Shown piece by piece: positions 1 through 64,000 of a stretch of 64,000 bases of DNA; the stretch's first letter is position 1, and each line of letters begins with the position of its first letter. The stretch is from the NCBI RefSeq assembly GCF_032854445.1, contig NC_088298.1, positions 3,902,160 through 3,966,159 on the forward strand, written 5' to 3'. Under the pieces are notes generated by a model. It searched no databases, had not been told where the DNA came from, and saw nothing but the letters and a program-made list of their open reading frames with translations. The translations under genes and the position numbers were made by a program. The DNA comes from Liolophura sinensis (lineage: Eukaryota; Mollusca; Polyplacophora; Chitonida; Chitonidae).

Positions 1-212
1 GTTCTATAAAGTTCATATTTTAATCAGTCTAGTGTCAGATTGATCTTGAATTTTATAAACTGAATTTTACACAAAAGTTGTTTGTACATGGCGATCACAG
101 CCAGCTAGCAGTGGGATGCCAGTAGACTTGTATGTGTCTTGGTAATAAATGTGCATGTAGATGAATGATTTTATTTAACTGTTTATTCACACCTGTGAAT
201 GCTTTTTTGCAG

Positions 213-304
213 ATTAATAAACTCGATCAAGCTATAGAAGATTGTTCGAAAGCTATTGAATTGGATGACACATATCTGAAAGCGTATTTACGGAGAGCAA
301 AATG
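213..304 (+). CDS. DNAJC7: DNAJC7 exon: TPR repeat
   Basis: Acceptor follows a T-rich run (ttttttgcag). The exon reads [19 protein letters not shown] and continues [11 protein letters not shown], a TPR helix pair close to the vertebrate sequence. It ends in phase 2 (TG) before GTGGGT and joins the next exon to give Cys-Tyr-Met. Confidence 0.93.
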
Positions 305-3300
305 GTGGGTTGATTTGAAATCAGATGGGAAAGTGTTGAAGTTGAAGGCCCAAAAATTGTGCCGAATTTATCTGCTGAAAAGTATCTGACTTTGAGGGGA
401 CAATTAAATATTCAGTTTTATCCTAGTGTTCCCTTCGACCATCAACTCACTCAAGTCGCCAGATGTAGAAACATAGCCAAAGACGGACTTTTTTGGATTG
501 GGTTACCTCCCCTTGTTGTCACGCTAGAGATGTACTTCAAATGTCAGACACGGCACTGTGTTGCGATTGTGCAGCTTACCATGTAACTTGAGATCCACAT
601 GGCATAGTGGGAGACTTTGCGCTGTCTCATTTGCATGTTATCTTGTAGGGCAGACAGTTTATACCAGTGATGGATTTCCCTTTATTGTTCTCCTAACCGA
701 CATTTTTCGGATCATACAGTTCCATGAGTTTTAAGTAGCAGTCCAGTGCAACTCATTTTTGTATTTAGCTGAACCAACTCAAAAATTTTGAATCTTTTTT
801 CATGAGGACACAAGGTTTTGGACAGGGTATATCTAGATTTCGGTGCTTTCACTCATTGTGGGCTGACATTAAGTGGTCAGCGGCAATCGAGATTCTGTTT
901 GCACGATCTGACGTTTCTTTGAGACATCTTCACTTTCACCAATATTGTGTCCGTATATGTACATCACGTGTGAGAAAGGTGGTCAGTAACTTGCGAATGG
1001 TCGGTGGTTTACCCCAGGCAATTTGGTTTTGTCCACCCATGAAACTGACTAGAAAATTAAATCAAATAAAGTAAAAAAAAATATATAAGTATATATATAT
1101 ATATATGAGCTGTAATTGGTAACAAGTGTTGTATGTGGTTTCAGTTACATGGAAACGGAGCAGTATGAAGAGGCCGTACGAGACTACGATAAACTGACCA
1201 AACTGGACAAGTGTCGAGGTGCGTTATGACAACTTTAATACTGCAGGGGACCAAAATGTGTATTTAAATTTGTGATGCAGTGGTTTGTGATTTGCTTCAG
1301 AAATTTGACAGTTTAAACACTTGCTGATAAAACTGTTAGATAGTTCTGTTTGTTTGTATGGGTTATTTTAAAAGAGAACCAAGTGTATCCTAAATGACGT
1401 AAAATTTTGTCCATGACTAAGTTGTTCCTTTGTCCTGATTCTGGGAGTTTTGTTGATTTTAGAAAGTTGCTTTGACAGGGGTTTGGAAGTTAGGATGATG
1501 TCCTAAGGGAAAATGTAAATTTTAGTGCCAGAAGTAATATCTCCTAACATGTATTTGTCCCCAAAACTGCTTTTTTTGTGGTTAAGTTTTAAGGTCATCT
1601 AGTGTCTTACATAAATTTTAGAAATTATAAATGTCCCTTTCTATTTTTGTGGTGTTGGGAAGTAAGCAAAATAGAACGTTTTGAGGAAATCAAGGGCGCT
1701 GCCATGTCGTCAGTTTCCTCCAAGCAGACACGAATTATTTCTATAACCGAAAACGCAGCCATTTCAGCTGATGTCATGCAAAATCTCCTTTTCCTTTTAT
1801 CTCTCTGTGCATGGGATATGAGTGACGCGACATTTTTTTTTCCGGTGTCTTTTACATGGCATCTTCCATGATCTCCAGATTAAAATTTACTTCATAGAGT
1901 CAACGAGCATGTGAGAAGAAAGTTGCAGTGGCCATTTAGGCATGGCAGGACACTATTCCAAAATATCTTTTGTTGTTTTTTTCTTACGTATCACCAGTCA
2001 AGACACCCATGCCCTTATTAGTTCGGTGGTCCAGTAACGATCAGTTTTTAATCTTTCAGAAAATAAACGGTTATTACAAGAAGCCAAACTTGCTTTGAAA
2101 CGAAGCAAACGAAAAGACTTCTACAAAATCCTGGGTGTGGCCAAAGAAGCAACGGACGACGAAATCAAAAAAGCTTACAAGAAGCGAGCATTGCTGCACC
2201 ATCCAGGTATGATTGCATGCAGAAAGATCCCCAAATGTATTTAGAAGCGAATATAATAGTTTGACATATCTGGGAGCTAAAATGAAATGGTTGCCATGAC
2301 CTTTACCGAGGGTTAGTACCACATGCTGGGTACATAAGCATGTGTGCATGGCCTTCACTGTGCCTCATTTAAGGAGGGGCCTCCGTGGCTCAGTCGGTTA
2401 GCGCGCTAGCGCAGCGTAATGACCCAGGAGCCTCTCACCAATGCGGTCGCTGTGAGTTCAAGTCCAGCTCATGCTGGCTTCCTCTCCGGCCGTAAGTGGG
2501 AAGGTGTGTCAGCAACCTGCGGATGGTCGTGGGTTTCCCCCGGGCTGTGCTCGGTTTCCACCCACCATAATGCTGGCCGCCGTCGTATAAGTGAAATATT
2601 CTTGAGTACGGCGTAAAACACCAATCAAAAAAAAAAAAAAAAAAAAAAAAATCATTTAAGGATAGGCATTGGCACCATAGATTCACCCTGCTACATGTAA
2701 AAACCCAGGGGTACATACATTTCAGACCACCCTTAATAGATGATAAATGACCTCAAATTGTGCTCCATTAGGTCCATTTTCAAATGTAAATATTAAAATG
2801 TCCTAAAATACTTTTGGTGTTGAAACTTGGATTTTTCCATTTAGTTCTGAATAAAACTCGCACAATTTGCTGGGAACATGGGTAAGTTTCAGCACCAAAA
2901 GGAATATTTTGTGACATCTATTGGCCCCCTGAAAATGTACTTTAGCTGGTAGATGGTCTAAGATGTTAACAGTTTCTTGGTTCTGAGAAAAAAACAAAGT
3001 GGGAATTAATTTTAGATTTTAAAAAAAAAAAACATTGCTTATTAACAGAATTGAATGAAGGGCAATAATGAGGCACCTCTTAAAATAATTATGCTGTCAA
3101 TATTTCTATTTAATTGAGGACCTTTATCAATACATGAGACAACTTATCTCTTATAACAACCTTAACAGAGGATTGTTAGATTAGTAAGATTAGTTGTCCC
3201 ATGTCTTGATAATGTTTGAAGTACTGTAAACCGAAATGTCAACGAAAATGGCAACATTTGAACTTCCCTCTCTCTTACTCTTGATAATGTTTGAAGTACT

Positions 3301-5267
3301 GTAAACCGAAATGTCAACGAAAATGGCAACATTTGAACTTCCCTCTCTCTTACTCTTCATAAAATTCCTCTGTTGTTCAAATGGATTTTTACAGAACTTT
3401 AACTGTGACAGTTTCTTGGGCTTTTTAGGGTATCCAGTCATATGGTTGTGCTATGTCCAAGATTCAGGGATGAGGGAAGGGGTTGGCAAGACTTGGAAAT
3501 CTTGGAGGTTTGGGGAGACTTAAGATTCATGGGAGTTGGGGAGACTTAAGATTCATGGGAGTTGGGGAGACTTAGGGATTCACTTGTTGTATAACAAACT
3601 ACAGTATCTTGTAAAATACATCTGCGTTACATAGCTTTAAAAATTCGCTATGTCAATTTTGTCATATTTTAGTTTTTCATAATCAACTGTTTCAAATGAC
3701 TGCTTTGTTTAAGAGTTAGAGAAAGGACTATCCTGTGGATTTCACTTGTAAACCAAGCGTAATGGTATTCTCTGTGATTCCTTCTGCCACGAAGGGCATC
3801 TGTTCAAGGTCAGAAAAAGTGGGTTTGATATTTCATCACGATGGGGTTGAAAGGCCTCTATATCCCGTTCATTCAGTCTTATTTGGTTTTTACCAAAATT
3901 GTCTTTTTTTTTTTTTTTGTCCAGATCGTCATTCCCATGCTGAACCAGATGTTCAAAAGGAGGAAGAGAAAAAATTTAAAGAGCTTGGAGAAGCATACTC
4001 TGTTTTATCTGATGCGAAGAAGCGTCTGCGCTATGACCAGGGGCAAGATTTAGAAGACTTGGATGGTCCAGGCTTTGGTAAGATGCGCCTTTGTGTAGGA
4101 TTTGTGTTATTCTAGGGCAAGGTCGTGCGGGCTTTCTCTCCAACTGAACGTGGGGAGGTCTTCCAGCCACCTGCGGATGGCCAGGGGTTCCCCCTCGGGG
4201 TTTGCCCGGTTTCCTCCACCATACTACTGGCTGCCGTCGTATACCTTATTTCTTCAAAAATTTGGGACACCTGGTCTGCTCATTTTAGCCAATATATATG
4301 TAATTCTAGCAGGAGTATTGAGTTTATTTTTTGCCACGTAGTTAGACCATCTAAGGAACAACATACACGCATCTTTACTTTTCCCAGAAGACTGGTAAAG
4401 AAATGTGATATTCTGCTTTCAACACCTCTAATATCTGTCCCAAATTTTGGAAGCATTAGGACAAGTGAAGTACGGTGTAAAACACCAATTAAATAAATAA
4501 ATCAGTGTTCAAACCCGGCCTTGGAGAGGGTGTTTGTAGATGCCCTCACTTTTACTGCTTGTGAGACATTGGTCACAATAAGTGCTAGACAGTGCTAATG
4601 TGACCATTTGCAGTGTCTAGTTTTTTTTGGACCAACATGGTGTTCATATCTGTATAATGTATGTCACATGGGGAAGTTCATCAGTATCTCGCCAAAGGTT
4701 AGTGGTTTACTCCCAGGCACTTTGGTTTCCTCCATCCATAAAATCAGCTGCCGTCTTGTGGGTGAAATACTTTTCAGTAAGGCAATAAACAGCAATTAAA
4801 TGAAAGTTAGAACAAGATTTAGGGGATTGTTATAGATGGTCGTTAGCCAGCAATTACTTTTGTTGAAGACCACTTGCCTTCTGTCAAATCTGAATGTCTT
4901 TAAACAGAAAGTTCGTCAGTAATTTACTGAATGTCAGTGGCTTACACTGGGTTCTCTCATATCCTCCTTCCATGATAATGTGCAAGCAGCTCTTGATATA
5001 GGGGAAAATAATAATGAAATAAATACACAAACCAAATAATTGTACAGCTTTTTTCTGTGATCTGTACCAGCAGATGCATAAAATAATATTTTTCTCATTT
5101 CTTCCTTTCTTTCAGATCACATTGATCCAAACCAAATATTCCAGGCTTTCTTCGGAGGTAACCAAGGCTTCTCCTTTGGGGGTGGCAACTTTGGCGGCAT
5201 GGGGGGCAGTAGTTTCCACTCCCACTCGAGTCAATTCCCCGGAGAATTCACCTTCCAGTTTGGATGA
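213..5267 (+). CDS. DNAJC7: DnaJ homolog subfamily C member 7 (TPR2), 3' part, five coding exons
   Basis: Cytosolic co-chaperone that binds HSP70 and HSP90 through TPR repeats and stimulates HSP70 through a J domain (family knowledge). Exons seen: 213-304, 1145-1218, 2060-2206, 3925-4077 and 5116-5267; all have AG/GT borders and the phases (2,1,1,1) join without a break. They encode the last 205 residues: the final TPR repeats ([13 protein letters not shown], then [17 protein letters not shown]), a basic linker [15 protein letters not shown], the J domain with HPD split by an intron (HHP then DRH), the conserved [20 protein letters not shown] helix, and a Gly/Phe tail ending FTFQFG. Human DNAJC7 has 494 residues and ends similarly (FFFQFG), so the N-terminal TPR clusters lie left of the window. 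Identification is by recalled similarity and is strong. Confidence 0.95.
1145..1218 (+). CDS. DNAJC7: DNAJC7 exon: last TPR helix pair
   Basis: Short 74-nt exon between gtttcag and a GTGCGT donor. It encodes [20 protein letters not shown], nearly the same as the human [16 protein letters not shown] segment, so the splice borders are well supported. Confidence 0.93.
2060..2206 (+). CDS. DNAJC7: DNAJC7 exon: linker and J-domain helices I-II
   Basis: Encodes [19 protein letters not shown], then [20 protein letters not shown] and [10 protein letters not shown]. Helix II and the start of the HPD loop are here; the Asp of HPD is split by the intron (G before the donor, AT after the acceptor). Confidence 0.95.
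2376..2651 (+). mobile_element. full-length tRNA-derived SINE with clear target-site duplication
   Basis: Head has a Pol III A box (tggctcagtcgg) and B box (gagttcaagtcc), then the shared 3' part (cgtcgtataagtgaaatatt, gtacggcgtaaaacacc) and an A tail. An 11-bp duplication tcatttaagga flanks it (2365-2375 and 2652-2662). Best reference copy in the window. In DNAJC7 intron. Confidence 0.93.
3205..3354. repeat. 75-bp direct duplication, DNAJC7 intron
   Basis: Two almost identical 75-bp copies starting cttgataatgtttgaagtac at 3205 and 3280. A 26-bp threefold repeat (gggagttggggagacttaag) follows at about 3500-3575. Confidence 0.88.
3925..4077 (+). CDS. DNAJC7: DNAJC7 exon: J-domain helices III-IV
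   Basis: Begins after a long T run and ccag. It completes HPD (DRH), then gives [40 protein letters not shown]. The phase-1 end joins the last exon. Confidence 0.95.
4118..4500 (+). mobile_element. SINE interrupted by an inverted-repeat element
   Basis: SINE middle (ccacctgcggatggccaggg) to ccgtcgtata at 4243, then a foreign 217-bp element, then the SINE end (caagtgaagtacggtgtaaa) with an AAATAAATA tail. About 10 bp of SINE are lost at the join. The SINE was there first. Confidence 0.85.
4243..4460. mobile_element. family A inverted-repeat element (MITE-like)
   Basis: Ends ttcttcaaaaatttgggaca and tgtcccaaattttggaagca are inverted repeats of about 25 bp. About 217 bp, no coding. Sits inside a SINE. 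Other copies: 16306-16366 (end fragment), 31757-31945, 48650-48889. Confidence 0.82.
4668..5036 (+). mobile_element. two degraded second-subfamily SINE fragments, DNAJC7 intron
   Basis: 4668-4800 (gggaagttcatcagtatctc, ggtttactcccaggcacttt) and 4902-5036 (gaaagttcgtcagtaattta) with short A-rich tails. Similar weak copies are at 975-1085, 24358-24490, 31130-31235, 43058-43205 and, reversed, at 50905-50965 and 51180-51260. Confidence 0.7.
5116..5267 (+). CDS. DNAJC7: DNAJC7 last coding exon, Gly/Phe-rich tail
   Basis: Follows tttctttcag. Reads [20 protein letters not shown], then a Gly-rich run and a His/Ser patch, and ends EFTFQFG before TGA. The DPN-IF-AFFGG block and the aromatic-Gly end are family marks. 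The tail is somewhat longer in Gly/Ser/His than I recall for human. Confidence 0.94.
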
Positions 5268-6652
5268 TGACGGCGATGTTTTAGTATCTCTCATTTGTGA
5301 TGTCTAGGATTATTATTGTTTTCTTCTTTTTTTTCTTTTTTTTTTTTCTAAATATATATATGTTTTTTTTTAGTCATTTTGTATCAATGATTAATTAGTT
5401 ATTTTTATTAATAACTAATTTTATATGTATCGTTATGTCTTGTGTACCTAATATCTGACGTACCATACCATAATGTGGACACCTTTTTCACGAAGTATCA
5501 CACGATTCGTCATTAGCATATCTACATGATTCTATTACATTGCCAGTTTATTGTTTTGATCTTTTTTTTTCTTTTTTTTTTTTTTTGTCACACTTTCTTT
5601 TATTTTTGTCCCACATGTATCTAATACCAAACTGAGTGTAGCACGTGTTTTATCTCCTGTCATAACTGAAATCAGGTCATGTGTATTCATTGGTCAAATA
5701 TTTTAACTTGAAACTTCAGTACACATCTGAAATTTGATCTGTTTCAAACGATTTGTAAAGTTTTTACAGCTTGCTGTTCTGTATTTGTCTTCATAGGGTG
5801 TGGTTTGTGAAACGTGATTGGCACCTGTGTGAAACGTAATTGACACCTGTTAAATACATAGGTCCCAGTTATACACTTTTATCTTCATTTTAGAAGGTGG
5901 ACACTACAAGTTTGATGTGTATTAAACAATCTCTTGCATTTTGATTGGCCACTAAATTGGTTTCTTTTGCAAGGCTTGGCCTAACAATTTTGATTGGCCT
6001 ATAAATTGGTTTCTTTTGCAAGGCGTGTCCTAACAATCTTAATGGACGCCTGTAAAATATTGAGCATGATGTCATGTTTCCTATTTATACATGGAGGTCA
6101 CTATTGATTGATTAAGGGGTGTGGCCAAACCACTTTGTTTATTAACTCTGTAACATAAAAAGTAATTTATGATTGGCAGCCAGCCAAATGGCATTTTTGT
6201 CATAGATAGATATCCGAACAGAATTCTTTGGTGTAGTAATTTGTTATGAAGATTGCCTTAACCTGTCTTTGTAAGATACTTGGAGTTTAGGAGTGAGGAG
6301 GTTTTGGGGGGGGGGCTGTATATGTTAACTATTTATGCCATTTCTGGTCAAGAAGGGTGTGTTTTTATCTCCAACAGCAACGAACACGTCTTCCATCCAG
6401 CTACCGCGTTTGACCTAAAATTTTGTGCTTGACTGAGTAACTGAGTAACTGACTGAGATTCCGAGTTTGATTGATCTTAGAAACTTGTATCGAGGTTTGT
6501 TCGGAAGGTGGGATAACATCATACCGCACAAATGAGAGTTTCAGCACCAAAAACAGTATTTTGTGATTGTTACAAATGAGGGCTTTTGAGCAAATTTTAG
6601 GGCCAATGCGGTAGTCAGACGCAGAGTTGTCAGAAGTAGTGGACAAACAATA

Positions 6653-6788
6653 CCAGGGCCTCATTGCACAAAGCGCATGTAACACGACAATCATGTAGTT
6701 ACCATGGCAACGTAATAGCTACAGTACTGGTTGCCATGGAAGATGCGTGCTCGTAACCTTACTTGCGCTTCGCGAAACGGACCCCTGG
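6653..6788. mobile_element. family E short inverted-repeat element with TA duplication
   Basis: Left ccagggcctcattgcacaaa, right gcgcttcgcgaaacggaccc then ctgg, imperfect inverted repeats of about 30 bp; TA flanks both ends. 136 bp. Middle holds gttaccatggcaac and its reverse complement. Confidence 0.83.
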
Positions 6789-8856
6789 TATAGTCTGTAT
6801 CAAGGCTGTGTAAAGCTACCGTCAAATCGATCTGCCATGGAGGAAATAACCGTTTAGTCTCTCCTCAGTTGTTGGCAGAGAAGAAGAAATTTCTCCTGTT
6901 AAAGTTGATCTTACAATTTTTGATTTTCACTCTTTTTTCCTTCACTAAAGATTAGATCAGTTTGTTTGATGTGAGGTTGGAAGATGCAAGGCATTGACAG
7001 CAATAAACAGTCGGATGAAAAAAAAATTGCCTAATAGGAAAAGTTATAATTTTAGCTGCTGTGAGCTATTCACAGATTTCCGCTGTATTTGAACCCTGGA
7101 ATTCAGTGTATAATGTGGGACAAGCTCTCTTGTCCTCATTACTCAACTGTTGTTACAGCATTTCTCAAAACGTCAAGAAATACTTGGAAAACACCAAGAA
7201 TAGTTAAAAGCTTACATTTCCATGTGCTAATACCTAAATACTACCTGAAATGGGTTATTTTTTTTTTTTTTGGCAAATATTGCCGTGGAAAATGTGCATC
7301 AGTTCGTACAGTCAGGAATCAAAGAATTTTATTGTCATTTAAGGTTTGAACTGGTTGATTTGATCACTATGTTAAATAGCAGTGTTGGATTGGTTGCTAG
7401 GAGATTGTTCATTGTGTTACGTTGTACTAGAGGATTGCTCTGGCAGAATTGTGGTCAAAAAAACTGATCCAAAATCTTACATTTTGTGCGACTGTAGCAG
7501 AAAATTTTAATAAAATAAATAATCAGTACAGTATTACTTTATTGAACATTTTTGCCCACGAGAGAGAGGAAATGTGCATGTCGGGTAGATTTTCCGTCTC
7601 TCCAGTGTTTGTGAATGGATAAATAAAAGGAAAAAAAAGGATGATAACTTAGGGGCAATTGGTAAAACCATTTACATTTTAATGAAAATCAAATCTTCTT
7701 TCATCAGAGCTAAAGATTTTTGGTTTTTGTTTTTTTTTTTTTATTTAAGACGTAATAAGAAAAATGCAGTCTTTGTACGCTGACACAAAAGTGTTGGTTG
7801 GGAAATGGTTTCATGTGGACGGCAAATGTGCCGAGGTGTTTATGATCTCACCAGTCATATCTATGGTAGTAGAGGCTCGCCCAGCCGTGAACTGTCACTA
7901 AGAAGATCTGAAGTGTAAATAGAGCTGTCCCATGACCATTGCGTTGGAAAGATTATACTTTCGAACCAGTCAAAATCATGCGGATACACAAAAGGAAGTG
8001 ATTGATCGGTTCGTGAAGGAATGGTCTGTATTAGATTAGGTGTTCCAGCAGACCTTGTGTTACCAAGCAACAAGTCCGTTCAGGAAGCTGTTCATGAAGA
8101 AATGTCTTACATGAAATTGATCTTAAATTTCAGATGACAGAGAAATCCTGTGTATATCTAGTTTTGTTTGTAATATATTTCATGGGTAGCAAATTTTATG
8201 ATTTGTTTATTAGAAACCGATTTGACCAATATCAAATCTGTGCCTGAGACTCTAATTCTGTTTTTGTTGCTAATCAGTGTATGCTATTTGGTGGAAGCAG
8301 CCTAAATAGACGTGGTATTGGTGTCCTGACAGAAAAATACGCTGGCCTGAACTGCTGACCTTAGTGTGACAAGGGCGTACAAGTAACAACGATTGTGATA
8401 TCAATGCATTTAAGACAGTTCTATAATACAAACATTTCACAAGGATAGATACTTGATGTGTGTGTATAGCAGACTGAGTCCCCATGTTTTTCTTGTTTCA
8501 TGTATTTATTATTTTTTTTAAAATAATATTTCTGATAAATTCTGTTTGTGTAAGTAAATGCTTAATAAAGACATGTTGAAATTTAGATTTATGAACTCAA
8601 AATGAAGTTCAAACGTACCAGTCGAGCTGCAACAAACAGAAAATTGTGCAAAGTGAAAACCCACAGAAATGAGTTTATGAAGAAAAAAAAAACAATAATC
8701 GGAAAAAAAATTTGGAGGAACTTTTACAATTTGGTAATTGTTAGAAGTGTGTGTGTAAGCATCAATTTTCTTCTCAGTCATTGCTGGAGTACAGGGAACT
8801 CGACCTCACAATGTAAGATCTAAAAACCCCTCTTTGTACCATCAGACGTGTATCTT

Positions 8857-8893
8857 TATATATATATATATATATATATAAATATATATATTG
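8857..8893. repeat. (TA)n microsatellite
   Basis: About 37 bp of TA with one interruption. Other TA runs at 1079-1107, 16081-16098 and a longer one at 47633-47681. Confidence 0.95.
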
Positions 8894-9654
8894 TAAATAC
8901 TGTATAAAACTGTGCTTAAATTAGTTGTTTTGTAATCTCTTGGATAATTAAACGGGTTGTCTGCTATTGTATGTCAAACCATTTATCTTACTTTGCATCA
9001 GGGACTTGTAGATTTGCAGATTTGTGTAGAAATTTTGAGTATAGTGGAGGATATGCACAACCCTCCTTGCAGCAGATGCTTCACTCTCTACATTCGATTT
9101 ACATCACTGCCACCACTAGCAAATTTTGCACAGAAATCTTGAACAACACCGAGGTCACTGGGGTAACAGTGATGAGGTAGAAAGTGATGTCAGTAACTAC
9201 TAAAACTCTTGTCTTGTCCTTTGGTTGTAAGAGTACAATATACACATGCATTCTCTTTATCTAGAGTATTCACAGGCTGATGCTAACCAACACCTGAAAC
9301 ATTTTTGTAAATGAAATGATTAAATTGTTCCATGTAAGTACACCAGTGAGGAGAGCAAGTGAGTCTAAGCAAGCCTACATTCATCGCGTGGGATCCAAGG
9401 TCGAGCTTCTCAAACTGTGGCATAGGTGTAGCACGAGCTGTTAAAAGTATGAATCTGCATATGACACTGTCGTCAGCCATTACGGTGTTTAGCATTTGAG
9501 CTCCAACATGATGGTCATAAAAACGATGATCATGCAAACTTAGTCGAGACGAAAACTGCAACTTTGGGTTCATGCAGGCCTGGAAAAGTTCATGAAAGTC
9601 TTTGAATTTGACATTAAAATTTCTTTAAAAGTCTTTTAGATTGATAATACTCTT

Positions 9655-9850
9655 CATATCTTTCCAGCGGTTATCGAGTGTGCACTACCCAAAAAATCTA
9701 CCTGCTGCTGTGGCGTAAAGAATAGGGCACCTTGGTCTCGTAAATGGTAGATCCAGGCTCAGACCAAAAGATGACACACTTAGTAACCTTGGTATTACTT
9801 CACATGGCGCTCAGCCTGGGAGATGAGTGACTAGTTGTTTTGATGTCAGT
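9655..9850 (+). mobile_element. possible SINE of another family
   Basis: ggtagatccaggctcagacc looks like a Pol III B box; the surrounding 'ggcgctcagcctgggagatg' is repeat-like. No second copy in the window, so weak. Confidence 0.25.
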
Positions 9851-10372
9851 ATAAGGTGACAGTGTGGACTGGGTGAGACATTCTGTCTGGTGTCTTCAGC
9901 ATGGCGTTCCAGTGAAGCGGCACTATATGTTGGCATTAAGTCGGACCCGCTACAAGGATACACTGTCGTGGCATGACCAAAACAATGCCCATAAACTCCA
10001 ATCAAACACACACACCCACATATAAAACCTGACTGTAGACACAGATATGAAAACTTTTTAAGAGAAACTGTGTTAAATCCCAGTGCAGCCAGAACGATCA
10101 AAACTGAATACTGATGCTCAATCAGGCTAAAGGTTGTCTTTGGGTTATCCGTGGGACACACCCCATACCCTTCTAATTTCGTGTATACAGTATGACTTTA
10201 CTCGAAACAGTGTCGACTTCTTTCATACATATGGTATGAAATATACAATCCCAGCCGTTTCACACTTGCCTGCCTTATAACTGCAAGGATGATAAGACAA
10301 AGATTACTTCAGAAAAGTAAAATCATTTCATTATCTAAAGGGTTTCCTTTCACAAATTTATACCCCCTACAG

Positions 10373-13300
10373 TTGAGAATGAATAGTTCCTGTTCCCCAC
10401 TTCCCCACAGCTCAGAATCAGTGGTTCCTGTCTCCGGCCTTTACTGGTGATAATCAGTGGTTCCTGTACCCGGCCGTTAGTACTGAATCAGGGATTCGTG
10501 TTCCCCATTACTGCTGAGAATCAGTGGTTCTTGTCCCCGGCCATTACTGCTGAGTCAGGGGTTCGTGTTCCCCATTACTGCTGAGAATCAGTGGTTCCTG
10601 TTCTCGACCATTACTGCTGATAATCAGTGGTTTCTGTCCCCGGCCGTTACTGCTGAGAATCAATGATTCGTGTTCCCCATTACTGCTAAGAATCAGTGGT
10701 TCCTGTTCCCGGCCGTCAGTGCTGATAATCAGTGGTTCCTGTTCTCGACCATTACTGCTGATAATAAGTGGTTCCTGTTCTCGACCATTACTGCTGATAA
10801 TCAGTGGTTTCTGTCTCCGGCCATCACTGCTGAGAATCAGTGGTTCCTGTTCTTGACCATCACTGCTGATAATCAGTGGTTCCTATCTCCGGCCATTACT
10901 GGTGATAATCAGTGGTTCTTGTTCCCGGCCGTTACTACTGAATCAGGGATTTGTGTTCCCCATTACTGCTGAGAATCAGTGGTTCTTGTCCCCGGCCATT
11001 ACTGCTGAGTCAGGGGTTCGTGTTCCCCATTACTGCTGAGAATCAGTGGTTCCTGTTCTCGACCATTACTGCTGATAATCAGTGGTTTCTGTCCCCGGCC
11101 GTTACTGCTGAGAATCAATGATTCGTGTTCCCCATTACTGCTAAGAATCAGTGGTTCCTGTTCCCAGCCGTCAGTGCTGATAATCAGTGGTTCCTGTTCT
11201 CGACCATTACTGCTGATAATCAGTGGTTCCTGTCCCCGGCCGTTATTGCTGATAATCAGTGGTTCCTGTCCCCGGCCGTCAGTGCTGATAATCAGTGGTT
11301 CCTGTCCCCGGCCGTCAGTGCTGATAATCAGTGGTTCCTGTCTCCGGCCGTCACTGCTGATAATCAGTGGTTCCTGTCCCCGGCCGTTATTGCTGATAAT
11401 CAGTGGCTCCTGTCTCAGGCCGTTACTGCTGATAATCAGTGGTTCCTGTCTCCGGCCGTCACTGCTGATAATCAGTGGTTCCTGTTCTCGACCATTACTG
11501 CTGATAATCAGTGGTTCCTGTCCCCGGCCGTCAGTGCTGATAGTCAGTGGTTTCTGTTCCCCGGCCATTACTGGTGATAATCAGTGGTTCCTGTCCCTGG
11601 CTGTTACTGCTGAGTCAGGGGTTCGTGTTCCCCATTCCTGCTGATAATCAGTGGTTCCTGTACCTGGCCATTACTGCTGAGTCAGGGGTTCGTGCTCCCC
11701 ATTACTGCTCAGAATCAGTGGTTCCTGTCCCCGACCATCACTGCTGATAATCAGTGGTTCCTGTCCCCGACCGTCACTGCTGATAATCAGTGGTTTCTAT
11801 TCCCCGGCCATTACTGGTGATAATCAGTGGTTCCTGTCCCTGGCTGTTACTGCTGAGTCAGGGGTTCATGTTCCCCGTTACTGCTGATAATCAGTGGTTC
11901 CTGTCCCCGGCTGTCACTGCTGATAATCAGTGGTTTCTGTTCCCAGGCCATTACTGGTGATAATCAGTGGTTCCTGTCCCTGGCCGTTACTACTGAATCA
12001 GGGATTCGTGTTCCCCATCACTGCTGATAATCAGTGGTTCCTGTCCCCGGCCGTCACTGCTGAGTCAGGGGTTCGTGTTTCCCATTACTGCTGATAATCA
12101 GTGGTTTCTGTCCCCGGCTGTTATTACTGATAATCAGTGGTTCTTGTCCCCAGCCATTACTGCTGAGTCAGGGGTTCATGTTTCCCATTACTGCTGAGAA
12201 TCAGTGGTTCCTGTTCTCGACTATTAATGCTGATAATCAGTGGTTCTTGTCCCCGGCCATTACTGCTGAGTCAGGGGTTCATGTTTCCCATTACTGGTGA
12301 TAATCAGTGGTTTCTGTCCCCGGCTGTTATTGCTGATAATCAGTGGTTCTTGTCCCCGGCCATTACTGCTGAGTCAGGGGTTCGTGTTCCCCATTACTGC
12401 TGAGAATCAGTGGTTCCTGTTCTCGACCATCACTGCTGATAATCAGTGGTTTCTGTCCCCGGCTGTTATTGCTGATAATCAGTGGTTCTTGTCCCCGGCC
12501 ATTACTGCTGAGTCAGGGGTTCGTGTTCCCCATTACTGCTGAGAATCAGTGGTTCCTGTTCTCGACCATCACTGCTGAGAATCAGTGGTTTCTGTCCCCG
12601 GCTGTTATTGCTGATAATCAGTGGTTCTTGTCCCCGGCCATTACTGCTGAGTCAGGGGTTTGTGTTCCCCATTACTGCTGAGAATCAGTGGTTCCTGTTC
12701 TCGACCATCACTGCTGATAATCAGTGGTTCCTGTCCCCGGCCATTACTGCTGAGTCAGGGGTTCGTGTTCCCCATTACTGCTTAGAATCAGTGGTTCCTG
12801 TTCTCGACCATCACTGCTGATAATCAGTGGTTTCTGTCCCCGGCTGTTATTGCTGATAATCAGTGGTTCTTGTCCCCGGCCATTACTGCTGAGTCAGGGG
12901 TTCGTGTTCCCCATTACTGCTTAGAATCAGTGGTTCCTGTTCTCGACCATCACTACTGATAATCAGTGGTTTCTGTCCCCGGCTGTTATTGCTGATAATC
13001 AGTGGTTCTTGTCCCCGGCCATTACTGCTGAGTCAGGGGTTCGTGTTCCCCATTACTGCTGAGAATCAGTGGTTCCTGTTCTCGACCATCACTGCTGATA
13101 ATCAGTGGTTTCTGTCCCCGGCCGTTACTGCTGAGAATCAATGATTCGTGTTCCCCATTACTGCCGATAATGGGCCACCGTGGCTCAGTTGGTTAGCGCG
13201 CTAGCGCAGCGTAATGACCCAGGGGCCTTTCACCAATGCGGTTGCTGTGAGTGTTACAGCAACCTGCGGATGGTCATGGGTTTCCCCCGGGCTGTGCCCG

Positions 13301-13580
13301 GTTTCCACCCACCATAATGCTGGCAGCCGTCGTATAAGTGAAATATTCTTGAGTACGGCGTAAAACACCAATCAAATAAATAAATAAATACTGCTGATAA
13401 TCAGTGGTTCCTGTCCCCGGCCGTTACTGCTGATAATCAGCGGTTTTTGTTCCCCGGCCATTACTGCAGAGAGTCAGGGGTTCATCTTCGCCATTACTGC
13501 TGATAATAAGTGGTTCATGTCCCCAATCGTTACTGCTGAGAATCAGTGCTTCCTGTTCCCCGGCCATTACTGATGATAAT
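10373..13580. repeat. 3.2-kb minisatellite, 36-bp and 31-bp unit types
   Basis: Two related units alternate: 36 bp (ctgataatcagtggttcctg, tccccggccattactg) and 31 bp (ctgagtcaggggttcgtgtt, ccccattactg). In the right half they form a 139-bp higher-order unit (36+36+31+36), repeating at about 12330, 12469, 12608 and so on. The mix of lengths breaks every frame, so it is not a protein repeat. A SINE sits at 13172-13389. Confidence 0.93.
13172..13389 (+). mobile_element. SINE inserted in the 36-bp minisatellite
   Basis: Nearly complete copy with A box (tggctcagttgg), lacking the B-box area and the next segment. Flanks tactgccgataat (13159-13171) and tactgctgataat (13390-13402) look like a 13-bp target duplication, though repeat units would also give this. 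Confidence 0.9.
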
Positions 13581-13581
13581 A

Positions 13582-13775
13582 CCCTAATTCCTTAACGTTT
13601 TCGCATACTTTCAGCGCCATTTATAAGCGTTTTGGACACTTAATTACAGTGGTCGGCTTGGCCAGTTTGAGGGCTTCACAAAAAGATAAATTTTATCAGT
13701 CAACACAGAAAAATACCTTCAGAATATGGTTGAATAAATATCTTAAAAACACGTGAAAAGGTTGAAGAATTCCGG
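13582..13775. mobile_element. family D inverted-repeat element with TA duplication
   Basis: Left ccctaattccttaacgtttt, right gtgaaaaggttgaagaattc; TA on both sides (13580-13581, 13776-13777). Internal ggccagtttgagggcttcac recurs in the other copies. It sits exactly at the end of the 36-bp array. Confidence 0.8.
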
Positions 13776-14530
13776 TAGCAGAGTTTACTATCCATGGACA
13801 CAATTTCAAATCACAATGGATCACAATTTACGTACACTGCAACTGAGCCTTTCTCGACTTTCTACATCTATATTGTGTTTAGTGCTGTTTCGAATGTGTT
13901 GTTCTTATCAAGGAATGTGCCCGAAATAAGTAACTACATGTATAAATGTAGCCTCAAAATAAGCTTATAAAACCGATTTAAGTTTTGTGTAGATAAAAAG
14001 AATACAGTAAAAGTTCCGTTTTGGCGTCCCTCGGCTGATGCATATAGAAAAAAGAAATATGCAGTTTATGTAATTATCACGGAAAAATCCTACAAATAAA
14101 CATCGCTGTACGTCTATATATTTAGAATAAATGAATTAAAAATATGAATACTGAGCGATGCCTGCATTATGCAACATATTACCGCCCTGCATGCGTGTCT
14201 GAGCGACCTCGTACACCCATTCCCATGCACACCCGGTGACAAATACTAGTACATCAAAATACAGACATTTATAATGAAATAATAAAAACAATAATTAAAT
14301 ACATAGTCTATCGTGAGAGATCGTAGTCCTATATTACAATGTGTTACTCGGCTACTAAAAAAATAAGTTTTACTTGCATATGGGATGGATGAAATGGATA
14401 ACACTTCCCTGTCGGCAATATTTTGACGACTTGGAGAATCGCATCCATGGAGTTTATCATCATTCTATAATGTTCCAAGAGGCGTGATTTTAGCGAAGAC
14501 CGTTACAAATAAATGTCAAATTTTAGTACA

Positions 14531-14740
14531 TGTAATTACTCGACTTTTTTTTGCATATGAAAGGGAAACTTTCAGTGCAATTTATGCGCATTAATTATTT
14601 GATTTTGGAGAAAAAACTACATTGATTGGATTGGCCAGTTTCGGGGCTTCATAAGTATAATTCTATCTGTCAACAAAGAATAATACATGTGCTTTCAGAA
14701 TATGCTTGAATAAACACCTCGCAAACATACAAAAAGGTTG
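14531..14740. mobile_element. family D element, right end joined to a (TGAG)n SINE tail
   Basis: Internal ggccagtttcggggcttcat and agaatatgcttgaataaaca match family D. The right end (acaaaaaggttg) runs straight into gagtgagtgagtgagtg and a reversed tail of another SINE type (cttgggatttaacgttgtac). Confidence 0.72.
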
Positions 14741-15184
14741 AGTGAGTGAGTGAGTGAGTGCTTGGGATTTAACGTTGTACTCAACCGAAAAGGTGGGAGG
14801 ATTAGGCCTACAGTACTTGCAATGCATTTCCCCCTAACACAGTAGTAGGGGCCTATACATACTAGCTCTACATAGCTCTACATCACCTTACACTCGGTAT
14901 ATAGTGCCAAATCAAGCTACCTTACATGTAGGCCTATAGCTTACGTACATGTACGTAGCTTAGGCTTCATCAGATCGAACACTGTTCACGAAAATAGATT
15001 GTTTTATTCTTTAGATTCTTTTATTCTTTTTCTTAACGTGTCATAATTAAGCACTTTAAATAATGAATTCTGTGGTGGCCTGTTACGACCATAAACCACC
15101 GCGTGCGTGAGCTCAAGGAAGGTTTTTGCTATCGGTAAGCCTACTTTACTTTTCTACGTTAGTTTATTTGTTTCTATTAATTTG

Positions 15185-15434
15185 ATCATTGGTGTTTTAC
15201 ACTGTACTCAAGAATGTCAATTATTGTGGGAGGAAACTGGAAAGAGCAGAGACCTGGACAGAGCATAAAACGCACGCTCTTCCGCAGATTGTTGCCAGAC
15301 CTTCTCAGGTACGATCGGAGAGAAAGCCAGCATGGATTGGACTTAAACTCACGGCAACAGCAGGGGTGAAAGGCGCCTGGGTCATAGTGCTATGTTGGCA
15401 CGCTATAAAATCACCTCGGCCACGGACGGAGGCC
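15185..15434 (-). mobile_element. SINE, near full length
   Basis: Reads from ttggtgttttacactgtact at the left (3' end of the element) to cacctcggccacgg at the right (tRNA-like head). Divergent from the other copies, so older. No coding exon. Confidence 0.85.
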
Positions 15435-15636
15435 CCCTTTCTACAGTGGAACTACCGGTATGTGTAGGCGCGTACATCCATAGTGTACTGACTTCACAGA
15501 CAGCATTGGCTTTTTTGAAATAGAAATATGTCGAGTGTTTTACTTCAAATGCCTATTAATCACTTGGAAAAATCTCTTTTTTTGATACAAACATATCTGT
15601 AATCAGTTGACCGGAAAAGTTCGTTCCGGGTTTTAG

Positions 15637-15819
15637 ATGCAGCCTTCAGCTGAATTCGCCACGTGTGAAAACGTCAAATGTCAGAACTCAGAGCATCGGT
15701 GTTTGTGCGAAATTTTTGAAAAATGTTCCGATGCTGTTCAAGATGAAGCAGAATCACAAATGACAAAGTTCTGTACTTGGTCTTGCGTTTACAAGATTTT
15801 CCCAGAGACTTGGGAAAGG
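15637..15819 (+). CDS. possible first coding exon of an unrecognised gene
   Basis: ATG opens 61 codons that look like protein rather than chance: many Cys, Glu and Lys, no low complexity, for example CENVKCQNSEHRCLCEIFEK and MTKFCTWSCVYKIFPETWE. It ends in phase 2 directly before a good donor (AG, then GTAAGC). I do not recognise the product. A single-exon read-through would stop at once (TAA in the donor), so if real it needs downstream exons; candidates lie near 17310 and 18025 in matching phase. It could also be a fossil exon. Confidence 0.35.
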
Positions 15820-17309
15820 TAAGCATGTAAGTTTAAAAAGTGAAAGTTCAAAAAGTAAAATAGCCTGGAGTGCAACAACAACACAGCATGTTGTATAGAA
15901 CGTTGCAGAAGTGTGGAGAGCGTCAGCTTGCATGTGGCGGGTACGTGTAGCTTGTCAAGTGGGTGTTTTCGTTTTTCTTACCGGTACGTATAGGTAAATA
16001 CTAAGTTGTTAAATATGCCAATAATATTTTATCATTTAGGGGATTAAGTCAGAAGGTTTTGGCCCGAATTTAGCACTTGCCATATATATATATATATACA
16101 TATTTCTGCAGCAGTGCTTGCAGGCCGGCTAAGGGTTAAATTTCACATCTACAGCTTAAATCCCATATGCCCTTCTCAGTGTAACTTATAATATCTGTCG
16201 ATACACGGAGGCCGCTGCCATCCTTAGCCCGGACGACGTGTGCACCCGATTATAGCGTATTATATCTGTAATTAACTACTCCATCGACAAAGCTCGCTGC
16301 ATACCGTAATTCTTCTAAAATGTGGGAGAGGTATTAATAGTGTTGAAAGTAAAATACAGTGTAGCCTTGCTCTAAGACGCCTCAATATAGGGCGCAATCG
16401 GGTATAATGCGACCCAAATCATGTCCCACAAACGTTTACAGCTAAACTGGTTACTGTAACTGGTTACATTTTATGTCATTTTGAATCTGAGGCATCTAAA
16501 TTCTAGGCAATATTTCCAGTACGAGCAGACATGAACTAATTGGATACCAAATGCGTTGTAGCTTTTTTTTTAATTTGAAAATAAAGTGGATGAAACTATG
16601 TTACTCGAATTCAGCTTGTGGAAATGTTTAACATGCACAGAGATCTGTAGATCAGCTCAGGCCTGTGATTACGCAATATGAAGCTAGCTTTGTGGGATAT
16701 GACTCATAGGATGGTGCGGGAATGCTTGAATCCTTAGGTGACACAAAATCTCATGTGTTTATAGCAAACGAACAATAAGAAAAATCATTTGACAAAACAC
16801 ATTTTGCATCGATAAAACTTTGTTCATTGTCAAAATCATGACCTGTAAGATAGACTGTAGCCTTACGCACTGTAGCTGTAAATACTAGTACTGTAATACT
16901 ACTACTAAATACTGTAAATCCCAAGGTCATTTCATTGTAGCGCGAGGTAGCCTATAACGCGCTCAGGAACCTGTCCTCAAAGTTGTGTGCTAAAGCGAGG
17001 CTACAATGTATTACATTTCATTACCAGCCTTCTGGAAAATTAAAGATATGAGTATATTGTTCACAAGATTGTCTAAATATGTGAGAAAAAAAAAACACTT
17101 AACATTCCAGCTATAGCTAAAACAAGCAGATCAGGTGTCCTAGAAATAGAAGAAATAGGGTATGCAATATTTAATATCCAAATGCATTTAATGATAGCTG
17201 ATCTGTCTGTAAGCTAAGACATTCATGCACCTTTTGCAATCATTGATACTGACCTCTGTTGGATATTTCCTCGGAAAATCTCAGTCAGACTCATCAGTAA
17301 GATCGGTTT

Positions 17310-17427
17310 TGAGCTATCCGTCTTGTGACACCATGTCTAACCGATTGCTGGCATGGTATTTCAATCATGTTGAGAAACTGATATCATCTGAAAATATGTC
17401 ACAGTCTTATTTAAGTATTCTAATAAG
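17310..17427 (+). CDS. possible internal exon of the same unrecognised gene
   Basis: An open stretch reads SVLSYPSCDTMSNRLLAWYF and NHVEKLISSENMSQSYLSIL and ends in phase 2 before GTATAG. An acceptor at about 17309 would match the phase of the 15637 exon but has a weak pyrimidine tract, so the left border is uncertain. Composition looks coding; product unknown. Confidence 0.28.
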
Positions 17428-18024
17428 GTATAGAACAGCTTAGTTCAGTTAATTTAAACATTTAAATTTAGGTCTTATTTTCAGCAATTTCTGATATTTA
17501 CCTACCTCAACATTTAATCATTAAACTGAAAGACCCAGTCGGTCCATTCCACAGGGCACTTTGAGGAACGAAGTGGGCCTTTAAATCCCACTCAGCTGGA
17601 GTTTATGTTCTAGGAAATAGTATTTTGGTAAAATGACGCTTTTGTAAAATGACACAGCCCCAAGAAATCTGGGACGTGAAATAGATTCATCTGACAGGTA
17701 TTAATAAACTTTAAATTGGACATAACTAACCTTTGTTAATAACTGTGTACAGTATTAATGCTGCAACAATTATCGGAGAATTATTTAAGAAATGGAGAAA
17801 TATTTAATTGAGAAATAGTTGCGGCATGGTGTAAAGTTATGTTTCATTTTAAGGAAGAAAAAAAACAACATATTAATGCAGACTGTATATGTCATTTTAA
17901 GTATGAATCACTGGAATTTACACTGGGGTTGAATGGGAATATGTGCGCATATTAAGTACTTTAATTATGTACTGTAGAAAAAAAAACTGTTTGCAAATTA
18001 TTCAGACAGATATTACTTTCACAG

Positions 18025-18100
18025 ATTGAGTTACGATACTTTTGAAGTTTGTTGGTGCATTTTCAACCCTTTTGAGTCTGAGGCCATAAATTTAGCATTT
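18025..18100 (+). CDS. possible third exon of the unrecognised gene (right end unclear)
   Basis: After a fair acceptor (attactttcacag) the phase fits the previous candidate exons and reads LSYDTFEVCWCIFNPFESEA. The frame stays open to 18286 (TGA), but the middle becomes AT-rich and less coding-like, so the true end is not clear. No product recognised. Confidence 0.22.
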
Positions 18101-18924
18101 TATCTTTTTTTATATATATATTTGTGTGTTGCCGTCAATAATAAAGATGTCTGTCACGTGCTTGTCTTATCTCTGATGGTGGCAACTCCCGAGCAATCAG
18201 CTGTACAGGCCCCCAGGCGTGAGCCCATGATAATATCAAATCAAAGTGACATTCCGCTTTCTGAAGGCCTGCATAGGCTCACGTGAGCAAAACTCTCACT
18301 TTGACAAGTCTTATAGTACAAGGCACGAGTTCATACTGAAATGCAGATCGACATTGTATGCGTGTGTCTGCACTTGTACTGTAACATGGTAATATGGACA
18401 AGTGACGTTTTGTCAGTAGCTATGTGATTGTTGCTGACCTGTACAAGGTGAGAAGTTGGCCAGGTTTTGTTGGAGTATTACGTGGACATTGATCTCTACA
18501 TAACTTTTCTGGTAATTATAAATACATGTACATAATTGCCTGACACTGTAGGTCTGTAAAAGTTAAGGTATTTCTTTATTTTATTTACTTAATTTACCGT
18601 GTAGAGAAATATCACAGAAACTCTGTCGAGTAGTCTTTTAATCCAGCTCCTTAAGCAAAAAAGACTGCCATTATAGTGCCATATCATGATATGGTGAAAA
18701 CAAAATTATTCCTGCTTCCTCAGCGGACTGTGTTTAGTTTTCTGAACAGAAGAACTTGACAGTCACATCAGTCACAGATGTCACAAGTGTCAGATTCGAG
18801 AGCTTGTGAATACTAATGTGAGATGGATGATGTGCTCCCTTGTTTCTACGCAATTGTAAAAAACGGCGAAAATATTTTGTTAATTCTAATGAATAATTTG
18901 TTGCTCACATAAAACATGGATGAA

Positions 18925-19123
18925 CTCCTAATTGTTTATCCTGTTCGCATAAAAATAGCAACTTTCAGTGCGATTTATGTAAATAATTGATTTGATTTTG
19001 GAAGCAAAACTACATTGACTAGATTGGTCAATTTCCTGGCCTCACAGTCAACGCAGGATAATTCCTTCAGAATATGCTAGAATAAATATCTTGCAAACAT
19101 GCGAAAAGGTTGAAGAAGTACAG
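18925..19123. mobile_element. family D element
   Basis: tttcagtgcgatttatgtaa, gaatatgctagaataaatat and the right end gcgaaaaggttgaagaagta. Left end degraded. Confidence 0.75.
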
Positions 19124-19814
19124 TGCACCTGTTTTGATCAATGTGGATTTTGGGTCAGGCTCACAAGTGTTGGGTATTCAATTAGGTCAGTCTTTCTAGT
19201 TTATTTAAGGACTGAGTAAAATCTTTGACTTCACCTAAAGCTATTTCAGCGCATAATCTAGCTGCCTCAAAAGTTTTCACGGGCCAAATAAAGCATGGAG
19301 TGTAGTTTTGAAACCTGAATACCACTGTAGCGAAATCTGTAAATACAAGGTGTGTTAAGTTTGGTTCAAATTTACATAATATTGTATACCACCAAAAAAT
19401 CTGTTTTGTATATTTGAGGTGAAAAGCCAACATGGGCATAATGTAAAAGTGCATTTTAAGAGTCAAATAAATGTCATAAAATATTACTTTATGTGCTAAA
19501 CATGACATTTTCCCAGTATCATCCTACCTTCCACACAAACCTTGAAAAAACTTGTCTTAAAGCAATGGAACTCTCGAAATCCGGTAAATGATTAATCCGG
19601 AAAATGATCATGAACAAAATGTTGTGTCATTGATAGTATTTTGTTTATGTACGGTAGGTTATATATACAAGTGTAGATTTAGACAGATTTAAAAGTGGAA
19701 CACGTGAATCATTTATTCTTTGTGGGCTTTGTAGAATTTGGATTTACTTGGTTCACAACACAATAATTCTTACATTTTTGTCAAATATGCTGATACCATA
19801 GGTAATATACAAAT

Positions 19815-19956
19815 TTGTCTCTCAGTGATACACACTAGACGTTTTGACTCTGAAGGCCACGTGTAATGACTGAAACAGGTCTGGTTTGTCTCTCAGTGAT
19901 ACACACTAGACATTTTGACTCTGAAGGCCACGTGTAATGACTGAAACAGGTCTGGC
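19815..19956. repeat. 71-bp direct duplication
   Basis: ttgtctctcagtgatacaca recurs at 19815 and 19886 with nearly identical sequence through actgaaacaggtctgg. Recent tandem duplication with no recognisable gene. Confidence 0.88.
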
Positions 19957-20084
19957 GGATTCTTTGTGTGAAAGCAAGCCTAGGTAGATTCTGAAACCAG
20001 TTGAGTTTGAAAACTAGAGGACTGCTTGGATGGTAAGCTTATAAGCTAAACTTGAATTGATGTTATCTGTTGACTTCACTTGAA

Positions 20085-21215
20085 CAATAGGTAATTTACA
20101 AGCGTGACTTGAACAATGGGTAATGTACAGCTTAACCTAAACTATAGGTAATTTTATACAAGCTTGACTTGAATGATGGTATTTTGCCAGCTTAACTTGA
20201 ACAATGGGTGTATTGTAATTTACAAACTTAACTTAAACAATGGGTAATGTTCAGGCTTAAGCTGAGCACTGGATAATTTACAAGCTTAACTTGAACAATG
20301 GGTAATGTACAAGCTTAGCTTGAACAATGGGTAATGTAAAAGCTTAACCTAAACTATAGGTAATTTTATACAAGCTTGACTTGAATGATGGTATTTTGCC
20401 AGCTTAACTTGAACAATGGGTATATTGTAATTTACAAACTTAACTTAAACAATGGGTAATGTTCAGGCTTAAGCTGAGCACTGGATAATGTACAAGCTTA
20501 ACTTGAACAATGGGTAATGTACAAGCTTAGCTTGAACAATGGGTAATGTAAAAGCTAAACCTAAACTATAGGTAATTTTATACAAGCTTGACTTGAATGA
20601 TGGTATTTTGCCAGCTTAACTTGAACAATGGGTATATTGTAATTTACAAGCTTAACTTAAACAATGGGTAATGTTCAAGCTTAAGCTGAGCACTGGATAA
20701 TTTACAAGCTTAACTTGAACAATGGATAATGTACAAGCTTAGCTTGAACATTGGGTAATATAAAAGCCTAACCTAAACTATAGGTAATTTTATACAAGCT
20801 TGACTTGAATGATGGTATTTTGCCAGCTTAACTTGAACAATGGGTATGTTGTAATTTACCAACTTAACTTAAACAATGGGTAATGTTCAAGCTTAAGCTG
20901 AGCACTGGATAATTTACAAGCTTAGCTTGAACAATGGGTAATGTACAAGCTTAGCTTGAATGATGGGTAATGTAAAAGCTTAACCTAAGCTATAGGTAAT
21001 TTTATACAAGCTTGACTTGAATGATGGTATTTTGCCAGCTTAACTTGAACAATGGGTATATTGTAATTTACAAACTTAACTTAAACAATGGGTAATGTTC
21101 AGGCTTAAGCTGAGCACTGGATAATGTACAAGCTTAACTTGAACAATGGGTAATGTACAAGCTTAGCTTGAACGATGGGTAATGTGAAAGCTTAACTTGA
21201 ACAACGATTAACCCA
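20085..21215. repeat. 1.1-kb minisatellite with 212-bp higher-order unit
   Basis: Short units of about 25-30 bp around 'aagcttaacttgaacaatgg' with gtaat spacers. The marker acctaaactatagg recurs at 20135, 20347, 20559, 20771 and 20983, exactly 212 bp apart, showing a higher-order unit copied about five times. Confidence 0.9.
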
Positions 21216-21846
21216 AAAGTACCAAGTACCAAGCAACAATGTTATCAACGAATGGAGCGAGGAGACTGGTGCGTCGTGACATTAGACCAGAAGAATCATG
21301 TGTTACGCAGTGAAGTGCATGCTGGGTATTCACGCAGTGAGTTAATCTTTATGCATGTCAATTTCACCATGAAAAGAGTGAACCATATTGAAAAAGAAAT
21401 GCTCTAAAACAGAAAAATGTATCTTTTTATATTTAGAAACATGAGAGGTGGATCGATGTTGTGGAGTCTTTTCGAACCATAGCCAGAAAAAAGCCCCAAA
21501 CTTTAAAGGTGATTTTGTGGTAGTGCGTGAAGAAATTTTATAAAATGCTCCAAAAACTCGGGAGTGATGTTTTGTCAAAGCTTTGAACCTGTGAATGAAA
21601 GAAATTTGTATGAAAACTTTTGTTCAATTTCTTCTTACTTTTAATTGAGCTTGATTAGTTTGGGCACCCAACAGTAAAAGTTTTCCGCACCCGAAATAGT
21701 TTTGGATTTAGCCTGGTTTAGTAAATATTTATCATTTATTTCAGTACGCCTGTTAAACTATTTAATAGCTGGTGAGCGGAAAGCAGTTGTGTTAATATGT
21801 AACCTATTACCTAGACTACATTAGACTATTCTTCCGATACATTTCT

Positions 21847-22085
21847 GTTCATGATATCAGGCACATTGATGATATCAACACAGTGTATACATGTGTCTAG
21901 ACATGCTGGATGACATGTGTCTCTGTTCACGATATCAGGTACATTGATGATATCAACACAGTGTATACATGTGTCTAGACATGCTGGATGACATGTGTCT
22001 CTGTTCATGATATCAGGTACATTGATGATATCAACACAGTGTATACATGTGTCTAGACATGCTGGATGACATGTGTCTCTGTTCA
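21847..22085. repeat. 78-bp repeat, three copies
   Basis: Unit includes gatatcaacacagtgtatac and gacatgctggatgacatgtg; copies start at about 21847, 21925 and 22003. The copies differ by only a few bases. 78 bp is 26 codons, giving a minus-strand shadow frame (CHPACLDTCIHCVDIINVPD) that I do not take as coding. Confidence 0.88.
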
Positions 22086-22284
22086 TGTCGTACTCTGCTA
22101 TAAACTCTCTTGTGTTTTGAGTCGGTAGTGTATTGTTGAACACTACACTGAAGAATTTTAGGTATAGCCACTGTCTAAACTTTAGCAGATACATAGATAC
22201 AGAGGTTGCCATGGTAACCAGATTTGCCAGTATGTGTGTATATCCTATATTAACTTTATGAATAAAAATTTATTTGGCTGGGTG

Positions 22285-22535
22285 TTTATTGGTTTACCAA
22301 CTGTGCACATGATTGCTGTCAGTTTTATCCATAATTAAACCACCTACCTTTGGCAAATTACTGACAAACTTCCCATGTATTTGGCATTTGTGACACACAA
22401 ATTTGCACAGAATTGTGTTGACTTGTAACATTTTGTTTGTGTCACATAATTCCCTACAAGCGACAAGCGTATTGGTGAAAAGCGCATGGGTCATCGCGCT
22501 GTTCTGGCACGCTAACCACCTTGGCGGCTTAGATC
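22285..22535 (-). mobile_element. SINE of the second subfamily, near full length
   Basis: Contains cacctacctttggcaaatta then the tRNA-like head (gcatgggtcatcgcgctgtt, ctaaccaccttggcgg). Its core differs from the 2376 copy (ggtttactccc type), defining a second subfamily. About 490 bp upstream of the DNAJC10 start. Confidence 0.82.
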
Positions 22536-22620
22536 CCAAAGGTGTTTTGTGGTTTGTAGATTAGATGATATTAGATGATGCTGGGAAAACGTAAGTTTGA
22601 TTCCTAAATGTGGTATTTTG

Positions 22621-22630
22621 TGTGACGTGT
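22621..22630 (+). promoter_or_regulatory. possible unfolded-protein-response element
   Basis: tgtgacgtgt resembles the XBP1/ATF6 UPRE core (TGACGTGG-like) 390 bp upstream of the DNAJC10 start. DNAJC10 is ER-stress induced in mammals. One short match, inside a degraded family B element, so weak. Confidence 0.2.
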
Positions 22631-22820
22631 ACAGTATGTACATGTACATGTCTAAAATGCACGTTTAAGGGAAATTTTAGGCCATTTAATATTTAATTTT
22701 CAGATTTTCTTTAGAACTTTCAGACTTTTAAATGCTACTGAAGTAAGGGTTTTAATTCGTTTTTCTTTGTGTTGTAGGTAACAAGACACAGGCTTTGGGT
22801 GATGTTATGATTTTATTGGC

Positions 22821-22967
22821 GAACTGACAGCTGAAGTTGGACGTCTGCGGCAGAGCTGCGAACTGACAGCTGAAGTTGGACGTCTGTGGCAGAGCTGCAA
22901 ACTGACAGTTCAAGTGGGACGTCTGTGGCAGAGCTGTGAACTGACAGTTCAAGTAGGACGTCTGCAG
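22821..22967 (+). repeat. 39-bp repeat, four copies, just upstream of the DNAJC10 start
   Basis: Unit gaactgacagctgaagttgg plus acgtctgcggcagagctgc, copies at 22821, 22860, 22899 and 22938. The block ends about 50 bp before the ATG, so it is probably in the 5' UTR or core promoter. 39 bp is a multiple of three, which leaves long shadow frames on both strands, but none joins the signal peptide. Confidence 0.85.
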
Positions 22968-23019
22968 CGTTTGAACCATCGGTCTTGTACATTGGATGTT
23001 ACTACATTGACAGCTCACA

Positions 23020-23630
23020 ATGAACGTTGTTGGTGTTGTTGTGATTGCAGTTCTTTTGTCGTTACTGGGCGCTTTGGCGTCACAGGACTTTTATGTACTC
23101 CTTGGGGTGTCACGATCGGCCAGCACAAAAGAGATTCGAAAAGCTTTTAAGAAATTGGCCCTTATAAAACATCCAGATAAGAATAAGGTAAGATATTTTA
23201 ATTCCAATTTTGGTATTTTTACCAAATTTAAATTCCAGTGAAAATTTTGTACAAAAATCTGGAAGTTGGTAAAAAGTGTATTTTGAAAGAATTTGCTGTA
23301 TTTGCTGACTTATTTATTTAATTGTCCGACATCTATGTTTACAAATATCAAGAATAACATGCTTTAAGCAAAGGCAGGTTTAGAGTAGGAAAAAAAAGAT
23401 TTAAATATTTACAAAACAAATCAGAAGTTGGTTGATTTACCTCCCTTGTTCCACTCTTTCAGGACAACCCTGTTGCCCATGAAGAGTTCCTAAAAATAAA
23501 TCGTGCTTATGAAATCCTGAAAGACGATGACTTGCGAAAAAAGTATGACACATATGGTGAAGAAGCCTGAAGGATGACTTCCATGGAGGACGACAGTATG
23601 AAAGCTGGAAATTCTACCAAGAAGAATTCG
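23020..23630 (+). CDS. DNAJC10: DNAJC10 exons 1-2: signal peptide and J domain
   Basis: Exon 1 (23020-23187) starts at the only ATG giving a signal peptide: [20 protein letters not shown], with cleavage likely just before QDFY. The J domain follows: [34 protein letters not shown] with HPD at about residues 51-53. Exon 2 (23463-23630) gives [20 protein letters not shown] and KYDTYGEE. Read as given, the frame then hits TGA at about 23568. One extra G near 23562-23567 would restore [20 protein letters not shown], which matches the human GGQYESWNYYRYDFG region and leaves the correct phase for exon 3. This is therefore an assembly or read error, or a true frameshift allele. Confidence 0.92.
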
Positions 23631-26600
23631 GTAAATCTTGCAACACTACTGTTAATATTAAAAATGGTGGTAATAACTATATTTTTTGGTTTCTTATTTT
23701 GTCAGTCTCATTGGTCTATTCGTCTAATGTTTAGGACAGATATAAGAAGTGCTGAAAACAAAGAATTACATTTCTCTCTCAGTTTTTTTTGGAAAAGTTA
23801 TAATACGAATGTGTTATTCATTAGATGAACTAACCATGTAAAAAAAAAAAAAAAAAAGAAAGTAACTAAATATTACTACGACAATCACATGTATGTTGGC
23901 TAAGAAGAGCAGCTCATGTTTCCCAAAAATGAGAAGAATTAGGTCGGCAGCTGAAGTACGGTAAATGACCTAAAGTTTCGCCCATGACCAAGGAACACAT
24001 TATGGCAGATTCTTAGAATTCTGATGATCTTAAAAAGGCGTTTTGAGGTTTGTTTGGAAGGTAGGATAACACCATATTGGGAAAATGTAAACTTAAACAC
24101 CAGAAGTAATATTTTAGGTCATTTATTTGCAGGCATAATTTTAGGCCATTTTCCCTATATTACAATAAGGCATATGCATGGAATCTGAGAGAGCTAGGCT
24201 ATACCAGAGATTTTTGGCTGAAAATCAGTCAGTGCAAATCCAAGTGGTTTCTCACGGACTCTCTTTGCTTTCACTGCTCATGGGACCTTGGTGAAAAAAA
24301 AACAGTCATCTAGTGTTCACTGAAGACCAGGTGTCTTCCACCAATAAGATCAACTGGGGAAGTTCGTCAGTAACTTGGCAAAGGCTGGTGGTTTACTCCC
24401 GGCTCTGTGATTTCTTCCGCCCCTGAAACTGACCACTTTCATATAAGCGAAAATAATTGAGTATGGCATTAAACATGAATCAAATAAAACAAGACATTGA
24501 TATAACACGAGCAGGCTTTGTAAGCTAACGTCGTCGTTGCTGTTTTCATTCTGACAGGTCTCTATGACGACGACCCTGAGATTATCACATTGAGTCGTGT
24601 GGATTTTGGTGAGTTAGTCCTACATGAATTTTAGTTGTTCAGGGTGTATTGTACATTTTAAAAGGTCACAACTTCCCCTCACCCACCACCCCCACCCCCC
24701 AAAAATGGCAAATTCCTTGAACATAGGACTTCACAGACTCCTGGATTGCACTGGTACCTTTTGTTCCCTCCTGTAGATATTTAATCTGACCATTTTCAAG
24801 ATGACACCTTAATAATTTTCATGCATGGACAGATAGAAAGGAGGAAAATATATATATGTATTTTGTTTATGGATATTACTTGTATATCACTTCTGTGTTA
24901 AATAAAGTTTCTTTCTTGTCTGTTCAGATGTTCCTTTGGAATGATGTACAGTTTATCAACTTCAACTGTGTTTGTTTATTTACATGTTTCCGTGAAAGGT
25001 TCTGATGATTTCTGGTTTATCAAGTGTTACTTTATTTATTTAGATGTTTCTGTGGAAGGTTCTGATGATATCTGGTTTATCAACTGTTACTTTGTTTATT
25101 TAGATGTTTCTGAGGAAGGTTCTGATGATATCTGGTTTATCAACTGTTACTTTATTTATTTAGATGTTTCCATGGAAGGTTCTGATGATATCTGGTTTAT
25201 CAACTGTTACTTTGTTTATTTAGATGTTTCCATGGAAGGTTCTGATGATATCTGGTTTATCAACTGTTACTTTGTTTATTTAGATGTGTCTATGGAAGGT
25301 TCTGATGATATCTAGTTTATCAACTGTTACTTTGTTTATTTAGATGTTTCCATGGAAGGTTCTGATGATATCTGGTTTATCAACTGTTACTTTGTTTATT
25401 TAGATGTTTCCATGGATGTTCTGATGATATCTGGTTTATCAACTGTTCACTTTGTTTATTTAGATGTTTCCATGGAAGGTTCTGATGATATCTGGTTTAT
25501 CAACTGTTGATTTATTTATTTATTTAGATGTTTCCATGGAAGGTACTGATGATATCTGGTTTATCAACTGTTGCTTTATTTATTTAGATGTTTCCATGGA
25601 AGGTACTGATGATATCTGGTTTATCAAGTGTTACTTTGTTTATTTAGATGTTTCCATGGAAGGTTCTGATGATATCTGGTTTATCAACTGTTACTTTGTT
25701 TATTTAGATGTGTCCATGGAAGGTTCTGATGATATCTGGTTTATCAAGTGTTACTTTGTTTATTTAGAGGTTTCTGAGGAAGGTTCTGATGATATCTGGT
25801 TTATCAAGTGTTACTTTGTTTATTTAGATGTTTCCATGGAAGGTTCTGATGATATCTGGTTTATCAACTGTTACTTTGTTTATTTAGATGTTCTGTGGAA
25901 GGTTCTGATGATATCTGGTTTATCAACTGTTACTATATTTATTTAGATGTTTCCATGGAAGGTTCTGATGATATCTAGTTTATCAAGTGTTACTTTGTTT
26001 ATTTAGATGTTTCCATGGAAGGTTCTGATGATATCTGGTTTATCAACTGTTACTTTGTTTATTTAGATGTTTCCATGGAAGGTTCTGATGATGTCTGGTT
26101 TATCAAGTGTTACTTTGTTTATTTAGATGTTTCCATGGAAGGTTCTGATGATATCTGGTTTATCAACTGTTACTTCGTTTATTTAGATGTTTCCATGGAA
26201 GGTTCTGATGATATCTGGTTTATCAACTGTTACTTCGTTTATTTAGATGTTTCCGTGGAAGGTTCTGATGATATCTGGTTTATCAACTTTTACTCTCCGC
26301 ATTGCTCCCACTGCCACCAACTTGCACCGGCTGTAAGTAAAAGTTTGGACATTGTTACAAAATGATTACTCCTTCATTTGGCCCACTAGAGACAACATAA
26401 GACAGTTACGCCAAAAGAAATAAATCGTTTTGGATAAATTAATTTTTTTTTATCATCACTGCTTGTTTGTACAACCAAACTAGGGGTGCCTAAATCTTTC
26501 ATGTTTGTATTTTGTTCAGAATTGGCCTAGATCAGGAATTTACCCTAAATGACCATGACTAACTAACTTTCCTGATTTTGAAAGTACCATTGATTTTAGA

Positions 26601-29600
26601 AAAGTGTGGGAACACTTTAGAAAAGTTGCTGGGAACATGGGATGATATTCTGCTGGAAAATTCCAGGTTTCAGCACCAAAAATAATATCTTGTGACATTT
26701 ATTTGCCTCTCAAGGTGCACTTTTGTGGGTGAAACTTTTAGGCCATTTTAGGTATCTGTAGTCGGAGATGAGCAGAAATTGTCAACCTGCACTAGGCGAA
26801 TTTTCTATTAAACTACAGTCCAGCTCATGCAGGCTTCCTCTTTGGCTGTACGTGGAAATGTCTGAAGCAACCTGCAGATGGTCGTGGGTTTCCCCCGGGT
26901 TCTGCCCAGTTTCCTCCCACCATAATGCTGGCCGCCATCGTATAAGTGAAATATCCTTGAGTATGGCATTGAACACCAATCAAATAAATAAATAAATAAA
27001 TATTGAACTACATGTACAAATTTCACTGAGAATGTTTACCACAGAGGAATAAACTTTCCCAGGGAAGAACTTCAGAACGGACAAGAAAAATTATCTTTCA
27101 CGTAAGTGGCAGGAGAAATTTCGCGAGGGAAAGAACTGAAGGATTGCATGTGATTTGCCAGTGATACAAGAGTGGAGTTTTGAGTCTAAAATATTGTATC
27201 ACTGAAGGTGAAAAAGCATCCTACTGTATCATGTGACTTTTGGAGATGTTTGACAACTATTTTTGATGACATTTACTACAACACGAGAGGCTGAAAAATG
27301 GTCACAAAAAGCTTTTTAAATTAGACACACTGTGGAGAAAATTGAGGAACTGGTTGTAAGAGATGTGTCATTTGTGTGTCCAAAACATGGCTAGACAGAT
27401 GATTGACAAATTAATGTCAGCAAAAGTTGTCTCTCATTGTCACATGACACAATGTAACTATTTTTACCTCCACCGACAGAAGAGTTTGAACTTGAAACTC
27501 TCTTATGGGCAATTATTGACCCCAGTTTTTGGAGCCTCCTTCCAGATTCAATTCTGAGTCTTGATGAAGTGAAAGAATTTTGATATTGACAGCCTTGGAT
27601 TTTCCTGATTTCGATGGTCTTTCTCTACATGACCTCACTGCGTTGTCTGTTGACAGTGGCGGGAACTTGCTCGTGAGCTGGAGGGGGTGATACGTATAGG
27701 AGCTGTGAACTGCGGGGATGACTGGCAAATATGTCGTTCCCAGGGGGTGAGGTCCTACCCCTCACTCCTCATGTACCCACAGGTAAGAAACACCAGGCTT
27801 AGATAAAGTAGGCCGTACAAGGTAAGGTCTGCATGCAACCTGTGGATGGTCGTGGGGTTTCCCCCGGGATCTGTCTGGTTTCCTCCCACCATAATGATGG
27901 CCACCTTTGCATAAGTGAAATATTCTTGAGTACAGCGTAAAACATCAATCAGATAAATAAATAATTGCAGGTAACTAAATACCCTCACTTTTCCCATGTC
28001 CATGGGGACCATAAATACCCTCACTTTTCATACATCGTAGGGGACAATAAATACCCTCACTTTTCACACATCCTAGGGGACCATAAATACCCTCACTTTT
28101 CACACGTCCTTGGGGACCATAAATACCCTCACTTTTCACGCATCCTTGGGGACCATAAATACCCTCACTTTTCACACATCCTTGTGGACTATAAATACCC
28201 TCACTTTTCACACATCCTAGGGGACTATAAATACCCTCATTTTTCACACATCCCTGGGGACCATAAATACCCTCACTTTTCACACATCCTAGGGGACCAT
28301 AAATACTCTCACTTTTCACACATCCTTGGGAACCATAAATACCCTCACTTTTCACACATCCTTGGGGACCATAAATACCCTCACTTTTCACACATCCTAG
28401 GGGACAATTAATACCCTCATTTTTCACACATCCCTGGGGACCATAAATACCCTCTCTTTTCACACATCCCAGGGGACTATAAATACCCTCACTTTTCACA
28501 CATCCTTGGGGACAGTAAATACCCTCACTTTTCACACATCCTAGGGGACTATAAATACCCTCACTTTTCGCACATCCTAGGGGACAATAAATACCCTCAC
28601 TTTTTACACATCCTAGGGGACCATAAATACCCTCATTTTTCACACATCCTAGGGGACCATAAATACCCTCACTTTTCACACATCCTTGGGGACCATAAAT
28701 ACAATCACTTTTCACATATCCTTGGGGACAATAAATACCCTCACTTTTCACATATCCTAGGGGACCATAAGTACCCTCATTTTTCACATATCCTTGGGAA
28801 CCATAAATACCCTCACTTTTCACACATCCTTGGGGACCATAAATACCCTCACTTTTCACACATCCTAGGGGACAATTAATACCCTCATTTTTCGTACGTC
28901 CTTGGGGACAGTAAATACCCTCACTTTTCACACATCCTAGGGGGACCATGAATACCCCTCACTTTTCACACATCCTAGGGGACCATAAATACCCTCACTT
29001 TTCACAAGTCCTTGGGGACAGTAAATACCCTCACTTTTCACACATCCTAGGGGACCATAAATATCCTCACTTTTCACACATCCTTGGGGACAATAAATAC
29101 CCTCATTTTTTGACACATCCTTGGAGACCATAAATACCCTCACTTTTCACACATCCTTGGGGACCATAAATACCCTCACTTTTCACACGTCCTAGGGGAC
29201 AATAAGCAGTGGATGATGTAGAAGTTTATGCTGTCTAGCATTTGTTAAAGGACTGTTTTTATTCCACTAAGAAGACACAGTATATGTACATACTTCTAAA
29301 TTGTTAAGTATGACGTAAAAATCCAAGCTTATATAAAGTCATTATTACATGGATACAATTATGAGTTTCGACTTTTTCTTCTTTTTCAGCGTGAGAAATT
29401 TTTCGGTGAGAGGACGACAAGAAATTTGGTCGATTTTGCCATGAAGTATGTTTCTGGTCAGGTCCATCAGATCTGGGAAAGCACTTTCAAGTCTGTGGTG
29501 ACTCAACAGGATGATCTCCCTTGGTTGATCACTTTCTGTGGAGATGGAGGAGGTAAGGAAGCACAGCTCTATTGTCCTTGCAAATTTTCATTAAAATGGT

Positions 29601-32600
29601 AAAAGCGTGTAGATCCAGTGAGAATTCTTGAGTATACCTTTAAAGATTACTCAAATAAATAAATAAATAAACAAATTTATTCAAGATCAGTTCATAACTC
29701 TGCTTGAATATGCTTTCCTCTTCTCTTTTTCAGATTGCTTATCAGAAATGTCTGCTTTGAAATTGGCCGTCATGCTGGTGAGTTTAAAAAGTGATGTAAA
29801 ACTTTTGTTTTGTTATATCAGGATATTTTTCAGGTACCTGACAATTAAAGGGCAGTGGTTTCCTCGGGTCTGTGTCTTACACTGGTTGTCTTACGGCTCT
29901 TTCTGGTTTCCTCAGGACTATCTCTGGCCTCTGGTCTCTCTCTAGTGTCCTGTGGGCTTTACTGGTTGCCTTTTCTATGGGTTCTCACTGGGCTTCTGCT
30001 GGTTTCATCTGGTTTTGACATGGCTCACTCCGACCCCCCCCCCCCCCCCCACATCCTTAACCGCCCGAAATCTCTATCTGCTTTCCTCAGTCTTAATCTT
30101 GTTTTGCCAGTTTCTGTCATTAAGCTCTATATATCTGGTGTCCACTGGGCTCTCATCTGGTGTCCATTTGGCTCTCATCTGGGTGTCCACAGTGCTCTCC
30201 CCTGTTTAGGATGGAGAATCAATTTTAGAATCCATTAGTCCAGTGAATAACCACGCATGTTTTGTGTTCTCCATTACAAGACTGATTCATACGGATGTAG
30301 GCACAATCAAAGGAAAAATTAATGTAGATAAATTTAATTTGTTTTAATTGTGCTTTTCTGCCTTACAGGACAGATTAGTTGATGAGGACTCGATCAAAAA
30401 ATAACACTGTACATAAATTTCATTTTGTGTTGTGTTTTTTCCCTCTGTAGCACAAACTGGTGGATTTGAACTCAATCAAATAGTAGATAAGTTTCATTTG
30501 TCTCGTTTTTCTTCCTTTCAGGACAGATTGGTTTGGGTATGGGCTCAGTCCATGGAATAATTACTGTAGATAAGTTTCATTTGTCTTTTTTTCTCCCTTG
30601 TAGGACGGTTTGGTGCACGTTGGCTCTGTAGACTGTCACTCTGATGAGAAAATCTGTGAGAAGCTGGATGTTGAGTACGGCACCATTTACTTTCCCCAGG
30701 CCAGGGTTGTCAAAGGTGTCGGCTTGGTGAGTGCACCTGTGGACAGGCCTCTTCATGAAGTAAGAGGTGGCCTAGATGACAATCAGCATATGACAGTGAG
30801 GCTCGTGTGACCATGCTGCCTAATGTTGGTTGAACACTGCTTGTTCTCCACCAGTATGGTGTGCGTGTCTGTGTGTGCTCCATCAATATGGTGTACGTGT
30901 CTGTGTGTGCTCCACCAATATGGTGTGTGTGTGTGTGTATGCGCTCCACCAATGTGGTGTGCATGTCTGTATGTGCTCCACCATTATGGTGTGTGTGTGT
31001 GTGTATGCGCTCCACCAATATGGTGTGAATGTTTGTACGTGCTCCACCAACATGGTGTGCGTGTCTCCACCACTATAATGTGCTTGCTGTATGTGCTCCA
31101 ACAATATGGTGTTCATGTCTGTATGTCATGTGGGAAAGTGTGTTAGTAATTTGCTAAAGGTTGGTGCTTTACACCAGGCAATGTAGTTTCCTTTACCCTT
31201 ATAATTGACAGACATCGTATGATATATATGTCAAAAAGCGATCCGCACTGTTTTTAAGACGACGGTATCATATTAAATACATGTGTGCTGGAGTAAATTA
31301 GTGAATGTTACTCAAATCTCATTTTGTTGCAGCTGATTTTAAAATGTTTTTAAAAAATGATTTTAAAATTTTGATATGTGATATTCATTTCCTTTACTGT
31401 TTTACAATGATATAAATAAAATTTAATACATTTCAAACGTTTAAACCATATTGGAGGTCAAAATATCAAACATTTTGACCCCAGGATTTCCATTTTATTC
31501 ACACTTAATGACGTGACAAATTTTATGTACACAAGTTGGTAACTTTGAAAAGATCAGGTGTAACATTAAATCATTTTATTAACGTGATTAAGTCTTATTA
31601 AATCAATCTACAGACCATGATTTTTTTTTTCTGCCCCTCCTTTTCAGAAAATAACAAGTTTGTACCCCAAAGACGTGGTAAGAACGGTATTTGAGCAGTT
31701 GCCTGATGTCACAGAGCTTGACAGCGTGACTTTTGATGTAAGCTACAACCTGAATCACTCTAATTCGTCTAATTTTTTTCTAAACTGGTCTGCTCGTTTT
31801 AACCAATATACACATAATTGCAGCAAGAATATTTAGTTTCTTTTTCTTCACATTGCTGATACATCTTATGAACAACATATTGGTGTCTGTACTTTCCCAA
31901 ACAGCTGAGAGAGAGATGTAATTCTTTCAGCACTATTTATACAGAGGAAATAGGGTGTTTTGGTTATTTAATTGTAGTTTGGAAACTTTGCCCGGACTGC
32001 CAGAAATGACCAGAAATTTTGTCTCTGTCTTGCCCTTTATTCCTGATTCTGAATGTTCTATTAAATTTAGAATTTCCTCCATAACTTGCCCTTTATTCCT
32101 GATTCTGAATGTTCTATTAAATTTAGAATTTCCTCCATAACTTGCACATTATTCCTGAGTCTGAATGTTCTATTAAATTTAGAATTTCCTCCATAACTTG
32201 CCCTTTATTCCTGATTCTGAATGCTCTATTAAATTTAGAATTTCCTCCATAACTTGTCCATTATTGCTGATTCTGAATGTTCTATTAAATAATTTCGTCC
32301 ATAACTTGTCCATTATTCCTGATTCTGAATGTTCTATTAAATTTAGAATTTCCTCCATAACTTGCCCTTTATTCCTGATTCTGAATGTTCTATTAAATTT
32401 AGAATTTCGTCCATAACTTGCCCTTTATTCCTGATTCTGAATGTTCTATTAAATTTAGAATTTCCTCCATAACTTGCCCTTTATTCCTGATTCTGAATGT
32501 TCTATTAAATTTAGAATTTCGTCCATAACTTGCCCTTTATTCCTGATTCTGAATGTTCTATTAAATTTAGAATTTCGTCCATAACTTGCCCTTTATTCCT

Positions 32601-35600
32601 GATTCTGAATGTTCTATTAAATTTAGAATTTCCTCCATAACTTGCCCATTATTGCTGATTCTGAATGTTCTATTAAATTTTGAATTTCCTCCATAACTTG
32701 TCCATTATTCCTGATTCTGAATGTTCTATTAAATTTAGAATTTCGTCCATAACTTGCCCATTATTGCTGATTCTGAATGTTCTATTAAATTTAGAATTTC
32801 CTCCATAACTTGCCCTTTATTCCTGATTCTGAATGTTCTATTAAATTTAGAATTTCCTCCATAACTTGCCCATTATTGCTGATTCTGAATGTTCTATTAA
32901 ATTTAGAATTTCCTCCATAACTTGCCCTTTATTCCTGATTCTGAATGTTGTATTAAATTTTGAATTTCCTCCATAACTTGTCCATTATTCCTGATTCTGA
33001 ATGTTCTATTAAATTTAGAATTTCGTCCATAACTTGCCCATTATTGCTGATTCTGAATGTTCTATTAACTGTAGAATTTCCTCCATAACTTGCCCTTTAT
33101 TCCTGATTCTGAATGTTCTATTAAATTTAGAATTTCCTCCATAACTTGCCCATTATTGCTGATTCTGAATGTTCTATTAAATTTTGAATTTCCTCCATAA
33201 CTTGTCCATTATTCCTGATTCTGAATGTTCTATTAAATTTAGAATTTCGTCCATAACTTGTCCATTATTCCTGATTCTGAATGTTCTATTAAATTTAGAA
33301 TTTCGTCCATAACTTGTCCATTATTGCTGATTCTGAATGTTCTATTAAATTTAGAATTTCGTCCATAACTTGCCCATTATTCCTGATTCTGAATGTTCTA
33401 TTAAATTTAGAATTTCGTCCATAACTTGCCCTTTATTCCTGATTCTGAATGTTCTATTAAATTTAGAATTTCCTCCATAACTTGCCCATTATTGCTGATT
33501 CTGAATGTTCTATTAAATTTAGAATTTCCTCCATAACTTGCCCATTATTGCTGATTCTGAATGTTCTACTAACTGTAGAATTTCGTCCATAACTTGCCCT
33601 TTATTCCTGATTCTGAATGTTCTATTAAATTTAGAATTTCGTCCATAACTTGTCCATTATTGCTGATTCTGAATGTTCTATTAAATTTAGAATTTCATCC
33701 ATAACTTGCCCTTTATTCCTGATTCTGAATGTTCTATTAAATTTTGAATTTCCTCCATAACTTGTCCATTATTCCTGATTCTGAATGTTCTATTAAATTT
33801 AGAATTTCCTCCATAACTTGCCCATTATTCCTGATTCTGAATGTTCTATTAAATTTTGAATTTCCTCCATAACTTGCCCATTATTGCTGATTCTGAATGT
33901 TCTATTAAATTTAGAAAGGTGATATCTGATCTGCTTGGTAGATGCGATGATATTGTACTAGAAAAATATATATTGGTGACATTTATTTGCCTCTAAAAAT
34001 GCACTTCTGTGGGAGAAGTTTGAGGTCATTTCGGGTATGTTTTCTAGGTTTAACGAAAAGCTCTGGAATTGAAATGGTAGGAAATATTTCTTTTGTCTGC
34101 CAGAACAGTTTTTTTCTCGAAACAACACAATCTGAGTGGACAGCGGAATATTTCATTGACTTTCTCCTGGATGGTGATGACAAATGTTTTTTGATCAGAA
34201 ATTTCCTGGCTGTGCTGCTAGAAATACATTTGCAGGTTGAGTTTGTTACAATAATAAGGTAACCATTCACCAAATTATGCAAATAGCCTGGAGACAGTTT
34301 CTGGAATTTACATGTCTGTAACGTTGAATGGATCCAACTCAGCAGATGTCCCACTAACCCTTCTCTTGACCAATTACTACTCGTCCCATTCCAGGTGAAA
34401 GCAGTTGACGTCACAGAAAGACTGAACATTTGTAACCAATGCTGTTGACCTATTTGTAACAATACTGCTTTTGATTGGTCAATTTCGTGTTCTTGATCGA
34501 CATTTTGGAAAGGTCTAGTAATACGTCACCTTTGGTACCCTGATTCTTCAACCTTTTCAACAACCTCTGTAACCAATATTTTGAAACATTGTGAGAGAAC
34601 TATCGTGGAGAGAAATAATTTGTACAGTTTTATGAAGCTTGGGTCTATAGTGACGACAACAAATTATTTTGAAGTCATTTTCATAATAATTGTGAACATA
34701 AATTCCACTGAAAAAGTGCTTTAGTGTTTGAAAAGGTTGAAGATATACAGTACATGTATAACCTCATGAGTCAACATAGAAAACAGAAAATCTGCACTCT
34801 TCTCTGCTAACCACTTTACATCCTGAGAATGATTTAATCGAGAACTCTCGTATTTAGTTACTTTAAGGTCTTTTTTTTCAAACTGTACCAAAAAATTTGT
34901 TTTTTTGTTTTGTTTTTGGAACAGGAGATCACATATGGCTTGAAGGAGCACGAGAAGCCAATGTTAATTCATTTTGTAGAGGGAGGTAACTCTGACCTGG
35001 AGCTGCGCAAACTGCCGGCCATGTTGGATGAGATTGAGGTGAGTGTTGGCAAGAGAATTCACGTCCTGAGACGGCTGTCAAACTCACATAAAGTCTAATC
35101 ATGTCAAATTCACACAAATATTAAAGTAATAATGTTGAAAACAGGTTAATAAAGTGGGACAGTTATGTCACGTTGTGCAGGGAGGTAACTCAGACTTAGG
35201 GCATGGTGGATGAAATATCAGTCGGTAGGCAAATCTGTTTGCAACAGAGCCAGAAACTGACTTGTTTCCGATCTAAAACATTTTCAAAAGCCATCAATGA
35301 TGAAAATATATTAAAGCAGGACTGTCATTTTCATGAGCCCTTCCTAATGAGGCAATCATGATTTGCAATGCCCATTGGTGGGGTGTCAAGTGTGGTAATC
35401 AAGTGAGCAAGATATCTCAAAACTAAGTAGAACTCCAAATTTGGTATATTTCCTCTTTAGCGCTGTTTGGATGGATTTTATTTCTTTGAGTTATTTTTTC
35501 ATTTTACCAGATTTCCAGGTTTTATACTTATGCAACATTCCTTGGGGTTTACAGCTACATTTACACAGGGTGTTAAATGAAAATCGAATGAAAATACAAC

Positions 35601-38600
35601 AAATGTGTTTCATGTGCCTGGTTCAAAGTAGGCTGCTTGTACTCCATGAAAGCTACAAATTGTATGATATAGTATTTTAATTTGACGAGTAGATATACCA
35701 ACTTGCACTTTACATTGCGGATTTACATTGTGAGCAGCTGGTAAATGCCTGTTGTTTTTTTAGCAGGATTATGGACTTTTTTCCCCTTTCTTTTTTACCT
35801 GATCTAATATGAGAACATTGTTGAGTTCTTTAATTTAAACATCGGATAGAATGACACTGCATGTTTTTGTCCGTTTTTCAGATTGGTCGAGTTGACTGCA
35901 GCCGAATGAGAACATTGTGCAATAAGCAACACATCCTAAAATTCCCAACATTCATCATTTATAAACCTGGAGGAAGCCATGAGGTCTATTATGGTGAGTT
36001 ATTTCCCTTAGTGGAAACTCTTCCGAGATCCTGGTACAAATGACAGTTGTTTTAAATTTTAAAAACTGTGAGGTCTTGTTTTTGACCATTTGGATGTCTT
36101 CAGTGCCAAAGAAATATGTGAACAAAGGATAAAAAGATTTATAATTTCTTTTCACTTTTGAAGTCATTAAAAAACACAAATCTGGTCTTCTTAGCAACAT
36201 TTTGTGTTGCATTACTCTTTGTTGCACATAAGATAACATGGCCATAACTACTTGAGTCACTCATTCATTCAATCAGCCAATCAGTCAATATCATTTTACT
36301 CCACAGGTCGCTTAACTGCCCACGATATTGCAGCTTTTGCGAAGGACAGTGTTGTCACTCCGATAGAAGCACTTGGGCCTCGTGACTTCCCGGACAGAGT
36401 AGTCACTAGTGATGAACATTGGTTTGTCGACTTCTTTGCACCAGTAGGTTTTTCTTTTTGTCAAATTTGTCTTTCTTTCCAAATGAAATCCAGCCTGTAT
36501 GAATTTTTTGTTTTCACTTTGTCAGCATGATGGAAAGATAGTCCATGACTCCGACATGGTTTCCTTTAAATAGAAACTTGACTGCTGTCGTATTTATGTA
36601 GTGAAGTACTGAATTGCCGTGACCTTCTACAAATCCGTCTATGAATCATTTGTTAAGAAGCTTGGTGGCTCCTGTGACCCAGATTGTTAGCATGCCAGTG
36701 CTGCACTGTAACTCTGAAGCCTTTCATCAGTGCAGTTGCTGTGGGTACAAGTCCAGCTCAGGCGCACGAGAAGGTCTGCCAGCAATTTGGTGAAGGCCGT
36801 TTCCTCCCACTGTAATGCTGGCAGCCATTGTATAAGTGAAATATTCTTGATTGGGACGTAAGACACGAATCAAATAAATAAATAAATTGTCTGCGGTCCT
36901 GTCATTGTTTCAGTGGTGTCCGCCATGTATGCGTCTCCTCCCTGAATTTAGGAAAACGGCCAAGGATATGGGCTACACAGTGAACTTTGGGACAGTGGAC
37001 TGTACCGTACACAGTCATCTTTGTAGACAGGTATTGTAAGAAAACCTTCCTGTAAATTGTATTGTAATTTATTGCAATTCAGACAATATTATTTCTTCGG
37101 ATTGGATGAAACGCGTAAAAAGTGCAGCAAAAAGTGTACACATCATGGCGATAAATTGTGGAACCATTTCAAACTTCATGTGGCACAGTATTAACATGTT
37201 TTCATAATGCTCGGAAATCTTAACACAGTCTTGTGAGGCTAAGGCAACTTTCAGTTTTTGTTATGATCCGCAATTCAAGCTCTCGCCCCAACAAAGTGGG
37301 CAAACTGAAGTAATAGGGGAGCACTCTTGAGTTGTAAGACATAAATTCAACTTGGACCAGAGTCACCATTAATTTGAAATTAAAAGGTACAGTATAGGCA
37401 ATGTGTGTCAAAACTGATAAGTTTGGTTTCTGTTTTTTCATGACAGTACAACATCCACTCCTATCCGACGACGATATTTTACAACAACACTCAGCCTCAC
37501 CAATACCACGGCCACCACGATGCCTTCAGCATGGCTGAGTTTCTTCAGGTTTGTACTCACATCATTGTTCATTTCTGATCATTTATTTTACCACAGCACT
37601 GTTTAACGAAGCAAAATGATTAAGGTATTCATGGATGAAACTCAAATTCAGTTATCTCCAGATCAAAGCAAAAATATAATCCGGTATGTAGATTAAAAAG
37701 AATATATTTTATGGTCAGTACGAACTCATGATAAAAGCAATTAAGCAAATTTAAGATCTTTGGGGTCTCGCTCACTGAGATTGTTAAACGGCTGGGCCCA
37801 GTTTTACGATGCACTCTTAACGATAGGTTCACTTGACTTCCACGGCAACCAGTACTGCCGGCATTACGTTGTCATTGCAGCTGTGAGGTTGTCACATTAA
37901 GAGTGCTTCGTGCAACTTGGCCCAGGTTCTCAGCAACTTGGTGTATCAGGCCCTTGACAAATGAGGCCACATGCTCGAATCCAGCACTTGCTGCTTTGCC
38001 TGTTGCTTAAAGTCAGGAGATTTACGAGGAACCTAGCCAAGATCGGTGGTTTACTCTGAGCACTCCGGTCTGTTTCACCGAGTAACCTAGCGAAGATCAG
38101 TGGTTTACTCTCGAGCACTCTGGTCTATTTCACTGAGGAACCTAGCGAAGATCAGTGGTTTACTGTGAGCTTTGGTCTATTTCACCGAGGAACCTAGCAA
38201 AGATCAGTGGTTTACTTTGAGCGCTCTGGTATATTTCACTGAGGAACCTAGCGAAGAAGATCAGTGGTTTACTCTCGAGCACTCTGGTCTATTTCACCGA
38301 GGAACCTAGTAAAGATCAGTGGTTTACTGTGAGCTCTGGTCTATTTCACCGAGGAACCTAGCAAAGATCAGTGGTTTACTTTGAGCGCTCTGGTATATTT
38401 CACTGAGGAACCTAGCGAAGAAGATCAGTGGTTTACTCTCGAGCACTCTGGTCTATTTCACCGAGGAACCTAGCAAAGATCAGTGGTTTACTCTGAGCTC
38501 TGGTCTATTTCACCGAGGAACCTAGTGAAGATCAGTGGTTTACTCTCGAACACTCTGGTCTATTTCACCGAGGAACCTAGTGAAGATCAGTGGTACTCCG

Positions 38601-41600
38601 AGCACTCTGGTCTATTTCACTGAGGAACCTAGCGAAGAAGATCAGTGGTTTACACCCGAGCACTCTGGTCTATTTCACCAAGGAACCTAGCAAAGATCAG
38701 TGGTTTACTCTCGAGCACTCTGGTCTATTTCATCGAGGAACCTAGTGAAGATCAGTGGTTTACTCTCGAACACTCTGGTCTATTTCACCGAGGAACCTAG
38801 TGAAGATCAGTGGTACTCCGAGCACTTTGGTCTATTTCACTGAGGAACCTAGCGAAGAAGATCAGTGGTTTACAACCGAGCACTCTGGTCTATTTTACTG
38901 AGGAACCTAGTGAAGATCAGTGGTACTCTGAGCACTCTGGTCTACTGCACCGCTGAACCTTGACCACCTTCGTACAAATGATCACGTGTGTGGTCGTGGG
39001 TTTTCCCCAGGCTCTGCCCAGTTTCCTCCCACCATAATGCTGGCCGTTGACGTATAAGTGAAATATTCTTGAGTACGGCGTAAAACACCAATCAAATAAA
39101 TAAATAAACTGTACAAATGGAAAATTATTGAGTGCAGTATTAAACAATAATCAAATAAACAAAATAAATAAATAGTGTATTTCACTTAACATTAAGCATT
39201 TTTTTCAAGTGACACATTGTGATTGTTTCTGCATGATTCATCCACCTTGCAGGGTTAATTAAGAGGTTTTTTGTGTGTGTGAAGCTCAGGTGATTTCATC
39301 CGTGGGCTCTGCCCCATTTCCTTCTGCCATAATGCTGACTGTTTTCATATAAATGAAATATTCTTGAGTGAGGCGTAAAACATAAATCAAATAAATAAAT
39401 AAATCAATTTCTTATCAGAAAAACTTAAGTATGGGCATTAAAAGTATAATTTTAAGGCCTTATTGTGCTTCTGAAAGTTCAGTTTTGGAGTCCAAAGTTT
39501 TGGCAAAGTATGTATGCTTTTGTTTAAGTATTTCTGTTGGTCACTCTTCAGGACACCCTGAGCCCCCCCGTGATATCATTGAACCCGTCCTCATTTGATG
39601 AGCTGGTCCGTCACAAAGGTGAGAATGAGGTGTGGCTGGTGGATTTCTACGCTCCGTGGTGCGGGCCGTGTCAGCAGCTGGCCCCCGAGTGGAGACGATT
39701 AGCAAAGGTAGGTAACTCTTGGCTGGAAAATTCCTGTCTTGTTTTCATGGAAAGATCTCTTGATAAGTTGTTCAAGGATTGATCAACTAAGAGGCAGCAA
39801 TTTCATCAAACTCCACATTAAAGAACAAGCGAATAAATATTAAATGACTTTATTAGTTGTTTTATTATGACATTTTTAGTTAGTTAGTGCAAAGTAATAA
39901 ACTGCATTTTCTGATCAAATTTTATTTGTCTCTGAGATACAACAATCTGGCTCATGGTATCTTTATTTATTCATTCATTTATTTATTTGATTGGTGTTTT
40001 ACGCCATACTCATGGACATTTCACTTATGTGACGGAAAGCAGTATTATGGTGCGAGGAAACCAGGGGAAACCCACGACCATCCGCAGCTTGCTGCCACAC
40101 CTTCCCACATTATTTTATGAAGTTAACTCTGCTTACAGTGAAATTTTTCTTCCCCACACAAACAATATACTAGTGTAGAAATAAATTACGGAAGCCTTGT
40201 ATTCCACTGATCAGTTTAACGTAATGCACCAGTAGTGTAGCTGAAACAAAAACAAGTCGGTTTGACTTGATAAATTGACATGTTATTTTGCCAAACCGAT
40301 GTGGCCAAACAGAGTCAAAAAGAGTTGTTTGTTTATAAAAGTTACACTACTTGCATATTACAAATTATTCTATATGACTATACATTTCGTCCATGACTAA
40401 GTTGGCCATTTTTAGCTCGACTTACGAAGTAAGGAGCGGTATTGTGAAGGATATCTGATAACATACATCAGATGTTATCAGTGTCAATGTCAGTGTCCAG
40501 TTTGATTAAAGGTCTTGGCCAATCACAGGGTTGCAGTAGCCACATATAGTACACAGATAGCCATTCGATAGTAACGATTTGCATATCAAAGACCAAAGGA
40601 GTTGTCCACCTCATAGTTCAACATTTCCTCAGCCATTCACAGGGTTGCAGTTGCCACCCATAGTGCATGGATTGCCAAATGCAGTTCGTGATTTGCATAT
40701 CAAAAACCTCCGGTAAATTTGTACACGAACTGCCCACAGTACCTTTTACCACTGCAATGATGTACAACTTCAGTACATCAATGTCACTTCTCTGCACACA
40801 CAGATAAACAGTCATAGTTGTGACAGTAAAATAATTTTTGTCTTTCTTGTTGATTTAATGGCAAGATTTTGGTGCTGTCTAATTGGAGAATAATATCTGT
40901 GTATGACAGTGTCAGTCATTCTACATAAGTTTGGTCTAGAGGTCAGTATTTGAATGTATCACATGATTTGAAAAATTATGCAGTGTTACAAACGGCTCAA
41001 TGAAGCAAGCTATTCCCTGAATGCCTTGTTCCTGATTCTGAGAGTTCTGTTGATTTTAGAAAGATGTTTTGGGGTTTGCTCGGAACATGGGATGATATTC
41101 TACTGGAGAATTATAAGTTTCAGCACCAAAAATAATGTTAAAAACTCCTCATCTTTCCCACCTGTATTTTTTGCTGCAGATGCTGACAGACAATAAAAAC
41201 ATATTTGTGGCAGACGTAGACTGTCAAGCAAACAAACATCTGTGTCAACGAGAGGGCATCCGGTCCTACCCCAGTCTGCGTCTCTACCCCACAGGAACAC
41301 AAGTACAGCCTTAGTGAGTATACCAGCAAATAAATCCTGTTACCCGTACTTAGAAGCAGGTCAAAAATCATAGAACTGAAAGATCTTTCTGTAACCTTTA
41401 TACCTTTTCATGGATTTATACCATCCTCTGATGGCTCTTGATTTCAAGGTCATAGGGGGTCATTCAAACTATATTTTGTGAAAGTTAGGCTTGAAAACAT
41501 GATCTCTCTGAAAATATGAAACTTGTACCACATATGCATCTAGCGATGTAGAAAAATGTGTTATTGGCATGTTTTTCAATGTCACTGGACTTGTGCCTCC

Positions 41601-44600
41601 ATTGACATGTTGTAAACACATCATCTCAGGAACTTACGTGTTAGGGGTACAAGTACATTGCATTTTTTTCTAGTTCTGTAATTCAGCATTTTTGCATGTT
41701 TGCAAAGTGTTTATTCAAGCATATTTTCCCCTCAACAAAGTTGTTTTCACAGCTGCCACCATTGACATCACCACAGAAGGCTACTTAATTTCCAGACTGA
41801 CCATTAGTGCCTTAGGAAAACTGCTGTTATTTAAAACTGTTGACTTCATATTAAGAAATGACTATCAAGTGTTTAATGTATCCTTTGGTCTCAGTGTTTG
41901 CACTGTATCACAGGGTGTTTGACAGGATTCGGTTATTTCTACGTTATACCATGTTATTGCTTTCATATGTAACATCTATGGGTTCCTCTTCCAGTCCTTA
42001 CAACGGCTGGCATAGAGATGCCCACTCCCTCAAAGCCTGGGCCTATGAGTTCCTCCCTTCTAAAGTGACCGCGCTACGATGGAAGACGTTCAAAGAGGAC
42101 GTCCTACAAGGGAAGAAACCCTGGATTATTGACTTCTACGCCCCTTGGTGCGGCCATTGCCAGGTGTTCAAGCCAGAGTTTGAACAGGTGGCAGAGGTGA
42201 GTTTTAGGGAGTGAAAATGTGTGCGTATCTTTTAGAGTGTAAGATGTACAGATAGAGCGTACTGAGGGAGGGGACATATCAGGAATTGTCAGCTTGAGGG
42301 AAGTGATTTTCAGCGAGTGTGAAGCATGTCTTGAGTATTACTTGTTGAGAGCTAACAATACCTGCAAACAGAGTATGTTTTATTACAATTATACTTGTAG
42401 GTTCCCCTGGGCTCTGCCCAGTTTCATCCTCCCCATAATGCTGGCTGCTGTCGTATAGGTGAAATATTCTTGAGTATGGCGTAAAACACCAATCAAGTAA
42501 ATCATTGTCCAGTTTTATACTTTACCAACAAGCAGATGTTAGAGGACAATAGAAGGGAGGTAACTGCAGTAGAACAAATGCATGCTCTTGTTGCTTATTG
42601 CCACGTGAACATGGTACATTACCTTGTGAGCATGGCCTACATGCCTACATTTTCTGTCTGTATATTTCTCCAAATATAGTGGTTGTTAAATTTAAAAAGT
42701 TAAATGATTAAATGATAAAATTAAGTGTTTTTTTTTTGTTGTTGTTGTTTGTTTTCGACCAGGATTTAGAGGGTGAAGTGAAAGCCGGTAAAGTGGACTG
42801 TGATGCACATCCGAGAATTTGTCAGTTGGCGTCTGTTCATGCGTACCCATCTGTGAGATTCTACGCTGGCACTCGAACAACGGGAGGTCAAGAACAGGTA
42901 TTGATGTAGTACAAATGCTCATGTTGATTAATCGGTTCTTGCAGACCCATTTCCGGTTTGTGACATGCAGATATTCACACGTTGATCTATTCATTGACGC
43001 TCATGGGATGGTTTACGTGTTCTAAAGTTTGTTGAAGATCACTTGTCTTTCAATCCTGGGAAAGTTTGTCAGTGACTTGCCAGAGGTCAGTGCATTACCC
43101 CCCGGCTACTCCTGTTTACTCCACCCATAATGTTGACGACCATCGTATGAGTGGAAAGCCCTTCAATTTGTTGCTCAGCAGCAGCTATGTGAATAATTAA
43201 ATAAACACTATTAAATTTGTTTTGTTGTAATGGAGAAGTTGCTCTGTCTGAATCAGTTCAGGTCCAAGCTGTGCAGTCTGTGGTTTGATTTTGTGATACT
43301 TCTTTCCATGTTGTTTTGTGGGTAATCTGACATACACCCTTACTTGTTTGAATACCAAAGTTTAAAAATACCATCTCTTAATTGTGACTTTAGCATTTTT
43401 CAGGAGTTTCAGTTTCAGAGAAAACACAAAAAAATTGTCACTACACAGTCCTTTGATGTACGTGAAGGGTATTGAGATATTTTCATAGCAGGGTGTTTGT
43501 CTGAAGTCATATGCATTGTCCAAACATCTGCCCTGCTACTCTGTATTTGTTTGTCATGTCACAATGTCATGATAGGTGTTTGTCATGTCACAGTGTCACG
43601 ATAATTGTTTGTCGTGTCACAATGTCACGATAATTGTTTGTCATGTCACAGTGTCACGATAATTGTTTGTCATGTCACAGTGTCACGATAATTGTTTGTC
43701 ATGTCACAGTGTCACGATAATTGTTTGTCATGTCACAGTGTCACTAATTGTTTGTCATGTCACACTGTCACGATAATTGTTTGTCATGTCACAATGTCAC
43801 GATAATTGTTTGTCATGTCACAATGTCACTAATTGTTTGTCATGTCACACTATCACGATAATTGTTTGTCATGTCACAATGTCACGATAATTGTTTGTCA
43901 TGTCACAATGACACGATAATTGTTTGTCATGTCACAGTGTCACGATAATTGTTTGTCATGTCACAATGTCACGATAATTGTTTGTCATGTCACGGTGTCA
44001 CAATAATTGTTTGTCATGTCACAATGTCACGACAATTGTTTGTCATGTCACAGTGTCACGACGATTGTTTGTCATGTCACAGTGTCATGATAATTGTTTG
44101 TCATGTCACAGTGTCAAGATAATTGTTTGTCATGTCGCAATGTCACGATAATTGTTTGTCATGTCACAATGTCACGATAACATATCATAATATCACCAGC
44201 AATGGTTCCGGTGGCCACTTGTTTGGTGGAGTACATTTTGTGGTTAACAGTTGGGCTGTCTACTGACCATAACCTTCATTTTGTTATGTTTCAGAATCCT
44301 TACGGTTGGGATGTACGAAGTCAAGACGCCTATGAAATTGTACAGTTTGTGAGGAGTAATATGCAGCATAAGGTATGAGCAATGGTGTGAGACATTAGTT
44401 GGTAGTAGGTTTGCTATTTATGGTTTTGTGGATGTAGTGCAAATACATTACCCAGGCCCCAGTTGTCAGAGGGCATAGTAGTTAATACATTAACGCATAA
44501 TTTATGTTTAAAATTTTAGCCAAACTCAGCAGCCAATGCAGTTGTTCAAAGTCAAAGTATAACAGCAGCATATTTATTTATTTTAATATACTCTTACACA

Positions 44601-45032
44601 ATTGTTCTTGGGCTCAACACAAAATTGAAGACTTGAAAGCTGGTATTAAGTCTTAAAACAGTTTAGAAAAACCCAGCCCAGGATCAGTTGGCTAAATCCC
44701 TGATTGGCAGGAGTGAATGAGTGAACAAACAATCTATCTCTCACTAGTTTGGCAGAAATTGACCAGGTCAGAGCTGTTGAAAAGGCTGATGACAAACCTT
44801 CATGGTGTGTGACTTACTTTAACGAACATTAACGAGAACATGTCTAATATTTTGTCCATCATTTCCGTCAAAATATCAATTTGGGTTTGTCCATCCGGCT
44901 GTAGGTCAGGTAACTGTTTCAAATATTGTTGGAAATTCTCATTGGAAAAATAAAAAAAAAAATTATGAAATTGAATATAAACATTGATTTTGTGCTTTCT
45001 TTCAGAAAACCATTGAACATGATGAGTTTTAA
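23020..45032 (+). CDS. DNAJC10: DnaJ homolog subfamily C member 10 (ERdj5), complete coding region, 20 coding exons
   Basis: ER-lumen J-domain disulfide reductase that recruits BiP and reduces misfolded clients for ERAD (family knowledge). Exons: 23020-23187, 23463-23630, 24558-24608, 26247-26332, 27657-27782, 29390-29552, 29734-29777, 30604-30726, 31648-31737, 34925-35038, 35882-35993, 36307-36443, 36914-37030, 37447-37548, 39552-39707, 41180-41313, 41995-42196, 42763-42897, 44295-44372, 45006-45032. Borders are AG/GT and phases agree throughout. The product is about 777 residues (human 793). Order: signal peptide, J domain, thioredoxin 1 (CSHC), two inactive thioredoxin-like folds, thioredoxin 2 (CPPC), 3 (CGPC), 4 (CGHC), then HDEF. 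Oddities: one apparent missing base in exon 2, a huge repeat at the exon 4 acceptor, and a Phe-ended retrieval signal. Residue numbers used below assume the missing base is restored. Confidence 0.95.
23955..24165. mobile_element. family B element, DNAJC10 intron 2
   Basis: aaatgacctaaagtttcgcc at the left, gcataattttaggccatttt at the right, with aggtttgtttggaaggtagg inside. Other degraded copies: 1388-1545, 2745-2960, 6408-6640, 22590-22690, 41020-41140, 59955-60115, 60680-60862. Confidence 0.75.
24558..24608 (+). CDS. DNAJC10: DNAJC10 exon 3: linker to thioredoxin 1
   Basis: A 51-nt exon between ctgacag and GTGAGT. It reads [17 protein letters not shown], matching human [17 protein letters not shown]. 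It ends in phase 1, so exon 4 must begin with two bases that complete an Asp codon; every unit of the 60-bp array offers that AT. Confidence 0.94.
24928..26292 (+). repeat. 60-bp tandem array spanning intron 3 / exon 4 of DNAJC10 (about 22 units)
   Basis: Units of 60 bp run with almost no spacing variation into the real exon 4. Each holds TTTATTTAG, then an exon-4-like head, then tttatcaac and a T-rich tract leading to the next TTTATTTAG. 60 bp is 20 codons, and the frame through the units ([20 protein letters not shown]) is the frame of exon 4. A few units carry stops (about 25314 and 25977) or small indels (about 25416, 25443, 25510, 25890). The last five acceptors (exon starts 26007, 26067, 26127, 26187, 26247) lead to an uninterrupted frame. 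The first unit (24928-24985) is decayed but has the best pyrimidine tract. Confidence 0.95.
26247..27782 (+). CDS. DNAJC10: DNAJC10 exons 4-5: thioredoxin domain 1 (CSHC)
   Basis: Exon 4 (26247-26332) reads [20 protein letters not shown] and SHCHQLAPA; the active site is Cys149-Ser-His-Cys152, the same CSHC as human. Exon 5 (27657-27782) reads [20 protein letters not shown] and [20 protein letters not shown], with the cis-Pro (SYPS). The exon 4 acceptor used here (TTTATTTAG at 26238-26246) is the last of about 22 near-identical ones, so longer in-frame forms are possible. A 5'-truncated SINE and the 36-bp array lie in the flanking introns. Confidence 0.92.
26533..26757. mobile_element. family B inverted-repeat element, intact-looking, DNAJC10 intron 4
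   Basis: Begins gaatttaccctaaatgacca and ends aacttttaggccattttagg, inverted repeats of about 20 bp. Contains tcagcaccaaaaataatatc, the family's recognisable middle. About 225 bp, non-coding. Confidence 0.8.
26817..27001 (+). mobile_element. 5'-truncated SINE, DNAJC10 intron 4
   Basis: Begins at ccagctcatgcaggcttcct (just after the B box) and runs to the (AAAT)n tail. It abuts the end of an inverted-repeat element at 26533-26757. Confidence 0.9.
27824..27966 (+). mobile_element. 5'-truncated SINE at the left edge of the 36-bp array
   Basis: Starts near gtctgcatgcaacctgtgga, ends aatcagataaataaataa. Lies 40 bp after the exon 5 donor. Confidence 0.88.
27972..29204. repeat. 36-bp minisatellite, about 34 units, DNAJC10 intron 5
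   Basis: Unit ccctcacttttcacacatcc plus taggggaccataaata. Because 36 is a multiple of three it stays open on both strands for hundreds of codons (minus 28949-27975), but the peptide simply repeats [12 protein letters not shown] and lies inside an intron. A truncated SINE abuts its left end. Confidence 0.93.
29390..35993 (+). CDS. DNAJC10: DNAJC10 exons 6-11: two redox-inactive thioredoxin-like domains
   Basis: Exons 29390-29552, 29734-29777, 30604-30726, 31648-31737, 34925-35038 and 35882-35993, about residues 201-415. They lack CXXC pairs, as in the inserted b-type domains of human ERdj5. Landmarks: [28 protein letters not shown] then [68 protein letters not shown], and [20 protein letters not shown] with KFPTF as the cis-Pro loop. 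Exon 8 is preceded by three decayed copies of its own head; exon 10 is followed by a decayed copy of its tail. Confidence 0.92.
30369..30603 (+). repeat. three decayed copies of the exon 8 acceptor and head
   Basis: Copies start at 30369, 30451 and 30522, followed by the real exon 8 at 30604 (spacings 82, 71, 82). Each has a pyrimidine tract and AG, then a head like exon 8 ([24 protein letters not shown] against DGLVHVGS), then a stop within about 13 codons, then a shared spacer (gataagtttcatttgtct). Confidence 0.85.
30830..31125. repeat. GT-rich minisatellite, about 8 units, DNAJC10 intron 8
   Basis: Units of about 32-38 bp built on 'tgctccaccaatatggtgtg' followed by variable (TG)n. Unit length varies with the TG run. 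Lies about 100 bp after the exon 8 donor. Confidence 0.85.
31757..31945. mobile_element. family A element, degraded, DNAJC10 intron 9
   Basis: Internal match to the 4243 copy: ctggtctgctcgttttaacc, then gaacaacatattggtgtctg and ttctttcagcact. Ends poorly kept. Begins about 20 bp after the exon 9 donor. Confidence 0.75.
31985..34045. mobile_element. family B element with an internal segment amplified into the 56-bp array
   Basis: Left flank of the array (aaatgaccagaaattttgtc) and right flank (ttagaaaggtgatatctgat; gacatttatttgcctctaaa; gaagtttgaggtcatttcgg) are the two halves of the family B element seen whole at 45283 and 26533. The array unit equals the element's own stretch from aattttgtccat to gattttag. 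Confidence 0.8.
32030..33917. repeat. 56-bp minisatellite, about 33 units, DNAJC10 intron 9
   Basis: Unit cttgccctttattcctgatt, ctgaatgttctattaaattt, agaatttcctccataa. Unit variants (cccttt/cccatt/tccatt; cct/gct; cctcc/cgtcc) are mixed along the array. Both flanks are pieces of one inverted-repeat element, and the unit itself equals an internal part of that element (see 31985-34045). Confidence 0.93.
34538..34750. mobile_element. family D-like element with TA duplication, DNAJC10 intron 9
   Basis: ccctgattcttcaacctttt at the left and gaaaaggttgaagatataca at the right; TA at 34536-34537 and 34751-34752. The middle differs from the 13582 copy, so this is a second subfamily (shared with 61883). 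Confidence 0.82.
35181..35235 (+). repeat. decayed copy of exon 10 tail and donor
   Basis: Starts ggaggtaactcagacttagg and continues atggtggatgaaat, then cagtcggtaggcaa. This matches exon 10 from ggaggtaactctgacctgg through its GTGAGTGTTGGCAA donor, with an internal deletion. It lies about 140 bp beyond the real donor. Confidence 0.7.
36307..37548 (+). CDS. DNAJC10: DNAJC10 exons 12-14: thioredoxin domain 2 (CPPC)
   Basis: Exons 36307-36443, 36914-37030 and 37447-37548. Reads [26 protein letters not shown], then [16 protein letters not shown]: active site Cys463-Pro-Pro-Cys466, split from its strand by an intron. Then [15 protein letters not shown] and [16 protein letters not shown] (human NIQAYPTTVVFNQSN). 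The intron between exons 12 and 13 carries a full SINE. CPPC is unchanged from human, consistent with a reducing role. Confidence 0.94.
36660..36888 (+). mobile_element. SINE, near full length, DNAJC10 intron 12
   Basis: Head is degraded (ggtggctcctgtgacccaga), B box readable (gggtacaagtccagctc), 3' part and AAATAAATAAAT tail intact. Ends about 25 bp before the exon 13 acceptor. Confidence 0.87.
37792..37925. mobile_element. family E short inverted-repeat element, DNAJC10 intron 14
   Basis: Left ctgggcccagttttacgatg plus cactcttaa; right ttaagagtgcttcgtgcaac plus ttggcccag. 134 bp. Middle ccacggcaaccagtactg is like the 6653 copy. Confidence 0.82.
38020..38950. repeat. about 50-56-bp minisatellite, about 16 units, DNAJC10 intron 14
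   Basis: Unit gaggaacctagcgaagatca, gtggtttactctgagcactc, tggtctatttcacc. Some units gain or lose 3-6 bases. The unit resembles the core of the local SINE (gccaaaggttagtggtttac, tcccaggcactttggttt). Confidence 0.9.
38987..39175 (+). mobile_element. SINE 3' part after the intron 14 array
   Basis: gtgtggtcgtgggttttccc to aaataaataaataaa, followed by a second short SINE tail (gagtgcagtattaaacaata). It directly continues the SINE-like 38.0-38.9 kb array. Confidence 0.85.
39197..39490. mobile_element. inverted-repeat element (family C) with a SINE fragment inside
   Basis: Left part gattcatccaccttgcaggg; right part aatttcttatcagaaaaact, taaggccttattgtgcttct. A SINE 3' fragment (39295-39405) lies between. 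Related copies: 46709, 49204, 51555. Confidence 0.7.
39552..41313 (+). CDS. DNAJC10: DNAJC10 exons 15-16: thioredoxin domain 3 (CGPC)
   Basis: Exons 39552-39707 and 41180-41313. Reads [40 protein letters not shown]: active site Cys571-Gly-Pro-Cys574. As I recall, human has CHPC at this position, so this domain carries the motif that human has in domain 4. Exon 16 gives [20 protein letters not shown] and [15 protein letters not shown]. Phase 2 into the next exon. Confidence 0.93.
39958..40112 (-). mobile_element. SINE fragment, DNAJC10 intron 15
   Basis: Reverse-oriented 3' half: tttatttgattggtgtttta through cacgaccatccgcagcttgc. Confidence 0.88.
41995..44372 (+). CDS. DNAJC10: DNAJC10 exons 17-19: thioredoxin domain 4 (CGHC)
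   Basis: Exons 41995-42196, 42763-42897 and 44295-44372. Reads [20 protein letters not shown], then [20 protein letters not shown]: active site Cys683-Gly-His-Cys686, the classical PDI motif, where human ERdj5 has CGPC. Followed by [33 protein letters not shown], and a last helix [16 protein letters not shown]. The intron before exon 19 holds the 29-bp array. Confidence 0.93.
42398..42505 (+). mobile_element. SINE 3' fragment, DNAJC10 intron 17
   Basis: From ggttcccctgggctctgccc to cgtaaaacaccaatcaagta. Confidence 0.85.
43558..44185. repeat. 29-bp minisatellite, about 21 units, DNAJC10 intron 18
   Basis: Unit ataattgtttgtcatgtcac plus agtgtcacg. A few units lack 4 bases (cactaattg). Ends about 110 bp before exon 19. 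Confidence 0.93.
45006..45032 (+). CDS. DNAJC10: DNAJC10 last coding exon: HDEF C terminus
   Basis: After ctttctttcag the exon reads KTIEHDEF and stops at TAA. The position and shape fit a KDEL-type ER retrieval signal (human ERdj5 ends KDEL), but the last residue is Phe (TTT) rather than Leu. The 8-residue exon is very short; its match to the expected end of the protein and the phase-0 join support it. Confidence 0.85.
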   Translation, partial: KTIEHDEF

Positions 45033-45282
45033 GAGGAAGTCAGGAGTTTTGAGTTGGAGTTTATTTATTTATATCATGAAATATGTCGTCATTTTCTGAA
45101 CAAATGCACACGCATGTATTATAGGTGCATGTATTTATTTACAATGTACAGTTGCTGTTTTATGGCAAAGGGTTGAGATTTTCACCATTCAAGAAATGAT
45201 CTGCTTGGACTGTCTATTAATTAATTACTTGTTCATTAGTTTCATTTTTTTTTGAGTTGCTTTGAAGCTAGTTTACTTCACC

Positions 45283-45780
45283 GAATACCCTGAATGACCA
45301 TGAATTTTGCCCAGGACAAACTTGCCCATTTTTCCTTATTCTGAGAGTTCTGTTGGTTTTAGAAAGGTGTTTTGTGGTTTACTAGGGGGACTCTGTGGCT
45401 ATCGCAGCGTAATGACCCAGGAGCCTCTCACCAATGCGGTCAGTGTGAGTTCAAGTCCAGCTCATGCTGGCTTCCTCTCTGGCCGAACGTTGGAAGATCT
45501 GTCAACAACCTGCGAATGGTCATGGGTTTCCCAGGGGCTCTGCTCAGTTTCCTCCCACCACAATGCTGGCCACTGTTGTATAAGTGAAATATTCTTGAGT
45601 ACGGCGTAAACACCTATCAAACAAATAAATAGATAAATGTGAGGTTTACTTGGAATATGGGATGACATTCTACTGGGAAATTCTAAGTTTCAGCACCAAA
45701 AATAATATTTTCTGACCTTTATTTGCCTCTAAAATTCACTTTTGTGGGCGAAATTTTAAGTCATTTGGGTAAATTCAGTA
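45283..45780 (+). mobile_element. family B inverted-repeat element split by a SINE, DNAJC10 3' flank
   Basis: Left end accctgaatgaccatgaatt; right end aagtcatttgggtaaattc, an imperfect inverted repeat of the left end. A nearly full SINE (45386-45640; gtgagttcaagtccagctca, AAATAGATAAAT tail) interrupts it, so the SINE is younger. The copy shows the whole family B internal sequence and serves to recognise the 31985-34045 copy. Confidence 0.82.
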
Positions 45781-46708
45781 CTTAAGCCGCGTTGAATTGT
45801 TTTTCATTAACTTTGTGCTCATATTTTTAATTACATATATATATGTTCATAACGTTTGTTAGCCATGAAGGTAGCTTCATAGACTTAACCACATCTTAGA
45901 ACCACTTTGAGGAAGCTCTGTAAAAATACGGTGGAAAGGAAATCTTAAAGTTTTTATCACAAGGGCGTGACCTTGAAAAGTTGGTATTGTTCCGAAGATA
46001 GTGTGGAGTCAAGGTTTTAAAGTCTATTTGATGAAAATTCGTAAACAAAGTAAAAATGGGACAGAAAAAAAAAATGTAAAAGGGTATTTTAAGGTTGAGT
46101 TGCATGTATGTTCAAGTAGTGTGACAGTACTATATTCATTGTGTCTAGTGCATTGTTTCCCCCAGAATACGTTAATATGTATTTATTCTGTTTTAATATT
46201 ACCAGATTGTGAATGTGAAATTACATGCAGAACATATGTTTGGAATAGTATTTACTTCACTTTAACTCCTCATTGTTTTGGTTTATGCAAGTGTTTGACA
46301 GTGTGTTCTCAGTTTCCAAAGGAAAACTTGAAGCATCTCAAGTGGCAGTAAGATTGAAGAATTTGCTGTGATTTTGTTTGACATTTTGCCAGGGTATTAC
46401 AATGAGAATCCACGATTATGAAACCTTGCGACTTGCCCCAGACATATTTTTGTTGAAGCTTGACAACATGTAGCTATTGATCGAGAGCGTGCAAGATGCC
46501 TTTGTGATGTGTAGTTTGATATCAGTGGATTAGAATTGCCAATCTTGGGTTTTTCGATTTTCAATAAGGGACCAACTAAACTATTCTGTATTTCCTGCAA
46601 CTTAGACATGAATTTAGACATGTTAGTTGTAAGTGACCCCTAACTCCATGCTTCATTGTTTAAAGTTATTGTTTGTGTAATAAGTATGATTGTTTTGTAT
46701 CACTGTAT

Positions 46709-46984
46709 TTCACCTAAAGTTTAGCGTATTTCAGCTGACAAATTTTACCTGATTCTGATTGATTCATCCACCTTATAGGGCTATTCAAGTGTTTTTTTTT
46801 ATGAAGTTTGATTTTTACATATTTTGTGTGATTTTGATTAATTCCTCCACCTTATAGGGCCAATCAAGAGGTTTTTTGTGAAGTTTGATTAATTTCTTAT
46901 CAGCAAAACTTGGGTATTGGCATTAAAAGTATTATTTTAAAGCCCTTAAATTCTTCCATTTTTACTTACCAAACTTCAGGTGAA
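46709..46984. mobile_element. family C inverted-repeat element
   Basis: Left ttcacctaaagtttagcgta and right accaaacttcaggtgaa are inverted repeats. Inside, gattcatccaccttataggg and a duplicated variant ttaattcctccaccttatag. About 276 bp, non-coding. Confidence 0.75.
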
Positions 46985-47629
46985 TCAGGTAAATTAGGTT
47001 TAATTACCCTTGTACAAAGCATGATCTATAGTATATACTCTGTGCATGATTTCTGTCTTTCTTATTTTAGTCGTTTTTGGACTTAACTCTACCTGAACCT
47101 ATCTTTCTGTGCAATTTGTTTACTTCTATTTCTTGCTAGGTTTAGTTCGCTTTTTGCAATGTATGTGTAGGCCTACTAGGAGAAACTGTTTTATATTTTA
47201 TTTATATTCTTTGTTTGCTAGTGTTGTTAGTTTTAGCTCATAGTAACCTGTCAAAGTCAACAGAACTGCTGTCTTTGCCATTTGAACCATTAACTGTTTC
47301 GGAGACCAAAACCCTCTGGTGTTTACAAGTTGTATTTTGTTCATTATCAAGAATGGGAACTGACTAGCTGTGACAAGCAGCCCTATGAGTCACTCTTTCT
47401 GTGGGTGGGTACATCAGAGTTTTGATATCCTTTTAACATGGGACATTCACTTAACAAGTGTCCTGGGTGCAAGGTGACATGAACCTATTTGTGAGATGTT
47501 GCAGATACTACAAACTTTTGCTTATGTTTGTAGGAATGTAAATGAATTTACTGCACATAAATTTGTGTTCTGAACTGCATTGTAGCGTATTTTTGTGCTA
47601 CTGCATTAAGGTGTTCAACTTGCTTAATC

Positions 47630-47632
<3 letters not shown>

Positions 47633-47681
<49 letters not shown>
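47633..47681. repeat. (TA)n microsatellite
   Basis: About 24 TA units in the region between DNAJC10 and RAB3GAP1; it makes an artificial YIYIYI frame. Confidence 0.95.
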
Positions 47682-47683
<2 letters not shown>

Positions 47684-48649
47684 CCGCTTGTATGTGTATG
47701 AACAGACTTTACCGTGGAATGCTGGAATCCATTTATAAGGTACTGATACATTTATAGAAATGAGCGACCAGAAAACTGAGAAAGAAGTACATGTATCACT
47801 TTATTTAACTCTTCCATTTTGTGTAATACTCCGTGGAGATTTGTCAAATAGATCAAAGTGGTGTAAGAAAATGATTAATGTAAATATCAGAGGAATAAGT
47901 ACAGGAGATATTATACTGTATTTTACTTCTTCTTACCATTAAGTGGAAAACCTTGTTGTGTACGCAACTTTCTTTCTGACTGTCTCAAAATATTCCAGAC
48001 TCCTTCCTTTGATTGTAGTTTACATTTACCTAATACATTTCTTGCATGTCATGTGATCAAGGGTATTCTCCAATGAAAATGGTTCCTGTCTGCATTAGTT
48101 TTGTAAAAATTGCTAGCGAATTATTGTGTGAGCTACATTTTTTCCGGTAAAGCAATTCGAGCTTCTAATGTTGCAGAAGAAAGCATTGGTAGTTTAGGAG
48201 AAACTAACTGGATAGGAATTACATGTTCATTTAAATTTGTGAAAGTTGGCATATAGCCAAGATCAGTCGTTATGGATGTCCAAATTAAGGTAAATAACAC
48301 ATGACAAAAAACATTCCAAGGTGTCAAGGTTGAGAAAAAATATGATTGTCCATAAAAATTCAAGCTTTCAGACCATTTTGTGTTGTTGTTGTTGTTATAT
48401 TTTTTTTTTTAACCAGGGAAATAGTATTAGCAGTTTTGGCCAAGTAGTTCCAAAGGCTTCAATTCCAAAGTACCTAATGCTGTAGAAAAAGTTTCTCATG
48501 AAGATGTGTTGGACAGAACCATGAATCCATGTACCCAGTTTGGCGTACCAATATCAGAGCTGAGGCAGTTGTGTAATTGGTAAATCTGGTTAATTAGAAA
48601 TAGTGGTACACTTGTTCTCTGTTACGAACTATAATTGTACCTCATGCTA

Positions 48650-48889
48650 ACTGTAATCATTCTGATTTTAGTAACATATCCGGTCAGCTCTGTTTAGCCG
48701 ATATTTATTTATTTGTGGCAGGAATAATATTTAGTTTCTCTTAAATAAAAAATACAATCTTTCTTGGTGGGTCCATCTAATCAACAACACACAGATAGTT
48801 TTTGCTTTTCACAAAAAATCAGAGAGAAATGTAATATTTTTGATTTCAGCACTACTGATATCTGTGCATAAAATTAGGAGAATTACAGT
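48650..48889. mobile_element. family A element, complete ends
   Basis: Left actgtaatcattctgatttt; right ataaaattaggagaattacagt region: good inverted repeats starting ACTGTAAT. Internal ggaataatatttagtttctc and gagagaaatgtaatattttt match the other copies. Confidence 0.78.
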
Positions 48890-49203
48890 ACCGATAATTT
48901 TATCTTATGCATATGTACACTGTTATGATTGTGGTGCTTGCCGAAAAAAGAAAATACATGAATTTATAATGTTACATGTCTGTTTATGTATCTATCAATC
49001 ACTTATGGCTTGAAGTTGAAATTTGAATTGTCAACAGCACAACAAAATATGTCTATACATGTAGTCCCAAAGCTCCTCTCTCCCCTACTGATCATCCTAA
49101 CAAGGTAAATAATTTAAAAAGTCTGCTGCGTACTTACAGTGTAGACAATATTCATCCAGTCAGGGGAGAGCACTGTGTGTGCACTAGTAACTGTCAAGTA
49201 CTG

Positions 49204-49420
49204 TTCACCTTAAGTTTAGCGTTTTTCATTTTGGCTCATTTTGCTTGATTCTGATTGATTCATCCACGTTATTGGGTCACTTAAGAGTTATTCTTGTGAA
49301 GTTTGATTAATTTATTATTAGAAAAAAATGAATGTTTGTCATCAGAAGTGTCAGTGTAAGGCCTTTGTGTACTTATGAAATTGCATTTTTTTTATGCATC
49401 ATACGTTTGGTTAAATGCCG
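49204..49420. mobile_element. family C element, degraded right end
   Basis: ttcaccttaagtttagcgtt, then gattgattcatccacgttat and gtgaagtttgattaatttat match the 46709 copy. Confidence 0.72.
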
Positions 49421-50052
49421 TATTTGTTATACTATATGTGAATGTGGCCTATTTAAACATGTACACAAAGCTTAACATAGTATTGACCCCATAAATAGGT
49501 GAATAAAGATATCAAAGTCTGCTGGATTGACTTAGTTTATATAGCAGTGCCAAGAGTGCCTTGCTTGTGTGAAATGATTACTGGCACGATTAAGTCAGTC
49601 AAGTTTTACATGTAATTGGATGGATTACTGCTTTATGAATAAACTCATTGTTTTGGGAGTTGATGTATACATATACATTTTGAAAATTCCCTAAGCCTGT
49701 CATTTTGAGAACACACATGGTGTTAATAATAAAATCTTCGAATTTTGAATTTTACAGGCCTGCATTTAAAAAGGTGCCTCACCTACTTCTACAGTTTACA
49801 TTGTATGATTGTAAGATCTTTTGAGGTGACTTTTTAATGGTTAACTGTTAAAAGAGTGGCAGGTAATTTCATTAAGCTAATACATCCTCAGTCGGCATAT
49901 GTACACACACCTAATGACTTGTCACCATATGACTGAAAAAAAAGTACGACATTAAACCCCAAGTATACATACATGTACATACATGCTTTCTCACTCCAGA
50001 GAGGATATTTTGTGTTCACAGGCAATATGTCAACAAGCGGTGGGGTTAAATA

Positions 50053-50315
50053 CAGGGTGGAACGAAAGTCTGGACCCACAGGCAATTTAATACATAACAA
50101 TTTACAGTTTACAATAAGTGTTCGAACTGACTTCCACCTTCCTCTAAACACTTTCTTACTCGGGAGGCACGTGATCCTTGCACATTTCGAGGCATAGTTA
50201 TTCCCTCTTATGGTTTCAATTTCTTGTGAGATGTTATCTTTTTGTGCTTGTAATGTTGTTGGATTGTTAGTATAAACCACAATTGCCGATGGGTCCAGAC
50301 TTTTGCTCCACCCTG
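50053..50315 (-). mobile_element. Tc1/mariner-type deletion derivative with a transposase C-terminal remnant
   Basis: 263 bp flanked by TA, with terminal inverted repeats cagggtggaacgaaagtctg and cagacttttgctccaccctg (about 27 bp). On the minus strand, just inside one end, NNPTTLQAQKDNISQEIETI resembles the P-x-L-x-x-L-K-x-x-I-x-x-E-I end of mariner/Tc1 transposases. The catalytic region is gone, so it cannot move itself. Confidence 0.8.
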
Positions 50316-51099
50316 TATATTTCTGACGCTGATCTCTTACCTGAATGTACTAAATCCTCGAGAAATTCAAACATCCACGTAGTACGCATTTAGATGACTG
50401 ATCTGTTATCGAGGCAGATTATTTTAGGCTTTTTGTGAAGACTTCCAACTGCCTTCGCTTAACCATTTGGTTTTAATCTTCAAAATATTTTCAAACATGT
50501 CTTAAATCATCATCTTAAGTTCTACTTTGTTGGTGGAATTTGTTAGGGATTTAGGGTAACAAATCTCGTCCTTTTGTTTCACCTGACCATTGAAATCAGT
50601 GACATCATAAGGATTGCTAGGCTGCCGTAAATATAACAAGCAAATTATCACTAAATCTACATCTAGTGTCTTTCCTAAACATAGCGGATTCAGGAGCTGG
50701 AATGCTGAATTGGAAAAAAAAAAGTCTCGTGACATTTTATTTGTCAGACGTGTACTATTTATTTTCGCAATAAATGAATTAAGAAGTCAGTAAGTTTTGT
50801 ATTTTTGATTTGGTCTGGAGATAAAACCAATGTTGTTTGTTTTCGCCACTGGTCTAGATTAGATGTGATTTTATTTATTTCATTTTTGTTCAGCACTATA
50901 TATACTTGGCAGAAACCACCAACCTTTGGCAAGTTACTGATGAACATTCCCATGCAAGACTTAACATTTAACTGTAAAGATGTCACAATTGGGAAGACTT
51001 AAAACCATACTGATATGGAGTTACATGTTTCAACTTAGCATTATTTTGCTGTTGTGTTCCAAAATCCCGTACTTGACCGTAATTTCTGCCAAGAAGTAG

Positions 51100-51131
<32 letters not shown>

Positions 51132-51554
51132 GCAAAAAGCAATACACAAGAATTTTTCCCCTACACATTGATGGTCAGTTTCATGGGTGGAGCCCAGAGT
51201 GCTCAGGAAGAACCACCGACCTTTGGCAAATTATTGGGGAACTTCCCCACCCCGGACGTCCATATGTGCACACCATATCAGTGGAAGATGAGTAGTGTTA
51301 AAACTGATGGCAAAACCGATTAAAACAGCCACATAAGAGTCTTGAGCATCTTAGTGTTACCAAAGCTCCACAAATTGTGTTGACAGGGTAATCTACCAGA
51401 GTCAAAGTGATCTTCAAACCCTTTTTACTGTTTCTGAAATCTTAGAAAACAGCTTCAGTGAGAGATAATTAAAAATGTATGGCTTGGGGTTTAATATCCT
51501 TGCAAGTAAACGTACCCTTTCATCACACCATGGCAGTGTCCTACAGGAACCTAT

Positions 51555-51775
51555 CCTAGTGTTGAGTAGTTTACATGTGTCATATTCTACTCGATCCTGA
51601 CTGATCCATTTCCCTTATTGGGTCACTTGAGAGTATTTTTGCTTTTGCTTTTTTGAGTAAAGTTCGATTACTTTCTTATCAGAAACTAGTATCAAACTTA
51701 TCATGTTTAAGGACTTTATTTGCTTAAGAAAGTGTATTTTAACATACCAAACTTTTGGTGTAAAACTGTAAACAT
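51555..51775. mobile_element. family C element, degraded
   Basis: gatccatttcccttattggg, cgattactttcttatcagaa and ataccaaacttttggtgtaa match the family. Lies about 170 bp left of the 45-bp array. Confidence 0.68.
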
Positions 51776-51944
51776 TGTATCTAAGTGCTGCCTCACTTGT
51801 ACACCATGCAGAAGACACCAGTCACTCATAGTATACTGACACCAGGTTATCAAATTATAAAGCATAAGGCATGGATTGGGACTGAACCTGTTTCTCCAAC
51901 TTGTGAGGCACATTCTCTATATTCCTCTTGGTCAAATTATTGCC

Positions 51945-53400
51945 TTACTTAGAGGTACATAGCTCTAACCTCTCCCTCATTATTGGCATACAAGGAGGTA
52001 CGTAGCTGTAACGACACAGTCGCATTATTACCGTACTTGGTGGTACATAGCTGTAACCCCTCAGCCACATTATTACCATGCTTGGAGGTACATAGCTGTA
52101 ACCCCTCAGCCACACTATTACCATGCTTGAAGGTATGTAGCTGTAACCTGTCAGCCACATTATTACCATACTTGGAGGTACATGGCTGTGGCCCCTCAGC
52201 CACATTATTACCATACTTGGAAGTACATAGCTGCAACCCCTCACTTACATTATTACCATACTTGGAGGTACATAGCTGTGACCCCTCAGCCACATTATTA
52301 CCATACTTGGAGGTACATGGCTGTGGCCCCTCAGCCACATTATTACTATACTTGGAGGTACATAGCTGTAACCCATCAGCCACATTATTACCATACTTGG
52401 AGGTACATGGCTGTGGTCCCTCAGCCACATTATTACCATACTTGAAGATACATAGCTGTAACCCCTCAGCCACATTATTACCATGCTTGGAAGTACATAG
52501 CTGTAACCCGTCAGCCACATTATTACCTTGCTTAGAGGTACATGGCTGTAATCCCTCAGCCACATTATTACCATACTTGGAGGTAGGTAGCTGTAACACC
52601 TCAGCCACATTATCGTCGTCATATGACTGAAAAATTGTTGAGTACGAGGTTAAACCCCAAACACTCACTCACTCACTCAGCCCTCAGCCACATTATTACC
52701 ATACTTGGAGGTACGCAGCTGTAGCCCTCAGCCACATTACCACCATACCTGGAGGTGTCTAGCTGTAACCCCTTAGCCACATTATTACCATACACGAAGG
52801 CAAGTAGCTGTACCCCCTCAGCCACATTACCATTCATGGAGGTACGCAGCTGTAACCCCTCAACCACATTACCACCATACTTGGAGGTACATAGCTGTAA
52901 CCCCTCAGCCACATTATCACCGTACTTGGAGGTACGCAGCTGTAGCCCTCAGCCACATTATTACCATACCCCTCAGCCACATTACCATACGTGGGAGTGC
53001 ATAGCTGTAACCCCTCAGCCACATTACCATACGTGGAGGTACGCAGCTGTAACCCCTCAACCACATTACCACCATACTTGGAGGTACATAGCTGTAACCC
53101 CTCAGCCACATTATCACCGTACTTGGAGGTACGCAGCTGTAGCCCTCAGCCACATTATTACCATACCCCTCAGCCACATTACCATACGTGGGAGTGCATA
53201 GCTGTAACCCCTCAGCCACATTACCATACGTGGAGGTGCGTAGCTGTAACCCCTTAGCCACATTACCATACGTGGAGGTACGTAGCTGTAACCCCTTAGC
53301 CACATTACCATACGTGGAGGTGCGTAGCTGTAACCCCTCAGCCACATTACCATACGTGGAGGTACGTAGCTGTAACCCCTAAGCCACGTTATTACCATGC
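51945..53400. repeat. 45-bp minisatellite in two blocks between DNAJC10 and RAB3GAP1
   Basis: Unit accatacttggaggtacatag, ctgtaacccctcagccacat, tatt. First block 51945-52615; second 52680-53400 has shorter 36-bp forms (accatacgtggaggt) and a duplicated internal segment of about 190 bp. The blocks are separated by a SINE tail ending in (CTCA)n at 52616-52680. Both strands have long shadow frames. Confidence 0.92.
52610..52680 (+). mobile_element. SINE tail of a (CTCA)n-ended family
   Basis: catatgactgaaaaattgtt, gagtacgaggttaaacccca, then (ctca)n. The same tail occurs at 49900-49965, 58285-58345 and, reversed, 14738-14800. It separates the two blocks of the 45-bp array. Confidence 0.72.
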
Positions 53401-54528
53401 TTGTAAGTGCATATACACAACTGTACTACATTTTTTAACAAATAAAGTACAAATTACGAAGGAGCAGAAGTACAGCTAATGACATTTAAATAATATGAGG
53501 ATTTATTTACAGATTTTACGGTAATATTGTAAATCTAATTACATTAAAACTGTACAGTTTCAATATACATGTAGCATTAAAATTCATGTATGAAATGTAC
53601 AGAAAACCAGACAAAAACAAATTTCAGGTATGAGCCCTAAAAATCCTTATGTTCAAAGCAAAGGGTGCATTTAGAGGTGACCAAATGAACAGAAACATCA
53701 TCTGTACTTGGTGGTGCTGAGCATTGTTCTTGGCTGATCTGGAGGAGAAGAGAGAGCCATTGATCAGGAAAGTTTCATGGAAGGATGAGAAATTGTTGGG
53801 TAAAAAGAGAAGAAACAATTTTTTAGCTAGGATACAATCTATCTTGTAAAAATGTTACTTTGCACAAAGCCCATTCTAAGATATACTACTATACATGTAA
53901 CAACAAAAAAAATGTTTGTGAAAAATGTCTACTCATGTTCAAATATCTCAACACTCATACAATGCCATAAGGCCATGCTGTTTAATTTATTTGATTGGTG
54001 TTTACCATGTACTTAGGAAAATTTCACTTATATGACAACGGCCAGCATTACTGTGGGAGGAAATGGGGGAAAGCCAATGACCATTCGCAGGTTGCTGACA
54101 AACCTTCATATGTACAACTGGAGAGGTAGCCAGTAGGAGCTTAGCTTGAACTCACAGCCGACATATTGCATTATTTCGCTGTGCCATGCTAACCACCTTG
54201 GCTACGGACATGGGGAATGACAAGTGTTCATATTGCTGAACTCTGAAGGTATTGCCCAACATTTTACATTGGTTAATGAAGACTGAGCTAATGCTGTCAT
54301 TTAGTATTCATAAACTGAGCCATTTGATGTATATTTTCGGCCTCAATGCAGTATATACATCTACTTATGAACTTATTTGATTGCTGTTTTACCAGTAAAG
54401 TTACTGAATATCTCATGATCCATTTTCACAGTAATCCTCGACATTAATAAAGAACGACATCGACAGACTGCGTTGCTGAAATTTTTGACCGATCCTAAAA
54501 TCAGCCAATCATGATCGTTTCGTTATCC
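53401..54528 (-). other. RAB3GAP1 3' flank
   Basis: Likely 3' UTR of RAB3GAP1. On the minus strand an AATAAA is at about 53502-53508, a fair candidate for the poly(A) signal about 1.2 kb after the stop. A SINE lies at 53979-54215. No coding seen. Confidence 0.4.
53979..54215 (-). mobile_element. SINE, near full length, downstream of RAB3GAP1
   Basis: tttatttgattggtgtttac at the left through the head (gctaaccaccttggctacgg) at the right. Same orientation as RAB3GAP1. Confidence 0.85.
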
Positions 54529-54721
54529 CAATGAATGAGAACACAGTACATTCTCTGTGGAGAGGGTCTAGAGTGGTGGCCAGGTCTGTCAGTGAAATGT
54601 TGTATCGGCTGTAAAGGCTCCAGCCAATCTGAAATCCCCATAAATGAGAACACAGTACATCCTCATTGAGGAGGGTCTAGAATAAGGTGGGGGTGGGGGG
54701 TTGGGAGGTTTGAGGAATCTG
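54529..54721 (-). repeat. two extra copies of the RAB3GAP1 exon tail, downstream of the stop
   Basis: About 54585-54680 repeats the last exon nearly base for base (PYSRPS, RMYCVLIYGDFRLAGAFTAD), with a G-rich spacer before it. About 54529-54584 is a partial third copy (its RMYCVL-equivalent segment ends at the junction). The copies sit head to tail in what should be the 3' UTR. They keep coding similarity but lie after the functional stop. Confidence 0.85.
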
Positions 54722-54970
54722 TCACTGAAATGTTGTATCGGCTGTAAAGGCTCCAGCCAGTCTGAAATCCCCATCTATGAGAACACAGTACATTCTCTGT
54801 GGGGAGGGTCTAGAGTATGGGGCAGGTCTTGGTACAGTTGTCCTGAGAATGTACTCTTTGCCAGATGGACGAGGGAAGTCAGGAATGGTACTCGCTGGAC
54901 GATGGGGATTTAATGTCAAACTCAAATCGTCTTCTTCTATCGCATCTTCATTCGTCACCATGTGAGCCGA
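54722..54970 (-). CDS. RAB3GAP1: RAB3GAP1 last coding exon
   Basis: Acceptor tttgcag (minus strand), then SAHMVTNEDAIEEDDLSLTL, DFPRPSGKEYILRTTVPRPA, PYSRPSPQRMYCVLIDGDFR and LAGAFTADTTFQ, stop TGA at 54724-54722. Human ends LAGAFSSDTSFF. The last part of this exon is present twice more just downstream (54529-54721). Confidence 0.95.
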   Translation of the reverse strand, partial: SAHMVTNEDAIEEDDLSLTLNPHRPASTIPDFPRPSGKEYILRTTVPRPAPYSRPSPQRMYCVLIDGDFRLAGAFTADTTFQ

Positions 54971-57900
54971 CTGCAAATGAGAAAATATGAACTGTTAATT
55001 TTCAACAATTTGATGGATTGTAGAAAAAAAAAATCTCCAAACTTCCTTACACAGTCTTGCCTAACATCATCACATTCTATTTCGGTCTTTATTTTTAATC
55101 TGATATCGCTTAAGCTCAGGACAAAATTATGTGTGGGTTGGGGGGTGGAATTTAGCACCAAGATAAACCACCAAGCTAACAAGATCCTACAGGTATAAAC
55201 ATTAATCTGTCTCTAAAAAAGCATTTTTTATTTCACAAAATTTTAGGTCATTCACCTGACTGAAAACTCATTTATCTTCAGAATTCACCCTTACCTTCTG
55301 AGCCGCTAAGAAGAGTCTATGGACAAGAGTTCCTGCGGGGCCTTGGGGTCCACCTCTCACGATCACCTCTGGCTGGGAGAGGAGACAGGACACAAAATGT
55401 TGAATCTCCGCCTCTTCTTCACCACTGTGCTCCATCAGCTCCATAAAGAACTTCGATTTCAGTGATTTTGCCCTTGCTATCACAGTCTCCGCTAGTCTGA
55501 TGGCCTTCAGTAAGTCCTGAAAGTTGTGAACAAAAAACGATATTGAAAGGCAAATGACGTTGAAGACCAAATGACATTTGAAGGCTCTGTCTGGATTTTC
55601 TCCCACCATAATACTGGCTGTTGTTGCATATGTGAAATATTCTTCAGTACAAAATAAATAAAAATCAAATAAATAAATATCTGGTACTGGCAACCCTTAT
55701 CTGAGATATGACGCCATACCATCCTATCTGGCATCTGACTTCATATCATCCTGTCGGTTATCTGACCTCACATTCTATCTTATCTTATATCTGACCTCAT
55801 ATCACATCTTATCTGGTATTTGACCTCAAATCCTATCTTATCTGGTATCTGACCACATATCATCCTATCTTCCCTGGTATCTGACCTCCTATCATCCTAT
55901 CTTCACTGGTATTTGACCTCATATCATCCTATCTTTTCTGGTATCTGACCTTCACTGGTATTTGACCTCATATCATCCTATCTTCTCTGGTATCTGACCT
56001 CATATCATTCTGACCTCATATCATCCTATCTTATCTGTTACCTGACCTCATATCATCCTACCTTATCTGTTACCTGACCTCTTATCATCCTATCCTGACT
56101 CTTTACCTAACTACCTATCATCCTATCTTATCTGTTACCTAACTACCTATCATCCTATCTTATCTGTTACCTAACTACCTATCATCTTATCTTATCTGTT
56201 ACCTGACCTTATATCATCCTATCTTATCTGTTACCTGACCTCATATCATCCTATCTTATCTGTTACCTGACCTCTTATCATCCTATCTTATCTGTTACCT
56301 GACCTCATATCATCCTACCTTATATGTTACCTGACCTCTTATCATCCTATCTTATATGTTACCTGACCTCATATCATCCTATCTTATCTGTTACCTGACC
56401 TCTTATCATCCTACCTTATCTGTTACCTGACCTCTTATCATCCTATCTTATATGTTACCTGACCCCCTATCATCCTATCTTATCTGTTACCTGACCTCAT
56501 ATCATCCTACCTTATCCGTTACCTGACCTCTTATCATCCTATCTTATCTGTTACCTGACCTCTTATCATCCTATCTTATATGTTACCTGACCTCATATCA
56601 TCCTACCTTATCTGTTACCTGACCTCATATCATCCTATCTTATCTGTTACCTGACCTCTTATCATCCTCTCTTATCTGTTACCTGACCTCATATCATCCT
56701 ATCTTATCTGTTACCTGACCTCATATCATCCTATCTTATGTTACCTGACCTCATATCATCCTATCTTATCTGTTACCTGACCTCATATCATCCTATCTTA
56801 TCTGTTACCTGATCTCATATCATCCTACCTTATCTGTTACCTGACCTCATATCATCCTATCTTATCTGTTACCTGACCTCATATCATCCTATCTTATCTG
56901 TTACCTGACCTCATATCATCCTACCTTATGTTACCTGACCTCATATCATCCTATCTTATCTGTTACCTGACCTCATATCATCCTATCTTATATGTTACCT
57001 GACCTCATATCATCCTATCTTATCTGTTACCTGACCTCATATCATCCTATCTTATCTGTTACCTGACCTCATATCATCCTATCTTATCTGTTACCTGACC
57101 TCATATCATCCTATCTTATGTTACCTGACCTCTTATCATCCTACCTTATCTGTTACCTGACCTCTTATCATCCTATCTTATCTGTTACCTGACCTCATAT
57201 CATCCTACCTTATCTGTTACCTGACCTCTTATCATCCTATCTTATCTGTTACCTGACCTCATATCATCCTACCTTATCTGTTACCTGACCTCTTATCATC
57301 CTCTCTTATCTGTTACCTGACCTCATATCATCCTATCTTATCTGTTACCTGACCTCATATCATCCTATCTTATCTGTTACCTGACCTCATACCATCCTAT
57401 CTTATCTGTTACCTGACCTCATATCATCCAACCTTATCTGTTACCTGACCTCATATCACCCTATCCTAACTCTTTACCTAAGTACCTATTATCCTCTCTT
57501 ACCTCGTAACGGCGTATCTCGGGCAAGGGGGACCTCGTCGCTTTGGCCGCCTTTGACGTAATTTGCTCAATCAACAGTTTCAGCTTAGGCACATGTGGAT
57601 CTTCTGTATCAAGAAAATGAGGCAGTGGATGATTGAATGAGCAAATGAATTAACCTTGGCTTGATCTGCCGGTGTGACAGACACATTCCATAGTCTAGAC
57701 CACTTTAAAGGTGAAGAACACATAAAATTTACATTAAGTTCAGATGAAAGAATGTGAAAACTTTTTTTTTTTGAGAGAGAGAAAAAGCTTTGAATGACAA
57801 AGATATTTGAAAATGTTTTTGGTATGGTGGGTATTTGTGACCAATTCCCTTTGTGCAATAATGTTATAAATGAGGATGTAACAGATGCTTAATAAATATA

Positions 57901-60900
57901 ATTGCACTAGAATTTGATCTTTTCAGCTAACAAATGTGTTCAACCTGAAATTTGATCATACTATTTCTAATATATTCATAAATATTATCATAATTCATAT
58001 TAAATTCATAAATAAATTTACTAGGACATAAAAAACAAATTTACACTCAAATAAATTTATTAGGCACGCATCACATCCTTATTTAAACATTATTATGCAA
58101 AAATGTTATATGCAAAAATGTTATATACCAAAGTGTGGTCCCAAATACCCACCATATAAAAACATTTTCAAATATCTTTTTCTCCTGAAAGAAAAAATCA
58201 CAAAAAAAAATATATATATTGACCATCATATCTGCAAATAAGATTTCATCCTCTTTCATCTGATTTTGGCATCATTCTTCTCCTTTAACTAATTAAGTAC
58301 AACATTAAACCCCAAGCACTCACTCACTCACTCACTCACTCTCCTTTAACTACTCCCATACCTAATAAAGGAATACACTATTACTGTTATCTGCCCAGAG
58401 AATATCCAGATCAGGCGACTGTTTCACACAGCCATTTTGGGCTTTGGCTTAAAATTGTAATTCAAAACAACCTCTTAAATATGTGCATCAACCTGATAAA
58501 ATTTTGACCAAATTAGGTGAAAGGTGCTGTTGTTCTATGAGTTATAAGATTTGCTTCCCTTTGTAGAGGGCTGCTGTCCATTTACCTGACTGACAGTGAA
58601 AACACTTTTGAATCTACCATTTATCTGAGACTAATAATTAAGTATTACTGTAATTCTTCAACCTTTTCACATGTTTGCAAGGTGTTTATTCTGAAAGTAA
58701 TACTCTGTGTTGACTGATAAAATTATACGTTTTGTGAAGCCATGAAACTGGCCAATCTAACAAATTTAGTTTTGTCTCCAAAATCAAATTAAACGCGTGA
58801 ATGAATTGCACTGGAAGATGCTCCTCAGATGCAGAAAGGTTGAAGAATTAGGGTACAGCATAAATATTCATGAATTATAGATATTTTATACTTAATGGGA
58901 GGTAAGTAAAGTTTACCGTTCTCCACAATACGTAGGATGGCTGACTGTATTAGCATAGGCATCAGGTGCAACACCACCTCGGCAGGCTTGAGGGCTGACA
59001 GGAAATGCAACACCTGTCAAACATTGACTATACTGTGTACAGGTGTCACACATAAAACATGTACTTAATACAGGTGTGATACATAAAACATGCACTTAAT
59101 ACAGGTGTGATATATAAAACATGTACTTAATACAGGTGTCATATATAAAACATATGCATAAGACAGGTGTGATACATAAAACATGTACATAAGACAGGTG
59201 TGATACATAAAACATGTACATAAGACAGGTGTGATACATAAAACATGTACATAAGACAGGTGTGATACATAAAACATGTACATAAGACACGTGTGATACA
59301 TAAAACATACTTAATACAGGTGTGATACATAAAACATACTTAATACAGGTGTCATACATAGAACATGTACTTAATACAGGTGTGACACATAAAACATGCA
59401 CTTAATACAGGTGTGATATATAAAACATGTACTTAATACAGGTGTGACACATAAAACATGCACTTAATACGGGTGTCATGCAAACCTAAAACATCTCCCA
59501 AACTTATGGAATAAACTCAGCAATTTTACCAATTAACAAAAGTTCTTTCCTTTTGGAATTTGGAATTTTGACAGATTGACTTTTACAGGCCAAAGTTTTG
59601 AACCACAAGTCATTTTTTCTTTGTTAAAAAACTTCATGAGCATGTGATATTGAAATGAACAAATTTTGTCTATGAATTTTCTGTGTGATGTAACTCATCC
59701 TAAACACAATTAATATGATCTTGAAAATTCAAGTTGTCTGCCAGCAACCTGCCGATGGTCGCGGGTTTCCCCCAGGTTCTGCCTGGTTTCCTCCCACCAC
59801 AATGCTGACCGCTGTCATGTAAGTGAAATATTCTTGAGTAACACCAATTAAATAATAATAATTAAAAAAAATTCAAGTTGGAAGAGGTTTAAAACCAGAT
59901 TAGCAGTACAGTCAATGACATGCTTGTAGAAATAACCATGTTTTGATTATTATTTGTGATCATTGACCTTTAAAAGGTGTTTTGATATTTGTTTGGTATC
60001 TAAGATGATATCGTAACGGAAATATGTAAGTTTCAGCACTGAAACTAATATTTTATACTATTTATTTGCCTCTAAAAATGCACTTTTTTCTTACAAAATT
60101 TTCTGTCATTTACAAATTTAAGCCATATTGTGGTGAATTCATTCTGAAATTCAAACAACTGACTGTTTTCAAAACCGTGAAAAGAAATATATAACAGTAA
60201 CTTTTCTAGAGATACTTTTCTAAATTATGTTTCAGATTTGTGGCACACTGAATTTTTATCACACACACCTTTTCTGCTTCTTTCGTGTCATCAAACAGTC
60301 TCCTCTGTCGCCGGGCAGGAACAGCTCTGGCACTCTGCCAAACCTCCACCCACATGTTCCCCGGAATCTGCATACGAGAACTCAGATGCCCTGGAATGTG
60401 GATAATTAATTCATATTGAAGTTTTGCTCCTTTAAACATAGCATAAACTGAAACAAACTGGTCTTATACTAGGGTATAACTCAAACCTGAGTGATTTGCA
60501 CTAAAGTGTATTGCCCTGGAACGTGTATAATAAATTCAAGGTGAACAAAATTATTGCTCATTTAAACAAAATTATTGCTAATTTAAACATAGCAGATACT
60601 CAACCTAACTGTCTTATCTTCAATCTCTAAAAATTATCACTCAAACTTAGACCAACAACTTTGCCCATCACTATATTAAAAGGTGCCCATTTTGTCTGAC
60701 AGTGACAGTTATGCTGACTTTAAGAAAGTGATTCGAGGTTTGTTTGGAAGGTCGGATGACATTCTAGTGGGAAAATGAAGAGGGAAGTTTTGGCAGCATT
60801 TATCTACTTCTAAAAATGCACTTTTTGTAGCCGAAATCTTTCGGTCCTTTTAAAACCATACTCTGATCTAACAGACCTGTTTTTGTCTTTGTGCCATCCT

Positions 60901-63900
60901 CATTCTCCACATCCGCCTCCACATAATCGCGCGGGGAATACCAGCGGACAAAATCCTCCAGGACACACCCAGGATTGGCCGCCTACAGAGACATGGCACA
61001 CAATCTCAGCATTTACATTTGAATAAAACATACGAAATTATAAAACACAAGAAGTTTATTCCATTTAAAATGAAGTATTTTAAAGTTAACACCATTTACA
61101 TGTAACTGTAACAAACTTTACAGACATTTTGTGTATTTCAACTATAAAGTGGTATGTAAAATGCACTTAGAATACTTATTATGCCAAGCTCAAGTTTTTC
61201 TGCCTGTGAGAAATTTAACACAGCTTGTGACAAATCTAACACAGCTTATGACAAATCTAACAGAGCTTGTGATAAATCTGACACAGCTTGTGACAAATCT
61301 ACCACAGCCCATGACAAATCTAACAGAGCTTGTGATAAATCTGACACAGCTTTTGTCACATCTAACACAACCTTTGCCACATCTAAGACAGCCCATGAAA
61401 AATCTAACACAGCTTACAACAAATCTAACACAGCCCATAACAAATTTAACATAGCCAATGACAAATCTAACGCAGCCGGTAACAAAATGAACGCACCTTG
61501 AAGGACTCCATATCAGAGAGTAGGCATGCACTCTGCATTCGCGCTCTAAGCTGAGCACCTTCTGAGGACGTTCCTAACCTGCAATCAGAGTGGCAGTCCT
61601 TTGATTTCAGTGGTGTTTATTTCTCCAACCTTTTTCTTTTCACATGTTCAACAGACCTGGTGTTGTTTTAGGCAACATTTAATCATATCTCAGCTTTAAT
61701 TAACACTTTGCAAGGCCCTGATGTTGGCAAAACCACCCAAATTATTTGTGCCAAATATTTTTTGCTCCTCACGCATACCTCTGCAACTTGTACCTGTTAC
61801 AGTTATGACTATTAGTGAGTTTGTTAGTTGCAAATTAGTCAGAGTTAAGCTATGTGAAAACAAGTGTCTTAAATCATATATACTGTAAACCTTCAATCTT
61901 TTCAACCACTAAAGCGCTTTTTTCCGTGGAATTTATGCATCCAACTATTACGAAAATGATGCTAAAATGATGTAATTGTGTCATGAAAGATGCAATTTTC
62001 AAAAAAACTATTCAAATAATTTCTCTACACTGAATAGTTTTCTCAGAATATTCCAAAATATTGGTTTGCCAATGTTTATTTATTTATTTATTTGATTGGT
62101 GTTTTACACCGTACTCAAGAATATTTCACTTATGCAACGGCGGCCAGCATTATGGTGGGAGGAAACCGGGCAGAGCCCAGTGGAAACCCACGACCATCCG
62201 CAGATTACTGGCCAACCTTCCCACGTACGACCGGAGAGGAAGCCTGCATGAGCTGTACTTGAACTCACAGCCACCACATTGCTGAGAGACTCATGGGTCA
62301 TTACACTGGGCTTGCTGGCTTGCCGATGTGGTTAAAAAGGTTGAAGAATAAGGGTAACTCTGAGGAACAAATATATTAAGCCATGTGATCATAAAAGTAT
62401 CTATCATAATAGTGGGACTTGTGACTCAGTTTCTCATTTTCCGAACTTACTTGGCCAATGCTTCAGCATGTTCATCAAGCATGTCTTCCGTCATTGGGGC
62501 TGGTTCCTGGGTGATCGGTATGTACAACGTCTCCCCAGAATCAAGCAATTTTAAGTCTCCGTATGGTCGCAGTCGGCCATCAGGTCTGTATGAGATAGAG
62601 TCTTTAAAAAATGTGGCGTCATTAGAATCACAACTTTCCCCTAAATTTGACGCCTTTTTTTCAACTTCTTTTTCTTCCTCAGTTGCCCCTTCAGTCGCGG
62701 ATTCATTTTGCTTTTCAGTCACAGATTCATCACACTCAAAAAATTCCATTTCCTCTTCACTAGAGCTTTCTTGTCCAACAGCGCCCTCTAAATTGTCTTT
62801 CCCTGTTTCGGTCCCCCCTGCATCGCCAGGGTCAGCCCCTGAGAATTTAGCCTGCTGTTCTTCTCGCCTTATTTTCCTCTCTATACAACAGTTCAACATC
62901 TGTAACCATGACAACAGAAATATTAAAACGAACCTATATTGAAAAAGTAATGAATATCTTAAATTATTAATTTTACAGTGAAGTAATTAGAATTACACAA
63001 AAAAAAGATTGAACAAGCCCCAAGATTATTTTAACCAAATCTTGCAGTTTGAAAAATTAGAGTTACTGCAAGGCATGACAAAAACAAATAAAAAGAAAAA
63101 AAAAAAACTTTTCGAACAAAAGACAAATCCCCTTATTTGCTTCATTTCAATCTCAATACTCTGACTTGTTTTTCGTGCTCAATTGTGAACATATATAATG
63201 AGAGATGTTAAGACAAACCTGTGACAATTTCAACTTCCACGATCAAACAGTAAACTTTGACCATCTTTTGAAATGACCCTGTGGAAAGCACTCAGTTCAT
63301 GTCTTTTTTTGTTTTTTTTTTTAACAATTTGGGATGTCCATGTCAACACTATGAGCTTTATACGTAATGGGAAACCCTTAACATTTCAAGGTAAAGTTAA
63401 CATCTTACCTGTAATTTCTGATGAAGGATACAAGAGCCCATGTTTGGTGCTGACCTTTCCAAACTGCAACAACAACAACATCCTTATTATAAACACATTT
63501 TACTATATTCTGTGGTCTATGTACTGGATTTCATACATTTTAAAAACAAAATCTGAATATCTTGATCCTTATCATTTAACCCTGCTTCTGAGATACAAGG
63601 GTTTCGAATTTTCAAGTCTGAGGTTAGCGAAAAGCTGTAGTCCTTTTCTTTATATTCTTCAACAATGTGCACACAATGAAAGACAAATTCCAGTTAAATT
63701 TGATTACTGTTGCATTTCCTATCACCTAATTCCATTGTACAAGATAATTTCAAAGATTTGTCTAATCTTTAGTGGCAAATTTATACTACTGAATATACTA
63801 GCCCATTGTAAAACTTTCAAAATTACACGTTGGTAAAATCTGCGACTTAGTAATGGGTGAAATTTTGGGTTATTTTTGCCTCCAACTCACTTTGGTATCA

Positions 63901-63975
63901 TAAAGTTGTTCTCCAGCCTGTACCTCATCTCCAGTATAAACTCCTGCCAGAGATGTGCAACGGCGCACAAACCTC
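54722..63975 (-). CDS. RAB3GAP1: Rab3 GTPase-activating protein catalytic subunit, 3' part, ten exons
   Basis: Catalytic subunit of the RAB3GAP1/RAB3GAP2 complex, a GAP for Rab3 and exchange factor for Rab18 in secretion, ER structure and autophagy (family knowledge). Exons in transcript order: 63975-63891, 63463-63409, 62899-62451, 61578-61497, 60982-60877, 60390-60269, 59013-58917, 57603-57503, 55516-55295, 54970-54722. All borders are AG/GT on the minus strand and the phases agree; they give about 522 residues of a protein that is near 980 in human. Landmarks match human: VAHLWQEFILEMRYRLENNF, MLNCCIERK, YIPITQEPAPMTEDMLDEHA, LEDFVRWYSPRDYV, VPARRQRRLFDDTKEAEK, FVSCLLSQPEVIV and YILRTTVPRPAPYSR. 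The 5' half lies beyond the right edge. The gene is convergent with DNAJC10. Confidence 0.95.
55295..59013 (-). CDS. RAB3GAP1: RAB3GAP1 helical C-terminal exons 58917-59013, 57503-57603, 55295-55516
   Basis: Read VLHFLSALKPAEVVLHLMPM with LIQSAILRIVEN; EDPHVPKLKLLIEQITSKAA with PLPEIRRYE; and DLLKAIRLAETVIARAKSLK with FVSCLLSQPEVIVRGGPQGP, AGTLVHRLFLAAQK. The order and content match the human C-terminal helical region. The intron between the last two exons is almost wholly a 1.8-kb 32-bp tandem array. Confidence 0.93.
55579..55679 (+). mobile_element. SINE 3' fragment next to the 32-bp array
   Basis: ggctctgtctggattttctc to aaatcaaataaataaat, antisense to RAB3GAP1, within 60 bp of the 55295-55516 exon acceptor. 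Confidence 0.82.
55690..57485. repeat. 1.8-kb 32-bp minisatellite in a RAB3GAP1 intron
   Basis: Unit acctgacctcatatcatcct, atcttatctgtt, about 55 copies; variants swap atatc/ttatc and atctt/acctt. It fills nearly all of the intron between exons 57503-57603 and 55295-55516, ending about 20 bp from the first exon's donor. The strand shown is C/T-rich; the transcript strand is A/G-rich. Confidence 0.94.
58648..58853. mobile_element. family D element with TA duplication, RAB3GAP1 intron
   Basis: ctgtaattcttcaacctttt and gaaaggttgaagaattaggg as inverted ends; TA on both sides. Reverse orientation to the 13582 copy. Ends 64 bp from exon 58917-59013. Confidence 0.85.
59030..59480. repeat. 31-bp minisatellite, about 14 units, RAB3GAP1 intron
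   Basis: Unit acaggtgtgatacataaaac plus atgtacataag. Begins about 20 bp upstream of the 58917-59013 exon, so it lies within the region where that exon's branch point should be. Confidence 0.9.
59737..59868 (+). mobile_element. SINE 3' fragment, RAB3GAP1 intron
   Basis: tctgccagcaacctgccgat through gaaatattcttgagtaacac and an AATAATAATAA tail. Confidence 0.87.
60269..61578 (-). CDS. RAB3GAP1: RAB3GAP1 catalytic-region exons 61497-61578, 60877-60982, 60269-60390
   Basis: These read LGTSSEGAQLRARMQSACLL-SDMESFK; AANPGCVLEDFVRWYSPRDY; and GHLSSRMQIPGNMWVEVWQS, ARAVPARRQRRLFDDTKEAE. This is the most conserved block of the family and contains the Arg cluster (PARRQRRLF). The essential GAP arginine reported for the human protein lies in this neighbourhood, though I cannot fix which Arg from sequence alone. 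All residues I recall as conserved are present. Confidence 0.94.
61205..61490. repeat. 21-bp minisatellite, about 14 units, RAB3GAP1 intron
   Basis: Unit acaaatctaacacagcttgtg. 21 bp is seven codons, so open shadow frames exist on both strands. Its right end touches the donor side of exon 61497-61578 within about 7 bp. Confidence 0.9.
61883..62354. mobile_element. family D inverted-repeat element (TA duplication) with a SINE inside
   Basis: Ends ctgtaaaccttcaatctttt (left) and aaaggttgaagaataaggg (right) are imperfect inverted repeats flanked by TA on both sides. A minus-strand SINE at about 62076-62316 interrupts it; near-duplicates ggtttgccaatgt and ggcttgccgatgt flank the SINE. RAB3GAP1 intron. 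Confidence 0.8.
62451..63975 (-). CDS. RAB3GAP1: RAB3GAP1 exons 63891-63975, 63409-63463, 62451-62899
   Basis: The first exon reads GGLCAVAHLWQEFILEMRYR then LENNFMIP; its upstream border is 63975 (or 63982 with a nearby AG), close to the window edge. The second gives NLERSAPNMGSCILHQKLQ. The third, 449 nt, starts MLNCCIERKIRREEQQAKFS, runs through an acidic, poorly conserved linker (SSSEEEMEFFECDESVTEKQ) and ends RPDGRLRPYGDLKLL and the conserved YIPITQEPAPMTEDMLDEHA. The acidic linker is longer than I recall for human. Confidence 0.93.
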
Positions 63976-64000
63976 CTGCACCCTGACTTACACGACACGA

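Follow-up and report, generated by a model that had tools for sequence, protein, structure and literature searches.

The window, which is the whole stretch of 64,000 nucleotides analyzed here, carries the DNAJC10 (ERdj5) gene on its plus strand. Eighteen exons of this gene were placed between positions 23020 and 42897 by tblastn with a human ERdj5 probe, combined with GT-AG borders; the placed exons stop short of the 3' end of DNAJC10. The segment around the repeat array described below matches solved DNAJC10 structures (E 1.6e-18), and residues 1-254 of the model contain the Pfam domains DnaJ and Thioredoxin. The sequence-only reading of this DNA had assigned the array to exon 4 of DNAJC10 and to its reading frame, and the structure matches, the tblastn results and the reading frames support this assignment. 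Exon 2 (23463-23630) shows a one-base frameshift at about 23566, between GEE and GL, when compared with relatives; this is possibly a sequencing error or the mark of a defective gene copy. A 39-bp repeat with 3.8 copies (22819-22965) lies immediately upstream of the DNAJC10 start codon. Two further genes were noted in the window: another DnaJ-domain gene on the plus strand at 2113-4067 (PF00226; two exon pieces joined together give E 3.6e-24), and pieces of a gene for the catalytic subunit of the Rab3 GTPase-activating protein on the minus strand at 55271-55696 and 62450-62986 (PF19533, PF13890).

The six named proteins among the first 12 matches of the homologue search are from molluscs and show 61-63% identity, compared with 52% for Branchiostoma belcheri. 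In a quick tree of 56 rows, the window falls inside a set of 35 rows that contains all mollusc rows (SH-aLRT 99), with Branchiostoma elsewhere. Within this set its neighbour is a single sequence (85), and it does not fall among the gastropods, bivalves or cephalopods that were sampled (90). The host may be an aculiferan, for example a chiton. The mollusc identities, together with the tree, rule out an amphioxus as the host of the array. Among the 120 listed homologues (best identity 63%), no same-species or close annotated protein was found that would reveal the splicing of this gene. The features on which the following analysis is built are given here, all on the plus strand.

24558..24608, plus strand: DNAJC10 exon 3, ending in phase 1 (after G), placed by ERdj5-probe tblastn with canonical splice sites
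24908..24927, plus strand: front 3' splice site (TTTCTTTCTTGTCTGTTCAG), the best-scoring acceptor of the ladder (PWM 8.6, 14/16 pyrimidines); its exon copy is frameshifted, with a stop at 24942
24928..24983, plus strand: degenerate front unit of 56 nt with AC in place of AG at its end (24983), 44/64 identity to the consensus
24971..26294, plus strand: 60-bp minisatellite of 22 copies, in each of which an acceptor is followed by about 47 nt from the head of exon 4 (TRF, unit splitting)
26007..26246, plus strand: last four array units, the sole array units with acceptors open into exon 4 (reading frame)
26247..26332, plus strand: exon 4 of DNAJC10 itself (86 nt) with the active site CSHC, the donor GCT/gtaagt and, at its start, the putative main acceptor (reading frame, homologues)
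30235..30603, plus strand: decayed 3'-junction array that precedes exon 8, with four diverged copies at spacings of about 71-90 bp (junction comparison)
30604..30726, plus strand: DNAJC10 exon 8 (ERdj5-probe tblastn)

TRF describes the exon-4 array as a repeat with period 60, 22.0 copies and 94% matches. Its unit consists of the end of intron 3 and about 47 nt of exon 4, that is, of the intron 3/exon 4 junction, which bears out the earlier description of a minisatellite built from a splice junction. Split at its acceptors, the array resolves into the degenerate front copy, 21 further units and the coding exon head. The further units are close to the consensus: 19 agree at 55/60 to 60/60 positions, and two are gapped (58/61 and 58/64). 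The coding exon-4 head is identical to the array consensus at 45 of 47 nt. Indels are present in units 25404, 25464 (+4) and 25888 (-1). The front copy agrees with the consensus at 44/64 positions; the next unit, with 55/60, lies within the interior range, and the units at the 3' edge are undiverged (59/60). At this gene-proximal edge the authentic boundary is intact, since 26247-26332 yields the conserved segment and a GT donor. Compared with its own intron, the exon-4 junction scores 61; none of 100 dinucleotide shuffles scored above 18, and none of 60 further 1-kb tiles of the window above 15. The junction array is real and not a product of chance.

The ladder had been read as about 22 near-identical 3' splice sites in frame. 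The number holds: one acceptor is a CAG (exon start 24928), and the other 21, with exon starts from 25044 to 26247, are TAG. The frame does not hold, as three units contain indels and 17 of the 22 acceptors meet a stop. Near-identity also fails at the front, where acceptor 24928 has a CAG, a better tract and a frameshifted exon copy and where the junction at 24983 reads AC. Only five starts, 26007, 26067, 26127, 26187 and 26247, allow an open frame into exon 4; they are exactly the five acceptors named before, and the stops expected near 25314 and 25977 are present at 25313-25315 and 25976-25978.

The window is rich in minisatellites: 34 merged TRF regions cover 15,740 of its 64,000 bases (24.6%; one 25-base A run was left out), and 11 of them, the exon-4 array and ten others, are at least 250 bp long. 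Random placement was carried out with five in-gene arrays (two short ones of the seven TRF regions in the gene were left out) and put a mean of 3.5 of the five on an exon boundary. Thus, a single array on a boundary is unremarkable, and this position was ruled out as a surprise in itself. The arrays of the window appear to be mostly kept out of exons. A dispersed repeat, at most about 74 bp long and with tails of the AAAT type, was observed at 36814-36887 and at 13 other places; we take its tails to resemble those of mollusc SINEs.

An array over-expanded in the assembly, or a decaying allele or pseudogene, would be another explanation, and both the one-base frameshift in exon 2 and the indels in three units speak for it. 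That frameshift leaves room for errors of the assembly at base level or for a defective copy of the gene, which counts against the reading of the array as a passenger of a working gene. However, the units bear scattered private and shared variants and are not all exact repeats, the ten other arrays of at least 250 bp lie in the same window, and the 17 other placed exons are open with GT-AG borders. We therefore regard an artefact or a defective copy as very unlikely.

It had been proposed that the array could make protein-length variants or tune DNAJC10 output by its copy number. As a device for length variants, use of the last five acceptors would insert a 20-residue unit between zero and four times ahead of the first thioredoxin active site, and the number of isoforms would follow the copy number. 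The five open acceptors, a unit length that is a multiple of three and a pyrimidine content within the authentic range all agree with this proposal. Constraint was counted in the 18 clean 60-nt units, leaving out the three indel units, the front copy and exon 4. These units contain 14 distinct single-base changes, of which 3 are synonymous, 10 non-synonymous and 1 a stop, compared with 31, 139 and 10 possible changes of these classes; such proportions fit drift. Where the exon-adjacent unit (exon 4) has Val, 14 of the 18 units encode Met (the remaining ones Val in 2 and Glu in 2), and the homologues have Val in 118/120 and Ile in 2/120. Likewise, 6 of the 18 units have Lys at a position where 119/120 homologues have Asn. 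Because these residues conflict with near-invariant positions and the changes occur in drift proportions, constraint seems to act on the exon-adjacent unit and not on the array. Conservation of the acceptor AG in all 18 units gives no information on selection, since 47 of the 60 unit positions do not vary either.

Homologous proteins point in the same direction. Of 874 matches, 120 homologues were inspected; their segment between exon 3 and the active site is 30-44 residues long, and that of the window has 41. None of these 120 exceeds the window by more than 3 residues there, although they are mostly predicted proteins, which may omit rare or odd isoforms. Neither coding constraint nor cross-species conservation of an alternative segment was thus seen, as the array changes look neutral and 0/120 inspected homologues are longer there by more than 3 residues. 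Indels and stops inside the array also speak against length variants, and an added unit would presumably repeat a helix and a strand of the thioredoxin fold. An isoform-generating function is therefore not supported, and we consider the length-variant proposal to be highly improbable; an effect on DNAJC10 output through nonsense junctions would be possible.

Splice signals were scored with a small acceptor matrix (PWM) built from the 16 other acceptors of the gene, with authentic sites scored leave-one-out. Acceptor 26247 scores -4.5, which is below all 16 other authentic acceptors (-1.3 to 15.6). Among the 21 TAG sites, 19 score -6.4 to -1.4, and only 25528 and 25588 reach 1.2 and 3.3; the front CAG at 24928 scores 8.6. 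Of 768 other AGs between exons, 193 score at least as high as 26247 and 11 at least as high as the front site. The array acceptors nevertheless look usable, because their pyrimidine counts (11-12/16, with 14/16 at the front site) fall inside the authentic range of 10-16. Judged by these signals, they would be usable but mediocre sites, and the best-scoring one would yield nonsense. TATCAAC had been suggested as the branch point; it is replaced by the candidates that fit yUnAy, which are, in the consensus, CTGAT (with its A 38 nt before each acceptor) and TTTAT (24 nt). At seven of the 21 TAG acceptors, a further AG lies downstream of the CTGAT position and upstream of the acceptor itself.

The donor of exon 4 scores 3.7, among the four lowest of the 17 authentic donors (leave-one-out, 13 at 4.6 or above and four at 3.3-3.7; the matrix includes one exon-9 site taken with a wrong exon end, and the exon-9 score itself was disregarded). 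This weak donor weakens the argument from exon definition. Inside the array the recurrent GT scores 2.8 and the single best donor 3.9, and repeated mini-exons made with donors within the array are unlikely. A scanning spliceosome could prefer the front site at 24928, which would make nonsense RNA.

According to a further explanation, the front CAG and the 16 upstream stop-leading TAG acceptors would divert part of the pre-mRNA to decay, so that array length or front-site strength lowers DNAJC10 output with no new protein. The front acceptor is indeed the best-scoring one in the ladder, and 17 of the 22 acceptors lead to stops. A precedent for a length effect is the 25-bp intronic VNTR of human ABCA7, where longer arrays go with lower expression and more exon skipping and one VNTR unit is retained in about 2% of transcripts (PMC5954066). 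On the other hand, the amphioxus arrays discussed below are said not to make aberrant mRNA (PMC3087553, PMC3902484), and a second array within DNAJC10 implies tolerance of upstream acceptors.

This second array became apparent when copies of exon junctions were searched at 17 acceptors and 17 donors of the gene, where only the acceptors of exon 4 and exon 8 stand out. The exon 16 acceptor gave p 0.01 with a match that does not span the boundary and is equalled by 4/60 tiles of the window. The exon-11 junction has a weak match at 35763-35821 in intron 10, which spans the boundary and includes 13 identical exon-11 bases (p about 0.05 in shuffles, with 1/60 window tiles as good). The exon-8 junction scores 21.5 against its own intron, with at most 15.5 in 100 shuffles and at most 13.5 in 61 other window tiles. 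Its copies in intron 7 have their boundaries at about 30279 (weak), 30369, 30451 and 30522, before the real acceptor at 30604. Their identities to the exon-8 junction are 46% for the weak first copy and 61%, 61% and 66% for the others, over 75-86 aligned columns.

Three of the exon-8 copies carry good acceptors, with PWM scores of 16.9, 10.4 and 17.8, which are somewhat inflated because exon 8's own site sits in the matrix (its leave-one-out score is 13.0). Each of the three runs into a stop, with 30369 and 30522 out of frame as well; the full frame is reached only from the exon's own acceptor. The exon-8 array is older and decayed, and of the same type as the young exon-4 array. As its copies kept good acceptors while diverging by a third or more, such upstream copies seem to be tolerated in DNAJC10, and, with exon 8 itself intact, the gene appears to have lived with them for long. 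The exon-8 array is the best internal argument for our inference that an exon-proximal choice can win. Diversion of pre-mRNA to decay is, on balance, unlikely.

We conclude that the exon-4 array is probably a "mirage", that is, a minisatellite across an exon-intron boundary, which would be an unconstrained passenger with splicing mainly to 26247. Its defining feature, a tandem minisatellite-like repeat that spans the boundary, is present here, with 22 copies. By chance, the founding unit would have included the 3' splice junction of intron 3; each expansion would then have copied the acceptor, the exon head and possibly the branch point, and unequal exchange or replication slippage would be the turnover that spreads variants among the units. 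The spliceosome would mainly join 24608 to 26247, the acceptor adjoining the exon's own donor, giving the 86-nt exon, and with this main junction the array would behave as intron. Minority transcripts may use 26187, 26127 and so on, each adding 20 residues, or upstream acceptors that give nonsense RNA, which is presumably degraded.

A bolder version would make the array a splice rheostat in which 22 competing acceptors set the shares of normal DNAJC10, of isoforms with 20 additional residues and of nonsense RNA. Through changes in array length, this setting would differ between individuals or somatic cells; differences in array length between somatic cells have reportedly been seen for amphioxus Adh3. 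We rate such a rheostat as quite unlikely.

Several acceptors for one exon are familiar from NAGNAG and other close tandem acceptors. The array shares several AGs per exon with these and differs from them in its 60-bp spacing and its minisatellite origin. Its closest counterparts are the mirages published for amphioxus Adh3, globin (BflGb6, BflGb9), TnC and PGBD5 genes, which likewise consist of minisatellite-like tandem copies across an exon-intron boundary, 3' ends included (PMC3087553, PMC3902484). In BflGb6 the repeat covers an intron's 3' end together with the beginning of exon 2, comparable to the acceptor and exon-4 head here (PMC3087553). Many amphioxus copies keep their AG/GT signals, and, as reported for BflGb6, an edge copy escapes homogenisation. 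Adh3 data and RT-PCR suggest that regular splicing is undisturbed by the copies, and the globin repeats could nevertheless act as cryptic sites (PMC3087553). For PGBD5, with imperfect repeats of 60 bp (2 or 7 copies) and 108 bp (3 or 6 copies), both counts depending on the assembly, non-interference with splicing is a suggestion and not a demonstration (PMC3902484).

The differences lie in the host and in the scale. The amphioxus examples are from cephalochordates, which is not part of the definition, whereas the host here is a mollusc, and the 22 copies compare with 6 and 3 in BflGb6 and with 2 or 7 of the 60-bp repeat in PGBD5. Unlike these mirages, the DNAJC10 array has a unit length divisible by three and an open frame from each of its last five acceptors, and two arrays that differ in age share one gene. 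In human segmental duplications, the internal tandem repeats located at exon-intron boundaries are also minisatellite units that can alter splicing; with a mean of 4 units of 30 bp, they are found in recent paralogues, and nearly all are supported by RNA (PMC2812944), whereas DNAJC10 is a conserved gene, known here from sequence alone. The ABCA7 repeat is alike in that a splice signal sits in each 25-bp unit and repeat length is associated with splicing and expression, and unlike in that its unit starts with a donor within an intron, whereas the DNAJC10 unit is an acceptor with an exon head (PMC5954066).

The sequence-only reading knew of no described case with so many tandem acceptors in a conserved ER chaperone. 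Boundary-spanning minisatellites have been published for amphioxus and human, so that this statement stands only for the number: no case with as many as 22 acceptors occurs in the parts of PMC3087553, PMC3902484 and PMC2812944 that were compared, a comparison that covers the copy numbers of BflGb6 and PGBD5 and the mean of the human repeats. A literature search of titles and abstract openings found no boundary-spanning minisatellite in a mollusc. The kind of array is thus already known; the mollusc host, the copy number and the presence of two arrays in one gene appear to be new.

If the mirage reading is true, boundary-capturing minisatellites are not specific to amphioxus and reach 22 copies in a conserved chaperone gene of a mollusc. 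They would have arisen twice in DNAJC10, at exon 4 (young) and at exon 8 (decayed), and would provide snapshots at two ages for the proposal that such repeats are seeds of new introns (PMC3087553). As the copies before exon 8 suggest, good acceptors upstream can be passed over for long evolutionary periods, and the exon-4 array would be a natural test of how the spliceosome chooses one 3' site among many near-identical ones.
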